NCBI RefSeq assembly: GCF_000023945.1
Contig: NC_013158.1
Location: forward strand, 434,001 to 498,000
DNA length: 64,000 bases
Origin: Halorhabdus utahensis DSM 12940
GTDB taxonomy: Archaea > Halobacteriota > Halobacteria > Halobacteriales > Haloarculaceae
Reading direction: 5' to 3'
Under the pieces are notes generated by a model that saw only the letters and a program-made list of their open reading frames with translations, searched no databases and was not told the DNA's origin. Of the stretch, positions 1 to 64,000 are shown piece by piece. Each line of letters begins with the position of its first letter. Within the stretch, counting starts at the first letter, position 1. Made by a program: the position numbers and the translations under genes.

Positions 1-328
1 TCCGCGTTGTGGGGGGGACCTGACGACGTTCGCGCTCGGGGGTGAAAAAGCCACGGCGGTGGTGTGTGAATCCTGTGGGTTCAGTGGGGTTCCGGCATCT
101 CACCGATACGAGGGCGGCGAGCCCGAGAGTTGGGACCGGGCGATGGAACGGTTCGAGAGCGAAAACCTATCGGCGGAGCGCACCTGTCTGATCGGCCGGG
201 AAGCTGGTGTTCGGATCCCGTTCGACGAGCCGGATGCCGAGACGAAGCCCGGGATCGATATCGACGACTTCGAAGCGACGGTGACCGTTGCAGCGTCGCT
301 CGATGCAGGAGCAGAAGACGAGTCCTGA
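1..328 (+). CDS. Zinc-ribbon protein, C-terminal part (start lies outside the window)
   Basis: The frame is open from base 2 to the TGA at 326-328, giving about 108 visible residues. It begins PRCGGDL and continues to VVCESCGF, so two CxxC-type knuckles about 18 residues apart form a zinc ribbon; the first Cys is probably just before the window. An internal GTG at 59 would give 89 residues but would cut the ribbon in half, so it is unlikely to be the real start. The rest is acidic with no recognisable domain. Small haloarchaeal zinc ribbons of this kind are common and mostly of unknown role. It converges on the salactin gene with 7 bp between the stops. Confidence 0.7.
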   Translation, partial: PRCGGDLTTFALGGEKATAVVCESCGFSGVPASHRYEGGEPESWDRAMERFESENLSAERTCLIGREAGVRIPFDEPDAETKPGIDIDDFEATVTVAASLDAGAEDES

Positions 329-335
329 GACGGTT

Positions 336-1400
336 TCAGTCGTCGTTCTCGGCTTCCGCCTCGGCCTCGGCCTCGTCCGCATCCTCGGCAGACGCAGCGG
401 CGGCCGTCGCCGTGCCGTCGCGCTCTTCCTCCGAGCGGGCTGCCACCAGCGCGCCCTGGGCGACGCTGTAAAGCGGATTCTCGGCGCGGTCGACCCCCTG
501 AATCGAGAACGGCAGGTCCGCCTCTGCGAGCCGTTCGGCGAACAGTTCCTCGAAGCCATCCGGCGTCGAGGTCCCGCCGGTGACGACGACTGGGACGTCA
601 AGCCCCTCCTCGATGTCCTCCTCGTCGACCTCGTTGATGATGTTCTCGATGACGTAATCGAGTAAGTTGTCGTAGTAGATGCTCAACGCGCCCTCGATCC
701 CGCCGACGTCGGTCTCGAAGTCCAGCGCGAAGTCCTCCTCCTTGACCGAGGTGACCTTGTCGACGGGCGTCCCGGTCGCCTGGGCGGCCTTTTCGTCGAT
801 CCAGTCGCCACCCCGAGCGATCGAGAACTTCATGACCGGCACGGCGTAGTACGACAGGCAGACGTTGGTCATGCCGGCCCCGAAGCTGATGCCCAGCCCG
901 GTGAACTCCTTGTCGGCCAGTTCCGAGTAGATGACCGCCATCCCCTCGTTGATCGGTTCGGGATCGTAGCCCATGTCACTGAGCAGCGACTCGACGGTCT
1001 TCTGGTGGTACAGCGTCGACGTATCGTCGTCGATCGGATCGGCCGGCACCGAGAAGAACAGTCGCTCGCTCGGATACTGGGGATCACCGACCACCTGTTC
1101 GGTGATGAGTTTGATCATCGGGATCGCCGACTTCTCGTCGCTCGAGAGGATCCCAGCCTGCATCGGCCGGCGCGTCTCCTCGTTGAAGATGTTCGCGAAG
1201 TTGAGCGCGTCGTCCCCGACGATGTACACCTGATCGTCCTTGCGGATGTGCAATACGTCGCTCCGAGACAGCATCTGATCGGCCATGTCGCTATAGTCGA
1301 TCTCGACGAACGAGTTGCGCTGTTGTACGAAGACGGTCTCGTCACCTTCCTGTCGGGCGGACAGAAGGTTCATCGTCCCCACGTCAAGTCCCTTTGCCAT
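336..1400 (-). CDS. Salactin-type actin homologue
   Basis: 354-residue actin/Hsp70-fold ATPase. Visible are the phosphate-1 loop near the N terminus ([10 protein letters not shown]), a central [13 protein letters not shown] phosphate-2 type loop and the adenosine motif [12 protein letters not shown], followed by an acidic Ala/Glu tail of about 30 residues. Haloarchaeal members of this family are called salactin, a dynamically unstable filament shown in Halobacterium to matter for growth or division at low phosphate (established knowledge). The start at MAKG (1400) is chosen over an ATG 15 nt upstream because a TATA-like box at 1422-1431 is centred 27 nt from it. The gene stands alone; the next minus-strand gene ends at 1574. 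Confidence 0.88.
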
Positions 1401-1421
1401 GAAGGGACATAGCACCAGGGG

Positions 1422-1431
1422 TTAGAAATAA
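1422..1431 (-). promoter_or_regulatory. TATA box of the salactin gene
   Basis: Reading the minus strand, TTATTTCTAA is centred about 27 nt before the MAKG start codon. That fits a leaderless haloarchaeal transcript and supports 1400 as the start. Confidence 0.5.
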
Positions 1432-1573
1432 TTTGTTGTCGGCTTGTCGTTCACGAACCGACAGTTAAACCCAATTTGTCAAACTGGAATTGTATCCTCA
1501 CAGGAGGCCTGTTGATGGCTGCATCGACGATCGCGCCGGTTTCGAACAGAGCGAGAACGTGGCTCGCTCGTTG

Positions 1574-2551
1574 TCAGTCGAACAGTCGCCGCCGGAGTGC
1601 CGCGAGTCGTCCCTCGCCGTCGAGGCCAACCACCCGCTCTCGCAAGCGAGCGAGCAGGCCCGGGCGGTCGACCCCAGTCTCGACATCGTCGTCTGCCTGT
1701 TGTTGCTCGCGCATTGCGGCAAGCGCCGAGACCTGATCGTCCGGACTCTCAGTCCGTGCCGTCGCGTCCTCGCCACCCTGGAGTTTTCGCAACCCGTCGA
1801 CCGCGTCATCAACGGAGCCACCGGCGGATCTGGTCTCCGTGACAGCATCGACGTTGTCCCCAACGTTGCCCACCTCCGCGGCATCAGGCATGTCGAATTC
1901 GAGCCGTTTCGTGGTCGGTTCGGCCTCGACGCCCCCCCACGTCAACGAGGAGTCAGCCATCGCGTCGTCGATGTCCGCACGAACGTCCTCGTCGCTGACG
2001 TCGTCTGTCGCGGAATCAGCCTCGCCGGACTGGGGACCCTCGGTCGGCTGCTCGGTGGCGCGGTCGATGTACTGCGCGACCAGCGCCGCCCCGGTCGCCC
2101 CCACCAGCAACGCGACACCAACGGCATAGAGACTGATTACGCTGGTGTCGTTGGCTTCACTCCATTGCCATGGATACACCCGCGTGAACCAGAGGATCGA
2201 CACCAGACAGATGGTCGTCCCGATCGCGCTGACTGCATGCGTGCGACGGCCAACTGGCAACAGGATAACGACCGCCAGCGTGACCGCAGGAACCATGAGC
2301 GATCCGGAGACGAGCGCAATCTCACGCAGCAACCAGTAGCGGTCGGTCCCGGCAGGCGCGGTTCCACTGTACAGAAACACGACAAGTGCGACAAAACCGA
2401 ACGTAACGCCGGCGAAGAACAGCCCGAAACCGCTGTAGATCTCCGGGCGACTCGTGTCGGCTTCGACGTATCGCCGGTACGTCGCAACCAGCCTGCTCTC
2501 GCCGCCGGGTGTCTCTGCGTCTGTGTTCGACGATGGCCCGTCCCCACTCAT
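1574..2551 (-). CDS. Four-TM membrane protein with long acidic cytoplasmic tail
   Basis: 325 residues from the MSGDGPSSN start; an ATG 27 nt upstream would add MALEPYHEP. Four hydrophobic segments lie in the first half (FFAGVTFGFVALVVFLY, then LVSGSLMVPAVTLAVVILL, a segment ending SILWFT, and LYAVGVALLVGATGAALVA). They are followed by about 170 hydrophilic, acidic, low-complexity residues ending in a basic patch (LRERVVGLDGEGRLAALRRR). I do not recognise a functional family; similar haloarchaeal proteins are annotated only as membrane proteins or permease-like. It follows salactin's promoter by about 150 bp on the same strand, so a functional link is possible but unproven. Confidence 0.7.
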   Translation of the reverse strand: MSGDGPSSNTDAETPGGESRLVATYRRYVEADTSRPEIYSGFGLFFAGVTFGFVALVVFLYSGTAPAGTDRYWLLREIALVSGSLMVPAVTLAVVILLPVGRRTHAVSAIGTTICLVSILWFTRVYPWQWSEANDTSVISLYAVGVALLVGATGAALVAQYIDRATEQPTEGPQSGEADSATDDVSDEDVRADIDDAMADSSLTWGGVEAEPTTKRLEFDMPDAAEVGNVGDNVDAVTETRSAGGSVDDAVDGLRKLQGGEDATARTESPDDQVSALAAMREQQQADDDVETGVDRPGLLARLRERVVGLDGEGRLAALRRRLFD

Positions 2552-2700
2552 AGGTTCATGGTATGGTTCAAGCGCCATAATTATAGGTATTTATCGTGTT
2601 CCATGTCGCTAGCTCACCGTCACGACCGGGGAGCGACTACCGGGGATCGAGTTCAGCACCGCCCGAAAAGCCCTTGCAAGGTGGGGACGGAAGGGCAGGT

Positions 2701-3363
2701 ATGCGCTGTATCGCTCACCGTGGCTTCGCTGGGTTATATCCCGAAAACACCCTGACAGCGGTCCGGCAGGCGGCTGCGCAGGCGGACATGATCGAGGTCG
2801 ACGTCCGACGATGCGCCTCGGGAGAACTGGTCGTCTTCCACGACGAGACTGTCGACCGCCTCACCGACGAGACTGGCGCGGTTGCGGAGTACACGGCCGC
2901 CGAACTCGCCGACATGGACATCGACGGGTCCGGGGAAGGGGTTCCGGAGCTGTCCGCGGTGCTCGAAGCCGTGCCGCCAGACGTGGGCCTGGATCTCGAG
3001 CTCAAGGAGTCGGGTCTGATCGAAGACGTACGGGAAGCCGTCAAGGGGGCAGACGTCGACGTCTGGCTCTCGTCGTTCGACACGGACGTGGTCGCGCGGG
3101 CGACAGAAACGACGGACGTTCCGGTCGTCTTGATCGTCGACGATGCCTCCGAGGCCGCGATCGAGCGGGCGGCGGGTCTCGGCTGTGCGGGAATCGCCCC
3201 CCACTGGCGTCTCATCGATTTTGCACTGATCGAGCGGGCGCATCGCTCGGATCTGGCAGTCTACGCCTGGCCGATCAACGACATCGACCGTGCAGCGTCG
3301 CTCCAGAAGATGGACGTTGACGGGATCGTCGCCGAAGAACCGACCGCCTGTACCGGCGACTAG
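2701..3363 (+). CDS. Glycerophosphodiester phosphodiesterase
   Basis: 220 residues. The start is set at MRCIAHRG, because the open frame upstream (from 2596) carries no family sequence. GDPD hallmarks are in place: the N-terminal HRG catalytic motif, the PENTLTAV segment, IEVDVRR with metal-binding acids, FHDETVDRLTDETG, and DLELKE further in. The enzyme hydrolyses glycerophosphodiesters to glycerol-3-phosphate (or the archaeal glycerol-1-phosphate counterpart) and an alcohol. No signal peptide is visible, so it should be cytoplasmic. Its TAG stop overlaps the stop of the convergent 7-TM gene by four bases (CTAG). Confidence 0.87.
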   Translation: MRCIAHRGFAGLYPENTLTAVRQAAAQADMIEVDVRRCASGELVVFHDETVDRLTDETGAVAEYTAAELADMDIDGSGEGVPELSAVLEAVPPDVGLDLELKESGLIEDVREAVKGADVDVWLSSFDTDVVARATETTDVPVVLIVDDASEAAIERAAGLGCAGIAPHWRLIDFALIERAHRSDLAVYAWPINDIDRAASLQKMDVDGIVAEEPTACTGD

Positions 3364-4094
3364 AGTCGGGCAAGATTCTGTCGGAGCTTGATGTTTGCCG
3401 TCATCAGCGCTGTGGCTGCCATGATCACGAAGACGATCTGGACGTGGAGAACGATCGCTCGATCGATCCCGACGAAGACGACGAGTTCGATCACGGGAAC
3501 GAACGCACCGAAGGCCAACACCGGGAGCAGATGGCGCAACAGCGTATCCAGCATCGTCCCCTGGACCATCGATCGTGATAGCTGGGTCCGGCCGTGCCAG
3601 TACCCGTACGCGGTGAATGCGACTGCGCCGACGCCTGCCAGGGCAACGACGGTTCGCTCCTCGACGCCGGCCAGTTCGCCGAGAAATACCGCAACGACGA
3701 CGAGAGATAACGCCAGGACAGTTGGCTCGCGTAGCGTATCTGTCTCGTCAGTGCGGTCGTCCGTCGGCGTCGCCTGGCGGGCGATGAGCCGCATCGTCAG
3801 CGCCAGCAGCAAGACGAACCCAAGCAAAACGGTGCGCCGGATGGCCGGCATCGCCGGGGTGACGATCTGGAGGACTCCGATGATACCGTAGAGCGCCGCG
3901 GCCACGCCAACGCCGGCGAGATAGGTCCAGATCGACGCCTGGGACGGGAGCTGACTCGCGCGTCGGTTCCAGAGGGCATAGACCCCGAACCGGACCCCGA
4001 GGACGCCGATCAACACGAACCCGACGAAGTAGATGAACGTCAGGTTCGGATTCCCGGCAATCTCCTGTAGCGATACCTCCCAACCACCGATCAT
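3360..4094 (-). CDS. Seven-TM protein of unknown function
   Basis: 244 residues with about seven hydrophobic segments, among them IYFVGFVLIGVLGVRFGVYA, WTYLAGVGVAAALYGIIGVL, VLLGFVLLLALTMRL, VLALSLVVVAVFLGELAG, TVVALAGVGAVAFTAYGYW and two at the C terminus. The seventh helix has no lysine in a rhodopsin context, so it is not a retinal protein. It lies 54 bp downstream of the HEAT-pseudokinase gene on the same strand, which suggests an operon. The loop after TM3 (ARQATPTDDRTDETDTLREP) is hydrophilic and could be a cytoplasmic contact site. Role unknown. Confidence 0.65.
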   Translation of the reverse strand: MIGGWEVSLQEIAGNPNLTFIYFVGFVLIGVLGVRFGVYALWNRRASQLPSQASIWTYLAGVGVAAALYGIIGVLQIVTPAMPAIRRTVLLGFVLLLALTMRLIARQATPTDDRTDETDTLREPTVLALSLVVVAVFLGELAGVEERTVVALAGVGAVAFTAYGYWHGRTQLSRSMVQGTMLDTLLRHLLPVLAFGAFVPVIELVVFVGIDRAIVLHVQIVFVIMAATALMTANIKLRQNLARL

Positions 4095-4148
4095 GGACGG
4101 TCACCGCTGGTTCGGTAAATCATGGTGGATAGCCATCTGTCCGATCGT

Positions 4149-5618
4149 TCACGGCCGCTCACTTCCGTCACCCTCACGGCCGGTCAGTTCGTCATGCACA
4201 CGCACCAGATCCTGTCGCAAGTCATTTATCGTTTCGTATCTCCGGAGCGTCCGCTTGGCCATCGCCTTGGTGATCACGCTGTCGATGTCGTCGGGTACGT
4301 CGACCACGAGTGAGGGGATGGGCGGGGCCGCGCTCATGACGTCCTCGCGGATGGTTTCGAACTCGCCGAGAAACGGGGGCCGACCCGTAAGCAACCGATA
4401 GAGGACGGCCCCGAGGTGGTAGACGTCGGTCGTGTGATCGATCCGGCCGAACTGGCGGTCGTAGTACTCGGGAGCCGCATATCGCGGGTCGAGACACGAG
4501 GCCGGCGTGACGTGAAACCGGTAGACCTCGAGCAAGCCGACGTTGATGAGTGCCGCCCCTGACCCCGTCGCCTGCTCGTCAGTGATCCCGGGAAGCCCGA
4601 TCGTGCGCGGATCGAGCCCGCCGTGGATCACGCCGTGTCGATGGGCGTGTGCGAGCGCATCGGCGATGTCGATCCCGATCGATATGGCCACGGAAGGATC
4701 GACCGGGGTAACGCGATCGGCGAGGGTCGTCTCGTAGAGGTCGGTCGCGGCCCAGGGCTGGGGCGTGGCGTTCCAGTCATGGACCGTTGCGATGTTGGGA
4801 TGCGCGTCGATCCCTTGCCACCGGTCGAGTGCCGCACAGAGCTCTTCCTCGAAGGACCCGAGTTCGTCCGACGGTGGGCGGTGGAACAACCGCAGCGCAA
4901 GTGCACGCTCGACGCCCTCGTCGACAGTCAGGACGCGGGCCACGTCGGCATACCGGCCGCGGTGCTGGCCCGATAACATCATCAGTTCCTCGAAGCGGCT
5001 GTACTCGACGATCTCCGAAAGTCGCTCGAACAGTTGATTCCATCGCTGGCGTTCGGTCGTGGTCATCCTCTCGCCCCCAGTGGCACCTGCCGAGTCCGAC
5101 TCGTCGTGCCCGGTGAGGTTCGATCCACCACCCAGCTGCTCGCGAGCGGGGTCGTCGTGGCGCTGTGGATCCGCGGGATCGATGACGCTTCGATTCGAGT
5201 CGACGTTTCGCGGGTCGAAGCCACTGTTCGGTGGGCGGACCCGCCCGACATCGTCAGCGGGTGCGTTCCCGCCCGCCTCCGTGCGCTCGGCCGGCCGGTC
5301 ACGGTGACCTGTCGGTGCCTCCATGAGTCCATCGTCGAACCGTCGGGGAAACCTCGTTGCGAGGTATGCAAAGGCGAACTCGACTTCCGCGATATCCCCG
5401 TCGAGGCGGTCGGACAGTCGACCGGCGATGTACGTCACCGTGTCAGGCTCGGCGAGCGCGATCAGACACAGTGCGAACGCGCTGGCGAGCCGCACGGCCG
5501 GATCGTCTTCGTCGAGCAAGCCGATCAGATATGGGAGTTGATCCGCCCCGGCTGCAGGCTCGTCGATGACTGACTGGACCGTCTCGAACGGATCGCGGGT
5601 GTCGTTGGCGTTCGCCAT
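4149..5618 (-). CDS. HEAT-repeat / protein-kinase-like pseudokinase
   Basis: 489 residues. Residues about 10-95 look like HEAT/ARM helices (LPYLIGLLDEDDPAVRLASA). Residues 100-190 are a low-complexity linker. Residues about 208-480 have the fold landmarks of a Hanks-type kinase. The catalytic residues are replaced: the beta-3 Lys position is Arg243 (ALRLF), HRD is HGG (332-334), the following Lys is Asp336, the Asn is Thr339, and the DFG Asp is Asn359. The structural landmarks AAPE (381-384), TDVYHLGAVLYRLLTGRPPF and the alpha-C Glu region remain. It is therefore probably a scaffold or ATP-binding sensor rather than an active kinase. It probably forms an operon with the 7-TM gene downstream and is divergent from the phototaxis operon. 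Confidence 0.8.
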   Translation of the reverse strand: MANANDTRDPFETVQSVIDEPAAGADQLPYLIGLLDEDDPAVRLASAFALCLIALAEPDTVTYIAGRLSDRLDGDIAEVEFAFAYLATRFPRRFDDGLMEAPTGHRDRPAERTEAGGNAPADDVGRVRPPNSGFDPRNVDSNRSVIDPADPQRHDDPAREQLGGGSNLTGHDESDSAGATGGERMTTTERQRWNQLFERLSEIVEYSRFEELMMLSGQHRGRYADVARVLTVDEGVERALALRLFHRPPSDELGSFEEELCAALDRWQGIDAHPNIATVHDWNATPQPWAATDLYETTLADRVTPVDPSVAISIGIDIADALAHAHRHGVIHGGLDPRTIGLPGITDEQATGSGAALINVGLLEVYRFHVTPASCLDPRYAAPEYYDRQFGRIDHTTDVYHLGAVLYRLLTGRPPFLGEFETIREDVMSAAPPIPSLVVDVPDDIDSVITKAMAKRTLRRYETINDLRQDLVRVHDELTGREGDGSERP

Positions 5619-5743
5619 GTGGTACCACGTTCTGTGGTCAGTTGAACGTCAGTGGGTAGGAATATGATAGTTGCGGTGCCACGGCGCCGGTCGAACGCGG
5701 TTTGCCCGTTGTTGGGTTATCATGGCTGAAAATCGGGAGTGAC

Positions 5744-5752
5744 CATTTACGG
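5744..5752 (+). promoter_or_regulatory. Putative TATA box of the phototaxis operon
   Basis: CATTTACGG is centred about 28 nt before the transducer ATG. It is a weak match, but it would give a leaderless transcript; no Shine-Dalgarno motif is visible at this start. Confidence 0.3.
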
Positions 5753-5776
5753 TAATTCGACCCATCGCGTCTGGTA

Positions 5777-8059
5777 ATGCCAGAGAAACGTACCGGAGTC
5801 CTCCCGTCGTTCGTGCGCGAGCGGTACACCGCACGGCTCGGGGTGGCCCTCGCGTTCGCGGTCGTCATCATGATCGCGTTCGGTGGCGTCATCAGCGCCC
5901 AGACGTCGGGTGAACTCCGCACCGATGTCGAGGACGACCTGACGACACAGTCGAATGCACAGGCCGACCAGCTCGAAACGTGGCTGTCAGCCGTCGAAGG
6001 TGACGTCCGGACGACCACGAAGCTACCCATATTCGGATCGGGAACCGTCGATCAAATCGATCGGGAACTCGAGGCCATGATCGCGAACGGCGACGTTCCT
6101 GCAAACGTGGTCGCCGTCCACTATCTCGACACGGCCGAGATGGAGTTTCTGGTGAGTTCGAGCGACACCATGGAGGGTGTCGATCCGGCTGAACAAGGTG
6201 CGGCGTTTGCGACGGATCCGCCGACGTTCACCAGCCCGGACGAGGTCTACATCTCCCAGCCGTTCTCGGTGCCGATCGTCGATCACCCGATCGTGGCAGC
6301 CATCTCGCCGATCGAGGGCGCGGAGGACCGCGCGCTCGTCTACATGATTGATCTCGAATCCCGGGCGGCAGCCCTCTCGACGAGCGGAGCCACGTCGACC
6401 ATCGTGGTCGACGAGAACGGGCAGTACGTGGCCCATCCAAACACGAGCAAGATCCTCGAACCATACGACGGCCCGGCGATCGAGACGGCCAACGCGACCA
6501 ACGGCTCGTTCCTCCGTCAGGGAGACACTGTCATGGGGATGACGACGATGGGGACTCGCGGCTGGACAGTACTGACCCAGCAGCCCGCCGAGGCAGCCTA
6601 TGCCCTCTCGGCGCAGATCAATTCCGATCTACTGGGCCTGGTGTTGCTCGCGATCATCAACCTGGGACTGATCGGCGTCACTATCGGTTCGAACACGGCC
6701 CTCTCCTTGCGCCGGCTTGCCAACCGCGCGAGTGAGATGGGCGGGGGCGACCTCGACGTCGACCTGACGACCCAGCGTTCAGACGAGATCGGGACGCTCT
6801 ATCGGTCCTTCGCGGAGATGCGCGATTCCCTCAGACGGAAGATCGACGAGGCCGAAACGGCACAGGACGAGGCCGAAACAGCCAGGCAGGAAGCCGAGGC
6901 CGAGCGAGCGGAAATGGAGGCCCTCTCGTCGCATCTCGAAGCGAAGGCGGAGGCCTACAGTGACGTGCTCGACCGCGTCGCCGACGGCGATCTGACCCAG
7001 CGTGTCGATCCGGATAGCGACAACGACGCGATGCGAACGGTCGGTGAAGAACTCAATATCGCGCTCGAAGCCCTCGAAACGACCGTCGCGGACGTCGAAG
7101 CTTTTGCCGAGGACGTCTCCCGATCGAGTGATAGCGTTCGTCGGAACGCCGACCGCGTCGGCGAAGCCAGCCGACAGGTCAGCCAGTCGATCGACGAGAT
7201 CTTCGACGGCGCAAGCGAACAGAGCGAACGGCTCCAGGACATCGCCGCAGAGATGGAAACGCTCTCGGCGTCCGCCGAGGAGGTCGCCAGTTCCGCCCAG
7301 GAAGTGGCCCAGACGTCCCAGCAGGCCGCCGAAGTCGGGGAAACCGGTCGGCGGGCCGCCGAGGATGCGATCGAGGAGATGCACGCCATCGAAGAAGAGA
7401 CCGAACGGACGCGCCAGGCGATCAACGACCTCGATTCGGACCTAGACGAGATCGGCGAGATCGTCGATGTCATCACCGAGATCGTCGAGCAGACGAACAT
7501 GCTTGCGATCAACGCCTCGATCGAAGCCGCCCATTCCAACGGCGGCGAAGGCTTCGCCGTGGTCGCCGACGAGGTCAAGAACCTCGCCGAGGAGACCAAG
7601 GACGCGGCCGGTGACATCGAGGCACGGATCGAGCAGATCCAGGACCAAGCCGGTGAGACTGTCGAGACGATGGAAGCGACGAGCGAGCGGATGGCCGCCG
7701 GTGTCGAGACGGTGACCGAGACAGTCGATTCCCTGGAGACGATCGTCGAGCGGGCTGAGACAGCCGATCAGGGCATCCAGGAGATCGACGCTGCGACGGA
7801 AGACCAGGCCGAAACGGCCCAGCAGGTCATGGCGATGGTCGACGACCTGACGGCGATCAGCCAGCAGACGGTCACGGAGGCAGACACCGTCGCCACGGCG
7901 GCCGACGAACAGACGGATTCCATCGCGGAAGTGACGACGTCGGCCGGCGACCTCCTGGATCGGGCGGACGAACTCCAGTCGCTGCTCGATCGGTTCACCG
8001 TCGAACAGACAGCGACAGACGGTGGCACTGGGAGAATTTCAGGAGGTGATGCCGCATGA
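5777..8059 (+). CDS. htr2: Sensory rhodopsin II transducer, HtrII-type
   Basis: 760-residue methyl-accepting transducer. TM1 is about 20-42; an extracellular Cache-like domain spans about 45-275 with YIDLES-like turns and GWTVLTQQP before TM2; TM2 is about 283-305; a HAMP domain is at about 305-358; a second HAMP-like segment ([10 protein letters not shown]) at about 395-430; and the signalling hairpin with tip [20 protein letters not shown] runs from about 568. Length and architecture match the 765-residue Halobacterium HtrII, which also senses serine outside the cell, rather than the short Natronomonas form. The stop overlaps the rhodopsin start by four bases (ATGA), so receptor and transducer are co-translated. 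Output would go to CheA/CheW, not encoded here. Confidence 0.9.
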
Positions 8060-8772
8060 TCGAAGTCGGCATCACGCTCTGGTTCACGCTCGGCACGCTC
8101 GGCATGGCGCTCGGGAGCGTCGGCCTCGCCTACGGGTTCGTCACCCTGTCGAGTGACCGACATCGCGAATACGCCGACGTCGTCGTCGTGACGCTGATCG
8201 CGACGGTCGCCTACGGGCTGATGGCCCTCGGAATCGGCGAGGTTTCGACGGCGAGCGGGGCGGAACTCTTCGTCCCGCGGTACGTCGACTGGCTGTTGAC
8301 GACGCCGTTGCACGTGGTCTTCATCGCACTCATCGCCGGGGCCGGGCGACGACTGATCGCGAAAGCCGCGGCGCTGCAGGCGGCGACGATCGTGCTCGGA
8401 TTCCTCGGTGCAGTGTTCGCGACGCCGCTGAAGGAACTGTTCTTCATCGCGGGTAGCCTGGCGTTCGTCGGCGTCGTCTACCTGCTCGTGGTCGAGGCCG
8501 CCGAGACCGCAACGCACCGCGACGACGTGACCGCGGGGCTCTACCGAAAGCTCCGGAACTTCGTGATCGTGCTCTGGCTGGTCTACCCGGTCATCTGGCT
8601 GCTCGCGCCGACTGGCTACGGGTTCATGGACAACGAAACCGCGTCGCTGGTCATCACGTACATCGACGTGGTGGCGAAAGTTGGCTTCGGCCTGATCGCG
8701 CTCAACGGCCTCCAGACGCTCGAATCGTTCGACGTCTCCGACGCCACCGGGTACGGGGCCGGCGAGGACTGA
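8056..8772 (+). CDS. sop2: Sensory rhodopsin II-like photoreceptor
   Basis: 238-residue, seven-helix retinal protein. By alignment of motifs with NpSRII (constant offset of three), Arg75, Asp78 (Schiff-base counterion, in [11 protein letters not shown]), Phe89 at the pump proton-donor position, Trp174, Tyr177, Trp181, Tyr202, Asp204 and retinal Lys208 are visible. Phe instead of Asp at the donor site marks a sensor rather than a proton pump, and the overlapping transducer gene confirms the role in (probably blue-green) photophobic taxis. Odd points: the residue before the retinal Lys is Ala207, where SRII normally has the signalling Thr, and the Thr189 equivalent is Asp192. Confidence 0.92.
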
Positions 8773-8795
8773 ACGAGGCCACGGCCGGGACAAAC

Positions 8796-8802
8796 CCTTA
8801 TC
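8796..8802 (+). promoter_or_regulatory. TATA box before the hydroxyacyl-CoA dehydrogenase-like gene
   Basis: CCTTATC is centred about 28 nt before the ATG at 8827 and predicts a leaderless transcript starting at that ATG. Confidence 0.45.
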
Positions 8803-8826
8803 GGCCCCGCCGTCGATCCACCGTGC

Positions 8827-9822
8827 ATGGACGTTGCGATCCTCGGTACGGGTGTGGTGGGGCGTCGATTCGCCCGGGCGTCGTTCTTTTGCACAGCACG
8901 CGCCGGACACACTGACGAGTCGACGGATCGATCGCCGTCGGAACCAGTTACGACAGATAGCGGCGACCCTGACACCACCGAGCAGTTCCCGACTGTCACG
9001 CTGTACGGGGTCGATGCCACAGCGGTGATGGACACTGTCGACGTGCTCGAAGAGACCTTTCGGGAACGTGGGAATCCGGGGCCAGCCGACCACCTCGAAC
9101 GACTGGACGGCACAACCGATCTCGAAACGGCCGTCGGCGATGCGGACGTCGCCATCGAAACACGGTCGGCCGATCTCGAAACCGTCCGCCATCGCCTCGC
9201 CGGCGTCGAGGAAGGTCTCGACGATCAAACAATCCTCGCGATCCACACCGACGTCGCCGAACCCACAGCCGCGGCAGCCGCGCTCGAAAATCCGGAGCGC
9301 GCGATCGGCCTCTCGATCGTGGACGGCGGTAAGGCCCGAACCCATAATGCACAATCGCCCTCTGGGAACGGAGACCGGGAAGTCATCGAGATCGTCAGAG
9401 CGGACCAAACCGACGACGCCACCGTCGATTCGGTGAGTGGGTTTCTCGACGGTCTCGGATGGACCTCTGTCGTTGTAAACGACGCTCCCGGGTACGTCTC
9501 CGACCGGCTCCAGCTCGCCCTCGAAGCCGAGGCGATGCGGGCCGTCGAGGCGGAGGTTGCCACCCCCGCAGCGATCGACGACCTCGTCGAGACGGGATTC
9601 GGCCACGCGATGGGGCCGCTGGCCGCCGCCGACCGGGCCGGACTGGATAATCGCCTGGAAACACTCGAAGAACTCGCCGTGGAACTCGGCGAGCGCTTCG
9701 AGCCACCGGCGATCCTCCGGGCGAAAGTTCAAGCCGGCCAACTCGGCGAGAAAACTGGCTCCGGGTTCCGCGAGTGGGACGACGATCAGCCGGTCGACGA
9801 AACAGTCGGGACCGAAAGCTGA
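8827..9822 (+). CDS. 3-hydroxyacyl-CoA dehydrogenase-like protein, probably inactive or altered
   Basis: 331 residues. The N terminus is a Rossmann start (VAILGTGVVGRR) and the C-terminal half matches the hydroxyacyl-CoA dehydrogenase dimerisation domain (VVVNDAPGYVSDRL, GFGHAMGPLAAADRAGLD, LGEKTGSGF). Three things are unusual. About 35 extra, Ser/Asp/Thr-rich residues sit between helix A and strand 2. The catalytic HFFNP segment is replaced by GLSIVDGG, so the His is Ser. The conserved Asn of the NRI motif is Asp in SDRL. It is therefore either a non-catalytic paralogue or an enzyme with different chemistry. The leaderless promoter supports the start. Confidence 0.75.
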   Translation: MDVAILGTGVVGRRFARASFFCTARAGHTDESTDRSPSEPVTTDSGDPDTTEQFPTVTLYGVDATAVMDTVDVLEETFRERGNPGPADHLERLDGTTDLETAVGDADVAIETRSADLETVRHRLAGVEEGLDDQTILAIHTDVAEPTAAAAALENPERAIGLSIVDGGKARTHNAQSPSGNGDREVIEIVRADQTDDATVDSVSGFLDGLGWTSVVVNDAPGYVSDRLQLALEAEAMRAVEAEVATPAAIDDLVETGFGHAMGPLAAADRAGLDNRLETLEELAVELGERFEPPAILRAKVQAGQLGEKTGSGFREWDDDQPVDETVGTES

Positions 9823-9840
9823 CCGTCGTGCCGAGCGGCC

Positions 9841-11115
9841 TCAGTCCTCAAAGCGCGTTTCGACGCTCTGTGCGTGGGCCTCGAGTCCTTCGGCTTCGGC
9901 CAGTGTGGTGATCGTCTCCCGGAGCGTCTCGAGCCCGTCCTCGGAGAGTTGCTGATACGTCGCCGGACGGACGAAGTCATCGACCGAGAGCCCGCTTGCG
10001 ATCGCTGCCGATCCGCCGGTCGGGAGGACGTGGTTGGTACCACTGGCGTAGTCACCCGCGGCAACCGGGGTGAACTCGCCGACGAACGCACTCCCGTAGT
10101 TCGTGATCCGGTCGAGCAGCTCGCGCTCGTTCGCCGCGTGGACGAAGATGTGCTCGGGCGCGTAGTCCTCGCTGAACGCCACGGCCGCATCCATCGAATC
10201 GGCGAGAAAGACGCCGCTGGCGTCGTTTGCAAGTGCCTCTCGCACGATCTCGGCGCGTTCGCGCTGGGGTGCCTGGCGGTCGATCTCCGCGGCGACAGCC
10301 TCGGCGTGGTCGGAATCGGGCGTCACCGCGACAACCCCGGCGTTGGGATCGTGTTCGGCCTGTGCGACCACTTCGGCGGCGACGATCTCGGGGTCTGCCG
10401 TCGCGTCGGTCAGCGTCAGCACCTCGCTGGGGCCGGCAAGCATGTCGATCCGGACGTCGCCGCGGACTTCGGCCTTCGCGGCGGTGACCCAGCGGTTGCC
10501 CGGGCCGACGATCACGTCGACGGGGTCGATCGAGTCGGTGCCGTAGGCGAGTGCAGCGATGGCCTGTGCGCCGCCGATCTGATAGACGGCGTCCGCACCG
10601 GCGGCGTGCATCGCCGCCATCGTGACCGGATTGATCTCCTCGGCCGGCGGGGTCGCCACGGCGACGTGTTCGACGTCGGCGACCTTCGCTGGCACGACGC
10701 CCATCAGCACGCTAGAGGGATAGGCTGCCGTGCCGCCGGGTGCGTAGACCCCTGCCGAATCGAGCGGGTAGTACTTCCTGCCGAGTTCGCGCCCCTCGCT
10801 TGGCTCGACAGACCAGTCCTCGGGGACCTGTCGTTCGTGGAACGCGCGGATGTTTGCGGCGGCTGTCTCGATCGCCTCGCGTACCTCGTCGTCGATCGCC
10901 TCGTAGGCCTTCGCGGCCTGCTCGGTGACGTCGAAGTCGTCGATCTCGACGCCGTCGAACCGGCGACTGAAGTCCCGAAGGGCCTCGTCGCCGTCCTGAT
11001 GGACCGTTGCGACGATGTCCTGGACATCCTCGCGGATCTCGCCGATCCCGGAATCTCGCTCGAAGAGCGCTCGTCGCCGTCGGTCGTCGAGGTCGGAAAT
11101 GGACTGTACGTCCAT
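9841..11115 (-). CDS. hisD: Histidinol dehydrogenase
   Basis: 424 residues, full length. HisD catalyses the last two NAD-dependent oxidations, from L-histidinol to L-histidine. Family sequence is strong throughout: YYPLDSAGVYAPGGTAAYPS, QIGGAQAIAALAYGT, VDVIVGPGNRWVTAAKAEV, DMLAGPSEVL, and the C-terminal [16 protein letters not shown] with the metal-binding region. Haloarchaeal his genes are usually scattered, and no other his gene is in the window. The gene converges on the hydroxyacyl-CoA dehydrogenase-like gene with an 18 bp gap. Confidence 0.96.
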   Translation of the reverse strand: MDVQSISDLDDRRRRALFERDSGIGEIREDVQDIVATVHQDGDEALRDFSRRFDGVEIDDFDVTEQAAKAYEAIDDEVREAIETAAANIRAFHERQVPEDWSVEPSEGRELGRKYYPLDSAGVYAPGGTAAYPSSVLMGVVPAKVADVEHVAVATPPAEEINPVTMAAMHAAGADAVYQIGGAQAIAALAYGTDSIDPVDVIVGPGNRWVTAAKAEVRGDVRIDMLAGPSEVLTLTDATADPEIVAAEVVAQAEHDPNAGVVAVTPDSDHAEAVAAEIDRQAPQRERAEIVREALANDASGVFLADSMDAAVAFSEDYAPEHIFVHAANERELLDRITNYGSAFVGEFTPVAAGDYASGTNHVLPTGGSAAIASGLSVDDFVRPATYQQLSEDGLETLRETITTLAEAEGLEAHAQSVETRFED

Positions 11116-11203
11116 ACACTATAGCCTTCCAAGCGAGGTCACAAACTACTTGCTATCCGTCGATATGGCGATTATCGAAGGTGAAGATCCTGCTGGAATG
11201 CCG

Positions 11204-11863
11204 TCAGCGACTGCGTGCGTACCACCAGACACCGACGATGGCGAGGATGAATACCCCCCCGAGAAAGAACGCAACGGCAGGGTCACCGAGAATCGAAAGC
11301 GGACCGGTAGCCTCGGACGCCGACTGGACCGTGTCGGCGTTCGCTGACACCTGGACTGACTCGGTATCCATCGCACCAACGCTACCGCCATTCCCGCCCG
11401 TGGAGTCCGATGTCGACTCCGTCAGGATCTGCTGGGCAGCGAACCCGAACGCCAGCGCCCCGGCGGCGAGGACGCCGACGCCCGCCAAGAGCCGGCCGAC
11501 GGCCCGCTTCAACAGGGATTCGTCCTCCTGTTCGCCGGCGACGAGTACGAGCGCCTCGCTGGTTGGCGCGTAGACGTTCATCTCGTTGCCCTTCGCCGAG
11601 TAGTCCGTCCCGACCGATTCGATCAAGTCAGCTGATTCGAGTTTCTCGATGTGGTAGTGGACGTTCTGGAGCGACGTTCCGATCTCATCGCGGACCTCGA
11701 CCGGCGTCCGAGGATCGTCGTAGATCAATGAGAGCACTCGTCGGGCCGTCTCCGACGAAAGGGCGGCAAACGCCTCGTCAGCAGCACCCTCGTTGAGCCC
11801 GAGCACCCGCGGCTCCTCGGCGGTGTCGGCCCGCTCACCACGGCGTGGCAGTAACTTCCCCAT
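11204..11863 (-). CDS. Membrane-anchored winged-helix regulator
   Basis: 219 residues from MGKLLPRRG. The long open extension upstream has no family character. Residues about 27-105 form an ArsR-like winged helix (ALSSETARRVLSLIYDD, then VRDEIGTSLQNVHYHIEKL as the recognition region). Two TM segments follow, GRLLAGVGVLAAGALAFGF and, at the very C terminus, FFLGGVFILAIVGVWWYARS, separated by a Ser/Thr/Asp-rich loop of about 55 residues that should face outside. A DNA-binding domain tethered to the membrane suggests a regulator responding to an envelope signal; the targets are unknown. Confidence 0.8.
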   Translation of the reverse strand: MGKLLPRRGERADTAEEPRVLGLNEGAADEAFAALSSETARRVLSLIYDDPRTPVEVRDEIGTSLQNVHYHIEKLESADLIESVGTDYSAKGNEMNVYAPTSEALVLVAGEQEDESLLKRAVGRLLAGVGVLAAGALAFGFAAQQILTESTSDSTGGNGGSVGAMDTESVQVSANADTVQSASEATGPLSILGDPAVAFFLGGVFILAIVGVWWYARSR

Positions 11864-11943
11864 GTGCGATCGATAAAACGGCCACTGTAAAGGGTGTGCC
11901 GATGGGTCAAATGCGAGTTTTATCGAATACACTCCCTGCCCAG

Positions 11944-12573
11944 TCAGTCGATTCCGCGACTGTCGGCGGGTCGCGGCGGCAGCCGGAGGTCGGCGATCGA
12001 CGGCAAGTGCTTGACGTTGTACACAACTGCGAGATCGTCCGTGATCGGTTTGCCGACACAGGAGAGTCGAATGCCCCGGTCGATGGCGTCCGCCGGCAGG
12101 ATGTGATTGACGGGTTGGGAGAGTTCGCCGCGACACACGGCAACGGCACAGTTGGCGCAGGCACCGCCGCGACAGGAGTATGGCCACTCGTGGCCGGTCG
12201 CTTCGGCGGATTCCAGCAAGGTCCGTTCGGGAGTTACCGAAAACGTCCCGTAGTCGGTTGCATCCAGTCCAGCATCGGCTGCCTTCCCGAAGAGGCTGCC
12301 GTCATCAAGCGTCCAGCCCTGGTCGTCCAGGACATCGTAGTCGAGGTATTCGACGGAGACGGGACCGGCAGACCGATCCAAGCGCGCCCCGTCGTCCGAA
12401 CCTTCGTGGAACTCCGATAGCAGCGCCTCGTAAGCGGTTTGGACAGCCTGGAATTCGGCAGCCGAGCCACCCTGGTCCGGATGAGCCTCCTTGACGCGTC
12501 GACGGTACGCACGGTGGATGGCATCTTCGCTCGCAGCCCGGTCGATTTCCAGGATCTGGTACGGCGACGGCAC
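11944..12573 (-). CDS. J-domain / [2Fe-2S] ferredoxin fusion protein
   Basis: 209 residues. Residues 1-55 are a DnaJ domain with the Hsp70-stimulating HPD triad (31-33). After a short linker, residues about 72-200 are a plant-type ferredoxin with cluster ligands Cys134, Cys139, Cys142 (CRGGACANC) and Cys172 (RLSCVGKP). Haloarchaeal ferredoxins have an N-terminal acidic insertion, but a full J-domain is a different arrangement, known in some haloarchaeal annotations. It suggests delivery of a redox protein, or an Fe-S client, to DnaK. No signal peptide. The start at 12573 places MPSPYQILEI exactly at the J-domain. Confidence 0.88.
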   Translation of the reverse strand: MPSPYQILEIDRAASEDAIHRAYRRRVKEAHPDQGGSAAEFQAVQTAYEALLSEFHEGSDDGARLDRSAGPVSVEYLDYDVLDDQGWTLDDGSLFGKAADAGLDATDYGTFSVTPERTLLESAEATGHEWPYSCRGGACANCAVAVCRGELSQPVNHILPADAIDRGIRLSCVGKPITDDLAVVYNVKHLPSIADLRLPPRPADSRGID

Positions 12574-12636
12574 GGCCGCAGTTAGTCAAAATTCGCGGTT
12601 AAACGTTCGCTTGGCGGTAATGTCGACCCCAGACCG

Positions 12637-13860
12637 TCAGACCAGCAGTGTCTTGGGTGCTTTCGGGACCACGAGGACGTCACTCCCCGGTTCGATCGCG
12701 TCCTCGACGGACTCCTCGGCGTGCATCAGACACTCCTCGACGAGTTCCGGGTCCTCGCTGTTGGTGATATAGGCGTCCGCGTGACGCAGCGACCGGACCG
12801 TGACGAACCCGCGCTGGGCACCCGGCTCGTAGCCCTGTAGCATCGCCTGGTAGGCCGACTCGGCGTCCTCGGCACCCGAGAGCCACTCGTAGAAGCGCTC
12901 CTCGCCCCGACCCGCGCCGTAGCCCTCGTCGAGCACGGCGGGCACGACCACGCGACCGCCCTCCTTCACTGGCGCGCCGTCCGAAAGCACGACGTAGGTG
13001 ATGCCGCGGGTCGTCTGGTAGAGCTGTGCGTCCTTCGGCGCGCCGACGCCCGAGACAACGGCGTCGTATTCCCCGTCGACCTCGAAGGCCAGCGCCTCGC
13101 GGGCGGTCTCGGCGAGGTCCCTGACCACCGCGCCGGAGTCACCCGCGGAAGCGTCCAGAAAGCCGTCGGGGCCGGGCGTGACGTTCAGACAGAAGTCCAG
13201 GCCGACCAGTTCGCCCGCTTCCTCGACGGCCTCCCGGAACGGGTTGCCGTCGATCTTGCCCAGCTTGACCGACTCCTGGCTGAGCATGTCCGGGCCGTGG
13301 GTGTACTTGATGAAGGACTCGCCGCCCGCGCCGATGATGACTGTCTTCGCGCCGCCCGAAAAGCCTGCGTACTGGTGGGGTTCGCTCTGGCCCGTGGTGA
13401 GTACGAGGTCGGCCTCGGCGACGGGGCGGTAGATCTCGATCGGCACGTCGTTGACCTCGCCGAGCGTGACCGTCTCGTCGGGATCGTGGTTCTCCGCGAG
13501 GTCGGCGTACTCGCCGAGTTCCGCCTCGATCTCCGCCTCGTCCATCGGCCGGTGCAGGCCGAGCCCGAGGACGATGGTGACCTGCTCGCGATCGACGCCG
13601 GCGGCCTCGAGTTCGTCGAAGAGCACGTCCACCAGAATCCCGTCCGGGGCGTCCCGCGTAACGTCCGTGACGACGATGGCCACCTCGTCGTCGGCGCTTG
13701 CCCGTTCGACGAGTGGCGGGCCGTGAGGATTCGCCACGGCTTCCTCGGCTGCCTCGCGGACGTCGACCGGTTCGCCGCCGGGGAGCTCCGCAATCGTCAC
13801 GTCACAGTCGGGGAGATCGACCTCGACGTAGCCGTCTCCGCGTGGGACTTCGAATGTCAT
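12637..13860 (-). CDS. LarA family (DUF2088) nickel-pincer racemase-like protein
   Basis: 407 residues from MTFEVPRG. LarA of Lactobacillus racemises lactate with a nickel-pincer (NPN) cofactor bound through a Lys. The family residues are present: His103 in GLHRPMDE, His162 and Lys172 in PHQYAGFSGGAKTVIIG, and His188 in YTHGPDML. The enzyme is therefore likely active as a 2-hydroxyacid racemase or epimerase; substrate unknown. The cofactor genes larB, larC and larE are not in the window. It lies downstream of a TIM-barrel sugar isomerase-like gene on the same strand (62 bp gap). An L-lactate dehydrogenase is encoded 11 kb away. Confidence 0.82.
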   Translation of the reverse strand: MTFEVPRGDGYVEVDLPDCDVTIAELPGGEPVDVREAAEEAVANPHGPPLVERASADDEVAIVVTDVTRDAPDGILVDVLFDELEAAGVDREQVTIVLGLGLHRPMDEAEIEAELGEYADLAENHDPDETVTLGEVNDVPIEIYRPVAEADLVLTTGQSEPHQYAGFSGGAKTVIIGAGGESFIKYTHGPDMLSQESVKLGKIDGNPFREAVEEAGELVGLDFCLNVTPGPDGFLDASAGDSGAVVRDLAETAREALAFEVDGEYDAVVSGVGAPKDAQLYQTTRGITYVVLSDGAPVKEGGRVVVPAVLDEGYGAGRGEERFYEWLSGAEDAESAYQAMLQGYEPGAQRGFVTVRSLRHADAYITNSEDPELVEECLMHAEESVEDAIEPGSDVLVVPKAPKTLLV

Positions 13861-13922
13861 CTGTTCGCGTGTCGAGACGGACGCAGGCCACAAATGGATT
13901 GCCCACGACGGCCCGAAGACGA

Positions 13923-14663
13923 TCAGTCCGCCCAGTAGTCCTCGAACACCGCCAGCGCGTCGGCCTGGGCGTCCTGGCTGACCTCAAGCACGATCGGTCC
14001 GTCGAACGCCGAGTCACGGATCGCTCTCACCGTCGCTTCGAGATCGATCTCGCCGTCACCGAACGGAAGCCCGTCGTCCCGGCGCGTGCTGTCCGTGAGA
14101 TGGATGAGTCCGATCTGGTCGGGATACGTCGAGAGCAGGTATGCAAGCGCGTCGTGATACTCGCGCTCTGCCGTGTAGAGGTGGGCCGTATCGAGCACCA
14201 GACCGTTATCGCGGGCGAGGATCATCTCTTCCAGGTGCATGACGCTCGCGCCGGTGTTGTTCTCGTGGCCGTGGGCCGCATCGAAGCCGATCGCCTCCAC
14301 CTCCGGCGCGAAGACGTGCATGACGTACTTCGAGTGGAGCACGAGGTAGGCATCGAGTTCGACCGCGAGGCGATCGGTCAGTTCGTAGTACTCGTGCTCT
14401 TCCGGTGTGACGTGTGGCGTGTGGACCGAGGCAGCCGAGACGGCCGCGTCCTCGACGACCTGGACCGTCTCCTCGAGCGCGTCGAGATGCTGACGTTCGA
14501 GATAGAGTTCGACGGCGTCGAACCCCCGATCGGCGGCGGCCGCGAGCGCCGCTGGTTCGGGTGCGCACTTCCCGGCGACCGTCGGTCCGTCCGTGGCAGG
14601 TGACACGCCGACCGATTGCGTCGGATGGCCCTTTTCGGTATCGGTCTTTCTCAGCGCGCCCAC
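13923..14663 (-). CDS. Xylose isomerase-like TIM-barrel protein (sugar phosphate isomerase/epimerase family)
   Basis: 246 residues. It has the pattern of the AP-endonuclease 2 / xylose isomerase-like barrel: GFDAVELYLERQHLDAL, ASVHTPHVTPEEH, LVLDTAHLYTAEREY, IGLIHLTDSTRRDDGLPFGDGEID and a final IVLEVSQ. His and acidic metal ligands lie on the strand ends. The exact substrate cannot be told. The start overlaps the last 13 bases of the Dna2-like gene, which suggests translational coupling, and the LarA-like gene follows, so it may share a 2-hydroxyacid or sugar epimerisation pathway with LarA. Confidence 0.75.
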   Translation of the reverse strand: MGALRKTDTEKGHPTQSVGVSPATDGPTVAGKCAPEPAALAAAADRGFDAVELYLERQHLDALEETVQVVEDAAVSAASVHTPHVTPEEHEYYELTDRLAVELDAYLVLHSKYVMHVFAPEVEAIGFDAAHGHENNTGASVMHLEEMILARDNGLVLDTAHLYTAEREYHDALAYLLSTYPDQIGLIHLTDSTRRDDGLPFGDGEIDLEATVRAIRDSAFDGPIVLEVSQDAQADALAVFEDYWAD

Positions 14664-17359
14664 TCGACCATCCGCCGATACCGCTCGTCCGTCGAGAGCG
14701 CGTCGGCGTCGCCGATCAACACGAGCGCACGCTTCGCCCGCGTCAGCGCGACGTTGATCCGCCGGTAGTCCTCGAAGATCGGCCCGTCGAGGCTCCCTGT
14801 GGCGACGAAAGAGACGAGAACGACCTCCTTGCTCGACCCCTGGAAGCGATCGACGGTGTCGACGGTCACCCCGTCGGGGACGCGCTGGCCGATCTCGGCG
14901 ACCTGCGCGCGATAGGGCGCAATCACGCCCACGTCTCCCGGATCGACACCGGCATCGAGATACGACTCGACCGTCTGCGCCACGGCCGCAGCCTCGTCGG
15001 GATTGGTGTTCCCCACCGCCTGCCCGTCGGGATCGAGAAACGTCACCCGGCCTCCGAGATGGTCGGGCAGTGCGGCCGGATCGACGCCATCGAGATCGGC
15101 CAGCGTCTGTCCGGCGATCTCGCCGGTCGCGGGCCGCAACTGCCCGTCGTAGAACTCCCGGGAGGAGTAGGCCTGGATTCGCTGGGCCATCCGGTATTGC
15201 CGATCGAGTAACACGCCGGCGTCGGAATGGGCGTCGATCAGGCGCTCGAACAGCGACTGCGAGAGGTCGGCGGTCGCATCTCGGTCGGCGATGTCGTCTT
15301 CCGCGCGGACGACCGGCGGGAGTTGCTCGTGATCGCCGACGAGGACGAACCGCTCGGCGCGGGCGACCGCCGCCAGCGCGCCGGGTTCTGTCAGTTGGCC
15401 CGCCTCGTCGATGACCGCCACGTCGAAGTCCTGCTCGCGCATGATCCGCGAGCCGCAGGTCGCCGTCGTCGCCGCGACGACGGGTGCGTCCGTCAACTCG
15501 TCCGCTCGTGCGTCCGGATTGCCCGCCGGATCGAGCCTGACGTGTTTGAGGTCTTCGCGGACGCCCGTCTCGGTCCCCATCCGGACGACGTCCTCGACGC
15601 CCTGCTCCAGCAACGCCTCGACGGCGTTGTCCACCGCTCGATTGGTAAAGGCCGAGAGGAGAACGCGCTCGCCGCGCTCGACCAGCGCGTCGACCAGCGT
15701 CGCGAGCGTGTAGGTCTTGCCAGTGCCAGGCGGGCCGTGGATCAGTGCGAAATCCTCGGCACCGACGGCCCGCCTGACTGCCCGGTCCTGGGCGGGGTTG
15801 TTCTCGACGAACGTCTCCGCGACGTCCTCGAACGCGGGCGCTTGGCCGCCGAACAGGACTGCTTTCTCGTCGGGTGACTGTTGCAACAGGGCGTCGTGGA
15901 TCGCCGTCAGCATCCGGTCGGTCGAGAGTTCCGAGGGATAGACGTCGAGCCGCCGGAGTTCGACGGGTTCGTCGGCAGTGACGACGATTTCCGCTGAAAG
16001 TCGCTGCACGCGGGCCAGTTCCGCCTCACCCTCGATCGGGTCGCCGTCGTTCGCCAGCACGACGTCACCTTCGCGGATCTTCGAGGTCGCGCCCGTCGCT
16101 TTGGCTCGCAGTTCCCAGCTGCCGTCGTCGAGTTCGCGTTGGCCGGTGGGTTCGAGGTCGATCAGCGCGCGGTCGTCCTCGGCGCGTTCCTCTTTGTCCT
16201 GTCGCCAGAGCTTGGCGTACTCCCGGTGAGCGGCCCGGCGCTCGGCCTCGATTGCGCGGTAGTTGGCCTCGAAGTACTCGCGTTCGTCTTCCGGGATCGG
16301 CGTCCCGACCTGGCCGGCCTTCGACTCCTGGTCGAGTCGCCCCGAGACGGCCATGCAGGTGTCCTGTTCGAAGCAGTACTCGCACTTGGCGTCGGCCTCG
16401 TAGCCGGTCGGGACATCCATTCCATGCTCCATCGCGGCGATCTCGTTGCGCGTCCGGAGAACGAACTCCAGCAGCCCCGACCCGATCGAGAACTCCTTGG
16501 CCGGCGAAAGGTCGCCGCCTTCCTCGGTGCGCTCGACGGCGGCGTTTTTCGTGTAGAGTAGCGTGCCGGTGTTGGGTGGTTCCTCGCCGTGTTCGCCCAG
16601 AATGAGGGCGTAGGCGGCGGCCTGGATCTTGTCCTGAAAGCGGGGCTCGCGGTTCGTGTTCTTGCCCGTCTTGAGTTCGACGGGCATCCCCCGCCGGACG
16701 GCGTCGGCCCGCCCTTTCAGCCCGTAGCGCTGGCTGATCAGCGTCTGTTCGGAGCGCCACTCGCCTTCCGTCGGGCCGAAGGTGGTCTGGCCGCCGTCAG
16801 TCAGGTGTCCTTGCTGGAGCCAGCCCTCGATCGCGCTGGCGTGATCCAGGGCGTCCTGGCGGACTGTCTCAGCGTCCCGTCCCAGCAGGCCGAGTTCAAG
16901 GCCGACCTCCTCGACGCGTTCGGCGACGGCGTCCTCGACGTCCCGACCGCGAAGCAGATCGCCGAAGACTTCGTGGACGATGGTCCCTTTGACGACGGGA
17001 TACGCGAGCGGCGTCCCTGAGAGCTTGTTCAAGTAATACATCCGGGGGCACTGCACCCACGACCGGACGTCGGTCACGTCGACGATGAAGTCGGGTTCGA
17101 CAACAACCATCGTGTCCTCGCCGGTCGTGAATTGGGTCTCGCCGCGATACTCGCGCTCCTCGGCGTCGTAGACGGCGACGTCCATCCCGGCTTCGAGGAC
17201 GCTGGCCGTCTCGGTCCACTTACCCCACAGCGTGACGGTGACTGGGTCCGCGCGGCCGTCCTCGGGGCGGATCGTGACCTCCGAGAGGTCGCGTTCGCCG
17301 TACTGCGTGCTGACGGTTTTGGTCTCGCTCACGTCGAGGACTGGCCCACGGAGATGCAC
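14651..17359 (-). CDS. dna2: Dna2-type nuclease-helicase with OB fold and Fe-S nuclease domain
   Basis: About 902 residues from a GTG at 17359 (VHLRGPVLDV); the upstream frame is Pro/Ser-rich and unlike the family. Domains in order: an N-terminal OB-like region (VTLWGKW); a RecB-type nuclease with Asp219 (KGRADAV), Glu228 and Lys230 (ELKTGK); Fe-S Cys at 104 (VQCPRMYYL), 326, 329 and 335 (CEYCFEQDTC); and a superfamily 1B helicase with Walker A GPPGTGKT (542-549), DEAGQ, GDHEQLPPVV, QYRMAQRIQ and RINVALTRAK. It would trim flaps or resect DNA ends, 5'-directed by analogy with Dna2. The epimerase gene overlaps its 3' end. Confidence 0.9.
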   Translation of the reverse strand: MHLRGPVLDVSETKTVSTQYGERDLSEVTIRPEDGRADPVTVTLWGKWTETASVLEAGMDVAVYDAEEREYRGETQFTTGEDTMVVVEPDFIVDVTDVRSWVQCPRMYYLNKLSGTPLAYPVVKGTIVHEVFGDLLRGRDVEDAVAERVEEVGLELGLLGRDAETVRQDALDHASAIEGWLQQGHLTDGGQTTFGPTEGEWRSEQTLISQRYGLKGRADAVRRGMPVELKTGKNTNREPRFQDKIQAAAYALILGEHGEEPPNTGTLLYTKNAAVERTEEGGDLSPAKEFSIGSGLLEFVLRTRNEIAAMEHGMDVPTGYEADAKCEYCFEQDTCMAVSGRLDQESKAGQVGTPIPEDEREYFEANYRAIEAERRAAHREYAKLWRQDKEERAEDDRALIDLEPTGQRELDDGSWELRAKATGATSKIREGDVVLANDGDPIEGEAELARVQRLSAEIVVTADEPVELRRLDVYPSELSTDRMLTAIHDALLQQSPDEKAVLFGGQAPAFEDVAETFVENNPAQDRAVRRAVGAEDFALIHGPPGTGKTYTLATLVDALVERGERVLLSAFTNRAVDNAVEALLEQGVEDVVRMGTETGVREDLKHVRLDPAGNPDARADELTDAPVVAATTATCGSRIMREQDFDVAVIDEAGQLTEPGALAAVARAERFVLVGDHEQLPPVVRAEDDIADRDATADLSQSLFERLIDAHSDAGVLLDRQYRMAQRIQAYSSREFYDGQLRPATGEIAGQTLADLDGVDPAALPDHLGGRVTFLDPDGQAVGNTNPDEAAAVAQTVESYLDAGVDPGDVGVIAPYRAQVAEIGQRVPDGVTVDTVDRFQGSSKEVVLVSFVATGSLDGPIFEDYRRINVALTRAKRALVLIGDADALSTDERYRRMVEWAR

Positions 17360-17475
17360 ATCAGGTGACTGGGTTGGGGTGGGAAAAACGCTGTCGGTGA
17401 GCGGCAGCGACGGTGGATTGGGCGAGGTGACCGACGACCGCAATCTACAGGACACGGCCGCCCGTCCCGGAGGAT

Positions 17476-17751
17476 ATGGCGAAAACTGTCGACGAACTCC
17501 GCAACGAGATCCGACTGGCAGTCGACCGCTTCGAGCGCCGGGGATCGGTCGGGTTCACCAAGGAGAGTCTCGCCGCGATCAGCGAGGCCGTCGGTGGGGA
17601 CGTCGGCCCGGGACAGCTCCCCGCCAAAGCCGAGATGCGCAAAGCGATCGCCCACCGGATCGACGGCCTTGATGATGATCGCGATCACGAGCGGGCGTTC
17701 CGAAAAGCGGAACTCGAAATCGTCGCCGCCGTGCTCGACGAGGCAGAGTGA
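17476..17751 (+). CDS. Small conserved-looking haloarchaeal protein
   Basis: 91 residues, charged and probably all helical (VDELRNEIRLAVDRFERRG, then GPGQLPAKAEMRKAIAHRID). It lacks Cys, signal peptide and TM segments. The codon pattern is that of the neighbours, with strong third-position GC, which supports a real gene. It is divergent from the Dna2-like gene with about 115 bp between. I do not recognise a functional family. Confidence 0.65.
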   Translation: MAKTVDELRNEIRLAVDRFERRGSVGFTKESLAAISEAVGGDVGPGQLPAKAEMRKAIAHRIDGLDDDRDHERAFRKAELEIVAAVLDEAE

Positions 17752-17766
17752 GAGAAAACGCCGCCG

Positions 17767-18786
17767 TCACTCAACGACAGTGAACGTCCCTGTCTGTTCG
17801 ATCGTCTCGTCGACGTAGCCGTCGGTCACTTCGAGCGTGATCGTGTAGGAGCCGGGATCCCATTGCTCAGCCGGAGACAGCCGATCCGAGAGATACAGCA
17901 TCGATGGGTCTGTGTCCGATGAGAATTCGTTGTTGACTGGAATCTTGTTTTCGGCCCAGATACTGCCTTCAGGACCAGTAAGGGTTTCGAATATCGAGAT
18001 ATTCGTCCGTATCGCGTCCTCGGTCTCCCGGTAGTGCATCCCCTGGATCTCGTAATAGTACCAGACCGTGTCCGTCGGTCCATACTCGGCGTTGGGCTGG
18101 GGCGTGTACTCGTCGTATCCAGTGGCCTCCCCGGCTGTGAAGAGAATCTCAGGAACCTCGAAGGGTTCTGAAGCCTGTTTCAGCTCGGGTTCGACATCGA
18201 AGGTCGCCGTCTGGGACGCCTCGTTTCCGGCGATCGTGTCCCGAACATCGATCTCGACGCGGTGGGAACCCGGCTCGAACGCCATCGACGGCGAGAAATT
18301 GAGCACCAGAAATACGGTGGTGAAGTCAGTCGACTCGACGACGGTCCGCTCGAAAGTCCGAGTAATCGTATCTAGTGCTTCTCCGTCCGGCGTGTATATT
18401 GTCCAGGACACTTCGTAAGCGAACCGACGCTCACCGTCGCCTGCCGGTTCCGTTCCGACAGTTGACGGTTCGAGATATATCCAGACAACGTCGCCCGGTC
18501 TGTAGGTCTGGTCTGGCTGTTCGGTATATTGTCGATAGCCCGTTGGTTGTTCCGCACAGAAGCGGACGTGGTCGATCGAAAGCGACGACGGCATCGTCGG
18601 GGTCGGCTCCGGAGTCTGTGTCGGCGTCGGCTCAGACGTCGCGGTCGGTTCCGGGGTCGGCGTGGCTGACGCCTGCGTTTCCGTCGTCGTATCCGCCGAC
18701 GAACCGTCGTCCTCACCACAGCCTGCAAATCCAGCTACCGTAACGACACTGAGGCCCAGGACAGTCCGGCGCGTATACGAGGCCAT
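17767..18786 (-). CDS. Tat-exported lipoprotein of unknown function
   Basis: 339 residues from MASYTRRTVLGLS. The twin Arg is followed by a hydrophobic stretch and the lipobox AGFAGC, so the mature protein should be a lipid-anchored surface protein beginning at that Cys. A Thr/Pro/Glu-rich linker (about 30-65) precedes two homologous beta-sandwich-like halves: each starts with a YRQYTEQPDQTY or YDEYTPQPNAEY segment, followed by VWIYLE or VWYYYE, and ends in a GSHRVEIDV or GSYTITLEV strand. Each half may be an Ig-like or surface-binding module. It converges on the small 91-residue gene. Confidence 0.75.
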   Translation of the reverse strand: MASYTRRTVLGLSVVTVAGFAGCGEDDGSSADTTTETQASATPTPEPTATSEPTPTQTPEPTPTMPSSLSIDHVRFCAEQPTGYRQYTEQPDQTYRPGDVVWIYLEPSTVGTEPAGDGERRFAYEVSWTIYTPDGEALDTITRTFERTVVESTDFTTVFLVLNFSPSMAFEPGSHRVEIDVRDTIAGNEASQTATFDVEPELKQASEPFEVPEILFTAGEATGYDEYTPQPNAEYGPTDTVWYYYEIQGMHYRETEDAIRTNISIFETLTGPEGSIWAENKIPVNNEFSSDTDPSMLYLSDRLSPAEQWDPGSYTITLEVTDGYVDETIEQTGTFTVVE

Positions 18787-18887
18787 ACTTACCTGTAAGT
18801 GTTTCCGGTACATACTAACTATGGCAATAGAACATTATGTTTGGGGACAAGCTTCACCCGGACGGAGAAGCGGAATGTGACATCTCG

Positions 18888-21485
18888 CTACTCTCGATCG
18901 GCCCGACGCTGTAAGTCGGCCAGCGTGTTCAACGCCTGAATGGGCGTCATCTCAGCGACGGAAAGAGATCGGAGTTCGGCGACGACATCGTCTCGATCGG
19001 GTTCCTCGGGCGTTTCACTTCCACGTTCCGTCGCGGTTCGATCGGGCTCTTGACCCGGTTCCCGTCCGTCGGGGGTACTGTCACCGAGCAGTTCTCGCGA
19101 GCGACCGACGACCGTGTCCGGCACGCCGGCCACGCCGGCCACCTCGACACCGTAGGATGCCGCGGCGGGCCCGGTGGCGATATCGTAGGGGAACGACACC
19201 TCTTCGCCCGCCTGTTCGGTCCGGAAGTGTCGGTTCACTGCGCCGTTGAGATCGGCCGCGACCTCGGTCAGTTCGTGGTGGTGGGTCGCAAACAGCGTCG
19301 TCGCGCCGACCTCGTCGTGGATGAACTCCGTCACTGCCTGGGCGATCGCCAGGCCGTCGGTCGTGCTGGTCCCGCGGCCCACCTCGTCGAGCAAGACGAG
19401 TGAGTTCGCGGTCGCTCCTTCCAGGATCGTCGCGAGTTCGCTCATCTCGACCATGAACGTCGAGCGCCCGCCGGCGATGTCGTCACTCGCGCCGACGCGG
19501 GTGAACACGCGGTCGACGATCCGCAGGTCCGCCGATTCGGCGGGCACGAAGCTCCCGACCTGGGCGAGAATCGAGATCAGCGCGACCTGGCGCATGTAGG
19601 TCGACTTCCCGCTCATGTTCGGCCCAGTGATCACCGCGAGACAGGCGTCGTCGTCGAGATGGGTGTCGTTCGGAACGAACGCGTCCTCGGTGCGCTCGAC
19701 GACCGGGTGGCGACCACCCTCGATGTCGATTCCGTCCCCACCGACCGAGGGGCGGCAATAATCCCGCTCGGCCGCGACGGTGGCAAAGCCAACCAGCACG
19801 TCGAGATTTGCCACAGCGTCGGCGACTGCCTGGACGCGCTCGGACTCGGCGGCGACGTCGTCACGCACTTCCACGAACAACTCGTACTCCAGATCGTCGG
19901 CCTGCCCTTCCGCCCGAAGGATCTCGTCTTCCCGCTCCTTGAGTTCGGGCGTGTAGTAACGCTCGGCGTTCTTCAGCGTCTGTCGCCGCTGGTAGTCCTC
20001 GGGAACCCGATCGACGTTCGCGTCGGTCACTTCGATGTAGTAGCCGTGGACGGCGTTGTGGCCGACCTTCAACGAGTCGATGCCGGTCCGCTCGCGTTCG
20101 CTTTCCTCCAAGTCGGTGATCCACTCCTTGCCCTCTCGTTCGGTCGCGCGCAACTCGTCGAGTCGGTCGTCGTAGCCCTCACTGATGATCCCACCCTCGG
20201 TGATTTCGGTCGGTGGGTCCGCCGCGATCGCGTCGTCGATCAACCCGCGGACGTCGTCCATCTCGTCGAGACGGTCTCGAAGGTCGGTCAACAGCGGGGC
20301 ATCGATGCCGTCCAACGCCGCTTTGATCTCCGGGATCACGTCGAGTGTGTCTTTCAACGAGCGGAGGTCACGGGCGTCGGCTCGCGAGCGGGAAACGCGT
20401 GAGATGAGTCGCTCGAGGTCGTAGACGTCGGATAGTAGCTCGTGGAGCCGTTCGCGGGTTTGGAGCTCCGAAACAAGCGCATCCACTGCCGCGTGTCTCG
20501 CCTCGATCCGGTCGCGGTCGATGAGCGGACGGCGAAGCCATTCGGTCAGCCGACGACGGCCGAGCGCAGAAGCCGTCTCGTCGATCACGTCCACGAGCGT
20601 CAGGTCCGCGCCGCCGGTGACACTCCGGCGTTCGAAGATCTCTAGGCTTTCGAGCGCCACCGCGTCGAGTACCATGTACGCCCGCGGATCGTATCGTGTG
20701 AGGTGGTTGAGGTAGTCCAGCCGACCGGCTTCACCCCCGCGGGCGTACTCGGCGTAGGCCAGCAACGCGCCACAGGCCCGGACCTCGGCATCGGTCGCGA
20801 GGAGCCGATCAGGCGTCCCGAAGTACTCGCCGACGCGCTCGGCTGCCCGGTCAGTGGCGAAGTACGTCCCCTCGACGGGACTGACGGTACACGCCCCATC
20901 GAAGAGGTTCGGGACGTCGGGGCCGAGGATTCCCTCAGCGGGCGAGAATCGACCGAGTTCGTCCCTGACCGTCTCCCGGTCGTCGGTGCTGGTCGCGTAG
21001 AAGTCCCCCGTCGAAACGTCGAGGACGGCCACACCAAATCGGCCATCGTCAGCGGCCAGCGCGGCGACGTAGTTGTTCTCGGCACCACCGAGCAGTTCGT
21101 CCTCGGTGAGTGTCCCTGGCGTGATGATCCGCGTGACCGCGCGCTCGACGACGCCACTGACCTCGTCGGGGTCCTCGACCTGGTCGGCAATCGCCACGCG
21201 GTAGCCCGCGTCCAGTAACTTCTCGATATAGGATTCGGCGTTGTCGATCGGCACACCCGTCATCGCGTAGGTGCCGGTCGAATCCTCGCGTTCGGTCAGC
21301 GTCACCTCACAGATCCGTGCAAGCACCTCGGCAGCCTCGCAAAATCCCTTGTAGAAGTCACCCGACTGAAAGAGCACCAGGGCGTCGTCGTAGCGCTCGG
21401 TCAACTCGACGTACTGGCGCAACATCGGCGTGAGATCCTCGCGCCGGTCGGTCATCTTCGCCGGCGGTCCCAGGGCCGCGTCCAT
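18888..21485 (-). CDS. mutS: DNA mismatch repair protein MutS (first copy, altered mismatch motif)
   Basis: 865 residues with the full MutS layout: N-terminal mismatch-binding domain, connector, core, clamp, and ATPase with [13 protein letters not shown], the [12 protein letters not shown] Walker B/signature region and ATHHHEL. Odd point: the Phe-x-Glu motif that probes the mismatch reads FYK (44-46), Glu replaced by Lys, whereas the other MutS in this window keeps FYE. The start at 21485 is used, with MTDRRED at 21455 as alternative. The C-terminal tail is short and charged, ending in a small helical segment ([14 protein letters not shown]). Mismatch recognition could be weakened or redirected. 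Confidence 0.93.
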
Positions 21486-21618
21486 GCCAAAGTGGGTATG
21501 GGCCGGCGGACAAATACCCGTTGGTCGTCGGCTGACGGGGATCCGCTGGCGGTCCTCGGTCTTGTTCTAACCAGACAATATCGAGTGGTCTTTGAACCTC
21601 CAGGCCTGAAAGAAGACA

Positions 21619-21975
21619 ATGACAGCCGCCAGTCAGTATGACGCCACAGATCCGCCCGAGCGTCCGGTCGCGCTTACGGACGCGACCGATCTCGACGCCC
21701 TCATCGAAACATACGATACCGTTCTCGTCGAATTCTACACCGACGGTTGTGGGGTCTGTGCGTCAATGGAGCCGATCCTGGGGATCGTCGCCCAAGACAG
21801 CGACGCCGTGGTCGGGACGATCAACCCGCGCGACGATCCGCCGCTGGTCGAACGCTTCGACGTGCGAAGCGTGCCCCTATTGGTCGTGTTCCGGAACGGC
21901 GAACCAGTCGAGCGCGTCGCCGACGGCTTCCAACCAGCCGAGGATGTCGTGGCGCTGCTCGAAAGCGCGACGTAA
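21619..21975 (+). CDS. Thioredoxin-like protein (CGVC active site)
   Basis: 118 residues, a single thioredoxin domain. The active site is CGVC within VEFYTDGCGVCASMEP, and the cis-Pro loop is SVPLLVVFRNG. Classical thioredoxin has WCGPC, so the redox potential may differ. An N-terminal extension of about 20 residues precedes the fold (TDPPERPVALTD). No signal peptide. It is divergent from mutS with 133 bp between, and UPF0058 follows downstream with its own promoter. Confidence 0.88.
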   Translation: MTAASQYDATDPPERPVALTDATDLDALIETYDTVLVEFYTDGCGVCASMEPILGIVAQDSDAVVGTINPRDDPPLVERFDVRSVPLLVVFRNGEPVERVADGFQPAEDVVALLESAT

Positions 21976-22044
21976 GGATCGTTTCAGCTGATCGGAGAAG
22001 AGTTCTGGCGGCCACCGATCGGATACAATGTCGAGCCGTACAGC

Positions 22045-22050
22045 TATAAG
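22045..22050 (+). promoter_or_regulatory. TATA box of the UPF0058 gene
   Basis: TATAAG in the context GCTATAAGAAA. It predicts transcription from about 22074, giving a leader of about 38 nt before the ATG at 22112. Confidence 0.5.
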
Positions 22051-22055
22051 AAATC

Positions 22056-22069
22056 CCTGGCGTGCCAGG
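22056..22069. promoter_or_regulatory. Perfect 6-2-6 palindrome between TATA box and predicted transcription start
   Basis: CCTGGC-GT-GCCAGG lies 6 bp after the TATAAG box and before the expected start site. That is where archaeal repressors commonly bind. Confidence 0.45.
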
Positions 22070-22111
22070 CTTAACAGATACAGTCTACTGGACAGAATAT
22101 CAGAATATTCT

Positions 22112-22342
22112 ATGCGAAAACAGGAACTCGTTCACCTGCATGGCCTCCTCGCGGAGGTGCGCCGGTACTGCGAGCAGGAGGACAGTCGGTCGCTTGATCT
22201 CTCGAAATACGAGTCGCTGGGCACGGACGAAGCCGCAATCCATCGTGGCAAAGAGCAACATCGGTCGGCGGTATTTGCCCTGGCCGAAGCACTCACCGAG
22301 GGCTCCGAGGAGAAACAGACAGTGGTGACGACGACGGATTGA
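22112..22342 (+). CDS. UPF0058 family protein
   Basis: 76 residues from MRKQELVHLHGLL. The family (about 75-110 residues, widespread in Euryarchaeota) has exactly this N terminus, so the upstream open frame from 22028 is not part of it. Helical, no Cys pairs beyond a single RYCEQED, no TM. Function is unknown; structures of relatives are small helical bundles. A 10 bp palindrome (AGAATATTCT, 22102-22111) abuts the ATG, and a second palindrome lies at the promoter, so expression is probably controlled. Confidence 0.85.
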   Translation: MRKQELVHLHGLLAEVRRYCEQEDSRSLDLSKYESLGTDEAAIHRGKEQHRSAVFALAEALTEGSEEKQTVVTTTD

Positions 22343-22349
22343 TTCGGTT

Positions 22350-23084
22350 TCACCTCATCCGGTGCAACACAAGGATCGAGGCACCGGAGACGAGTGTAAT
22401 CGCAACGACGTGGCCGACGACCGCTGCCACAAGGATCGGATGGCCCACAACGAACGGGACCAGCGAGAGTTGGATCCAGGCGAAGCCGATCGTGATCGCG
22501 TCGATCCGTCGGAGTTCGTCGACCGTTTCCCGGTCAAGCGCTTCGGACAACCACAGACTCCGCCAGAGCCCGATCAGGCTCGCCCACCAACCCGTGCCGA
22601 TACGATAGCAAACGTCCCAGAGAACCACGAGCGTGAAAAACACCGCTGGTGCCGGGAGTGGCTCACCGAGCAAGCCGGTGAGTACCGTCTCCCCGCCCGA
22701 TCCGGGATCGAGCACGAACAGATACGTGACGAGGGCGAAAAAGGCGACCAACCCGAGGACGATCTCGATCCCAGTGCCGAACAGTGTGTGCGTGTATTGT
22801 TCGGGAACATCGAGCCGACGCGTCCGCCGCCCGATAGTCAGCATGAAGACACTCCCGGCCGAGGCGACGACCACAGCCACTGTCCCGGCCGGCAGACTGC
22901 CCCAGCGCCCGTACCCAGCCGCCAGCGCCACCACGCCGGCCTCGAAAATCACGAGCTGGAGCACCAGCGCAGCACCCCTGGAGAGTGAAACACCGGGGAT
23001 CGATCCGACGATGCTCTCGTACACCCACCGCTGGTTGCTCCGGGGATCACTCACGTCCCGGCCGTCCGGTTGCCGGGGCGTCAT
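22350..23084 (-). CDS. Multi-TM membrane protein
   Basis: 244 residues with about six hydrophobic segments (LVLQLVIFEAGVVALAAGYG, GTVAVVVASAGSVFMLTIG, IVLGLVAFFALVTYLFVL, VFFTLVVLWDVCYRIG, a segment near FAWIQLSLVPFVVG, and VVAITLVSGASILVLH). The N terminus has a soluble stretch of about 30 residues. No transporter or enzyme motif is recognisable. Its start overlaps the stop of the epimerase gene upstream by four bases, so the two are co-translated and may act on the same membrane substrate. Confidence 0.7.
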   Translation of the reverse strand: MTPRQPDGRDVSDPRSNQRWVYESIVGSIPGVSLSRGAALVLQLVIFEAGVVALAAGYGRWGSLPAGTVAVVVASAGSVFMLTIGRRTRRLDVPEQYTHTLFGTGIEIVLGLVAFFALVTYLFVLDPGSGGETVLTGLLGEPLPAPAVFFTLVVLWDVCYRIGTGWWASLIGLWRSLWLSEALDRETVDELRRIDAITIGFAWIQLSLVPFVVGHPILVAAVVGHVVAITLVSGASILVLHRMR

Positions 23085-23971
23085 TCGCCTGACTCACTGG
23101 CGAACGCCCGCCGGACGGCGTCCTCGAAGGAGGTTTTGTCGAGAGTGATAATCTCCTCGATGCTGGCATCGGTGACGACGACGGGGTTTTTCAGTCCCAG
23201 GATGAGTGGCCGGGAGATTGCCTTCGGGACGTCAGTGACGAACTCCACCCAATAGGAGGACAGTCGCGGCGTCAGAACGGGTACCGGGATGATGTACCGG
23301 CGCTTGCCGAGGATCGCCGCGGTCTTCTCGAGCATGTCCCGGTAGGTCAATATCTCCGGACCACCGATCTCGTAGGTGTTTCCCGCCGTTTCGGGCCGTT
23401 CGAGCACGCCAACCAGGTACGCGACCACGTCGTCGATTGCGATGGGTTGGCACTCGGTGTGGAGCCACCGGGGTGCGATCATAACCGGCAATCGGTCAAC
23501 GAGTTGGCGCACCATCCGGAAACTCGCACTGCCGTCGCCGACGATGATCGCCGCTCGCAACGTCGTGAGGTCGACGTCACCGCTGTCGAGGACAGCCTCG
23601 ACTTCCTGGCGTGACTTGAGGTGTTCGGAGAGTTCGTCGCCGGCCTCGCCGAGTCCGCCGAGATAGATGGTACGGTCGACGTCAGCTGCATCGGCGGCCT
23701 CCACGAAGTTCTCCGCGGCCCGGCGGTCACGGTCCGCGAACGAGTCGCCAGTCTCCAGTGAGTGAACGAGGTAGTAGGCAGCGTCGATCCCATCGGGCAG
23801 CGACAGCGACTCGGGTTCGAGCAAATCACCCTCGATGACATCGACGCCGTCGGGGGGAGCGTACGTACTCGCGTCTCGCGTCATCGCGACGACGTCGTGG
23901 CCCGCTTCGCGGAGCGCGGGCACGAGTTCGCTCCCGACAAATCCCGTCGCGCCAGTGACCAGTACGCGCAT
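23081..23971 (-). CDS. NAD(P)-binding SDR-type epimerase/reductase (atypical, NmrA/complex I 39-kDa-like)
   Basis: 296 residues from MRVLVTGATGFVGSELV, which carries the TGxxGxxG dinucleotide motif. The typical YxxxK pair is not evident (IYLGGLGEAGDEL stands where it would be). This places it with the atypical, often non-catalytic SDRs such as the mitochondrial complex I 39-kDa subunit family and bacterial YbjT-like proteins. IGGPEILTYRDMLE near the C-terminal half is typical for that group. It is the first gene of a two-gene operon with a membrane protein (four-base overlap). A link to respiratory or lipid/quinone metabolism is possible but is inference. Confidence 0.8.
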   Translation of the reverse strand: MRVLVTGATGFVGSELVPALREAGHDVVAMTRDASTYAPPDGVDVIEGDLLEPESLSLPDGIDAAYYLVHSLETGDSFADRDRRAAENFVEAADAADVDRTIYLGGLGEAGDELSEHLKSRQEVEAVLDSGDVDLTTLRAAIIVGDGSASFRMVRQLVDRLPVMIAPRWLHTECQPIAIDDVVAYLVGVLERPETAGNTYEIGGPEILTYRDMLEKTAAILGKRRYIIPVPVLTPRLSSYWVEFVTDVPKAISRPLILGLKNPVVVTDASIEEIITLDKTSFEDAVRRAFASESGE

Positions 23972-24021
23972 GAATGAATTCGGGGCCGACAGTGGATAAG
24001 TTGTCGGGCGACGCGACCGGT

Positions 24022-24198
24022 TTACTTGCGGGGACGCTGGGACTGATGGCTGATCCGCTCGGCGACGACCGACGGCACCGTCGTCTGGCACCGACTGCAC
24101 CGCCAGGTCGGTCTCGTGGTGCCATCGTCCTTCTGTAGGTCCTTCTCGTTGTCCAGCGTCGCCCCGCAGCCGTCACAGATGTAGGTAGATCGCGTCAC
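24022..24198 (-). CDS. 58-residue zinc-ribbon protein
   Basis: Read from a GTG at 24198 on the minus strand: VTRSTYICDGCGATLDN, then WRCSRCQTTVPS, ending in a basic SQRPRK. Two CxxC pairs (Cys8/11 and Cys34/37) define a zinc ribbon. GAGG lies about 10 nt before the GTG and can serve as ribosome site; the ATG just upstream is out of frame. Codon use is haloarchaeal. The role is unknown; such proteins may bind nucleic acid or other proteins. Confidence 0.6.
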   Translation of the reverse strand: MTRSTYICDGCGATLDNEKDLQKDDGTTRPTWRCSRCQTTVPSVVAERISHQSQRPRK

Positions 24199-24321
24199 GG
24201 GACATCCCTCAACAGTGACTCCGGACGGCAGCTACTTGATGGCTTCTCCGGACGAACGGGTGTTAACGTTTGACATGCCATTGACGGTTGTCCACTAACT
24301 GACTCGACATGGCTCCGAATC

Positions 24322-24327
24322 TTTATC
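24322..24327 (+). promoter_or_regulatory. TATA box of the lactate dehydrogenase gene
   Basis: TTTATC in GAATCTTTATCCCC lies about 35 nt before the ATG at 24360. It predicts a leader of about 9 nt and argues against the ATG at 24309. Confidence 0.45.
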
Positions 24328-24359
24328 CCCGTCTGTCAATAACCCGTGACCAGATCACC

Positions 24360-25316
24360 ATGCCGGACCAAGCAGTCAAGGGAAAAGTTGCGATCATCGG
24401 GGCGGGCGACGTCGGCGCGACGACCGCCTATGCGCTCATGATGAGTGGCTCGGTCTCCGAGATCGCCCTCGTCGACATCGACCACGAGAAAGCCGAAGGT
24501 GAAGCCATGGACCTGCGTCACGGCGCTGCCTTCGTCAAGCCGGTCAACATCTACGCCGGTGATTACGAGGATGCACACGATGCAGATGTCGTGATCATTG
24601 CGGCCGGCGCAAGTCAGAAACCCGGCGAGACCCGGCTCGAACTGCTCGAACGGAACGTCGACATCTTCCACGACATGGTGCCCCGCATCACCGACGGGCT
24701 CGCCGATGACGCCGTCGTTCTCGTCGTCGCCAATCCTGTCGATGTCCTATCATATGTCACCTGGAAAGTGTCCGATCTCCCCTGGCATCGAGTCATCGGC
24801 ACCGGGACGGTACTGGACACCTCCCGATTCCGGAACGTCCTCAGCAAGAACTGCAACGTCGACGCGCGGAACATCCACGCCTACGTCATCGGCGAGCACG
24901 GCGACAGCGAGGTGCTCGTCTGGAGTGCGACCCACATGGCCGGTGTCCCCTTCGACGACTACTGTCCCGTGTGTGACAAGGACTGCGATCTCAACAACCG
25001 TGATCTGATCGCCGACGAAGTACAGGGCGCGGCCTACGAGATCATCGAACGCAAAGGGGCAACATACTACGCGATCGGACTGGCGACGACAGAGATCGTC
25101 GAGAGTATCATCCGCGACGAGAACTCGATCCTGACCGTCTCGACACTGATGGACGGCCAGTACGGACTCGAAGACGTCTACCTGAGTCTGCCCGCCGTCG
25201 TGAATCGGGGCGGTATCCGGCGGGTCGTCGATCTCGACCTCGACGAGAATGAACGCGAGCAGTTCATCGAATCCGGCGAGTTGCTCAGCAACGAGATTGC
25301 CAAATTGGATATTTAA
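24360..25316 (+). CDS. ldh: L-lactate dehydrogenase
   Basis: 318 residues. The NAD motif GAGDVG is at 15-20, with Asp39 closing the adenine ribose site (NAD rather than NADP). The substrate loop GASQKPGETR has Gln86, the residue that selects lactate/pyruvate; malate dehydrogenases have Arg there. Arg92, Asp153, Arg156 (LDTSRFR) and catalytic His180 (IGEHGDSEV) are present. It reduces pyruvate to L-lactate with NADH, a fermentative trait in a few haloarchaea. An uncommon Cys cluster (Cys202, 205, 209 in DYCPVCDKDCD) follows the active site. It converges on amrS. Confidence 0.93.
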   Translation: MPDQAVKGKVAIIGAGDVGATTAYALMMSGSVSEIALVDIDHEKAEGEAMDLRHGAAFVKPVNIYAGDYEDAHDADVVIIAAGASQKPGETRLELLERNVDIFHDMVPRITDGLADDAVVLVVANPVDVLSYVTWKVSDLPWHRVIGTGTVLDTSRFRNVLSKNCNVDARNIHAYVIGEHGDSEVLVWSATHMAGVPFDDYCPVCDKDCDLNNRDLIADEVQGAAYEIIERKGATYYAIGLATTEIVESIIRDENSILTVSTLMDGQYGLEDVYLSLPAVVNRGGIRRVVDLDLDENEREQFIESGELLSNEIAKLDI

Positions 25317-25337
25317 GTCACTCCGGTAGCATCGTTC

Positions 25338-26384
25338 TCAAACGACGACGTCGATGTCGCGTCCGCACTCACACTTGCCATCGAGATCAGCTTCGATACT
25401 GGTTCGAAACCCATTGCGCCTGATCCAGGTGGCCCCACAGTCCGGACAGCGCGTGTCGTTGTCGGCGTGCCCCGGGACGTTGCCGACGTAGACAAACTCC
25501 AGGCCCACGTCACGAGCGATCGCCGCGGCCCGTTCGAGCGTGTCGACAGGCGTCGCGGGACGATCGCGCATATTGTGATCCGGATGGAACCGAGTGAAAT
25601 GCACCGGAACCGACCGATCGAGATCCGCACGCACCCATTCGGCGAACGCCCGGATCTCCGCGGGGTCGTCGTTGAGATCCGGAATGGTAAGGTACGTAAT
25701 CTCCAAGTGGGTGTCCGTCTCATAGAGCGATTCAGCCCCACGGAGCGTCGGCTCGACCCTCGCGCCCATGTACTCGACGTGAGCCCTGTCACGGAACCCC
25801 TTGATGTCGACGTTGGCGGCATCGAGATGCGGAGCCACCTCCGTGACGAACTCCTCAGTGAAGTAACCATTCGTGACGATCGCCGTATAGAGACCCGCCT
25901 GCCTGGCCTCGCGAGCCGCGTCCCGGACGTATTCGGCGTAGATCGTCGGTTCGTTGTACGTCCAGGCCACGCCCGCACAGTCCTGTTTGGTCGCACTCGC
26001 CGTCGCCTCGGCGGGACTGACGTCGCGAAGCGGCACGTCTTCCGGCTCGGCGAAGGCGATATGGTGATTCTGGCAGAATTGACACGCAAAATTACAGGAT
26101 GCCCCGCCGAAGCTCAACACCCGCGTCGTCGGGTGAAAGTGATACAGCGGTTTCTTCTCGATCGGATCGGCAGTCCCCGGCGGGCCAGGGCTCGGGTCGT
26201 GGACGTTGCCGTAGGTCAACAGCCGTAACTCGCCATCGACGTTCTTTCGCACGTCACAGATACCGCGCTGCCCGGGCGAGAGCGTACACCGATGGGCACA
26301 CGCAGTACACCGAACGCCCTCGCCCTCGGCTGGTTCGGCAAGGGAGGCTGGCTCCCCATCGCCGGTGCTGTCCGTCTGAGCCAT
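25338..26384 (-). CDS. amrS: AmrS, radical SAM enzyme of the AmmeMemoRadiSam system
   Basis: 348 residues. An N-terminal Cys region (RCTACAHRCTLSPGQRGIC) is followed by the radical SAM site CNFACQFC and the family sequence AWTYNEPTIYAEYV, VTNGYFTEE, NVDIKGFRD, HFTRFHPDHNM and VYVGNVPGH. The C terminus is a short zinc-ribbon (CPDCGATW ... CECGRD). AmrS family members act with AmrA and AmrB (Memo-like) in an as yet incompletely defined SAM-dependent modification; AmrA and AmrB are not here. It is divergent from a PurM-like gene with 150 bp between. Confidence 0.9.
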   Translation of the reverse strand: MAQTDSTGDGEPASLAEPAEGEGVRCTACAHRCTLSPGQRGICDVRKNVDGELRLLTYGNVHDPSPGPPGTADPIEKKPLYHFHPTTRVLSFGGASCNFACQFCQNHHIAFAEPEDVPLRDVSPAEATASATKQDCAGVAWTYNEPTIYAEYVRDAAREARQAGLYTAIVTNGYFTEEFVTEVAPHLDAANVDIKGFRDRAHVEYMGARVEPTLRGAESLYETDTHLEITYLTIPDLNDDPAEIRAFAEWVRADLDRSVPVHFTRFHPDHNMRDRPATPVDTLERAAAIARDVGLEFVYVGNVPGHADNDTRCPDCGATWIRRNGFRTSIEADLDGKCECGRDIDVVV

Positions 26385-26505
26385 TGCTACTACTGATTAG
26401 GGAGCCACGAGCAAAAGCCTACCCCGGAAGTGCATCGGGAGCCCCCAGCCAGTGTCCACCCGTCAGTTCGGGCTGGTCGATCCGCGGAGCGATGACGAGG
26501 AGTCT

Positions 26506-26530
26506 AAGTACCACCCGAAAGTACCACCCG
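26506..26530 (+). repeat. Direct repeat, two perfect 12 bp copies, period 13
   Basis: AAGTACCACCCG occurs at 26506-26517 and 26519-26530, immediately before the ATG at 26535. It is probably an operator or part of the untranslated leader; no CRISPR-like spacing. Confidence 0.7.
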
Positions 26531-26534
26531 GTGT

Positions 26535-27572
26535 ATGAGTGAGCCTGAACTCGGCAAGGCCGACCGCGAATTCTTCGACGAATACATCTACCCACGGCTG
26601 GGGGCCGACCGCGACGACGTGCGCCTGCAACCCCAGCACGGCGTCGACTTCGGCGTCGCCGACGTGGGCGGTCAGGCACTGGCGATGGCGACCGATCCGG
26701 TATTCATCGTGCCCGCGGCTGGCTTCGAACGTGCGGCGTGGTTCGCGTTCCACATCCTCTTTTCGGACGTCGCCGTCTCTGGGCTGGATCCGGCCTACCT
26801 GAGCGTCGATTTCAACCTGCCGCCCGAGATCACTGACGAGCAGTTCGAAACCGTCTGGGAGACGTTCGACCAGGAAGCAGCGGAGCTAGGGGCTTCGATC
26901 GTCACAGGTCACACCGGCCGCTACGCCGGGTGTAACTACCCGATGGTCGGCGGCGCAACGACGGTGGCGACTGGTGACTTTGACGATCTGGTCACGCCAG
27001 ATGGAGCACGTCCCGGCGACCGGGTGATCGTCACCAAAGGACCGGCGATCGAGGCGACAGGCCTCCTCTCCGTCCACTTCGACTCCCTGATGGACGGCGA
27101 GGTGCCGGCCGACGAGATTCAGGCTGCCAAGGATCGGTTCTACGACATGAGTCCGATTCAAGAGGCGATGGTCGCCTCAGCGGCCGGACCGGTAACCGCG
27201 ATGCACGACGCCACCGAGGGCGGTGTCTACGGTGGACTCTTCGAGATGGCCCGTTCGGCCGACGTCGGTTTCGAGATCGAACGCGACCGGATCCCGGTTC
27301 AACCCGGCGTCGAGGCCGCCTGTGACTTTTTCGACATCGACCCCTGGATCTCGATCAGCGAGGGGACGCTACTGGCGACGGTCGACCCCGACGGAGCCAG
27401 TGACGTACTCTCGGCACTGAAATCCGAGGGGATCCCCGCTGCCGACGCCGGCAGGGTTGTCGAAGGATCGGGATTGACCGTCGACGGGCAAGCCGTCGAT
27501 CACCCCGGCAAGGACCCTTACTGGGCCGCGTTCGAGGAATACATGGGGAAGTTACAGGCCCAAGACGACTGA
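26535..27572 (+). CDS. AIR synthase (PurM/HypE/SelD superfamily) related protein
   Basis: 345 residues. It has the superfamily's two-domain layout: an N-terminal ATP-binding half with ALAMATDPVFIVP and the glycine-rich IVTGHTGRYAG and MVGGATTVATG, and a C-terminal half with GDRVIVTKGPAIEATG, MHDATEGGVYGGLFEMA and LLATVDPDG. The HypE C-terminal Cys tail and the SelD catalytic Cys/Sec segment are absent, so it is neither a hydrogenase maturation protein nor a selenophosphate synthase. It probably uses ATP to phosphorylate a carbonyl or amide oxygen of an unknown substrate. Divergent from amrS, which may share its pathway. Confidence 0.8.
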   Translation: MSEPELGKADREFFDEYIYPRLGADRDDVRLQPQHGVDFGVADVGGQALAMATDPVFIVPAAGFERAAWFAFHILFSDVAVSGLDPAYLSVDFNLPPEITDEQFETVWETFDQEAAELGASIVTGHTGRYAGCNYPMVGGATTVATGDFDDLVTPDGARPGDRVIVTKGPAIEATGLLSVHFDSLMDGEVPADEIQAAKDRFYDMSPIQEAMVASAAGPVTAMHDATEGGVYGGLFEMARSADVGFEIERDRIPVQPGVEAACDFFDIDPWISISEGTLLATVDPDGASDVLSALKSEGIPAADAGRVVEGSGLTVDGQAVDHPGKDPYWAAFEEYMGKLQAQDD

Positions 27573-27679
27573 GGCCGTGGCTCGGAAAACGGGGATTCAG
27601 GCGCGTTAAAGACTGTTTGTAGGGAGCTAGACGCCGTTAGTACACGGGATTCCCAAAAACGTGCACGCGCACCCACGTT

Positions 27680-28309
27680 TCAGCGGTGCTTGCTACTGGA
27701 GCCTTCTTGTTTGACCCATTTCTCCGGGAGGCCTGTCTTTGGATCGTGCCCCGGTCCCTTGCCGAGTCCCAACAGTTTGTGATCGTCGTCATCACAGAGT
27801 GTCTCACAATCGTACCCGCCGATCTCTCTGGCTTCCTGGACGCACGACGCGTCGTCCAACGATGGCGTCCATGGCGTCTTCGCACACCAGTGCTCGTTGG
27901 TGAAGATGCACGACGCTGAAGAGAACCTGTCCTCGCGGTAATTGTACATGATGACACCGAGTATCTTCTCACCGAGGCCCGCGAACACTTTTCGCACCCG
28001 CGCGTCACCGAACTTCCCCGGAACCTGGAACGTGTTCTCGGGGGTGAACTCGATGTCCCGACATTCAGTCGATCCATCGTGGAGCCCCACGACGACCCGC
28101 GCCACAGTCGGTGGTTCGTAGGTGACATCATCCTCGTTGACAACAATCCAGGCCAGCGAACAGCCGGTAAAGCAGACGTCCTGACGTTCCCACGCCGTGG
28201 CATTGCCGGCCATCGCGCTGACTCCGCCCACACCCACCGCCGCGCCGATACCGATCTTCCGTAGTACGTCCCGCCGGTTCATTCCCCGTGGCTTACTGTC
28301 TCGCATCAC
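27680..28309 (-). CDS. Cys-rich Tat-exported protein, unknown function
   Basis: 209 residues. Either Met1 or the Met at residue 10 starts a Tat signal: MNRRDVLRKIGIG, a glycine-rich hydrophobic core and an Ala-x-Ala-like cleavage region (GNATAW). The mature part contains about nine Cys (DVCFTGCSLAW, TECRDIEF, ASCIF, EHWCAK, ASCVQE, YDCETLC), unusual for a secreted haloarchaeal protein and compatible with disulfides or metal binding. The tail is basic and Gly/Ser-rich. I do not recognise the family. It has about 460 bp upstream containing one tiny ORF and then a regulator gene. Confidence 0.7.
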   Translation of the reverse strand: MMRDSKPRGMNRRDVLRKIGIGAAVGVGGVSAMAGNATAWERQDVCFTGCSLAWIVVNEDDVTYEPPTVARVVVGLHDGSTECRDIEFTPENTFQVPGKFGDARVRKVFAGLGEKILGVIMYNYREDRFSSASCIFTNEHWCAKTPWTPSLDDASCVQEAREIGGYDCETLCDDDDHKLLGLGKGPGHDPKTGLPEKWVKQEGSSSKHR

Positions 28310-28493
28310 GAAGTACCTCTCGCGCTTAGCCGTTAGTTAGGAGCTGCGTGTCCGTGTTACGTTACAGCTACCAGCCGTTCGGCCGGTTTCAGTCCTCTGG
28401 TGAACCGCGAGTGTGACGTTGTCGGCGGTCTTGCGCTGGTACCGACGTGTCACTCAGTGCCTGGAAAGAGTGTTTGCCCGGCCATATGATACG

Positions 28494-28503
28494 TATACTA
28501 AAC
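28494..28503 (+). promoter_or_regulatory. TATA box before the 35-residue ORF
   Basis: GTATACTAAA is centred about 30 nt before the ATG at 28529, as expected for a leaderless haloarchaeal transcript. Confidence 0.45.
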
Positions 28504-28528
28504 AGTCCTGAAACCGTTCGGGTAGTGT

Positions 28529-28636
28529 ATGGATAGTTCCCTCACAGAAAGTGACATGCAACGCATCAGCGAGTTCGCATCGATGCCAAAATACGAGCGC
28601 GATCCCGAAATGCTGTTGCCGGAAAGTGACGACTGA
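28529..28636 (+). CDS. Candidate 35-residue acidic protein
   Basis: The frame reads MDSSLTESDMQRISEFASMP and ends in an acidic tail (LLPESDD) at a TGA. It is strongly acidic, amphipathic-helical in the middle, and starts about 30 nt after a TATA box. It lies alone in the 463 bp gap between the Cys-rich Tat protein and an HTH gene, the rest of which shows no other gene. Candidate only: the sequence is short, but promoter position and composition support translation. Confidence 0.45.
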   Translation: MDSSLTESDMQRISEFASMPKYERDPEMLLPESDD

Positions 28637-28772
28637 CTCGATCAGAAATCACTGCACAGATAGCGGAAAACAGCAAATCTGTCGCCAGTCACCAACTCAC
28701 CACTGATAGGTGAGTACAGGAACAAACTGGCGTCGCACCTGTTGGCTTGCCTTCCCGGCAATCACACACCGC

Positions 28773-29048
28773 TCATACCAGGTCCTGTTCGCGGATGATC
28801 TCCCAGACATCCTGCCCACGGTCTGTCATACCGTAGATGCGTCCCTTTTTTCGTGATTCCGGCACCAGTAGCTCAACGAGGTTCCGGTCTCTGAGATCCT
28901 GAAGCGCCCGTGAGATGTGGGATACGGCACAGCCCGTGTCTTCGGCGATCGTCGAAGGGGGAGCCGGTGACTCCGACAAACGCTGCAGCACTTTGACCCG
29001 GTATTTCGAGCTGACGACGTAGCCAATCTCGTCCCAGTCGGAAGTCAT
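28773..29048 (-). CDS. Small winged-helix transcription regulator
   Basis: 91 residues, one wHTH domain: GYVVSSKYRVKVLQRLSESP, then TIAEDTGCAVSHISRALQDL as the helix-turn-helix and a wing with RKKGRIYGMTDRG. This is the stand-alone MarR/ArsR-like form common in haloarchaea. It is the first of three regulators before the glycan region, and targets are unknown. Upstream to 29329 I see no further gene. Confidence 0.82.
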   Translation of the reverse strand: MTSDWDEIGYVVSSKYRVKVLQRLSESPAPPSTIAEDTGCAVSHISRALQDLRDRNLVELLVPESRKKGRIYGMTDRGQDVWEIIREQDLV

Positions 29049-29329
29049 TGAAACACCTTGTCGTAGTCCGTTCGATTGTATATTCGAATACAGCGGTGTT
29101 GAGCGCGAATCATGCGTATCTCGTTTCTGGCTGTCCCCGACCGCCGTTCGGATACAAGCAGATCGGGGCTCGTTTCATCCCAACTATGCTCACTGCCTAC
29201 TCAGGTATATAGCGCTTACTCGTGTCGTTCGGGTGTCAGAATACATCTGAAACACTCCGTTCGGAAGAATCACAGCAGGATTCAACTGTCTTGGGCCGGG
29301 TGGGCATAGCAGACATACACCCCGTTGTA

Positions 29330-29890
29330 TCATTGGTTGTACTCGATCAGTTCGAACGGAATCTCAGCCTGTCGCTGTCGGTATACCCAATACTGAATCG
29401 AACCAGACACCACGAAAACAAACAACGTGCTGAAGCTGACCAAGATGATCGGAATGTCACCGAGGACGGGGACGTTGGTCAGCGAGGAGACCATAAGCCC
29501 GGCGCTGAGGATGGCCAGGACGGCATAATGGAAAAGCCATGGATACGGCGCCTGATCGTTGGTGGTAAGGAACTGATCGACACTCCAAGTGCGGTCCGTC
29601 TGCTGGACCATTCCCTCGTCGGAGTCGTACTCGATTACGTTCATATCTGCCATTTTTGGCAGATGGGTTTGGTACAATGAGACGTAGACGCGCTTGCGCC
29701 GCTGGCTTGTCAGCTCCTCGATTGGAACCTCGTTTTCTCTCGCCGCGATCTGTTCGGCGAGGTCATTGACCGTCACCGAATCACCGTTCTGACGGAGGAA
29801 ATAAAGCACCATCCGTCGGCGATGGTTGCTGAGTATATCGAAGACATCGTCGGGCGTCAGCCCCTCTTGGTCACTTGCACTCATTGTCAC
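29330..29890 (-). CDS. DUF7344-type HTH protein with two TM segments
   Basis: 186 residues. The N-terminal wHTH begins DVFDILSNHRRRMVLYFLRQ and includes LAEQIAARENEVPIEELTSQ and RKRVYVSLYQTHLPKM, the hallmark of the haloarchaeal DUF7344 family. Two hydrophobic segments follow (HYAVLAILSAGLMVSSL and IPIILVSFSTLFVFVVSGSI), so the DNA-binding domain is tethered to the membrane. The next gene on the same strand is a paralogue. The 324 bp between them (29891-30214) holds no gene I can support. Confidence 0.8.
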   Translation of the reverse strand: MTMSASDQEGLTPDDVFDILSNHRRRMVLYFLRQNGDSVTVNDLAEQIAARENEVPIEELTSQRRKRVYVSLYQTHLPKMADMNVIEYDSDEGMVQQTDRTWSVDQFLTTNDQAPYPWLFHYAVLAILSAGLMVSSLTNVPVLGDIPIILVSFSTLFVFVVSGSIQYWVYRQRQAEIPFELIEYNQ

Positions 29891-30214
29891 TAGCGGTTAC
29901 CCTGGAATGTCGCACCAGTCAGGTTGCATACAGGTGGATCGGGAAGGAGCAAGTATAGTTATGGCCGGAATAACACAGGGTAATCGCGGATATCCCACAC
30001 TGTAACCGTCGCGATTGCGAATCATCCGTTGTTGATGCAAACGGTGACGTGGCCACCTCCCCGGGGGATGTGATTACAGCTCGTGCAAAAAGCCATCCTG
30101 AATGTGCAACGTACTAGATGAGCCAACTGCTCGCCGACGACAGATCGGTTCTGTCATACAGCTGTTGGGTCGTCAAGCCGAAGACTGCCATCGCTGACTC
30201 GGTCGATGTCGGCG

Positions 30215-30874
30215 CTATCGAGCGGTATACAACGCCGCGATCAGAAGCATTGTACTGGAGAGAACGATGGTGATGGGATCCAGTACCTGCCCCGATACCA
30301 GCCATTCGAGGATGCCAAGCGACGGGACAAGAGCCAACATGAGTAGAGATAGTGGCCAGATGTCTCCCCATCCGAGGTGATCGGAATCGTCGTAAATCTG
30401 GTCGTCCGCCGGGAGATACTCCTTGACAAGTTCGTAATGCTCTCCATGGTCAACGATCCCCCGTGACTTGTTGAATGAAATCACGTCCATGTCGTCCATC
30501 TTCGGCAGATGGCACTGATAGAGTCCGACGTAGACCCGCTTTCGCTCCTGTGACGTGATCCGAGCAACATCTTTGTCGTTTTCCCAGCCAGCGATCTGTT
30601 CGGCCAACGTCCCCAGCCGAACCGAATCGTCCGTGGTCGTGAGATATTCGAGGACGTGGCGCCGTCGCTGATTCTTCAAGACGCCAAATATCTGATCCAG
30701 GCCGAGGGAGGATTCCCTCGCCCGTTCAGAACCTGACGAAAGTCGACTCACGTCTGTCTTCTGCTGTCGGAGACGCTGTCGTAAGCGATGTACAACCGGA
30801 ACTCGGCGTCTCGAAGTGACCGTTCCACCGTCAGTGCGTTCGCTTGTATGCGAGTATTTCGTTTGGTTACTCAT
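30215..30874 (-). CDS. DUF7344-type HTH protein, second paralogue
   Basis: 219 residues. A basic, Arg-rich N-terminal extension of about 50 residues precedes the domain: DQIFGVLKNQRRRHVLEYLT, LAEQIAGWENDKDVARITSQ and ERKRVYVGLYQCHLPKMDDM. Two TM segments form the C terminus (WPLSLLMLALVPSLGILEWL and ITIVLSSTMLLIAALY). It resembles the neighbour at 29330 in order and length of parts, so the pair probably arose by duplication. Position before glmS suggests control of glycan genes (inference). Confidence 0.8.
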   Translation of the reverse strand: MSNQTKYSHTSERTDGGTVTSRRRVPVVHRLRQRLRQQKTDVSRLSSGSERARESSLGLDQIFGVLKNQRRRHVLEYLTTTDDSVRLGTLAEQIAGWENDKDVARITSQERKRVYVGLYQCHLPKMDDMDVISFNKSRGIVDHGEHYELVKEYLPADDQIYDDSDHLGWGDIWPLSLLMLALVPSLGILEWLVSGQVLDPITIVLSSTMLLIAALYTAR

Positions 30875-31637
30875 TCCTAACGGAGAACGTCAGAGTCGGC
30901 TAAGCGGATGGGATATCCGACGCTGCCGACTGTGACCCCCCTTCCCCCTTCCTGAGAAGCATGTGACGGGGGACACATAAATGTATCTATTGATGATATT
31001 ATTTGTTGCCAGAACGGCGAAGGATTGCTGCCGGGATCACCCACGTCGATGGCCCATATATAAAAGGGTCAGCGGAACGCCAGAGTGGACGGATACACTG
31101 CCAGGTGCCCGTTTCCTGAGCCGCCCGTGACCCTGTGGGTGGAAGTCGGGTGCGTTCTCCGGGCATCGACCGATGCCAGATACCTAGCATCGGTGCGATC
31201 CCGGTTTGGAAATACGCTCCCAGCTATATTGTAATAGAGGACGTTATCGCCGGACAACTTGATTGACACTCTCTACCCGGTCGTCTTGGATGCCTGAGTG
31301 GTTTCTGGATTCTCGGCAACAGTTAGTCGAGCAGGTATCATCGACAACGACCGGAGACACGCTCAAGCAGGCACATAGAGTGTGCCAGCAAACAGAGTAT
31401 CATTGGATTACTCGGCGATTCAGATCCCAACGCGTGCATAACAAAGACCCAACCGTGGTTCTCCCCGAATATGATTTCACAGCCGACCATGAGCCCAGCG
31501 CGGGAAGTGAGGGCGAACGAACGCCTTCCGGCTAGCAGCAAGCCAGTTCACTGCACACGGCGACAGCCCAAACAGAAACCAGCAGAGTGGAACCGCAATG
31601 GGTTGGCAGGATGGGACGCCAGTGGGAGGCGTACATA
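30875..31637 (+). other. Long intergenic region upstream of glmS
   Basis: 763 bp with lower GC than its surroundings. It holds a strong TATA box at 31057-31066. One open frame runs from ATG 31290 to TAG 31533-31535 (81 codons, PEWFLDSRQQLVEQ ... PEYDFTADHE), but its third codon positions lack the GC bias of real genes here, so I do not call it a gene. A GGAGG at 31624-31628 serves the glmS start. A long leader or a non-coding RNA between 31085 and 31637 is possible. Confidence 0.4.
31057..31066 (+). promoter_or_regulatory. Strong TATA box, 570 bp upstream of glmS
   Basis: TATATAAAAG, preceded by GGCCCA, is one of the best TATA matches in the window. Its start site would be about 31088, far from the glmS ATG. 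Confidence 0.5.
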
Positions 31638-33446
31638 ATGTGCGGAATCACCGCACAGGTTGGGCCAACCGACGCTGCCGACACACTCCTCACCTGTCTC
31701 GAAAACCTTGAATATCGAGGATATGATTCAGCCGGAATCGCACTCTCGGACGAATCAGGACTCACGATCAACAAGAGCGAAGGCACCGTCGGGGACCTCC
31801 GAGCGGGGATCAGTAGCGATACCTTCGATGGCGGGGTCGGAATCGGTCACACACGATGGAGTACGCACGGTTCGCCCTCGGACGAAAACGCCCATCCTCA
31901 CACGGACTGTACGGGGTCGATCGCCGTCGTCCACAACGGTATCATCGACAACCACGAAGCCCTCCGGACGGAACTCCAGTCTCGTGGTCACGAGTTCACC
32001 AGCGACACCGATACTGAAGTCATCCCACATCTCGTGAGCGAACGTCTGGAGGCCGGCGAAGACATCGAAGCCGCATTCCGTGGTGCGGTCAGGGAGCTCG
32101 ATGGCAGTTACGCGGTCGCGATGATCGTCAGCGGCGAGCAACGAGTGTTCGCCACCCGTCACGGTTCACCGCTGGTTGTCGGCCTCGGCGATCGGACGCA
32201 GTACCTTGCGAGTGACGTCCCGGCGTTCATCGAATACACCGATCGAGTCATCTATCTCGAAGATGGTGACGTCGCTGTCGTGGGTCCCTCGGGCCATCAC
32301 GTCACTGACCAGGCTGGCAAACCGGTCGATCGGTCGGTCGAGACCGTCGACTGGGAACCCGAAGCAGCCGAGAAAGGCGGGTACGATCACTATATGCTCA
32401 AGGAGATCCAGGAACAGCCGACGTCACTCCGCCAGACGCTGGAGGGGCGCATTCGCGAGGAGAGTGTCTCACTCGAATCATTTCCACCGGGTTCGTTCAC
32501 GGACGTCAGTACCGTCCAGTTCGTTGCCTGCGGGACATCGTATCACGCAGGACTGTACGGCAGCCACCTCCTTTCGGAAGGAGGGGTTCCCGCGACGACT
32601 CATCTGGCGAGCGAGTATGCGGTCTACCCGCCGCCGATCGACGAGGACACGCTCGTCATCGCCGTCACGCAAAGCGGTGAGACAGCGGATACCCTCGAAG
32701 CGTTACGTGTCGCGAAAGAGCACGGCGCCCGGACGCTCGCGATCACGAACGTCGTCGGTTCGACGGCCGCCCGTGAAAGCGACGACGCACTATTGATCAG
32801 GGCGGGTCCGGAGATCGGCGTCGCCGCAACCAAAACCTTCTCTTCGCAGGTGGCGACGCTACTATTGGTCGCCAATCGCCTGATCGAAGACGTCACTGGG
32901 GAGTTACTCGACGGGCATCTCGACCGGCTCGAAAGCCTCAGATCACTGCCCTCGTTCGTCCAGACGGGACTCGACACTTCACAGGCGCCAGCCGTCGCCG
33001 ATCAGTATCTCAGTGACGGCCACTTCTTCATCGGGCGCGGCAACGGCGTTCCCGTCGCGCTCGAAGCGGCGCTCAAGTTCAAGGAGATTACCTACGAACA
33101 CGCGGAAGGATTCCCCGCGGGCGAGTTGAAGCACGGTCCCCTGGCACTCGTCACCGCAGACACGCCGGTGTTTGTGGTCTGTACGGGCCGTGACGCGAGC
33201 AAGCTGGAAAGTGCAATTCGGGAGGTCCAAACCCGGGGTGCGCCAGTCATCGCGGTCGCACCCAGATCGATGTCCGACATCATCGACACCGCCGACGAGA
33301 CGCTCACTGTTCCTGCGACCCACCCTGACCTGGTCCCGATCCTGGCGAACGTCCAACTCCAGCTCGTGGCCTATCATGCCGCAGCAAAGCTCGACCGAGC
33401 CATCGACAAGCCGCGGAACCTGGCCAAGAGTGTAACTGTCGAGTAA
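31638..33446 (+). CDS. glmS: Glutamine-fructose-6-phosphate aminotransferase (isomerizing)
   Basis: 602 residues. The start is fixed by MCGI, because Cys2 must become the N-terminal nucleophile of the glutaminase domain; the upstream frame cannot be translated into the protein. The glutaminase half contains LEYRGYDSAGIAL, GIGHTRWSTHG and HNGIIDNHE. The second half has two SIS domains (ACGTSYHAGL, AVTQSGETADTLEAL, FIGRGNG, PAGELKHGPLAL) and the C-terminal PRNLAKSVTVE needed for the sugar site. It makes glucosamine-6-phosphate, the entry to UDP-GlcNAc, and opens the glycan region. Confidence 0.97.
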   Translation: MCGITAQVGPTDAADTLLTCLENLEYRGYDSAGIALSDESGLTINKSEGTVGDLRAGISSDTFDGGVGIGHTRWSTHGSPSDENAHPHTDCTGSIAVVHNGIIDNHEALRTELQSRGHEFTSDTDTEVIPHLVSERLEAGEDIEAAFRGAVRELDGSYAVAMIVSGEQRVFATRHGSPLVVGLGDRTQYLASDVPAFIEYTDRVIYLEDGDVAVVGPSGHHVTDQAGKPVDRSVETVDWEPEAAEKGGYDHYMLKEIQEQPTSLRQTLEGRIREESVSLESFPPGSFTDVSTVQFVACGTSYHAGLYGSHLLSEGGVPATTHLASEYAVYPPPIDEDTLVIAVTQSGETADTLEALRVAKEHGARTLAITNVVGSTAARESDDALLIRAGPEIGVAATKTFSSQVATLLLVANRLIEDVTGELLDGHLDRLESLRSLPSFVQTGLDTSQAPAVADQYLSDGHFFIGRGNGVPVALEAALKFKEITYEHAEGFPAGELKHGPLALVTADTPVFVVCTGRDASKLESAIREVQTRGAPVIAVAPRSMSDIIDTADETLTVPATHPDLVPILANVQLQLVAYHAAAKLDRAIDKPRNLAKSVTVE

Positions 33447-33523
33447 CCGGCGGAGAAGTACTGTGTGACGAGACCACTGCTTCAGAATCAGCTTGCCTGG
33501 AAGACAAGCACCAGTCGGTTGCC

Positions 33524-34510
33524 TTACGATCGATTCTCTCCGACGACGTCGATCCAGTGTCGCAACGTCAGTGCTGCGTTCGCTGGCTTGGGGTCGTCCG
33601 ACACTGGTTGCGTGTAGAGACGGTACTGTAACCGGAGCGATTCACCAGTCATCGTCGGATCGATCCGCCGGGGGATGACAACTGTCTCACCGTCCGCAAG
33701 TGAGACCTGACCGCGGTCGACGGTCCTGGTTTCGTTGACGGTCCCGTTCGGCCCGACGCGCTGTATCTGTCCGACGAGCGTGTACGTGATTGGCCGCCCC
33801 TCATGGTTTCCGAGGGAGACGTGCAACGTGTTCCCTTCGCCGGCGACGAACGTCACCGACTCGTTCTCGCCGAAGAACGTCTCACCGTCCCCACTCGCGA
33901 CGAGTGTGGCTTCCGAGTAGGGTGTGCCCGGACTCGGCGTGATGGCGAAAAAGGCAAGCGATCCGACGAGCATCAGGACGGCGATACCGAACGTAACCGT
34001 CTGGATTCCAGAGAGGCCCAGCGTACGCGATATGGCGCTCGGTGTCCCACCGGCGGCCGGATCAGCACGCCAGTCAGGAGGGACTCGTCGGCGGCGCACC
34101 CAGGCGACCATGGAACCAGCGAACGTGATCCCACCGATACCGATGACGACAGGCGTGAGGCGGAACACGCCGAAGGCGCTTAAGACGATGCCGACGGTCG
34201 AGACGACCAGGAGGCTCCCGAGTAGCGACATCGCGACTCGCAGTGCCCAGCCCGGTCCGTACGGGCGACCGAGGGGTGAATCCGTGTTCGGTCTGACGGC
34301 AAACAACCAGCGGACATTGGGACTGGTTGGAAACATTGCCGCCACGAGTACGTACCCTGGAAGCACGAGGACGAACAGAACAGCGAGTGGCCATTCGACC
34401 GACCGGGGCAGATCAAAGAGCAGAAACCCGGCGATCGTGATTGTGACCACTGCATCCACGAGCAACAGGTCGGTCGGCAATCCGGCCAATCGTAATCGAC
34501 GGGGCGTCAT
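33524..34510 (-). CDS. DUF1616 membrane protein
   Basis: 328 residues from MTPRRLRLAG. Two TM segments near the N terminus (VDAVVTITIAGFLLFDL, VLFVLVLPGYVLVAAMF) carry the DUF1616 signature, two more follow (ALRVAMSLLGSLLVVSTVG, VVIGIGGITFAGSMVAW), and a fifth (FGIAVLMLVGSLAFFAI) precedes an extracellular beta-rich domain of about 130 residues ending near the C terminus (RHWIDVVGENRS). DUF1616 proteins in archaea commonly sit in glycan loci. Its ATG overlaps the TAA of the upstream membrane protein by one base, so both are co-translated. Confidence 0.82.
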   Translation of the reverse strand: MTPRRLRLAGLPTDLLLVDAVVTITIAGFLLFDLPRSVEWPLAVLFVLVLPGYVLVAAMFPTSPNVRWLFAVRPNTDSPLGRPYGPGWALRVAMSLLGSLLVVSTVGIVLSAFGVFRLTPVVIGIGGITFAGSMVAWVRRRRVPPDWRADPAAGGTPSAISRTLGLSGIQTVTFGIAVLMLVGSLAFFAITPSPGTPYSEATLVASGDGETFFGENESVTFVAGEGNTLHVSLGNHEGRPITYTLVGQIQRVGPNGTVNETRTVDRGQVSLADGETVVIPRRIDPTMTGESLRLQYRLYTQPVSDDPKPANAALTLRHWIDVVGENRS

Positions 34511-36507
34511 TACGGTGTTCCTCCAGTGGGCGTGCAGATTTTGGCCTGGTCGTTCGCGTAGGCGACGTTCCAGTCGGGCGGACAAACAGCAGTCTCGACA
34601 GCTGCCGGTACTTGTGTCAGATCGGACCCCTCCGCCCGGTGGAACGTGACTGGACCGCTTGATTGGTACTCCCGGTAGATGACCGCGTCCGCCGTCGTTG
34701 CTGCACCCTTCTGAGTCAGTTCGAGATTGATAGCACGCTCTTCGTATCGCCCATACCGTTCGATTAAACCGATGTAAGGGTGATCCGAAGCGACCGTCGC
34801 GCCGGAGGCAGGCGGCTTCATCTCACGGATGGTATCCACAGTCGCGATCTCCGCTTCCGTGTAGGCAAAGCGCTTGAACTGGTCATCGAAGACCGGGTTA
34901 TCGAGCGTGGCTTTCTCGGCGACGGCCATCGATGTCGGGTAGCCCACCGAGACGAGGACAAACACCACGAGGACAACCCGACGATGTCCGGAACGGGAAA
35001 GATAGTACAGCCCGATGGCACCGAGCAGGGCCATCGAGACGTACAGGAACGCGATCCAGCGAGTGGGCAGGAGTGCGCGAAAGCCGAACAAAGACAGGCC
35101 GAAGACGGCCACGAACAGTCCGCCCCCGGCCAGCAGATAGGTGTACGTGAGGTCCGGGACGTGTTTCCAGCCGAGCATGTGAAGCCCGCCGACGACCGCC
35201 GCCAGCAACAGGAGTCCGAAGCCGAGCAGTTCGATATACGGAACGGTCTTGGCCAACAACGTCCCGGTCTCGACAGGCCCCCCGATCATCTGGGACGCTT
35301 CAGACCCCGTGCTGGCAAGGTTCAAGAACCCAGCCTTCGTCGACATAGCCTCCTGGACGACGGAGATTTCCGTCCAGAGGAACGTTCCCTGCCCCGGGAA
35401 GGGCGTGTTCGCCCACGACGCGACAGTCACCACGAGCGTGACGAGAAAGACACCACCGAGTGCACCAGCCGTTCGGTCGCCCTCGAACGCAGACCGTCCT
35501 GTCAGACCGAGCGTGACGGCGACGAGCGTGGCAATCCCCAGGAACACGATCGTGACCGCGGTCGATACCTGGTGGATGAACACGATCGCAAGGCTCGCCG
35601 CGAGCAGCAGGGCCACGACCCACCGTTCCGTGTATCCCACGAAAATCCTCGTCACGGCGTAAAAGACCACGAGGAACAACGCAAGTCCGAGACTTGTCGG
35701 AATAATGTACATCCCCCACCGGATGAATTGTTCGGAGAAGACGAGAAACGCCGTCGCGAGCAGCGCCCATCGCTCGGGGATGAGGAGCTTGCCGGTCCCG
35801 TAGATGAACAGCGCCGAGAGCGGGACAAACAGCCCAAGAGTCAGGTAGAGACCGTCGCGGGTGCTGCCGAAGAAGAGTTCGCCGGTCGCCCCGATGATGT
35901 GATATATCGGGGCCATGATATACTTGCTTTCGGCGAGCGGGCCGAGCGATCCCGTGCGGACGATCCCGTCGATGAAGACGGTGGCGTGCGTCCAGTTGTC
36001 GATGCCGACGTACCCCGGCGTCACGTACAGCGGAGCGAGCCGAAGGACGGTGCCGGCGACGAGTATCTCGAACAGAATGATCGCCGGGGTGAGATGGCCG
36101 TCGTCGACGAACAGTAACTGGGCCAGGATGGCCACACCCACCGTAGCGGTCAATAGGTAGACGAGGTTCGTTCGGGTACCAGCGCGGTGAATCGCCACGA
36201 CGAACCCGGCGAGCACCACGAACGTGAGCGTGGGAAGCAACTGGGCGACGGACTTCGGGAGCGTGACTGACGCGGTTTCGAGTCGCCGGCTCCGCCAGTT
36301 GACGAGGTTCGACACCCGATCCGGCCGGTTGATGAGATACACGACGCTCCCGACACCCGCCGCGAGAGGGATCACCAGGAGGAACGCCTGCGCGGCCAGC
36401 GTCCGAAGTCCGAGCAGGAGGATCGAGGCGGCGATCCCGACCTTCGCGGCGGAAATATCTACGTCGTGATCCATAGATAGCCACTTGGTGAACCCACGGT
36501 TGCTCAT
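34510..36507 (-). CDS. Large multi-TM protein, probably membrane glycosyltransferase-like
   Basis: About 665 residues from MSNRGFTKWL; MDHDVDISAA at 36474 is the alternative start. At least 12 hydrophobic segments are followed by a C-terminal extracellular domain of about 110 residues (VDTIREMKPPASG, IGLIERYGRYEERA). Loop 1 contains TPGYVGIDNWTHATVFIDGI with an Asp in the place typical for GT-C enzymes, and GPLAESKYIMAPIYHIIGAT follows. These suggest a lipid-linked-sugar or oligosaccharide transferase of the GT-C fold, but identity is not certain. It is translationally coupled to the DUF1616 protein. The 264 bp upstream (36508-36771) show no gene. Confidence 0.7.
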   Translation of the reverse strand: MSNRGFTKWLSMDHDVDISAAKVGIAASILLLGLRTLAAQAFLLVIPLAAGVGSVVYLINRPDRVSNLVNWRSRRLETASVTLPKSVAQLLPTLTFVVLAGFVVAIHRAGTRTNLVYLLTATVGVAILAQLLFVDDGHLTPAIILFEILVAGTVLRLAPLYVTPGYVGIDNWTHATVFIDGIVRTGSLGPLAESKYIMAPIYHIIGATGELFFGSTRDGLYLTLGLFVPLSALFIYGTGKLLIPERWALLATAFLVFSEQFIRWGMYIIPTSLGLALFLVVFYAVTRIFVGYTERWVVALLLAASLAIVFIHQVSTAVTIVFLGIATLVAVTLGLTGRSAFEGDRTAGALGGVFLVTLVVTVASWANTPFPGQGTFLWTEISVVQEAMSTKAGFLNLASTGSEASQMIGGPVETGTLLAKTVPYIELLGFGLLLLAAVVGGLHMLGWKHVPDLTYTYLLAGGGLFVAVFGLSLFGFRALLPTRWIAFLYVSMALLGAIGLYYLSRSGHRRVVLVVFVLVSVGYPTSMAVAEKATLDNPVFDDQFKRFAYTEAEIATVDTIREMKPPASGATVASDHPYIGLIERYGRYEERAINLELTQKGAATTADAVIYREYQSSGPVTFHRAEGSDLTQVPAAVETAVCPPDWNVAYANDQAKICTPTGGTP

Positions 36508-36771
36508 CGTCGAGAGCGACAACGGGAAGTTCTCGTTCGCCCACAAGGGGTCGTGCGCAACTGGTTCACGTCACCGCGACTAGCCATGTACGGTATCGGT
36601 AGCACTGGCGATACGTACAGCGAAACCAGTGATTGTTATGATCCCCGTACCGACCGTGAAACAGCGATTGACCCGAAGCAAACACCAGCCGAAGAACAGT
36701 CATGCGGTCGGGTCGACGAGAGGAGGCAAGGGTCGACCGGTCCGATCTCGTGGTTCTCCAGGTGTGGACAG

Positions 36772-37704
36772 TTACCGACTGACGGATGCATAGACCGACC
36801 CAATCCGCTTGCTCATGCGGTCGACGCCGATATCCTCCACGTGGCGACGGGCCCCCGAGCGATCGTCCTGCTCGAGGACGTCACAGAGCGCGTCGATGAG
36901 AGCGTCGTCGGTTCGACAAACGAACGAGTGAGAAACGAGCGCGAGGCGGTCGCCAACGTCCCCAACGTCGGTCGAGACGACCGGTAGGTTACAAGCCATT
37001 GCCTCCTTGACGGCGTTGGGCGACCCCTCGTGTTTCGAGGTGAGCAACAGCGCGTCCGCGGCGTTCATATACAGCGGCATGCGGGCGTGCGGGACGTCAT
37101 GCAACGTCTGGAGGACGACGTCGGCGTCCCGTCGTTCACGGACCCCAGAGACCACCGACTCGGCGCGTGGATAGTCCTTCACCGGGCGCTGTTTCGAGTA
37201 CGGAAAGAGGACGTGGGCAGCGTCGTCTCGCCAGCCGACCAGCTCGCGCGCCGCGTCCTGTGGGATCGGCCGGAACAGGTTCAGGTCGATGCCATGGGGG
37301 ATGACCGTCGTCGGCGTGTCGAGTTCCTCGGCCATCTCATCGGTCATTACGATGACCGCGTCGGCGCGTTTCGCACACCATCGACTCAGCCACCCGAACT
37401 CGCCGAAGAGATCCGATCCCCACAGCGATAGGACGACCGGACGTCTCGGTTGGGCCAGGGCCGCTGGTGCCGTCAAGCCATAATTGGCGTGAACGAGGTC
37501 ATACGAGCCACGGGACTCCCGGAGGACGCGTGGATAGAATCGAAGGTAATCGACGATCGATCGGGAGCTCGTTCCCGTATCCGTCGTCAGTCGCTCTCCC
37601 GGGACGGCAAGCGTCTCCCCCGTGATCCCCCTGCGTTCGAGAGCCGTTACCTGCTGCTGGAAGAACTGTGCGTTCGGGTTCGTGACGAGATTGAGTATGT
37701 GCAT
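36772..37704 (-). CDS. Glycosyltransferase family 4
   Basis: 310 residues from MHILNLVTNP. GT-B fold with LVHANYGLTAP and LSLWGSDLFGEFG in the N-terminal half, PTTVIPHGIDLNLFRP at the hinge and the family signature EGSPNAVKEAMACNLPVVST (E-x7-E, nucleotide-sugar binding) in the C-terminal half. It is somewhat short for GT4, as the acceptor domain is compact. No TM segment; it should act at the cytoplasmic face. It is divergent from the sulfatase-like gene, with 329 bp between that contain AT-rich promoter-like stretches (near 37761-37775 and 37830-37842) and no gene. Confidence 0.85.
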   Translation of the reverse strand: MHILNLVTNPNAQFFQQQVTALERRGITGETLAVPGERLTTDTGTSSRSIVDYLRFYPRVLRESRGSYDLVHANYGLTAPAALAQPRRPVVLSLWGSDLFGEFGWLSRWCAKRADAVIVMTDEMAEELDTPTTVIPHGIDLNLFRPIPQDAARELVGWRDDAAHVLFPYSKQRPVKDYPRAESVVSGVRERRDADVVLQTLHDVPHARMPLYMNAADALLLTSKHEGSPNAVKEAMACNLPVVSTDVGDVGDRLALVSHSFVCRTDDALIDALCDVLEQDDRSGARRHVEDIGVDRMSKRIGSVYASVSR

Positions 37705-38033
37705 CTCCACGGTGGAACCATGCTCCGGCACGGCCAGAGGACGCCACCAGACGGGATAGTAATGGGCTACATACTATCCGTCAAGTGTGATCATGCCTCC
37801 CCCATCTCGGTCCACGCGGACGGCATAGTAAACACACCATACCGTGTCACCAGACAGGGTTTTGCTGCGTGGTTTCAGTGTCGTCGGGATGTGGGGTAGC
37901 CGATCCGATCAGTCCGGCGGATGTCCCTGACTAACAAAACAGTGTCAGCCACAGAGTCCAGACCAGACGATGTCCGTCACAACGCAATTACCAGCAGGAG
38001 TTGCCCACGACCAGGCCCCAGCCAGAGAAACCG

Positions 38034-39338
38034 ATGAGTGAAACCCGCCCAAACCTCGTCCTCGTCTCGATCGACAGTCTCAGGGCCGATCATTGCGGAT
38101 TCCTGGGTGACGACCGCGGACTCACGCCGACGATGGACGAACTCGCCGACGATGGCGTCACGTTCGAGACAGCCATCGCACCCGGACCCCAAACCTTCTC
38201 GTCGATGCCGGCCGTGTTTACCAGCCATCATCGGCCGACAGGCGATCTGGAAACGTATCCTGGCGAGACAAACTGGAAGCGTCGCCTTGCCGCGATCGAC
38301 GGGCACCTCCGTCGGCATCCATCGCTTCCCGAGCGGTTGACGGAACTGGGCTACTCGACGGCCGGTTTCAGCCCCAACCTCTGGGCGTCGGCAGCCTCGG
38401 GGTTCGATCGGGGGTTCGATTACTTTGCCGATCTCGCCGGTGAGCCAGCCGACAGTAGACTCCATACGTTGCTGAGCCGGACGCCAGGAGTCGACGAGAC
38501 GAGCAAGCCCGTCGAGCTAACGCTTGACATGCTTTCCGGCAACTCGTTTTTCACCCGGTGGCAGCAGTTCTACGACGAACTCGACGCGGTTCGCCGTCGC
38601 CTCTCGGAGCCGTACTTTCTGTGGGTCTTCCTGCTGGACACCCACTTTCCGTTCCTGCCCACGCGCACATACCGTCAGGAACAGTCACTGCTTCGAATGT
38701 ATCTCAACACGGCCCGGACCGAGAAAGTCATGCGGGGACACGCCGAAACAGTGTCGACTCGCGCCCGTGAGTCGATGCAGCGAAGCTATCGGGACACAGT
38801 TCGATCGGTCGACGGCTTCCTCCAACGAATCCGCTCGGATCTAGCGTCGGACGATCCGGTGATGATAGTCCACTCGGATCACGGCGAATCGTTCAACGAG
38901 CACGACAACTACGGTCACCATCATCGGGAACTGTACGAGGAGAACATACACGTTCCCTACGTCGTCTCGAACGCCGGCACGACGGGGACGATCACCGAAC
39001 CGACCTCGCTCGCGACCATTCCGGAGGTCGCACTCACCATCGCCCGCGAAGGGGCTTTCACTCCCGAAACCGTCGCCGATACCGGCGTGGTTTCCCGGTG
39101 TGAGTACGGCACACACCAGGCAGTTCGATATCCACGGTTCAAGTATGTCGAACACGAGGACAAGCAGTCGTTGTTCGACCTCGAGAACGATCACCGAGAG
39201 ACAGTCGACGTCTCCGATGAGTATCCGGGTCGGATCGCCGATAGCAGGGCGCGGCTCGCCCGGTTGGAGCGTCACGATCGAGAGACCCACGAGCTCTCGC
39301 GTGCCGCCCGGAATCTCGCCGTGGAGTGCAACCTGTAG
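38034..39338 (+). CDS. Sulfatase-family (alkaline phosphatase superfamily) enzyme
   Basis: 434 residues from MSETRPNLVL. Metal site: Asp14 in VSIDSLRADH and the later HSDHGESFNEHDNYGHHH. The nucleophile position is Ser57 in TFSSMPAVFTS, the Ser-type form of the C/S-x-P-S/A motif; the Arg that usually follows is Val. It could be a sulfatase or a phospho-/sulfo-transferring enzyme acting on surface glycans. No signal peptide is visible, so it probably works in the cytoplasm, or is an enzyme of nucleotide-linked glycan handling. It starts a co-directional gene series to 48895. Confidence 0.82.
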   Translation: MSETRPNLVLVSIDSLRADHCGFLGDDRGLTPTMDELADDGVTFETAIAPGPQTFSSMPAVFTSHHRPTGDLETYPGETNWKRRLAAIDGHLRRHPSLPERLTELGYSTAGFSPNLWASAASGFDRGFDYFADLAGEPADSRLHTLLSRTPGVDETSKPVELTLDMLSGNSFFTRWQQFYDELDAVRRRLSEPYFLWVFLLDTHFPFLPTRTYRQEQSLLRMYLNTARTEKVMRGHAETVSTRARESMQRSYRDTVRSVDGFLQRIRSDLASDDPVMIVHSDHGESFNEHDNYGHHHRELYEENIHVPYVVSNAGTTGTITEPTSLATIPEVALTIAREGAFTPETVADTGVVSRCEYGTHQAVRYPRFKYVEHEDKQSLFDLENDHRETVDVSDEYPGRIADSRARLARLERHDRETHELSRAARNLAVECNL

Positions 39339-39565
39339 GGCGCCCACCTGCCCGTTCGTCAATCTGCCGGGTGGCCCAGAGTCAGGGCGATCAAGTAAGT
39401 GCAGGGATGGAGCGAAGGCGCTGCATAACAAAGCGCGTATCCGGATTACCGACGGTCGACGCTGGCGGCGACGGTGCCGGTCCCACAAAACCGGCCGCTT
39501 GCCAGTATACAGACCATGACGGTGAACACAACTTCGCACGTCCACGGACGCGACAGGGAGGAACG

Positions 39566-40147
39566 ATGACCCGCGCGAAAGTCGGTGACGACATCCATAC
39601 CGACGCGCAGACGACTGTTGGCTACGAGTACGACGAGGACGCCAGCCCGGCGATCATCGGGGAAGACGCGACGATCCGGAAAGGAACGATGGTGTACTGT
39701 GACGTCGAGATCGGCTCCGGCTTTACGACTGGCCACGATGCGCTCGTCCGCGAACAGACGACGATCGGGGACGACGTTATCCTCGGGACGAAGTCAGTTC
39801 TCGACGGTCACGTGACAGTTGGATCGGATGTGAGTATTCAGACTGGAGTGTACGTTCCGCCGGGGAGCGAGATCGGAGACCGTGTCTTTCTGGGACCGAA
39901 CGCCGTCCTGACTAACGACCCCTATCCGCTCCGTGTCGATGTCGACCTGGATGGGCCGACGCTCGGCGACGACGTCTCGGTCGGGGCGAACGCGACGATC
40001 TTGCCCGGAGTCACCATCGGAGACGGTGCCTTTGTCGCCGCTGGGGCCGTCGTTACGCAGGACGTTCCACCGCGTCGTCTCGCCGTCGGCGTTCCCGCCG
40101 AAATCAAACCGCTGCCGGAGGAACTCAGCGGGGGGAACGTCGCGTGA
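39566..40147 (+). CDS. Left-handed beta-helix acetyltransferase, WbpD/WlbB-like
   Basis: 193 residues; WbpD of Pseudomonas has 191. Hexapeptide repeats cover most of the chain (IIGEDATIRKGTMVYCDVEI and VTIGDGAFVAAGAVVTQDVP). The acceptor loop FLGPNAVLTNDPYPLR matches the WbpD family pattern GPxxVxTNxxxPR. WbpD N-acetylates UDP-3-amino-2-acetamido-glucuronate. GGGAGG at 39555-39560 gives a ribosome site for the ATG at 39566. The aminotransferase that would make its substrate starts within its stop codon (GTGA). Confidence 0.85.
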   Translation: MTRAKVGDDIHTDAQTTVGYEYDEDASPAIIGEDATIRKGTMVYCDVEIGSGFTTGHDALVREQTTIGDDVILGTKSVLDGHVTVGSDVSIQTGVYVPPGSEIGDRVFLGPNAVLTNDPYPLRVDVDLDGPTLGDDVSVGANATILPGVTIGDGAFVAAGAVVTQDVPPRRLAVGVPAEIKPLPEELSGGNVA

Positions 40148-41238
40148 TCCACGTTGCCAGTCCGACGTTCGGGACGGCAGAACAGGAAGCCGTTCAGGCG
40201 ATATTGGAAAGTGGAATGGTCGCTGACGGTCCGGAAGTCCGGGACTTCGAATCTGAATTCGCCGCCTACTGCGGGAGCGACCACGCCGTCGCCACCGCGA
40301 ACGGCACCGCAGCGCTGGTGGCTGCGCTCGAGGGGCTCGGTATCGGCGACGGCGATCGGGTCGTCACCACGCCGTTCTCGTTCGTCGCGAGTTCGAACGC
40401 CATCCGGCTGGTCGGGGCCGACCCCGTCTTCGCCGACATCGATCCCGAGACGTACAACCTTGATCCCGAGAAAACCCGAGAAATCGTCCGCGAGGTCGAC
40501 GCCGATGCGATCCTTGCGGTCCACCTCTACGGTCTGCCGGCGGCGATGGCCGAACTCGCTGAGATTGCCGACGAAGAGGACGTCGCTCTCGTTGAGGATG
40601 CTGCACAGGCTCACGGTGCGATGTACCAGGGAGACTACGTTGGCACCTTCGGGGACGCCGCGGCGTTCTCCTTTTACCCGACCAAAAACATGACGACTGG
40701 CGAGGGCGGAATGGTCCTCACGGACGAGGAGGCGGTCGCCGACCGAGCCGCGAGTTACATCAACCACGGACGGGCAAGCGAAGACGCCCCGTACGCTCAC
40801 GAACGGGTGGGCCACAACCTCCGCATGACGAGTATGGCGGCCGCAATCGGTCGCGTCCAGTTGGAACGGCTCCCCGACTGGATAGCGGCACGTCGGGACA
40901 ACGCGTCGACGCTGACTGCGGCACTCGAGGAAGTACCAGGCGTCACCCCGCCGGCAGAACCGTCGGGCGCGCGCCACGCCTACCACCAGTACACAGTTCG
41001 GTGTTCCGACCGCGAACGGGTCCGCGAACAGCTCGAAGCGGCCGACATCGGGACGGCGATCTACTATCCGACCCCGATTCCGGACCTCGAGCCGTACGCG
41101 GCCTACGACCCCGACATCCCGGTCGCCGAACGGGCAGCCGAGGAGGTTCTCTCAGTGCCGGTGCATCCCGACCTCTCGGCGGCAGATGTCGAGCACATCA
41201 GTGATGCCGTACGCAACGCTGCACTCCAGGTGCAGTGA
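40144..41238 (+). CDS. DegT/DnrJ/EryC1 aminotransferase, WbpE-like
   Basis: 364 residues from a GTG overlapping the acetyltransferase stop. PLP-dependent sugar aminotransferase: Asp152 (VEDAAQAHGA) pairs with the pyridine nitrogen and Lys181 (FYPTKNMTTGEGG) forms the Schiff base. NHGRASEDAPYAHERVGHN and QYTVRCSDRERV are typical. With the adjacent WbpD-like enzyme it would make the 3-acetamido group on UDP-2-acetamido uronic acid, or an equivalent 3- or 4-amino sugar. The specific regiochemistry is inferred from context only. Confidence 0.9.
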   Translation: MIHVASPTFGTAEQEAVQAILESGMVADGPEVRDFESEFAAYCGSDHAVATANGTAALVAALEGLGIGDGDRVVTTPFSFVASSNAIRLVGADPVFADIDPETYNLDPEKTREIVREVDADAILAVHLYGLPAAMAELAEIADEEDVALVEDAAQAHGAMYQGDYVGTFGDAAAFSFYPTKNMTTGEGGMVLTDEEAVADRAASYINHGRASEDAPYAHERVGHNLRMTSMAAAIGRVQLERLPDWIAARRDNASTLTAALEEVPGVTPPAEPSGARHAYHQYTVRCSDRERVREQLEAADIGTAIYYPTPIPDLEPYAAYDPDIPVAERAAEEVLSVPVHPDLSAADVEHISDAVRNAALQVQ

Positions 41239-41252
41239 GGATGATCGGTTGA

Positions 41253-41837
41253 ATGTGGCCGTGGGAGCACGCCGCCCTCGGGTACCTCGGGTACTCGCTC
41301 GGGTACCGTCTGCTGGGCCGGGACCCACCGGGGGATAGTGACACGGTCGCCCTTGGGCTCGCCACACAGCTGCCGGACGTGGTCGACAAGTCCCTCGCGT
41401 GGGGGCTTGGCCTGTTTCCGACCGGATTCGCCATCGCCCATTCCGTGTTCGTGGCGCTCCCCGTCGGCGTGGCCGCACTTGCGCTTGGCCGGCGAAGGGG
41501 ACGCGTCCGCGAGAGCGCGGGATTCATTATCGGGTACTGGTCGCATCTGGTCGCCGACGTGGTGAACCCGCTACGGGCAGGTGGACAACCGCTGTTCGTC
41601 CGTGTCCTCTGGCCACTGGTCGAAACGACAGCCTACGACGCCGATTACGGTCTCGGCCGTGGACTCGTCTACATCCAGGAGTTCATCGCAGCAGTACGAG
41701 CGATGAATCCCCTCGATGTACTCGTCCTGTATGCCCTGCTTCCAGGGATGACTCTCGCGCTCTGGATCGTCGAAGGAACGCCGGGGACAGCGGTTTTCCG
41801 GCGCGCATGCACCACCGTTCGGCACCGTGTGAGGTAA
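41253..41837 (+). CDS. YdjM/DUF457-type membrane-bound metal-dependent hydrolase
   Basis: 194 residues. N-terminal MWPWEHAALGYLGYSLGYR has the family's conserved His, ATQLPDVVDKS gives the LPD(V/L)xDK motif, and IIGYWSHLVADVV adds the SHLxxD motif; these acidic and His residues form the putative metal site. Three or four hydrophobic segments make it an integral membrane protein. Relatives (YdjM, YbcI) are described as membrane-bound hydrolases with unknown substrate. It lies 14 bp after the aminotransferase, inside the glycan series. Confidence 0.8.
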   Translation: MWPWEHAALGYLGYSLGYRLLGRDPPGDSDTVALGLATQLPDVVDKSLAWGLGLFPTGFAIAHSVFVALPVGVAALALGRRRGRVRESAGFIIGYWSHLVADVVNPLRAGGQPLFVRVLWPLVETTAYDADYGLGRGLVYIQEFIAAVRAMNPLDVLVLYALLPGMTLALWIVEGTPGTAVFRRACTTVRHRVR

Positions 41838-41937
41838 TCCGTCGGTGTCAGTGGCGCTGGAAAAGCCCGCCTACTCCCAGCTCGAACGCAGTAGGCGATG
41901 AATTACTAATCGAGAGACCCGCCTCTGCTGAGAAAGG

Positions 41938-42672
41938 ATGGAAAGACAGATTGACCGATTGCTGCCCAGTCTCGAATTCACGTACGACTGGTATCGGGCG
42001 CTCCTGGACCGCCTCCAGCACGAGGGATACGCCTTCCGGACGTTCTCGGAGGCCGTCGAATCGAACACGGTGTTGCTCCGACACGACGTCGATCTCTCGA
42101 TCGAGAAGGCCCTGACCACAGCGCGTATCGAAGCGGAGCGCGGGATCGAAGCGACCTATTGCGTCCTACTCACGTCCCCGCTTTACAACCCGCTCGAAGG
42201 AGCGGTCCGTGACAAGTTGCAAGCGATCGAATCGCTCGGTCACGAGGTGGCGCTACACTTCAGCACGCACGAATATTGGGACGACCGACCGGCAGACGGG
42301 GCGATCGAGTCGAAAGTCGAGGCCGAACGTGAGATCCTTGGGACAGTGCTCGAACAGACACCACGGACCGTCTCGTTTCACATCCCACCGAAGTGGGTCC
42401 TCGGCCGTTCCTTCGACGGATTCACCAGCACCTACAACCCGGCGTACTTCAACGAGATAGAGTACGTTGCCGATTCCGGACAACGCTGGCGAGACTCGAC
42501 GCCGTCGGTCACCGATCTCTCCTCGACTGTCCAGATTCTTACCCATCCCGGGCTATGGGGGGAGACCGATCGTCAGTTCGAGGAGTGCGTCGACCGCAAC
42601 GTGACCGAAGCGTGCCTTCGTGTCGACCGAAAGGCCCAACGGGAGTTCTGTGAGGGGGCGTACAGCCAGTGA
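41938..42672 (+). CDS. Polysaccharide-deacetylase-like protein
   Basis: 244 residues. The NodB-type metal motif is RHDVDLS (48-54), with further catalytic-region His in HFSTHEYWDD and HIPPKW, and a late HPGLWGE. The fold is compressed relative to classical chitin deacetylases, as in the group that works on biosynthetic intermediates. It may deacetylate a sugar such as GlcNAc within the glycan, which fits with the amino-sugar genes. No signal peptide, so it probably acts in the cytoplasm on a lipid- or nucleotide-linked substrate. Confidence 0.75.
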   Translation: MERQIDRLLPSLEFTYDWYRALLDRLQHEGYAFRTFSEAVESNTVLLRHDVDLSIEKALTTARIEAERGIEATYCVLLTSPLYNPLEGAVRDKLQAIESLGHEVALHFSTHEYWDDRPADGAIESKVEAEREILGTVLEQTPRTVSFHIPPKWVLGRSFDGFTSTYNPAYFNEIEYVADSGQRWRDSTPSVTDLSSTVQILTHPGLWGETDRQFEECVDRNVTEACLRVDRKAQREFCEGAYSQ

Positions 42673-42696
42673 GTAGAGTCATGACAGGACCGAACG

Positions 42697-43929
42697 ATGT
42701 ATAGAGAACACACCATCGCCGCGGTCGTTCCAGCGTATAACGAAGAAGGGTACGTCGGCGACGTCATCGACGGGTTACCGCCGTTCATTGACCGGGCGTA
42801 CGTCGTCGACGACGGGTCGACCGACGACACGTGGGCGGAGATCCGACGCCACGCCACCGAACGCAACGACGCTCACGACGGGCATTTCGATCGGCTCATC
42901 GTCCCGATCCAGCACGACGAGAACCGGGGGGTCGGCGGAGCGATCAAAACGGGATATCTGCGTGCTCGTGAGGAGGAGATCGACGTGACCGTCGTCCTGG
43001 GCGGCGACAACCAGATGGACCCGCGGGAACTCACACGATACGTCGATCCCATCGTCGACGGTATCGCGGAGTATACGAAGGGCAATCGGTTTGCCCGACC
43101 CGAAGACCGCGCCGCAATGCCCCGGTTTCGCCTCTTTGGGAACGTCGTCCTCTCGTATCTCACCAAGATCGCGAGCGGCTACTGGGAGAGTATGGATTCC
43201 CAGAACGGCTATACCGCCATCTCCCTAGCGGCACTCCGGGAGACGGACATCGAAGGGATGTACGAGTACTACGGCTACTGCAACGACCTGCTCGTCCGGC
43301 TCAACGTGGCCGGCGTCCGAATCGCGGACGTCCCCCGGTGCTCAACGTTCGCATACACCGACGGCTGGAAGAGCCACATCGACTACAGTGAGTACATCCC
43401 GCGGGTATCACTGATGCTGTTACGGGACTTCTGCTGGCGACTCCGGGAGAAGTACCTGCTCGAATCCTACAACCCCATTGCGCCGCTGTATCTCCTCGGA
43501 GTGGGGGGGTTGAGCACGGGCCTCGCCGGTGTTTTCGCCGCGTTGTCTCGCCGGACTGGAACGGCGGGGACGTGGTTCCTCTCGGCGCTGACCGGAGCAC
43601 TGGTCTTTCTCTACGCGGGAATACTTGATCGCGCTGACAACGAGTCCTTGGAACGACAAGTCGAACCAGCTTCCGGGGCCGAAGGCGACCAAGCGGCAGC
43701 GACGGACGCACCGACAGCGCCGGACGATCCATCGGCCGAGCCGGCACAAACTGACGGATCGGCGTCGGTAACACCCTCGAACCCCCATCCCGACGGCGGT
43801 TCAGACGAAGTGAAATACGATGGGTGTGACTCCGGACGCTTTCGAAACAACCGAAGACGCGATGATCGGGGGAGTGCGGGAGACGTCGAGACGGACGACC
43901 TGACCGAAGAGGGAGACAAGCATGAGTGA
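42697..43929 (+). CDS. Glycosyltransferase family 2 with C-terminal TM pair
   Basis: 410 residues. GT-A domain: AAVVPAYNEEGYVGDVI, VVDDGSTDDTW, ENRGVGGAIKTGY, and LGGDNQMDP at the metal site (D-x-D replaced by GDNQMD as in dolichol-phosphate-mannose synthase relatives). Two TM segments (YLLGVGGLSTGLAGVFAAL, WFLSALTGALVFLYAGIL) follow, and then a disordered, Ser/Pro/Asp-rich tail of about 100 residues. It probably charges a polyprenyl phosphate with a sugar. The stop overlaps the ATP-grasp start by eight bases. Confidence 0.87.
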   Translation: MYREHTIAAVVPAYNEEGYVGDVIDGLPPFIDRAYVVDDGSTDDTWAEIRRHATERNDAHDGHFDRLIVPIQHDENRGVGGAIKTGYLRAREEEIDVTVVLGGDNQMDPRELTRYVDPIVDGIAEYTKGNRFARPEDRAAMPRFRLFGNVVLSYLTKIASGYWESMDSQNGYTAISLAALRETDIEGMYEYYGYCNDLLVRLNVAGVRIADVPRCSTFAYTDGWKSHIDYSEYIPRVSLMLLRDFCWRLREKYLLESYNPIAPLYLLGVGGLSTGLAGVFAALSRRTGTAGTWFLSALTGALVFLYAGILDRADNESLERQVEPASGAEGDQAAATDAPTAPDDPSAEPAQTDGSASVTPSNPHPDGGSDEVKYDGCDSGRFRNNRRRDDRGSAGDVETDDLTEEGDKHE

Positions 43930-45049
43930 ATCATCGACAGCCACACGAACCAACAGAAGCGACGTGACCGTTCTCATGACCGGGGCCGGCGCACCAGGTG
44001 CCTGGGGCATCATCAGGAGCCTTCGATTGACCGAGGAACGCGACGTCCGCATCGTCGGCGTCGACATGGATCCCGACGCCTACGGGTTCTCGCTCGTGGA
44101 CGCGTCCTACCGGGTTCCAGCAGGGACTGACGACGGGTACGTGACCCGGATCGCCGACATCGTCACGAAGGAAGACGTCGACGTCGTCCTGCCGCTGACG
44201 ACCGACGAGCTACAGCCGCTGGCGACCCACCGCGAGGACGTTCCCGCGAGCGTCATGGTTTCCGCCGCGGAGATACTTTCGATCGCGAACGACAAGGCCG
44301 CACTGTACGCGTTTCTCGACAAGCACGGTTTCGACTCCGCGCCGCGGTTCTGCCGGGTTGAGGACGAGGCGTCGTTCGTCGATGCGGTGCAAGCGCTCGA
44401 ATATCCCGACAACCCGGTCTGTTTCAAGCCGGTCGTCGGGAGCGGCATGCGGGGCTTCCGGGTGCTCGACGAGGATGCCGATCAGCTAACCCAGTTGCTC
44501 GACGAGAAGCCGAGTGCGACGACCACGACGTTCGAGGAGATCCGTCCGGTACTGGCCGAGGCCGATCCCTTCCCCAAACTCGTCGTCATGGAGTACCTCC
44601 CGGGTGAGGAGTACAGCGTCGACGCGCTCGCGATGGGTGATTCCGTCGGCCCCGTGGTCCCGCGCTCGCGGGCCAAGACACGGGCCGGCATCTCGTTTCA
44701 GGGCGTCGTCGAAGAGAACGATCGCCTCATCGAGGAAGCGGGCGAGATATGCCAGAAGCTCGGCCTGGAGTACAACGTCAACCTCCAGTTCAAGTACGAC
44801 GCCGACGGGAATCCGAAGCTCATCGAGATCAATCCCCGTGTCGCCGGGACGATCATCATGTGTGTCGGTGCCGGGGTGAACCTGCCGTATCTGGGTCTCA
44901 AGCACGCACTCGAAGAGCCGATTCCGTCGGTCGATATCGAGTGGGAAACGTCGATGACCCGATACTGGAACGAGGTGTTCCGATCACCCGGTGGCGACTC
45001 CTTCCACGTTGATCCGGACGGGGTCACGAACAGGATGGCGACCCGATGA
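43922..45049 (+). CDS. ATP-grasp ligase, carbamoyl-phosphate-synthase-like
   Basis: 375 residues. An N-terminal Rossmann-like part (VLMTGAGAPGAWGIIRSL, DMDPDAYGFSLVD, PLTTDELQPLA) precedes an ATP-grasp domain with NDKAALYAFLDKHG, FKPVVGSGMRGFRVL (phosphate-binding loop), MEYLPGEEYSVDALA and metal site IEINPRVAGTI. These CarB-like ligases join a carboxylate to an amine. Sugar-locus examples add amino acids or other groups to glycans. Its partner substrate is unknown. HAD phosphatase gene 60 bp downstream. Confidence 0.85.
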   Translation: MSESSTATRTNRSDVTVLMTGAGAPGAWGIIRSLRLTEERDVRIVGVDMDPDAYGFSLVDASYRVPAGTDDGYVTRIADIVTKEDVDVVLPLTTDELQPLATHREDVPASVMVSAAEILSIANDKAALYAFLDKHGFDSAPRFCRVEDEASFVDAVQALEYPDNPVCFKPVVGSGMRGFRVLDEDADQLTQLLDEKPSATTTTFEEIRPVLAEADPFPKLVVMEYLPGEEYSVDALAMGDSVGPVVPRSRAKTRAGISFQGVVEENDRLIEEAGEICQKLGLEYNVNLQFKYDADGNPKLIEINPRVAGTIIMCVGAGVNLPYLGLKHALEEPIPSVDIEWETSMTRYWNEVFRSPGGDSFHVDPDGVTNRMATR

Positions 45050-45109
45050 ACCCGTGTCAGTGGGAGTGGGGCCGATGATCGAACCACGGTGGGGGTGTAC
45101 CCGGCAACG

Positions 45110-45757
45110 ATGACGATTCGGGCAGTCTGTTTCGACCTCGACGACACGCTCTTTGCGTACCGGAAATACGCGCGGGCGGGGCTCCGTGCGGCGGCCGACC
45201 GTCTCGAAGCCCGGACCGGCGAGGAGGTACACGAGGAGTTGCTGCGGCTGTACTTCACCGAGGGGATCACCGACGGGACGTTCGACCAACTGCTCGACCG
45301 CCACGACCGCAACTCGAAGCTGGTCGACGACCTCGTCGATGCCTACCACGACGCAAATACACCGCTGTCACCGTATCCGGAGACGGAGCCGGTCCTCTCG
45401 ACATTAAGCGAGGGCTACCGACTGGGACTCATCACGGACGGGCGTGGAGGTCACGCCAAACTCCGTCGCCTCGGCATCCGATCGTACTTCGACGCAGTGG
45501 TGGTCACACCAACGATCGAGTCGTCCAAGCGCGAATCCGAGCCGTTCGAGCGGGTCCTCTCGACACTCTCGGTGTCGGCCGACGCTGCAGTGTACGTCGG
45601 AGACGATCCGCGGTTCGATTTCGAAAATCCCAACCATCTCGGGATGACGACGGTTCGACTCCGTCGCGGCCGCTACAGCGACCTCGAACCGAAGACCGAC
45701 GCGGCGGTACCCGATCGTGAGATACCGCACCTCGAAGCGCTCCTCGATATCCTCTGA
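45110..45757 (+). CDS. HAD-superfamily phosphatase
   Basis: 215 residues from MTIRAVCFDLDDTLFAY; a GTG at 45089 is less likely. Motif I is DLDDT with the nucleophile Asp; motif II Thr is in LGLITDGRGGHA; motif III Lys is probably in SSKRESEP; motif IV is VGDDPRFDFEN. A cap of about 80 helical residues (C1 type) lies between. It would remove phosphate from a sugar or other small metabolite; the place behind the ATP-grasp ligase suggests a common pathway. Confidence 0.87.
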   Translation: MTIRAVCFDLDDTLFAYRKYARAGLRAAADRLEARTGEEVHEELLRLYFTEGITDGTFDQLLDRHDRNSKLVDDLVDAYHDANTPLSPYPETEPVLSTLSEGYRLGLITDGRGGHAKLRRLGIRSYFDAVVVTPTIESSKRESEPFERVLSTLSVSADAAVYVGDDPRFDFENPNHLGMTTVRLRRGRYSDLEPKTDAAVPDREIPHLEALLDIL

Positions 45758-45764
45758 TCGGACG

Positions 45765-46097
45765 ATGCAGCACCGATGGGAACGGCGACTCGAGCAAGCG
45801 CGCAACCTTGCCAGCAAGGGCGACGGCAGGACGGGTGACTGGCGGTTCGAAACCCGGATTCGATCGGATACATGCGAGGAGGTCGACGAAACCTCGGATG
45901 CGATGCGAGTAAACGACGGCCTACCACCGGTCGCCGATCCAGGAAATCCGTCTTATTGCCGCCCAATAGTCCAAAATTCCGCGCCAAGCCGTTCGGCGTC
46001 GTCCCGTTCGAAGACAGATCGGTCGACGAACACCGTGAGAAAATACTGGCTGGATCACTGTGAGGCGACCGGAGAATCCCCGTGCCGAGTGGGGTAG
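45765..46097 (+). pseudogene. Possible frame-broken gene remnant
   Basis: After the HAD stop, the frame from ATG 45765 (MQHRWERRLEQARNLASKGD) has gene-like codon use for about 60 residues, then loses it. From about 45955 another frame becomes protein-like (KFRAKPFGVVPFEDRSVDEH) up to a TGA near 46061-46063. This looks like one short gene broken by a frameshift, but the match is by eye only and no family is recognised. The remaining 180 bp to 46277 show nothing further. The whole gap 45758-46277 lacks an intact gene. Confidence 0.25.
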
Positions 46098-46277
46098 TAA
46101 ACAACCAATAACTACGCGTGGCACGCGACGAGATAGTCCAGAGCCACGAGTGAGTGTCAGTAGGAGGTTCCACGTGCCGGCTGCCAGCCAGCGTTCACCC
46201 GTCGGACCTCTCGGAGAGATCCGGCTACGACTGTCCTGGCCGATACGGCGGTGTGTGAATCCCGGGGGCCGACTACC

Positions 46278-47768
46278 GTGATCGGAACGACGCGTCTCTT
46301 TCGCCGGTTTCTCTCCCTGCTCGGGCCGAAAGTGATGACGACAGTGATCGCGGTGATTTCGACGCCGATCATCGTGCGACTGCTCGGCCCCGGCCGCTAC
46401 GGGGACTACGCCGTCTTGCTCTCGGTGTACTCGTTGTACATGATCCCGATCAGCGCGGCAATCACCGAGGGTGTCCAGAAGTTCGTCGCGGAGGACCGCG
46501 AGGACGACGACTGGATCGAACGTGTCCTGCAGTTTTACCTGGTGCTGGCGTTGCTGTTAGCGTTTGCCGGGAGCGTCATCCTCGTGATCGTGACGTGGCT
46601 GGGTGTTGGAGCTACCTTCGGCGAGGGATTTTCGTTTTACTTCTACGTACTCGCCGGCTTCATCGTCGTCGGTCAGTTCCGCGGCCTTGCGATGCACACC
46701 GTCCTTGGCTTCGGACTCGAACACATCAAGGGGCCGCTCGAAGTCCTCAAGAAATCAGTCACCGTCGTCGTCGGTATCGCGCTCGTCCTCTCAGGGCTGG
46801 GCGTCTTCGGAATGTTGTTCGGACACATCGTCGCAAACGCGCTCGTCGCACTCGTCGGTGGATACGCCATCGTGACGCGGATCTCCGTCCGGAAACTGTT
46901 TTCGTTTCCGCGGACAGTCTCTTACCGGGAATTTCTCTCCTTTAACGTACTCAACGTCGTGCTCGTGCTCTTCGTGATGTCGCTGTTTCACGTCGATATC
47001 ATCATGGTCCGAACGGTAGTCGGTGACGAGGCGACGGGCTACTACAAGGCCGCGCTGGCACTGGCAGAGTACCTCTGGATCGTCCCGATCGTCCTCCAGA
47101 GCCTCCTGTTGCATTCGAGTTCGAGTCTCTGGAGCGAGGAACGATACGAGCAGATTACCGAACTCGCCGGACGGATCACCCGCTATACGACGCTGCTCAT
47201 TCTCCTCATGGCTGTGGGGCTTGCCACGCTCGCTCATCGCGTCGTGCCGCTTTACTACGGCGAAGCCTTCATGGTAAGCACCGTGCCGCTCCTCCTGTTG
47301 CTTCCGGGAGCCGTGGGGTTCGCGATTGCACGACCGCTTCTGGCGATCTGTCAGGGCTCCGGGGAACTCAAGACGCTCATCCTCGCCACCGGTGCGGCCG
47401 CGACGATCAACGTCGTCCTGAACGGCGCCTTGATCCCACTCTTCGGGCTAAACGGGGCGGCGACAGCAACCAGCGTCTCCTATGGTTCGATGTTCGTGTT
47501 GCTCGTGTGGGCTGCGAGACGCACCGGATACGATCCGTTAGTTGATTTCCGCCCAGTTCGGATCGCTCTCACTACCATAACTACTGGCGTGACGATCTTC
47601 CTTGCCGACAGCCTCATCGGCAGCGACATCGTCTCACTGGTCGTGGTTCCGGTACTCGGCCTCGTGGTTTTCGCCGCTATCGCGCTGGTGACACGGGCAA
47701 TCGACGTCGATGAGGTCCTCGAAATTCTCGAACAGGTGCCCCTTCCATTCGACATTCACCCGCCGTAG
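46278..47768 (+). CDS. Polysaccharide flippase (Wzx/MVF-type)
   Basis: 496 residues from a GTG at 46278 (VIGTTRLFRRFLSLLG); an in-frame GTG at 46251 is an alternative. About 14 TM segments with the N-terminal IIVRLLGPGRYGDYAVLLSV typical of the PST/Wzx family, and GLNGAATATSVSYGSMFVL in a late helix. It should move lipid-linked oligosaccharides from the inner to the outer face of the membrane, like AglR-type candidates in other haloarchaea. The following GT2 gene is 71 bp downstream. Confidence 0.9.
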   Translation: MIGTTRLFRRFLSLLGPKVMTTVIAVISTPIIVRLLGPGRYGDYAVLLSVYSLYMIPISAAITEGVQKFVAEDREDDDWIERVLQFYLVLALLLAFAGSVILVIVTWLGVGATFGEGFSFYFYVLAGFIVVGQFRGLAMHTVLGFGLEHIKGPLEVLKKSVTVVVGIALVLSGLGVFGMLFGHIVANALVALVGGYAIVTRISVRKLFSFPRTVSYREFLSFNVLNVVLVLFVMSLFHVDIIMVRTVVGDEATGYYKAALALAEYLWIVPIVLQSLLLHSSSSLWSEERYEQITELAGRITRYTTLLILLMAVGLATLAHRVVPLYYGEAFMVSTVPLLLLLPGAVGFAIARPLLAICQGSGELKTLILATGAAATINVVLNGALIPLFGLNGAATATSVSYGSMFVLLVWAARRTGYDPLVDFRPVRIALTTITTGVTIFLADSLIGSDIVSLVVVPVLGLVVFAAIALVTRAIDVDEVLEILEQVPLPFDIHPP

Positions 47769-47839
47769 CCCGCCACTGTACCGCGGTCGCCGGAGTAGCC
47801 GATTCATAACCAAGAACCCGACGGCCCCTGTTTCGGAGG

Positions 47840-48895
47840 ATGAGCGTCCAGGTGGGGAATGTCAACGACGGAATCCACAGTACCGCGGCCGCCGACGCAA
47901 CGGTACAACGAGAGACGGGTCGCTCGACGGGGCCGATCGAACTCTCGGTCGTGATCGTGACCTACAACGAAGCGGATCGGATCAAAGCGTGTATCGAATC
48001 GGTCATCTCGTCGTGTCGCGACCGGGTCGACTTCGAGGTGATTCTCGTCGATTCGAACTCGACGGATGGGACCGTCGACATCGCTACCGAGTACCCGATT
48101 ACGGTCGCTCGGATCGCGGATGACGAGCTCACGACGCCGGGCGCAGGCCGGTACGTGGGAACGAAGATCGCTCGCGGCGAGCGCGTGCTGTTCGTCGACG
48201 GTGACATGGTGATTCACGCCGAGTGGCTCGGACGGGCACTCGACGTGCTCGATGCGCAGCCGACTGTCGCAGCCGTTGACGGGCACCTCAATACGCCGTC
48301 GGCTATCGAGACGACAACACACGTCGAGGCTGTCCGTGGAGTTGCGCTGTATCGGGCCGAGGCACTGGATGCAGTGGGCGGGTTCGATCCGTACCTGCAG
48401 TCCCTCGAGGACATCCACCTGGGATTCGAACTGTCCGCCGCAGGGTACGAACTGCGACGTCTCCCGGAAGTGGCCGGGGACCACCCGCCTCGAACCGCTT
48501 CTGCCCCGGAAATCCTGCGACGGTGGCGACGTGGCTACACGTTCGGCACCGGACAGGCGTTGCGAAGGTCGGCCGGTTCGAAACAGCTACTCGCGAAGCA
48601 CCTCTCTCGGATCAGATATCGGCTGGCGCTGCTCGCGTGGCTCTGTGCCGGCGTCGTCTCGATCCTGTTTCCGTTGATACTGCTGTCGTGGCTCGGATTC
48701 TCGACCCTTGCTGTGGTACTTCTGACCGTTCGGCTCGGCGTCCGGGATGCCATCCGGATACTCCTGGCAAAAGCAGTCGGCGTCGTCGGGCTCGTCAGGG
48801 GACTGTTCGATCCGCCAGCACCACCGGAGTCGTTTCCGCTTGCCGCAGTCGAGATCGTAAAGCGAGGAACAGTCTACACGACGGATGGTATGTAA
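47840..48895 (+). CDS. Glycosyltransferase family 2 with TM segments
   Basis: 351 residues. The GT-A domain contains LSVVIVTYNEADRIKACIES, VILVDSNSTDG and LFVDGDMVIH (D-x-D metal site), then VGGFDPYLQSLEDIHLGFEL (acceptor and catalytic ED). Two C-terminal hydrophobic segments (ALLAWLCAGVVSILFPLILL and WLGFSTLAVVLLTVRLG) fix it to the membrane. It would extend the lipid-linked glycan. It converges on the beta-helix protein gene with 15 bp between. Confidence 0.87.
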   Translation: MSVQVGNVNDGIHSTAAADATVQRETGRSTGPIELSVVIVTYNEADRIKACIESVISSCRDRVDFEVILVDSNSTDGTVDIATEYPITVARIADDELTTPGAGRYVGTKIARGERVLFVDGDMVIHAEWLGRALDVLDAQPTVAAVDGHLNTPSAIETTTHVEAVRGVALYRAEALDAVGGFDPYLQSLEDIHLGFELSAAGYELRRLPEVAGDHPPRTASAPEILRRWRRGYTFGTGQALRRSAGSKQLLAKHLSRIRYRLALLAWLCAGVVSILFPLILLSWLGFSTLAVVLLTVRLGVRDAIRILLAKAVGVVGLVRGLFDPPAPPESFPLAAVEIVKRGTVYTTDGM

Positions 48896-48910
48896 GCGAG
48901 TCCGGAGCAA

Positions 48911-50944
48911 TCAGTCCCAGGGCCGGTCGCCCATGCCCGGGTGACCAGGGATGACTGCTGACGGGTCGTGGGCCCGTTCGGAGCCGTAGAAGTTGCCGTC
49001 GTTCTCGACGGGGGCCTGGCCTGGGATGTCCTGGAACGCGTGGGTTTTCAGGAAGAACCAGTTGTCACGGATGGTGATACGTCCGTCTGCCGTGATGCCG
49101 TTGCCGTAGCCAGCACACCCCCAGTTCGGCTCGCCATCCGCTGTCCGGGGCTCGTCGTTCTCGACGATGTTGTGTTCCCAGACAGCGGTGCCGCTGTAGG
49201 GGTCGTGCGCGTCGATGATGTGTCGGACGCTTTTGGGCCCGAAGTGGTTGTACCGGGCGATATAACTCGTCGACGGGGCCGCCGAGACGCTGTGACGGTT
49301 ATTGTTGAAGTAGTTGTACTCGACCAGGGCATTGGCCTCCATCGCGACACCGTATCCCAGTCCTTGGGCGTTGTTGTCGTAGATATAGCTGTGATGGACG
49401 TGTGCGTTCGGCGCGTTTTCGTTGACGTGGACGGCCCGATTGGCGTGACCCCATAACTCACAGTTGTCGATCTCGATGTCCCGACCTTCGCACTGAATGG
49501 CAAATTCCGGGGCAGCGAAATCGATCGGATTCGATTCCGTGACTGTCTGACCCGGATGCAGTCCACGCAGCCGGATCCCGGTGACGCGTGAGCGCTCCTG
49601 GGCGCGAATCTGACAGGTCCCTGTCCAGTTAGTGTATATCAGTGACCCGGGCGACCCATCGACGCCCCGATCACTCGCAAGGGTGACGCCGGGCGGAACG
49701 GTGAGTTCGGTCCTGCCGAGGTTGATGTCATTGGCCAGGAACACGACGTCACCCGACGCCGCACTCGCGAGCGCTCGCTTTAGTCCGCCACGTGTTCTGG
49801 CCACGGTGTCGGCGGCAGCTTTGCTGATCGTGTCCACATATCCCGCTCCGCCACCCAGCGTTGTTGCATCAGCTCCCTGCTGCCAGGGGAAGCCGTGTTT
49901 CCAATCGTCTCCCGCGGCACCCGCCTGTGGGTATCGACTGAGATCCGAGGGACGGCCGTCGACGAACGCGCTCGCATCGCCGTCGATGGTAACGTCCACA
50001 ACCAGATTGTCGAATCGGTAAGCGTGACGTTCCCCAGGGTCGACACGGCCGGCCGCTCTGGTCCCGTCGTCGCTGATCCAGTGAAAATCCGATTCGATGA
50101 CTGCGCCGTCTTTCGTCGAGGCGATGAGATCGCCACCGTCCTGGACTTCGAGATAATACTCTGCCGGGGTGTCGCCGGTCCCCTCGAATGAATAGCTATG
50201 CTCCGGCAGGTTCACTCCGGCCAGTTCATACGTCGAGACCGTCTGCCCGTCGAGCGAGAGCGAGAACTGCCCCTCCAGTGGCGTAAACTCGACGACGTTA
50301 CCGAGAAACTCGATCGTGTCGCCGTAACCGTTGCCCGTCCGACCGGTCACCGTCCAGGTTCCGTCGTCGTTTTTTGCGACGTCTTCGTTGCTCGTCTCCG
50401 CGGTGAGATCGGTGTCGTTGATCACCCTGAAGATCTCGCCCGTCGTCCGTAACGAGTACGTGACAGAGCCGTCCGGCGGCGTCGTGATCTCGAGTCGCCT
50501 GGTCGGCGGTTCGACCAGTTCCTCACGCGAGATCGCATTACCGTTTCGGTAGAGTTGATAATCGCCACCGTCAACCTGAAAGGAGTGAACGTCGCCGTCG
50601 AGTTCGAACGCATCTGCGTATCCATCGGCGGTCGATCCGGTTACCTTCCACATCCCGTCGTCGTTCTTCTGGATGTGTTCTTCGTACGTCTCAGCGTCAG
50701 TCACGCTGTTTTCCTCGAGCAACGCGACAGTGTCGCCACAGGTGAATTGATACTGGATGTCTATCCCTTCCGGAGCGACGATCTCGAGTCGATCTGATTG
50801 CTCCTGGGCGTCACCGCGAGACATGACGACCGTGGAAGCGACAAGCCCGCCGCCGGAAAGCTGCAATAGCCGGCGACGACTGAGTGTTCTCTCTCGTGTG
50901 TCAGTCCCCCGCTCGTCAGTAGGATCCCCCTTCTGTTGTACCAT
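48911..50944 (-). CDS. Tat-exported modular right-handed beta-helix (pectate-lyase-like) protein
   Basis: 677 residues. Tat signal with LSRRRLLQLSGGG (about 21-33). Three homologous beta modules of about 90 residues follow: RLEIVAPEGIDIQYQFTCGD, RLEITTPPDGSVTYSLRTTG and a third from HSYSFEGTGDTPAEYYLEVQ; the first two share KNDDGxWxVTG and GDxxEFxG motifs. From about 330 a pectate-lyase-type parallel beta-helix begins (RTRGGLKRALASAASGDVVF ... IEIDNCELWGHANRAVHV ... NHFGPKSVRHIIDAHDPYSG). It may cleave or bind an acidic surface polysaccharide, matching the uronic-acid genes around. A TAAAAACTC box (50974-50983, minus) supports the ATG at 50944. Confidence 0.85.
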   Translation of the reverse strand: MVQQKGDPTDERGTDTRERTLSRRRLLQLSGGGLVASTVVMSRGDAQEQSDRLEIVAPEGIDIQYQFTCGDTVALLEENSVTDAETYEEHIQKNDDGMWKVTGSTADGYADAFELDGDVHSFQVDGGDYQLYRNGNAISREELVEPPTRRLEITTPPDGSVTYSLRTTGEIFRVINDTDLTAETSNEDVAKNDDGTWTVTGRTGNGYGDTIEFLGNVVEFTPLEGQFSLSLDGQTVSTYELAGVNLPEHSYSFEGTGDTPAEYYLEVQDGGDLIASTKDGAVIESDFHWISDDGTRAAGRVDPGERHAYRFDNLVVDVTIDGDASAFVDGRPSDLSRYPQAGAAGDDWKHGFPWQQGADATTLGGGAGYVDTISKAAADTVARTRGGLKRALASAASGDVVFLANDINLGRTELTVPPGVTLASDRGVDGSPGSLIYTNWTGTCQIRAQERSRVTGIRLRGLHPGQTVTESNPIDFAAPEFAIQCEGRDIEIDNCELWGHANRAVHVNENAPNAHVHHSYIYDNNAQGLGYGVAMEANALVEYNYFNNNRHSVSAAPSTSYIARYNHFGPKSVRHIIDAHDPYSGTAVWEHNIVENDEPRTADGEPNWGCAGYGNGITADGRITIRDNWFFLKTHAFQDIPGQAPVENDGNFYGSERAHDPSAVIPGHPGMGDRPWD

Positions 50945-51340
50945 AGTTAAGCATCACTTACTTACTGGAAAGAGAGTTTTTACGGCTCAACGCAGATTGG
51001 TGGTGTGTTGATACCGTTTGTATCGGCGTGAATGCAACATATCTACGGGATTGGTCCCCCAAATCATCGACTGACCCCTGCCTTCAAACTCTATTCCCCC
51101 AGCGTGTAACTGTTTAAGGAAGTCTGGTTGATAAATCTGCCGATCGTCGGACAGTTATCGAGTCTGCTCACAGACGTTCGAGTGACCAGGGATTCCCACT
51201 GAAGCACCGTCGGACGACTCCTGCGGCGAAGTGCCTCCCTGGACGGACGGGATCACGAGAAGTTGGGTGCTGGTGAACTGCCTAGGACCCCAGTAAGAAG
51301 AGTATACCCTTGTAAACAGTCCGTCTGCCCATGTGAATAG
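50945..51340. other. Divergent intergenic region
   Basis: 396 bp between the beta-helix gene (minus) and the second DegT gene (plus). It holds promoter-like boxes at both ends (50974-50983 on minus, 51303-51308 on plus) and no open frame with haloarchaeal codon bias. No gene is called. Confidence 0.5.
51303..51308 (+). promoter_or_regulatory. TATA box of the second DegT gene
   Basis: TATACC in AGAGTATACCCTT is centred about 36 nt before the ATG at 51341 and predicts a leader of roughly 9 nt. Confidence 0.4.
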
Positions 51341-52630
51341 ATGGAACAGCACGACGCACGGACGATCAACCGGCTGGAAGACGGTGTCGAGGACGATCGC
51401 GTGGAACGACCCCGCCGATGGCGGTTAGTTCCACCGGCCATAACGCCGATTGCGTTACGAGACGTCTGCAGCGGCCTCCTCGACAGTATACGAAGAAAGG
51501 CACGTGACGGGTTCCAACGGGATATGGAAGCGTTTTTCGACGCCGATACGTCCGCGACGTACACGTCCTACCGCCGCGCGCTTGCCAGTTGCGTTCACGA
51601 ACTGCGTGCCAATACGCCAGACGAGTGTCGCGAGGTCCTCATTCCCGCGTTCTGCAGTCCGGACTTCCCCGAGACGATCGAAGGTGTCGGTCTCGAAGCG
51701 GCTCGGTATGACGTCGATCCAACCACTCTCGCTGCAAACCCCTCCGCCATCGAAGCGGCGGTCACTGAACACACACTCGCCGTCGTCGCCGTCAACGTCC
51801 TTGGATACACGTCACCGATGGAGACCCTTGCGGAGACGTGTTCGGATCGGGACGTCTTTCTCATCGAGGCGCTCGGCTACGCGCCAGGGACTGAATACAA
51901 GGGACAGCGCCTGGGCACGTTCGGCGACTGTGCGGTGTTGAACTTCCAGCAGGGAAAGCCGATTCCGGTCGGTGGCGGAATGATACTCAGTCAAAATCCT
52001 GATCTCGCCTTTAGCGATCAAGGACGCTCCCGGACCAGGGCCAACGTCGGCGCAATCACCGGCTATGCGCTCCTATCCCGGCCACGCCGGTACTACGCCT
52101 ACACGCGGGCGAAAGAATGGCTCGACCGATTCGGACGGCTGAACTGGCGACCCACGACGCATCCAGAATCCAAATTTGCAGTCGAATACGACCCGCCGTT
52201 TGCGACAATGTCCGATTTCCAGGGCGCGATCGCCAGCCGCGTATTCGACCGCCTCGAAGACAATCGGGAGCAGCGCGCGAAGACGGCACAGTTCTACACC
52301 GAAGCGCTGTCGACCTGCCCGAAGGTGAGGAGTATCGACCCGATCGGCGGACTCACCAGACATCAGTACGTCAGATTCCCGCTAATTGCCGAGACGCAAC
52401 CGCTTCGCGATCGGATCGGCCAGGCGCTCAACGAGGCTGGAATACAGGCCACGACGCTGTATGACTGGCCCATGATCGATCCCACATCGTTCCCCGGTGC
52501 CGGGAAACTCCAGCGGCACATCCTCACGCTCCCAACCCACCCATACGTCGACGAGAGAGACAGGCGACTTGTCGTCGAGACGATTCGGACGGCCGTTGCC
52601 CGAGACACGACCGATACTCACAGCGGGTAA
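51341..52630 (+). CDS. DegT/DnrJ/EryC1-family protein with altered PLP site
   Basis: 429 residues. It keeps the Schiff-base Lys206 (NFQQGKPIPVGGG) and the family LGTFGDCAVLNF. The Asp that holds the pyridine nitrogen of PLP (VEDAAQ in the first DegT) is replaced by Ala177 (LIEALGYAPG), and the usual Gln and His of that motif are Tyr and Pro. The N terminus is about 60 residues longer than in the other copy. It may be a dehydratase-like or non-transaminating relative, or a protein with structural use of the fold. It begins a block with an oxidoreductase and a nucleotide-sugar dehydrogenase. The next 364 bp (52631-52994) show no gene. Confidence 0.8.
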   Translation: MEQHDARTINRLEDGVEDDRVERPRRWRLVPPAITPIALRDVCSGLLDSIRRKARDGFQRDMEAFFDADTSATYTSYRRALASCVHELRANTPDECREVLIPAFCSPDFPETIEGVGLEAARYDVDPTTLAANPSAIEAAVTEHTLAVVAVNVLGYTSPMETLAETCSDRDVFLIEALGYAPGTEYKGQRLGTFGDCAVLNFQQGKPIPVGGGMILSQNPDLAFSDQGRSRTRANVGAITGYALLSRPRRYYAYTRAKEWLDRFGRLNWRPTTHPESKFAVEYDPPFATMSDFQGAIASRVFDRLEDNREQRAKTAQFYTEALSTCPKVRSIDPIGGLTRHQYVRFPLIAETQPLRDRIGQALNEAGIQATTLYDWPMIDPTSFPGAGKLQRHILTLPTHPYVDERDRRLVVETIRTAVARDTTDTHSG

Positions 52631-52994
52631 ACCAATCATTTCGATCCTTGAACAGTCGGTAAATGGCCATATCTGTCAGTAACTCACAGGTCAAATCGGC
52701 TGCATGCAGGGCAATCAGTCCACATCCATCCGCTAATTTATCAATCTGCATTTTCGCCAGCCATTGATGTCGTCAGACATTGCTTACCGCCCGCAAGCTG
52801 AGAATAACAATCATATTCCCAAATGGATTCATCCTCGTGACTGAACCAGTTTCGCCTCCCGAACGAGTATCGATGTCGGTGACTGACCCTGCAAAGACGA
52901 CGCTGTCTCCGAGCGACGCCGTTTCGACGGCGATGGGGCTGAGGGCGTGCTGCAGCGTCCTGCAATCCGCACAGCCGTCATCGGAGGTGGTGGC

Positions 52995-53966
52995 GTGACT
53001 GACGACGTTCTCGCTGCGGGCGTGATCGGTGTGGGGAGTATGGGCCAACACCACGCCCGGGTGTACAGTGAACTGCCAGACACCACACTCGTCGGCGTGA
53101 CGGACGCCGACGACGATCGTGCGTCCCGCATCGCCGACGAGTACGGCGTCGAGCCGATGAATCGATCGGCCCTGCTGAACAGGGCTGACGTCGTCTCGGT
53201 CGCGGTGCCGACGCCGTATCATGCCGAAACCACTCGAGAAGCCATCGAGCACGGAGTCGATGTCCTCGTCGAGAAGCCCTTTGTCGACGATCGGGAACTC
53301 GGGCACGATCTCGCCGAGGAAGCCCGCGAGGCCGGTGTGACGCTTCAGGTCGGTCACATCGAGCGATTCAATCCGGCGGTCGCCGTCCTCGCCGACATCG
53401 TGCCGGATCTGGACATCGTGTCGATCGACATCGATCGACTCGGTCCGCCACTCGACCGTGATAACGAGGACAACGTCGTGATGGACCTCATGATTCACGA
53501 CGTCGACATTCTGTTGTCGCTCGTGGACGAGTCAATCGAGTCGCTGTCGGCAGTCGCCCGGGACGACCAGCACGCCACGTCCCAGTTCGAGTTCGAAAAC
53601 GGGACTGTGGCGACGGTGACCGCGAGCCGGCTCACACAGGAGAAGGTGCGGAAGCTCTCGATCACGGCAGAATCGTGCCGTGTCAACGTCGACTTCATCA
53701 GCCAGACGGTCGAGATTCATCGTCGATCACTCCCCGAGTTCGTCGAGTCGGACGGTGACATCCGCTACCGACACGAGAGCGTCGTCGAGCGGCCGATGGT
53801 CGAGAACGGCGAGCCGCTGAAAGCCCAGCTCTCGGCATTTGCGGGCGCGGTGACGAACGGGACCGAACCGACGGTCACCGCGGCGGACGCCCTCAACGTA
53901 CTGGAGATCATCGAACGCATCGAGTCACTGGCGTTCACTCCCGCCACGGAGGTGACGAGCGCGTGA
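52995..53966 (+). CDS. Gfo/Idh/MocA oxidoreductase, WbpB-like
   Basis: 323 residues from a GTG preceded by GGAGGTGG. The NAD site is GVIGVGSMGQHHARVY (9-24), EKP (93-95) carries the catalytic Lys, and MDLMIHDVDILL has the conserved His in the C-terminal domain; VGHIERFNPAV is a family hallmark. WbpB-type members oxidise C3 of UDP-GlcNAc-uronic acid to a ketone, the substrate for the DegT aminotransferase. The stop overlaps the dehydrogenase start by four bases (GTGA), so the two steps are co-expressed. Confidence 0.88.
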   Translation: MTDDVLAAGVIGVGSMGQHHARVYSELPDTTLVGVTDADDDRASRIADEYGVEPMNRSALLNRADVVSVAVPTPYHAETTREAIEHGVDVLVEKPFVDDRELGHDLAEEAREAGVTLQVGHIERFNPAVAVLADIVPDLDIVSIDIDRLGPPLDRDNEDNVVMDLMIHDVDILLSLVDESIESLSAVARDDQHATSQFEFENGTVATVTASRLTQEKVRKLSITAESCRVNVDFISQTVEIHRRSLPEFVESDGDIRYRHESVVERPMVENGEPLKAQLSAFAGAVTNGTEPTVTAADALNVLEIIERIESLAFTPATEVTSA

Positions 53967-55351
53967 CCCAGCACGATAGCCGCGTGTCCCGGGAGACGCG
54001 CCCTCGTGACGGATTGTACGATGCGTCCGAGGATGAGGCTACCCAGCGGGCGGCCTTCACGGGCGGGGATGTACCGGTTGCGGTCTACGGGCTCGGCAAG
54101 ATGGGCGTCCCGCTCGCCGCGGTCTACGCGGACGTCACCGGCAATACGGTCGGTGTCGACGTCGATCCGTCCGTCGTCGAAACGATCAACGGCGGACAGT
54201 CCCCGATCAAACGTGAGCCGGGACTCCCGGACCTCGTCGCCGAGGTCGTCGAGTCGGGCGCACTGGAGGCCACGACCGACGGGGAGGGGGCCGCTGAGCG
54301 GGCCGCCGTGCACGTGCTCATGGTGCCGACACTGCTGACTGACGACGACGAACCGGATCTCTCGATCATGGATGACGTCGTCGAGACAGTCGGAACCGGG
54401 CTCTCGCCGGGGGACCTCGTCATCGTCGAATCGACCGTGCCGCCACGGACGACAGTCGATCGGTTCCTGCCGAAGCTCCTCGAAACGAGTGGCCTTTCGG
54501 ACGGGGAGTTCGGCGTCGCGGCCTGTCCAGAACGGACCGTGAGCGGCCAGGCGCTCGCCGACGTCAGAGGAACACACCCCAAAGTCGTCGGCGGGATCGA
54601 CGACGAGAGTACGCGAGCGGCCGCCCTCATTTACGACGAGATATCGTCGAATGACGTGGTCACGACGACGGACGCAACCACTGCCGAGGCAACCAAAGTG
54701 TTCGAGGGAGTCTACCGCGACGTCAACATTGCGATCGCCAACCAACTCGCGGTCTTCGCCGAGGAGATGGACATCGACATCAACGAGGCGATCGACGTGG
54801 CCAACACCCAGCCGTTCTGTGACATTCACGATCCTGGGCCGGGCGTGGGCGGGCACTGCATCCCCGTCTACCCACACTTCCTCAGCGGTCAGTTCGATGC
54901 TGACGCCTCGTTGCTTTCGACGGCACGCGAACGCAACGACGACATGGCGGCCTATACAGCCTCGCTGACCGACGCGATCCTCGAGTCCGAGGGCGTCGAA
55001 CCCGACGAGGCGCGCGTACTCCTGCTCGGGATGACTTACAAGGCGAACATCGCGGAACTCCGGAACACGCCGTCGATCCCGCTCGCCAGGCATCTCGCAG
55101 AGATGGGCCCGACAGTGTACGCCGTCGACCCGCTGATCGAAGACTGGAGCGCCCTTGACACTGTGGAACCGCTCACGCTGGAGGAAGCCCATGATCGGTC
55201 GGTTGATGCGGTCGTGCTCGCGACACCGCACGATGAGTTCACGACCCTAGAGTGGGATACCTTCGACGCGCCGATCCTCGACGGCCGGGCAGCCATCGAC
55301 ACAGAGGAGGTCGACGCGCCGGTGTACACGATCGGTGGGCCATGGCCGTGA
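53963..55351 (+). CDS. Nucleotide-sugar dehydrogenase (UDP-GlcNAc/ManNAc/glucose 6-dehydrogenase)
   Basis: 462 residues from a GTG overlapping the oxidoreductase stop. NAD motif YGLGKMGVP (42-50); a conserved Glu/Lys region (CPERTVSGQAL, KVFEGVYRDVNIAIANQLAV); catalytic Cys299 in PGPGVGGHCIPVYP; and the C-terminal domain with LLLGMTYKANIAELRNTPS. The enzyme oxidises the C6 hydroxyl of a UDP-sugar to the carboxylate with two NAD. The GHCIPVYP and NTPS motifs are nearer to WecC/WbpA (N-acetyl-hexosamine) members than to UDP-glucose dehydrogenase. N-terminal extension of about 35 residues. DUF354 gene starts within the last 10 bases. Confidence 0.9.
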   Translation: MTQHDSRVSRETRPRDGLYDASEDEATQRAAFTGGDVPVAVYGLGKMGVPLAAVYADVTGNTVGVDVDPSVVETINGGQSPIKREPGLPDLVAEVVESGALEATTDGEGAAERAAVHVLMVPTLLTDDDEPDLSIMDDVVETVGTGLSPGDLVIVESTVPPRTTVDRFLPKLLETSGLSDGEFGVAACPERTVSGQALADVRGTHPKVVGGIDDESTRAAALIYDEISSNDVVTTTDATTAEATKVFEGVYRDVNIAIANQLAVFAEEMDIDINEAIDVANTQPFCDIHDPGPGVGGHCIPVYPHFLSGQFDADASLLSTARERNDDMAAYTASLTDAILESEGVEPDEARVLLLGMTYKANIAELRNTPSIPLARHLAEMGPTVYAVDPLIEDWSALDTVEPLTLEEAHDRSVDAVVLATPHDEFTTLEWDTFDAPILDGRAAIDTEEVDAPVYTIGGPWP

Positions 55352-56493
55352 GAACGACCCGGCCCGCCACGAGCCCAGCGCCCGACACCGACAGCGCCCG
55401 TTCGACCCGGAACACGTCGCTCCGTGTGCTGTTCGACGTCGGGCATCCCGCGCAGGTACACCTGTTTCGCAACGCGATCCGGGAGCTCGGCGAGCGAGGT
55501 CACGAGACGTTCGTAACCTCCCGCGAGAAGGAAGTCACGAACGAGCTACTCGAGGCCTACGGGATCGATCACGTGTCGCTCTCCAGGCGTGGTGATTCCA
55601 CGCTCTCACTCGTGTGGGAGACACTGACCCGCGAGGTGCGGCTGCTCTCGTTCGCCCGCCGCTTCGGACCGGACGTTCTCGTCAGTCGACTCGGCCCAGT
55701 CCCGGCACACGTCTCGGCGCTTCTCGGTTGTCGACACGTCGTCGTGAGCGATACGTACGTCGACAGACCGTTCATCCGTCGAATCCACCAGAGTGTGACG
55801 CTGCCGTTCGTCGATACGATCTGTGTGCCCGACAGCTTCGAGTTGCCCATCGCCGACGAGAAGCGACGGCCGCTGGACTTTCAGGAACTGGCGTACCTGC
55901 ACCCGGCGTATTTCGAGCCGGATCGGGACGTGCTCGCCGCGAACGATATCGATCCGGGCGATCCATACTTCGTCGTCCGGGTGTCCGGCTGGGACGCGTA
56001 TCACGACGCGGGCCACGCTGGACTCGGCCCGGCGACCGTTCGACGACTGATCGAGCGGCTCAAAGAGCATGGGGCGGTGTATATCTCGGCCGAAGGCGAC
56101 CTGCCATCGGACCTCGAACGGCACCGCCTCACGATTCCGCCGGCCGACATCCATCACGTCCTGTACTACGCCGACCTCTACGTCGGTGACTCAGGGACGA
56201 TGTCGACGGAGGCAGCGGTACTCGGGACGCCCGCGATCAGAACGAACACGATGGTCGGCGAGGACGACGAGCACGTGTTTCGAGCGCTCGAGGATCGCTA
56301 TGACCTCTTGCGGTCCTATGCAGACGCGGACCGTGCCCTCGAAGCCGTCGAGGAGATACTTTCGTTCGGCATCGACTGCATCGACTGGCAGCAGCGACGA
56401 GAGCGACTGCTCGCCGAACAGCCGGACGTGACCGACCGGATCGTCGAAACGATCCTCGAATCAGCATCCGATCCACGGGAGAGTCGACCATGA
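55342..56493 (+). CDS. DUF354 protein, GT-B fold
   Basis: 383 residues from ATG 55342 (MAVRTTRPAT), overlapping the dehydrogenase by 10 bases. DUF354 core: LRVLFDVGHPAQVHLFRNAI, FVTSREKEVTNELLEAYGI, VVSDTYVDRPFIRRIHQSV, and the C-terminal YYADLYVGDSGTMSTEAAVL with the Gly/Ser/Glu loop seen in MurG and UDP-GlcNAc 2-epimerase. It is a GT-B enzyme, either a glycosyltransferase or a UDP-sugar epimerase analogous to WbpI. The coupling with the WbpA/B-like enzymes supports one of these. Confidence 0.85.
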   Translation: MAVRTTRPATSPAPDTDSARSTRNTSLRVLFDVGHPAQVHLFRNAIRELGERGHETFVTSREKEVTNELLEAYGIDHVSLSRRGDSTLSLVWETLTREVRLLSFARRFGPDVLVSRLGPVPAHVSALLGCRHVVVSDTYVDRPFIRRIHQSVTLPFVDTICVPDSFELPIADEKRRPLDFQELAYLHPAYFEPDRDVLAANDIDPGDPYFVVRVSGWDAYHDAGHAGLGPATVRRLIERLKEHGAVYISAEGDLPSDLERHRLTIPPADIHHVLYYADLYVGDSGTMSTEAAVLGTPAIRTNTMVGEDDEHVFRALEDRYDLLRSYADADRALEAVEEILSFGIDCIDWQQRRERLLAEQPDVTDRIVETILESASDPRESRP

Positions 56494-56741
56494 GCGACCG
56501 AACAACCGATCAACCGACCCGCACCATTGAGGTCCCGGAGGATACCGCCGAGGCCATTTCCCAGCGGCTCTCCCGGACGCAGTTCGATACCGTCGACGGG
56601 TACGCTGCATTCGCTCTCGAGCAATTGCTCAGGGAACTGGATCGGGAAGAAGAGGCGGAGCCGTCAAAATCGAAATCGAACGGCGACAGCCCGCCGAAGG
56701 AGACCATCGAGAACCGCCTCGAACCGCTTGGATATCTGTGA
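56490..56741 (+). CDS. Small protein with ribbon-helix-helix-like N terminus
   Basis: 83 residues. It begins four bases before the end of the DUF354 gene (ATGA overlap). RTIEVPEDTAEAISQRLSRT followed by VDGYAAFALEQLLREL resembles the strand-helix-helix of CopG-like proteins. A charged linker and ENRLEPLGYL end the chain. It may be a regulator or a small accessory factor of the glycan enzymes. Family not identified with certainty. Confidence 0.65.
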   Translation: MSDRTTDQPTRTIEVPEDTAEAISQRLSRTQFDTVDGYAAFALEQLLRELDREEEAEPSKSKSNGDSPPKETIENRLEPLGYL

Positions 56742-56760
56742 ATCGGCCGACGCCGAGAAC

Positions 56761-56883
56761 AACTAATAGTCGTCCAGCGGGCCAAAAGCCGAACCAGTAG
56801 TCGGCCAACGGGCCAACCACGATACCAGCAGTCGCCCAACGGAGCAATGACCATGTCAACAGTCTCCGAACGGAGCAGCCACC
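56761..56883 (+). repeat. Degenerate tandem repeat, four units of 30-32 bp
   Basis: Units at 56761-56790, 56791-56820, 56821-56852 and 56853-56883 share the pattern ACCAGTAGTCGNCCAACGG followed by a variable end. The copies differ from each other at several positions, so the array is old or diverging. It lies between the last gene of the glycan block and the TATA box (56898-56903) of the ThiD-ThiN gene. No spacers, so it is not a CRISPR array. Confidence 0.75.
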
Positions 56884-56897
56884 ATAACATCATCACT

Positions 56898-56903
56898 TTA
56901 TAC
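56898..56903 (+). promoter_or_regulatory. TATA box of the ThiD-ThiN gene
   Basis: TTTATA in CACTTTATACAAC is about 25-27 nt before the ATG at 56925, predicting a leaderless transcript. The tandem repeat ends 14 bp upstream. Confidence 0.5.
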
Positions 56904-56924
56904 AACACGTGAATAAGGGGATTC

Positions 56925-58265
56925 ATGACGCGCAACCAGGCACCACACGACCCGCCGACCGTGCTGACGATCGCTGGAAGTGACTCCGGTGGCGGGGCGG
57001 GGATCCAGGCCGACCTCAAGACCATCGAGGCGACGGGTGGGTTCGGTACGAGCGCGATCACGAGCGTCACTGCTCAGAACACGACCGGCGTCCAGGGGAG
57101 TCACCTGCTCCCGATCGAACAGATCGAGTCCCAGATCGAGGCCGTTCTCGGGGATTTCGACGTCAGGGCGGTCAAGACTGGCATGCTTGCGACCGCCGAC
57201 GTGATCGAGACAGTCGTTGGGTACGCCGGCGACCTGCCCGAACTGGTCGTCGACCCGGTCATGGTCGCCGCATCGGGTGATCGGTTGCTCGAACCCGCCG
57301 GCGAAGACGCCTACGAGCGCCTCGTTGCCGAGGCGAGGCTGGTGACGCCGAACGCCGACGAGGCGGCCGTCCTCACGGGGATCGAACCGACGGACGAGGC
57401 GACGGCGGTCGAGGCCGGTGAGGCGCTCGTCGAGATGGGTGCCGACGCCGCCCTGATCAAAGGGGGACACATCGCCGGGGAGGACGTCATCGACGTACTG
57501 GTCACCGGCGATCGCGTCAGGACATTCCGCCACGAACGGGTCGACACCGACGCGACCCATGGCTCGGGCTGTACGCTCTCGGCGGCGATCGCGACCCACC
57601 TCGCTCACGGGGAGGCGCTGGCCGACAGCGTGAGCGCCGGGATCGACCTGCTCGCCCGGGCCGTCCGGTACAATCTCGACGTGGGCGAGGGACCGGGCGC
57701 GGTCCATCATCTCGTCGAAGCGCGCGAGCGTGCTGAGAGAACAGAGACAGCCGAGACAGTCGAACGGCTCGTCTCCGAGTTCGTCGGGAGAGGGCAGGCC
57801 ATCGAGGGAGACGTCTCGACGCTCGTTCCGGCGGTCGGGACGAACGTGGTCGGTGCGACGAAATTCGGAGAGCACCCAGGGGAAGTGGCGGCCGTCGAGG
57901 GACGAATCACGCGGACAATGGATGGCGTTCGACCGAACCGCGGCGTCCGCTTCGGCGCGTCGAGTCACGTCGCGCGATATCTGCTGGACGTCCGGGAAGT
58001 GGCCCCCGCGGCCCGGTTCGCCGTCAACTGGCGGTACGACGATGCGATGGCCGAGGCACTCGATGGACTCGATGGAGATGTCGTCCACCTCGACCGGCGA
58101 CCGACGCTCGAATCCGGTATCGAACCGGGATTCGCTGCTGGAGAGGATCCAGCCGCAGTCGTCGATCCGGGTGGTGACGGGCGTGCGCCGGCAACGGTTG
58201 TGGTGGCGGCCAGCCCGGCCGAGTTGCGAACGCGAACGGAACGACTGCTCGACGCTGTCGGGTGA
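56925..58265 (+). CDS. thiD: ThiD-ThiN fusion: HMP-phosphate kinase and thiamine-phosphate synthase
   Basis: 446 residues. The ThiD half (1-265) has VLTIAGSDSGGGAGIQADLK, VVDPVMVAASGD, TPNADEAAVLTG, ALIKGGHIAGEDVIDVL and the ribokinase-type DTDATHGSGCTLSAAIA. The ThiN half (about 270-446) contains LVPAVGTNVVGAT, RITRTMDGVRPNRGVRFGAS and FAVNWRYDDAMAEAL, and replaces ThiE for coupling HMP-PP with thiazole phosphate. The fusion is usual in Euryarchaeota. Leaderless start. It converges on the surface peptidase with 9 bp between the stops. Confidence 0.94.
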   Translation: MTRNQAPHDPPTVLTIAGSDSGGGAGIQADLKTIEATGGFGTSAITSVTAQNTTGVQGSHLLPIEQIESQIEAVLGDFDVRAVKTGMLATADVIETVVGYAGDLPELVVDPVMVAASGDRLLEPAGEDAYERLVAEARLVTPNADEAAVLTGIEPTDEATAVEAGEALVEMGADAALIKGGHIAGEDVIDVLVTGDRVRTFRHERVDTDATHGSGCTLSAAIATHLAHGEALADSVSAGIDLLARAVRYNLDVGEGPGAVHHLVEARERAERTETAETVERLVSEFVGRGQAIEGDVSTLVPAVGTNVVGATKFGEHPGEVAAVEGRITRTMDGVRPNRGVRFGASSHVARYLLDVREVAPAARFAVNWRYDDAMAEALDGLDGDVVHLDRRPTLESGIEPGFAAGEDPAAVVDPGGDGRAPATVVVAASPAELRTRTERLLDAVG

Positions 58266-58274
58266 TGAGTCTCG

Positions 58275-60929
58275 CTACCGCCGCGTAAATCCAAACACGG
58301 CGACGACGACCACGAGAAACGCGGTGACGGCGGTAAATCCAGGGCCGGCGGCCGCCGTCGGCTCGGCCGCATCGGTGGCTGTCGATACCTCGGAGGCTGC
58401 GGTGGCCGTTGATGAGTCCCTGTCCTCAACAGTGTCCGACGCGGCGTCCGCAGTCGGTTCGACCTCGACCGACGCAGTCACGTTATCCACTCTGATCCTG
58501 TACTGACCCGGGCGCGGCAGTGCAACTGTCTTCGAGACAGTCAGCGTCTCGTTGACGGCCAGCGAGACGGATTCGACCCCGACGGTTGTCCCATCGCGAA
58601 TGAAGCGGATCTCCCCCGCAGCCGGGACCGGTGCGCCGTTGCCAACGGTGGCCGTGACGGTCACGTTGCCGGGTTCCGAACGCGCCGGCGGGTCGAGATC
58701 GAGCCTGCGGACGACCGGTGTCGCGGGGTCGCGTACCTGGACGACCGTCTGCATGTCGCCGACACTGATCCGATACGATCCAGGCTGCCGGAACCGATGT
58801 TCAAGCGTGACCGTGGTCGATTCGCCGGCGGCGAGTTCGCCCTGGGATCGTGTGGCGACGTCGCCGTCGATCGAAAGGTTCGCCGTGTACTCACCGGTCA
58901 GGCCGCCGTCGTTCGTGACGGCCACCGGGATCCGCACCGCCTCACCGACGACCAGCGGCGGCACCTCAGTCGTCGAAAGGGTCCGGTACTCCCCGTCGAC
59001 GGTGATCTCAGTCGTCTCGTCGACAGCGTACGTGAACCGGGGGGGATCCACGACGACCGTCGTCGTCCGGCCGTTCACGCCGAGTTCGTATCGGCCTGCT
59101 TCCGAAAGCGTGACGCTCCTCGTGACCGTACGACTCTCGTTGGGGGCCAGCGAAACGGAACCATCGCCGATAGTCGCGCCGTTCTGCGTGAAGGAGACCG
59201 ATGCCGTCGCCGGGAAGTCCTGCCGGTTACGAACAGTTGCCGAAAGCGTCACGGTCCCCGGTGCATCGAGAGTGGCGCGATCGACAGCGATCGATTCGAC
59301 GACGGCACTGCCCGGATCGGACACCTGAATGGTAGTTCTGCTGGCACCGATATTGACCGAGTACGTCCCTGGCTGTTCGAACGTGTGGGGGAGGGAGATC
59401 GTCGTCGATTCGTTCCCGTCGAGAGTCCCAGTTGCCCGTGCAACGACAGTTTCCTCGACGCTGAGAGCGATATCGTAGGTCCCGGCCGACCCGCCGATGT
59501 TCGTGACGGTAACCGGGACGACCAGCGTCTCCCCGGCGGCCAGTCGATCGATGTCGTCCGTCGAGACGTTCCGGTACGGTCCCTCGATGCGATAGGACGC
59601 CGATGCCGACGCGAGTTCGTACGTGAATGCAGCCGGCGTCGAGCCGAACGCGGCCTCGTGTTGGGCACGGGTCCAGGTCGACGGCGTCGCGTCGCTCGTG
59701 AGGTATCGATCGCCAGTGGACGCGACCGTCCCGTTGGCGACCGATTCGAGCCGTTCGAGCAACTGCTCGTGCTCGATTGTGGTATCGTCGTTGAGGTCGC
59801 CAAAGACAGTCTCGAAGGTCTGCGAGCGGTTCGTCGCGAGCCGGATCTGCCTGTCGAGTTCGCCGATCACTAGCCCGCCCTTGTCGTATTCGGCCAGGTC
59901 GGTCCAGGTCGCCTGCTCGGCGAGGACGACGTCGCGGTATCGGTCAATGGTGCCGCGGGCGAGTCGCTCCTCGAAGCCGTCGAAATCCGTGAGGCCACCG
60001 TCGAGGGCGAGTTCGGCGGCGTGGTAGGTCGCGGTCGCCTCGATCAGCCACTGCGTTTCGTTCGTCGTGTTGAGTTGCTGTCTGGAGTGAACGTACTCGT
60101 GGAGCCAGGTGTTGTCGGCGGTCTCGATCGGCTCGGTCGCTTCAACCCACATGTCGCTGTCCCACGTCTGCAACCCCAGCACCGCCCAGTCCACCGATGT
60201 CGGGGCCGCCACAGTGAAGACGCGATCGTCACGATCGCCGACCCGGAGTGCGTCGGAGGCGTTCGCAAAAGCGGCGAGGACGGCGTCTGGTTCGGCTGTC
60301 AACGAGGCCGCCTCGGGAACGACCAACTCGAAGGTCTGGCCGTGGGCTGTGCGGGTGTAGGTCTCGTGTGGCCCGAGAAAGGCAAGGAGGTCACCGACAG
60401 CACCCTCGCCGGCGACGGTACGTCGGCGGTCGATTCCGACATCGACATCGTTGTCAGTCGCATCGAATCTGCCGCTGATGAATTCGAGATCCGGCGGTCG
60501 GACGAGGGCCCACGCGCCCGTGTCGGCGTACAGAAATCGCCCGCTACCTGGCTCGGGACCGGTTCCCTGTGCCGTTTCGTTGGCGTCTAGATCGTAGGTA
60601 ATCGTCGCCTCGTCCATCTCGCCGGTCCACTCGTATCGTCTCCCCACGGTCGATTCGAACCCATCGGTGTCCGTGACGGTCCCCTGCCAGGGGACAGCCA
60701 TCTCGAACTCGGTGGCGATGTCCGGGAAGGAGACAGTCGCTGTCACCTCTATCTGGCCGGGCTCATCAGGTTGCAAACGGTATTCCTGCGTAATGGTAAC
60801 GTTTTCCCAGGTGGTTGTCGCCATCGCGGCATCCTCGCCAGCGACCGCTCCCGCGACACCGACGCCAGCGAACGTCCCGATCACGACCGCCGCGAGAATC
60901 GCCGCGGCAATGACCTGCCGGCTGTGCAT
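58275..60929 (-). CDS. Surface metallopeptidase-like protein with PGF-CTERM anchor
   Basis: 884 residues from MHSRQVIAAAILAAVVIG, a Sec signal peptide. The catalytic-like region has HEYVH at 277-281 and Glu297 (QWLIEATATYH) 16 residues after the second His, a gluzincin-like zinc site similar to the M1/M61 clans. About 360 residues of Ig/CARDB-like domains follow, as two pairs A-B-A'-B': A has VTNIGGSAGTYDIALSV and VTNDGGLTGEYTANLSI; B has VSLAPNESRTVTRSVTL and VSLAVNETLTVSKTVAL. The end PGFTAVTAFLVVVVAVFGFT plus RR is a PGF-CTERM signal, handled by archaeosortase A and lipid attachment. It should be a surface-attached enzyme. Confidence 0.85.
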   Translation of the reverse strand: MHSRQVIAAAILAAVVIGTFAGVGVAGAVAGEDAAMATTTWENVTITQEYRLQPDEPGQIEVTATVSFPDIATEFEMAVPWQGTVTDTDGFESTVGRRYEWTGEMDEATITYDLDANETAQGTGPEPGSGRFLYADTGAWALVRPPDLEFISGRFDATDNDVDVGIDRRRTVAGEGAVGDLLAFLGPHETYTRTAHGQTFELVVPEAASLTAEPDAVLAAFANASDALRVGDRDDRVFTVAAPTSVDWAVLGLQTWDSDMWVEATEPIETADNTWLHEYVHSRQQLNTTNETQWLIEATATYHAAELALDGGLTDFDGFEERLARGTIDRYRDVVLAEQATWTDLAEYDKGGLVIGELDRQIRLATNRSQTFETVFGDLNDDTTIEHEQLLERLESVANGTVASTGDRYLTSDATPSTWTRAQHEAAFGSTPAAFTYELASASASYRIEGPYRNVSTDDIDRLAAGETLVVPVTVTNIGGSAGTYDIALSVEETVVARATGTLDGNESTTISLPHTFEQPGTYSVNIGASRTTIQVSDPGSAVVESIAVDRATLDAPGTVTLSATVRNRQDFPATASVSFTQNGATIGDGSVSLAPNESRTVTRSVTLSEAGRYELGVNGRTTTVVVDPPRFTYAVDETTEITVDGEYRTLSTTEVPPLVVGEAVRIPVAVTNDGGLTGEYTANLSIDGDVATRSQGELAAGESTTVTLEHRFRQPGSYRISVGDMQTVVQVRDPATPVVRRLDLDPPARSEPGNVTVTATVGNGAPVPAAGEIRFIRDGTTVGVESVSLAVNETLTVSKTVALPRPGQYRIRVDNVTASVEVEPTADAASDTVEDRDSSTATAASEVSTATDAAEPTAAAGPGFTAVTAFLVVVVAVFGFTRR

Positions 60930-60994
60930 GTCAAATAGTAACAGACCAGAGTATTTGAGTCCGATGGCCGTTCGCCCAATCGCGTCCCGTAGCG

Positions 60995-61000
60995 TTTTAA
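60995..61000 (+). promoter_or_regulatory. TATA box of the second mutS
   Basis: TTTTAA in AGCGTTTTAACCC is centred about 27 nt before the ATG at 61025. GGGAGG at 61016-61021 is only three bases from the ATG, too close to act as a normal ribosome site, so leaderless initiation is more likely. Confidence 0.45.
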
Positions 61001-61024
61001 CCCGCTTCGCACCCAGGGAGGAAC

Positions 61025-63772
61025 ATGACTGAAGCGACGGGGATCGTCGGCGAGTTCTTCTCGCTGAAGGACGGGGCTGACGCCGATCTACTGGCGATGC
61101 AGGTCGGGGACTTCTACGAGTTCTTCGGTGCGGACGCAGAGACAGTGGCCGACGAACTCGACCTCCAGGTCTCACAGAAGTCCAGCCACGGCTCGTCGTA
61201 TCCGATGGCCGGCGTGCCCGTCAACGAACTCACACCGTACCTGACGGCACTGGTCGAACGCGGATACCACGTGGCAGTCGCGGACCAACACGAGACGGAC
61301 GACGGCCACGCCCGCAAGGTCGAGAAGATCGTGACGCCAGGGACGTTGCTGTCCACGACCGACGCAGGGGCCCGGTATCTCGCGGCGATCGTCGAGGGCG
61401 AGGCGTGGGGACTGGCGTTCGCCGACGTGACGACCGGCGAGTTCTTCGTGACGCAGGTCGCCGACCGCGACGCCGTCTTCAGCGAACTCTACCGCTTCGA
61501 CCCGGCCGAGGTGCTGCCCGGGCCGACTGTTCGGGCCGACGACGAAATGATCGAACGACTCCGGGAACGGACGGACGCGAGCGTCTCGCTGCACGCGACC
61601 GAGGCGTTCGCGCCCGGCCGCGCCCGTCACCGACTCCGCGAGCAGTTCGGGACCGAGACCATCGAGAGCGTTGGGATCGGGGACGCCGAATCGGCCATCG
61701 CGGCCGGCGGGGCTGTCCTCAGCTACGTCGAGGAGACTGGCCAGGGCGTGCTCGCGTCGATGACTCGCCTCCAGCGCTACGGCGCGAGCGACCACGTCGA
61801 ACTCGACGCGACGACCCAGCGCAACCTCGAACTCACGGAGACGATGCGGGGGGAGCGTACCGGGTCGCTCCTGGATACGATCGACCACACCGTCACGAGC
61901 GCGGGGACCCGGACGTTGCGCGCGTGGCTCCAGCGCCCTCGACGATCGCGGGAAACGCTGGACCGGCGGGGGGACAGCGTCGAAGCGCTCGCGACTGAAG
62001 CGATGGCCCGCGAACGCCTCCGTGACGTGCTCGGGGACGCCTACGACCTCGAACGGCTCGCCAGTAAGGCTGCCTCGGGGAGCGCCGACGCCCGCGACCT
62101 CCGGGCCGCGGTCGACACACTGGAGTTGTTCGAGACAGTTCGGGCCATCGTTCGCGAGACACCGACGCTGGCCGAATCGCCCCTCTCGACGTGGCTCGAC
62201 GAACCCGATCCCGCCGCCGTCGCGACTCTCGCGGCCGACCTCGACGCGGCGATCGTCGATGATCCGCCGGGGACGATCACCGAAGGCGGGATCATTCGCG
62301 AAGGATACGACGCGGAACTCGACGAGGTTATCGACGAGCACGAAACAGCACTTGAATGGATCGAGACGCTGCCCGAGCGCGAGCAGCGCGAGCACGGCAT
62401 CACCCACCTCTCGGTCGACCGGAACAAGACGGACGGCTACTACATCCAGGTCGGCAAAAGCGAGACCGGGAAAGTCCCCGACCACTACGAGAACGTCAAG
62501 ACGCTGAAAAACTCCGAGCGCTACACGATCGCGGAGTTGACCGAACGCGAACGGAAGATCTTCCGGCTCGAAGAGCGTCGCCACGACCTCGAACGCCAGT
62601 GTTTCGAGGAGTTGCGCGAAGCGGTCGCCGACCACGCCGATCTCCTCCAGGGCGTCGGCCAGGCCCTCGCGGCGGTCGACGTGATGGCGGCACTCGCCAC
62701 CCACGCCGTCCGCAACGACTGGACCCGCCCGACGTTGCGCGATTCGCGGGCGCTCGACGTCGAGGCCGGTCGCCACCCGGTCGTCGAGCAGACCACGGAG
62801 TTCGTGCCCAACGACCTCCGGATGGACGACGACCGCCGGTTCCTGATCGTGACGGGGCCGAACATGAGCGGGAAATCGACGTACATGCGCCAGGCGGCGC
62901 TGATCGTCCTGCTGGCACAGATCGGATCGTTCGTGCCGGCCAGGTCGGCGGAGGTTGGCCTCGTCGACGGGATATACACTCGCGTCGGGGCCCTGGACGA
63001 ACTCGCCCAGGGCCGCTCGACGTTCATGGTCGAAATGCAGGAACTCGCGAACATCCTCCATTCGGCGACAGAGGACTCGCTGGTCATCCTAGACGAGGTC
63101 GGTCGCGGGACGGCGACCTACGACGGCGTCTCGATCGCGTGGGCGGCGACCGAATATCTCTCTTCGGCCCAGTCGGCCTCGCCGTCACCGAAAACGCTCT
63201 TTGCGACACATTACCACGAACTCACCACGCTTGCCGATCACATCTCGGGCGTCGAAAACGTCCACGTCGCCGTCGACGAGCCCGCAGGCGGCACAGACGG
63301 CGACGATGCCGGCCCGCCCACCACCGACGGGGCCGACGACGATGTCACGTTCCTCCGGACTGTCCGGGACGGCCCGGCCGACCGCTCCTACGGCGTCCAC
63401 GTCGCCACCCTCGCAGGCGTCCCGGATCCCGTCGTCTCCCGGGCGCGGGAGGTACTCCGGAAACTCCGGGCCGACGAGGCCATCGACGTCCAGAACGGTC
63501 GAGCGAGCGAGGAGACCCGGCAGGTCGTCTTCGACCTTGATTCGGGGGAACTGCGGGAATCGGACACGGACGACAGTGGGACAGGAGACCCACCGGCGGA
63601 TCAGATGGGCGACACCGACGAGACGGTGGGTGGGGGAACGGGTCCGATCGTCGACCAGTTCGGCGAGGACGCTCCGGCGGTCCTCGAAGCCCTCGAATCC
63701 CTCGACATCGAGGAGACCCCGCCCGTCGAACTGCTGGGAGAGGTGCAGGAATGGCAGCGGCGATTGGAATGA
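61025..63772 (+). CDS. mutS: DNA mismatch repair protein MutS (second copy, canonical motif)
   Basis: 915 residues. The mismatch-probing motif is intact: FYE at 30-32 in QVGDFYEFFGADAE. Core and clamp regions follow (IREGYDAELDEVIDEHE, GITHLSVDRNKTDGYYIQVG). The ATPase has [35 protein letters not shown] and FATHYHELTTLADHI. An acidic insertion (PAGGTDGDDAGPP) interrupts the ATPase after the HYHEL region, and an acidic linker leads to a C-terminal helix (ILGEVQEW-like). Differences from the other copy mark an old duplication. No MutL gene is in the window. Divergent from the surface peptidase gene. Confidence 0.95.
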   Translation: MTEATGIVGEFFSLKDGADADLLAMQVGDFYEFFGADAETVADELDLQVSQKSSHGSSYPMAGVPVNELTPYLTALVERGYHVAVADQHETDDGHARKVEKIVTPGTLLSTTDAGARYLAAIVEGEAWGLAFADVTTGEFFVTQVADRDAVFSELYRFDPAEVLPGPTVRADDEMIERLRERTDASVSLHATEAFAPGRARHRLREQFGTETIESVGIGDAESAIAAGGAVLSYVEETGQGVLASMTRLQRYGASDHVELDATTQRNLELTETMRGERTGSLLDTIDHTVTSAGTRTLRAWLQRPRRSRETLDRRGDSVEALATEAMARERLRDVLGDAYDLERLASKAASGSADARDLRAAVDTLELFETVRAIVRETPTLAESPLSTWLDEPDPAAVATLAADLDAAIVDDPPGTITEGGIIREGYDAELDEVIDEHETALEWIETLPEREQREHGITHLSVDRNKTDGYYIQVGKSETGKVPDHYENVKTLKNSERYTIAELTERERKIFRLEERRHDLERQCFEELREAVADHADLLQGVGQALAAVDVMAALATHAVRNDWTRPTLRDSRALDVEAGRHPVVEQTTEFVPNDLRMDDDRRFLIVTGPNMSGKSTYMRQAALIVLLAQIGSFVPARSAEVGLVDGIYTRVGALDELAQGRSTFMVEMQELANILHSATEDSLVILDEVGRGTATYDGVSIAWAATEYLSSAQSASPSPKTLFATHYHELTTLADHISGVENVHVAVDEPAGGTDGDDAGPPTTDGADDDVTFLRTVRDGPADRSYGVHVATLAGVPDPVVSRAREVLRKLRADEAIDVQNGRASEETRQVVFDLDSGELRESDTDDSGTGDPPADQMGDTDETVGGGTGPIVDQFGEDAPAVLEALESLDIEETPPVELLGEVQEWQRRLE

Positions 63773-63784
63773 CCGTTCCCGTCG

Positions 63785-64000
63785 TCAGGACCCGGGCAAG
63801 ATGTCACCCAACGCGCCACCCACTGACATCGGGAGGATCGCGGCGGCGAGCTCGCCGACAGCGACCAGCGGGGTGTCCCAGGTGAGTCGACCCCACATCG
63901 TCATCAGTATCAGGGCAGTCACCGACGCGATCACCAGCACGCCGGCGAAGCGCTGGGGGATGAACCCGAAGTACGGGTCGACCACACGGACGTCCTGGAT
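63785..64000 (-). CDS. Membrane protein, C-terminal part (start outside the window)
   Basis: The minus-strand frame is open to the right edge; the last about 70 residues are visible, ending SVGGALGDILPGS. Two hydrophobic segments (FAGVLVIASVTALILMTMWG and LVAVGELAAAILPMSVGG) are present. A GTG at 63985 could start a 66-residue protein, but the frame continues upstream (IQDVRVVDPYFGF), so truncation by the window edge is more likely. No family can be named. Confidence 0.55.
   Translation of the reverse strand: MQDVRVVDPYFGFIPQRFAGVLVIASVTALILMTMWGRLTWDTPLVAVGELAAAILPMSVGGALGDILPGS

Follow-up and report, generated by a model that had tools for sequence, protein, structure and literature searches.

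The opsin gene P0001 lies in the analysed window, a 64,000-nucleotide stretch of the Halorhabdus utahensis DSM 12940 genome, and its product is one of a large natural group of sensory rhodopsin II (SRII) proteins that lack Thr204, not an intermediate between pump and sensor. P0001 is probably a transducer-coupled SRII-type phototaxis receptor that passes its signal on without the Thr204–Tyr174 hydrogen bond; that it signals at all we infer from gene order and conservation. The relay of Natronomonas pharaonis SRII (NpSRII), running from retinal C14 through Thr204 and Tyr174 to the transducer, is the standard model, and Thr204 has been termed essential. Intact, transducer-coupled SRIIs without the hydroxyl, together with relatives that carry Ser or Thr, offer a natural test of how general this relay is. 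Positions are given in NpSRII numbering, and named residues of P0001 and its transducer P0002 in their own.

The receptor, its transducer and their interface

The two genes and the residues discussed below are as follows (all on the + strand).
5777..8059, +: cognate HtrII-type transducer gene (P0002), 760 aa; its stop overlaps the opsin start as ATGA
5900..5902, +: P0002 Gln42, equivalent to NpHtrII Glu43; expected partner of opsin Asp192
5909..6604, +: P0002 large extracellular region; weak dCache_1 match (E 9e-4, below the Pfam cut-off)
6623..6625, +: P0002 Ser283, equivalent to NpHtrII Ser62
6659..6661, +: P0002 Asn295, equivalent to NpHtrII Asn74; expected partner of opsin Tyr202
6686..6688, +: P0002 Gly304, equivalent to the NpHtrII Gly83 hinge
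6701..6835, +: P0002 HAMP domain (Pfam)
7307..7858, +: P0002 MCP signalling domain (Pfam)
8056..8772, +: SRII-type opsin gene (P0001), 238 aa; ATG start; Pfam Bac_rhodopsin E 1.8e-48
8287..8289, +: Asp78, counterion, equivalent to NpSRII Asp75
8311..8313, +: His86, at NpSRII Ile83, bacteriorhodopsin (BR) Leu93 and proteorhodopsin 105; polar retinal-pocket residue of the clade
8320..8322, +: Phe89, equivalent to NpSRII Phe86, at the BR Asp96 pump proton-donor position; no carboxylate
8584..8586, +: Tyr177, equivalent to NpSRII Tyr174; kept
8629..8631, +: Asp192, at NpSRII Thr189; also in Haloarcula SRII
8659..8661, +: Tyr202, equivalent to NpSRII Tyr199, a transducer contact; kept
8674..8676, +: Ala207 (GCG), at NpSRII Thr204 and BR Ala215, from the alignment
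8677..8679, +: Lys208, the retinal Schiff-base lysine, equivalent to NpSRII K205, from the alignment

The closest solved structures to P0001 are all NpSRII (phmmer, E down to 1.3e-43, about 40% identity), and the phmmer alignment with NpSRII runs without gaps through helices F and G. The best superpositions of the AlphaFold2 model (mean pLDDT 91) were with SRII and SRII/HtrII structures (Z about 31–33, rmsd 1.1–1.4), among them the complexes 1h2s_A (Z 32.8, rmsd 1.3) and 5jjn_A (Z 32.9, rmsd 1.2); bacteriorhodopsin 1qhj (Z 30.8) scored below the complexes. Model superposition and sequence alignment agree on the residue offset at the C-terminal end. The placement of Ala207 at Thr204 in the original prediction was thereby borne out by alignment, superposition and the codon GCG itself, which leaves helix G with no other candidate for the true Thr204. 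Likewise, the gap-free alignment confirmed Asp192 at Thr189, Tyr202 at Tyr199 and Tyr177 at Tyr174.

The pocket of P0001 is of the SRII type, with Arg75 as well as Lys208 and Asp78, Gly130 in place and no SRI PY motif. In a tree of opsins other than halorhodopsins, P0001 grouped with the SRIIs and not with sensory rhodopsin I (SRI) or BR. These features bear on the possibility that P0001 is an SRI-like receptor, attractant or bidirectional, in which the C14 steric trigger was lost along with Thr204. Such a reading draws on the Ala at position 204 in all 14 SRIs examined and on a C14–H band that is tied to negative phototaxis and absent in SrSRI (PMC3274258). Against it stand the SRII-type sequence, tree position and pocket, a similarity to SRI (32% identity, 68 bits) far below the SRII-side value of 42% and 152 bits, and the Asn74 equivalent retained in P0002 where SRI transducers have Gly. 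We consider it improbable.

A second alternative, this one raised in the original prediction, makes P0001 a middle-rhodopsin-like intermediate of pump and sensor; with its BR-like Ala it would mainly pump protons or have a mixed function. Ala207 does match BR Ala215, and NpSRII freed of its transducer has been reported to move protons (PMC3274258). However, P0001 has its own transducer in the operon with the interface residues kept, its tree position falls within the transducer-linked SRIIs, and only Asp78 represents the BR-type Asp85 and Asp96 pair, Phe89 occupying the Asp96 site. Moreover, a BR-type opsin with equivalents of both D85 and D96 is encoded elsewhere in the genome, a single contig of 3,116,795 bases, at C1:302833. 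The pump-like proposal is thus not supported, and we regard it as very improbable. The genome's third 'rhodopsin' hit, L003, scored below the Pfam cut-off, contained an internal stop and was dropped.

The same genome contains CheA, archaellins and two Brp/Blh-type genes, so that a chemotaxis kinase, motility and retinal supply are all encoded. The Brp/Blh-type (BCD) genes lie at G000:C1:1408934-1409803 and 308347-309219, one of them near the BR-type opsin.

P0002 has two TM helices and HAMP and MCPsignal Pfam domains; its TM2 is NpHtrII-like, the TM2–HAMP part matching NpHtrII with E about 1e-18. Transducers at related loci were found by profile search, and all transducer-linked opsins, before any classing, carried Tyr at position 199 (or Phe, in SRIs), while Val or Ile was the usual residue in opsins that had no transducer gene beside them. 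Both halves of the Tyr199–Asn74 pair are present, as Tyr202 of P0001 and Asn295 of P0002, from which we infer a bond between them. Halobacterium HtrII also senses a chemical, and the weak dCache_1 match means that the extracellular region of P0002 may likewise serve chemical sensing.

Thr189 of NpSRII bonds Glu43 and Ser62 of the transducer (PMC3274258), and P0001 had been predicted to lack two of three key signalling contacts on account of Ala207 and Asp192. Both residue changes are real, but Asp192 does not amount to a lost contact. Residue 189 is highly variable among 163 SRIIs (D 60, T 58, Q 19, L 12), and Asp occurs there in 26 of 26 rows from Haloarcula (genus g3). Since the SRII of H. 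marismortui, which is reported to trigger negative phototaxis (PMC6450946), is of the kind that has the same Asp, the Asp192 part of the earlier argument fails. The transducer side changes as well: Gln is found at transducer position 43 in 34 of 34 readable pairs with an Asp189 receptor, and R, D or E in 41 of 44 with a Thr189 receptor, although the Asp189 rows, and with them the Asp189/Gln43 association, come mostly from one clade. An Asp192–Gln42/Ser283 contact therefore likely replaces the Thr–Glu43/Ser62 contact of NpSRII.

All seven Halorhabdus SRIIs are intact, with the same residues at the sites studied; the nearest named relatives of P0001 are from Halorhabdus species, with 80% and 75% identity. 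Because Ala207 and Asp192 are common to 7/7, they are no sequencing error. Within the genus, dN/dS for P0001 is 0.11–0.26, indicating purifying selection. A decaying receptor that has lost signalling, as the absence of a residue essential in NpSRII might suggest, is at odds with this selection, with the seven intact genes and with the intact transducer, and is exceedingly unlikely.

Residue 204 across SRII-type receptors

To place Ala207 in context, 222 distinct opsins were gathered by class-wide and family-wide searches. Receptors were classed as SRII by an adjacent upstream transducer, Asp75 and Tyr199, without the SRI helix-G motif, which left 163 distinct transducer-linked SRIIs. Residue 204 was Ser in 68, Thr in 56 and Ala in 39 of them, in a set that is not random, the queries having been the window protein, NpSRII and an SRI, and that is skewed to Haloarculaceae. 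P0001 itself falls outside a definition of SRII by Thr or Ser at 204; with Ala in 39 of 163, neither residue was treated as defining the class. Since roughly one in four of the related receptors studied carries Ala204, the textbook relay is probably not the sole one. L261 has Ala204 as well; it is probably SRM, the third sensory rhodopsin in Haloarcula marismortui, and SRM takes part in phototaxis as a sensor (PMC6450946).

In the opsin tree, which was built leaving out columns 204 and 189, Ala204 is scattered over several SRII lineages with about seven changes between Ala and other residues; one Ala204 row, L238, is an outlier on a long branch close to the SRIs. A single base separates the codons of Ala, Ser and Thr, so changes at this site are easy. 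P0001 groups with the other Halorhabdus rows and genus g7 in a supported set in which every row has Ala (99/92), and the next larger set, 13 rows with Halosimplex and two Ser among them (96/89), lies inside the SRII part. Ala is thus general in the clade of P0001, which goes halfway towards the finding that the original prediction said would count against it, Ala being general in a well-studied SRII clade; this clade is not well studied. Among the papers searched, none was a study of a Halorhabdus sensory rhodopsin. In the sequences compared, Ala204 is fixed in Halorhabdus, and SRIIs switch among Thr, Ser and Ala at this position.

No compensating residue common to all Ala204 lineages was found, and independent-pair tests over SRII columns, with at most six usable contrasts, gave no significance among the columns listed. 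Several transducer TM2 columns, 73, 84, 88 and 96 among them, differ between Ala and Thr receptors in Haloarculaceae; they follow clades and are not separable from ancestry.

Two kinds of unusual opsin appeared in the same collection. In L102:1444-2175, L135:555-1439 and L142:3507-4220, Gln replaces the Asp75 counterion in transducer-linked opsins with Ala204, the transducers being short (443–525 aa) and directly upstream of the opsin. In L238:1438-2241, a divergent opsin that is likewise linked to a transducer, Ala204 is combined with Glu at the position of Asp96.

Position 83 and probable signalling without Thr204

With no hydroxyl at position 204, the Thr204–Tyr174 hydrogen bond cannot form in P0001. 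NpSRII mutants at Thr204 and Tyr174 are disrupted in negative phototaxis, yet SRIs, which lack Thr204, still signal (PMC3274258). P0001 would bind P0002 as NpSRII binds its transducer, and the signal would travel from movement of helices F and G to TM2 and on to HAMP without this bond. Tyr177 would presumably be bonded to Asp204 of P0001, on the model of the BR equivalents of these two residues, which are bonded. That P0001 signals by a different contact was the likelier of the two readings first offered, and the operon, the kept interface and purifying selection support it, the Asp192 argument being the part that fell away.

Position 204 may quite possibly act mainly as a colour and photocycle-speed site that requires no substitute. 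On this narrower version of our main reading, which we take as a serious contender while stopping just short of favouring it, the Thr204–Tyr174 bond matters only in NpSRII-like receptors and there is no compensating residue. The repeated swapping of Ala, Ser and Thr fits it, as does the 8 nm red shift of NpSRII T204A (PMC6197263). Thr204 is further credited, in structural work, with stiffening helix G and lengthening the photocycle (PMC11992208). The missing hydroxyl in P0001 should accordingly bring a red shift of about 8 nm and a faster photocycle. However, the NpSRII mutants and the signalling gained by BR A215T make Thr204 functionally central (PMC3274258), and many other SRIIs retain a hydroxyl at 204 as Ser.

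The other option is that the isomerised retinal, which Thr204 pushes sterically in the standard relay, receives this push from elsewhere in the pocket, here most plausibly from His86, which we place near the retinal by homology. The equivalent BR Leu93 position is the L/Q colour switch of proteorhodopsins (PMC7979833; PMC6197263), and BR Leu93 and Ala215 are both colour-tuning sites within 5 Å of the retinal (PMC6197263). Outside the SRII class, position 83 was Leu or Ile in 59 of 59 opsins. Among Haloarculaceae SRIIs, His83 always occurs with Ala (32) or Ser (6) at 204 and never with Thr (38/38), and 29 of 30 receptors with Asn83 have Thr204; only L118 departs from this, with Asn83 and Ala204. 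That both sites are within 5 Å of the retinal makes the swap suggestive; as the pairing is a single independent contrast on the tree, one phylogenetic event only, we treat it as a hypothesis and claim no coevolution. Gln at 105 and Thr at 108 also set P0001 apart from most other SRIIs. Outside Haloarculaceae, Ala204 lineages carry Leu83, so His83 is no general substitute, a point that also favours a purely tuning role for position 204.

It is conceivable, but on balance unlikely, that Haloarculaceae SRIIs have shifted the retinal trigger out of helix G, from Thr204 to His86 in helix C, giving activation independent of Thr204. If so, there would be a second route from isomerisation to the transducer, possibly of other sign or, the His being ionisable, gated by pH. 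Whatever its part in the trigger, the polar His86 should shift the colour of P0001 back to blue, like Gln in proteorhodopsin (PMC6197263). A His at the colour-switch position provides a defined second site for testing.

Comparison with known systems

P0001 and P0002 resemble the SRII–HtrII system of N. pharaonis in fold (Z 33, rmsd 1.2), in sequence (about 40% identity) and in the transducer operon. P0001 keeps Tyr174, Tyr199, Asp75 and Phe86, and P0002 keeps the equivalents of Ser62, Asn74 and Gly83. However, P0001 has Ala for Thr204, Asp for Thr189 and His for Ile83, and P0002 differs from NpHtrII in its Gln for Glu43 and its large extracellular region.

Haloarcula SRII (L112, which we take to be the H. 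marismortui protein HmSRII) shares 48% identity with P0001 as well as Asp189, Gln105 and Thr108, and its transducer is of similar length (776 aa); in contrast to the Ala and His of P0001, it has Thr204 and Asn83. The Halobacterium-type SRII (genus g18) is similar in transducer length and in a residue other than Thr at 204, whereas its Ser204, Gln189 and Leu or Ile at 83 are unlike P0001. SRI likewise combines Ala204 with a transducer-coupled sensor, yet it is only 32% identical to P0001 and has Phe or Tyr199, Ser130, Leu83 and a transducer Gly74.

The opposite pattern appears in two opsins that lack a neighbouring transducer, L148:624-1370 and L149:672-1445: Thr204 and Thr189 are kept, the Asp96 site is occupied by Asp, and position 199 is Val or Met. 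They are possibly middle-rhodopsin-like proteins. To our knowledge, the middle rhodopsin of Haloquadratum walsbyi has no cognate transducer gene, and P0001 differs from it in having one.
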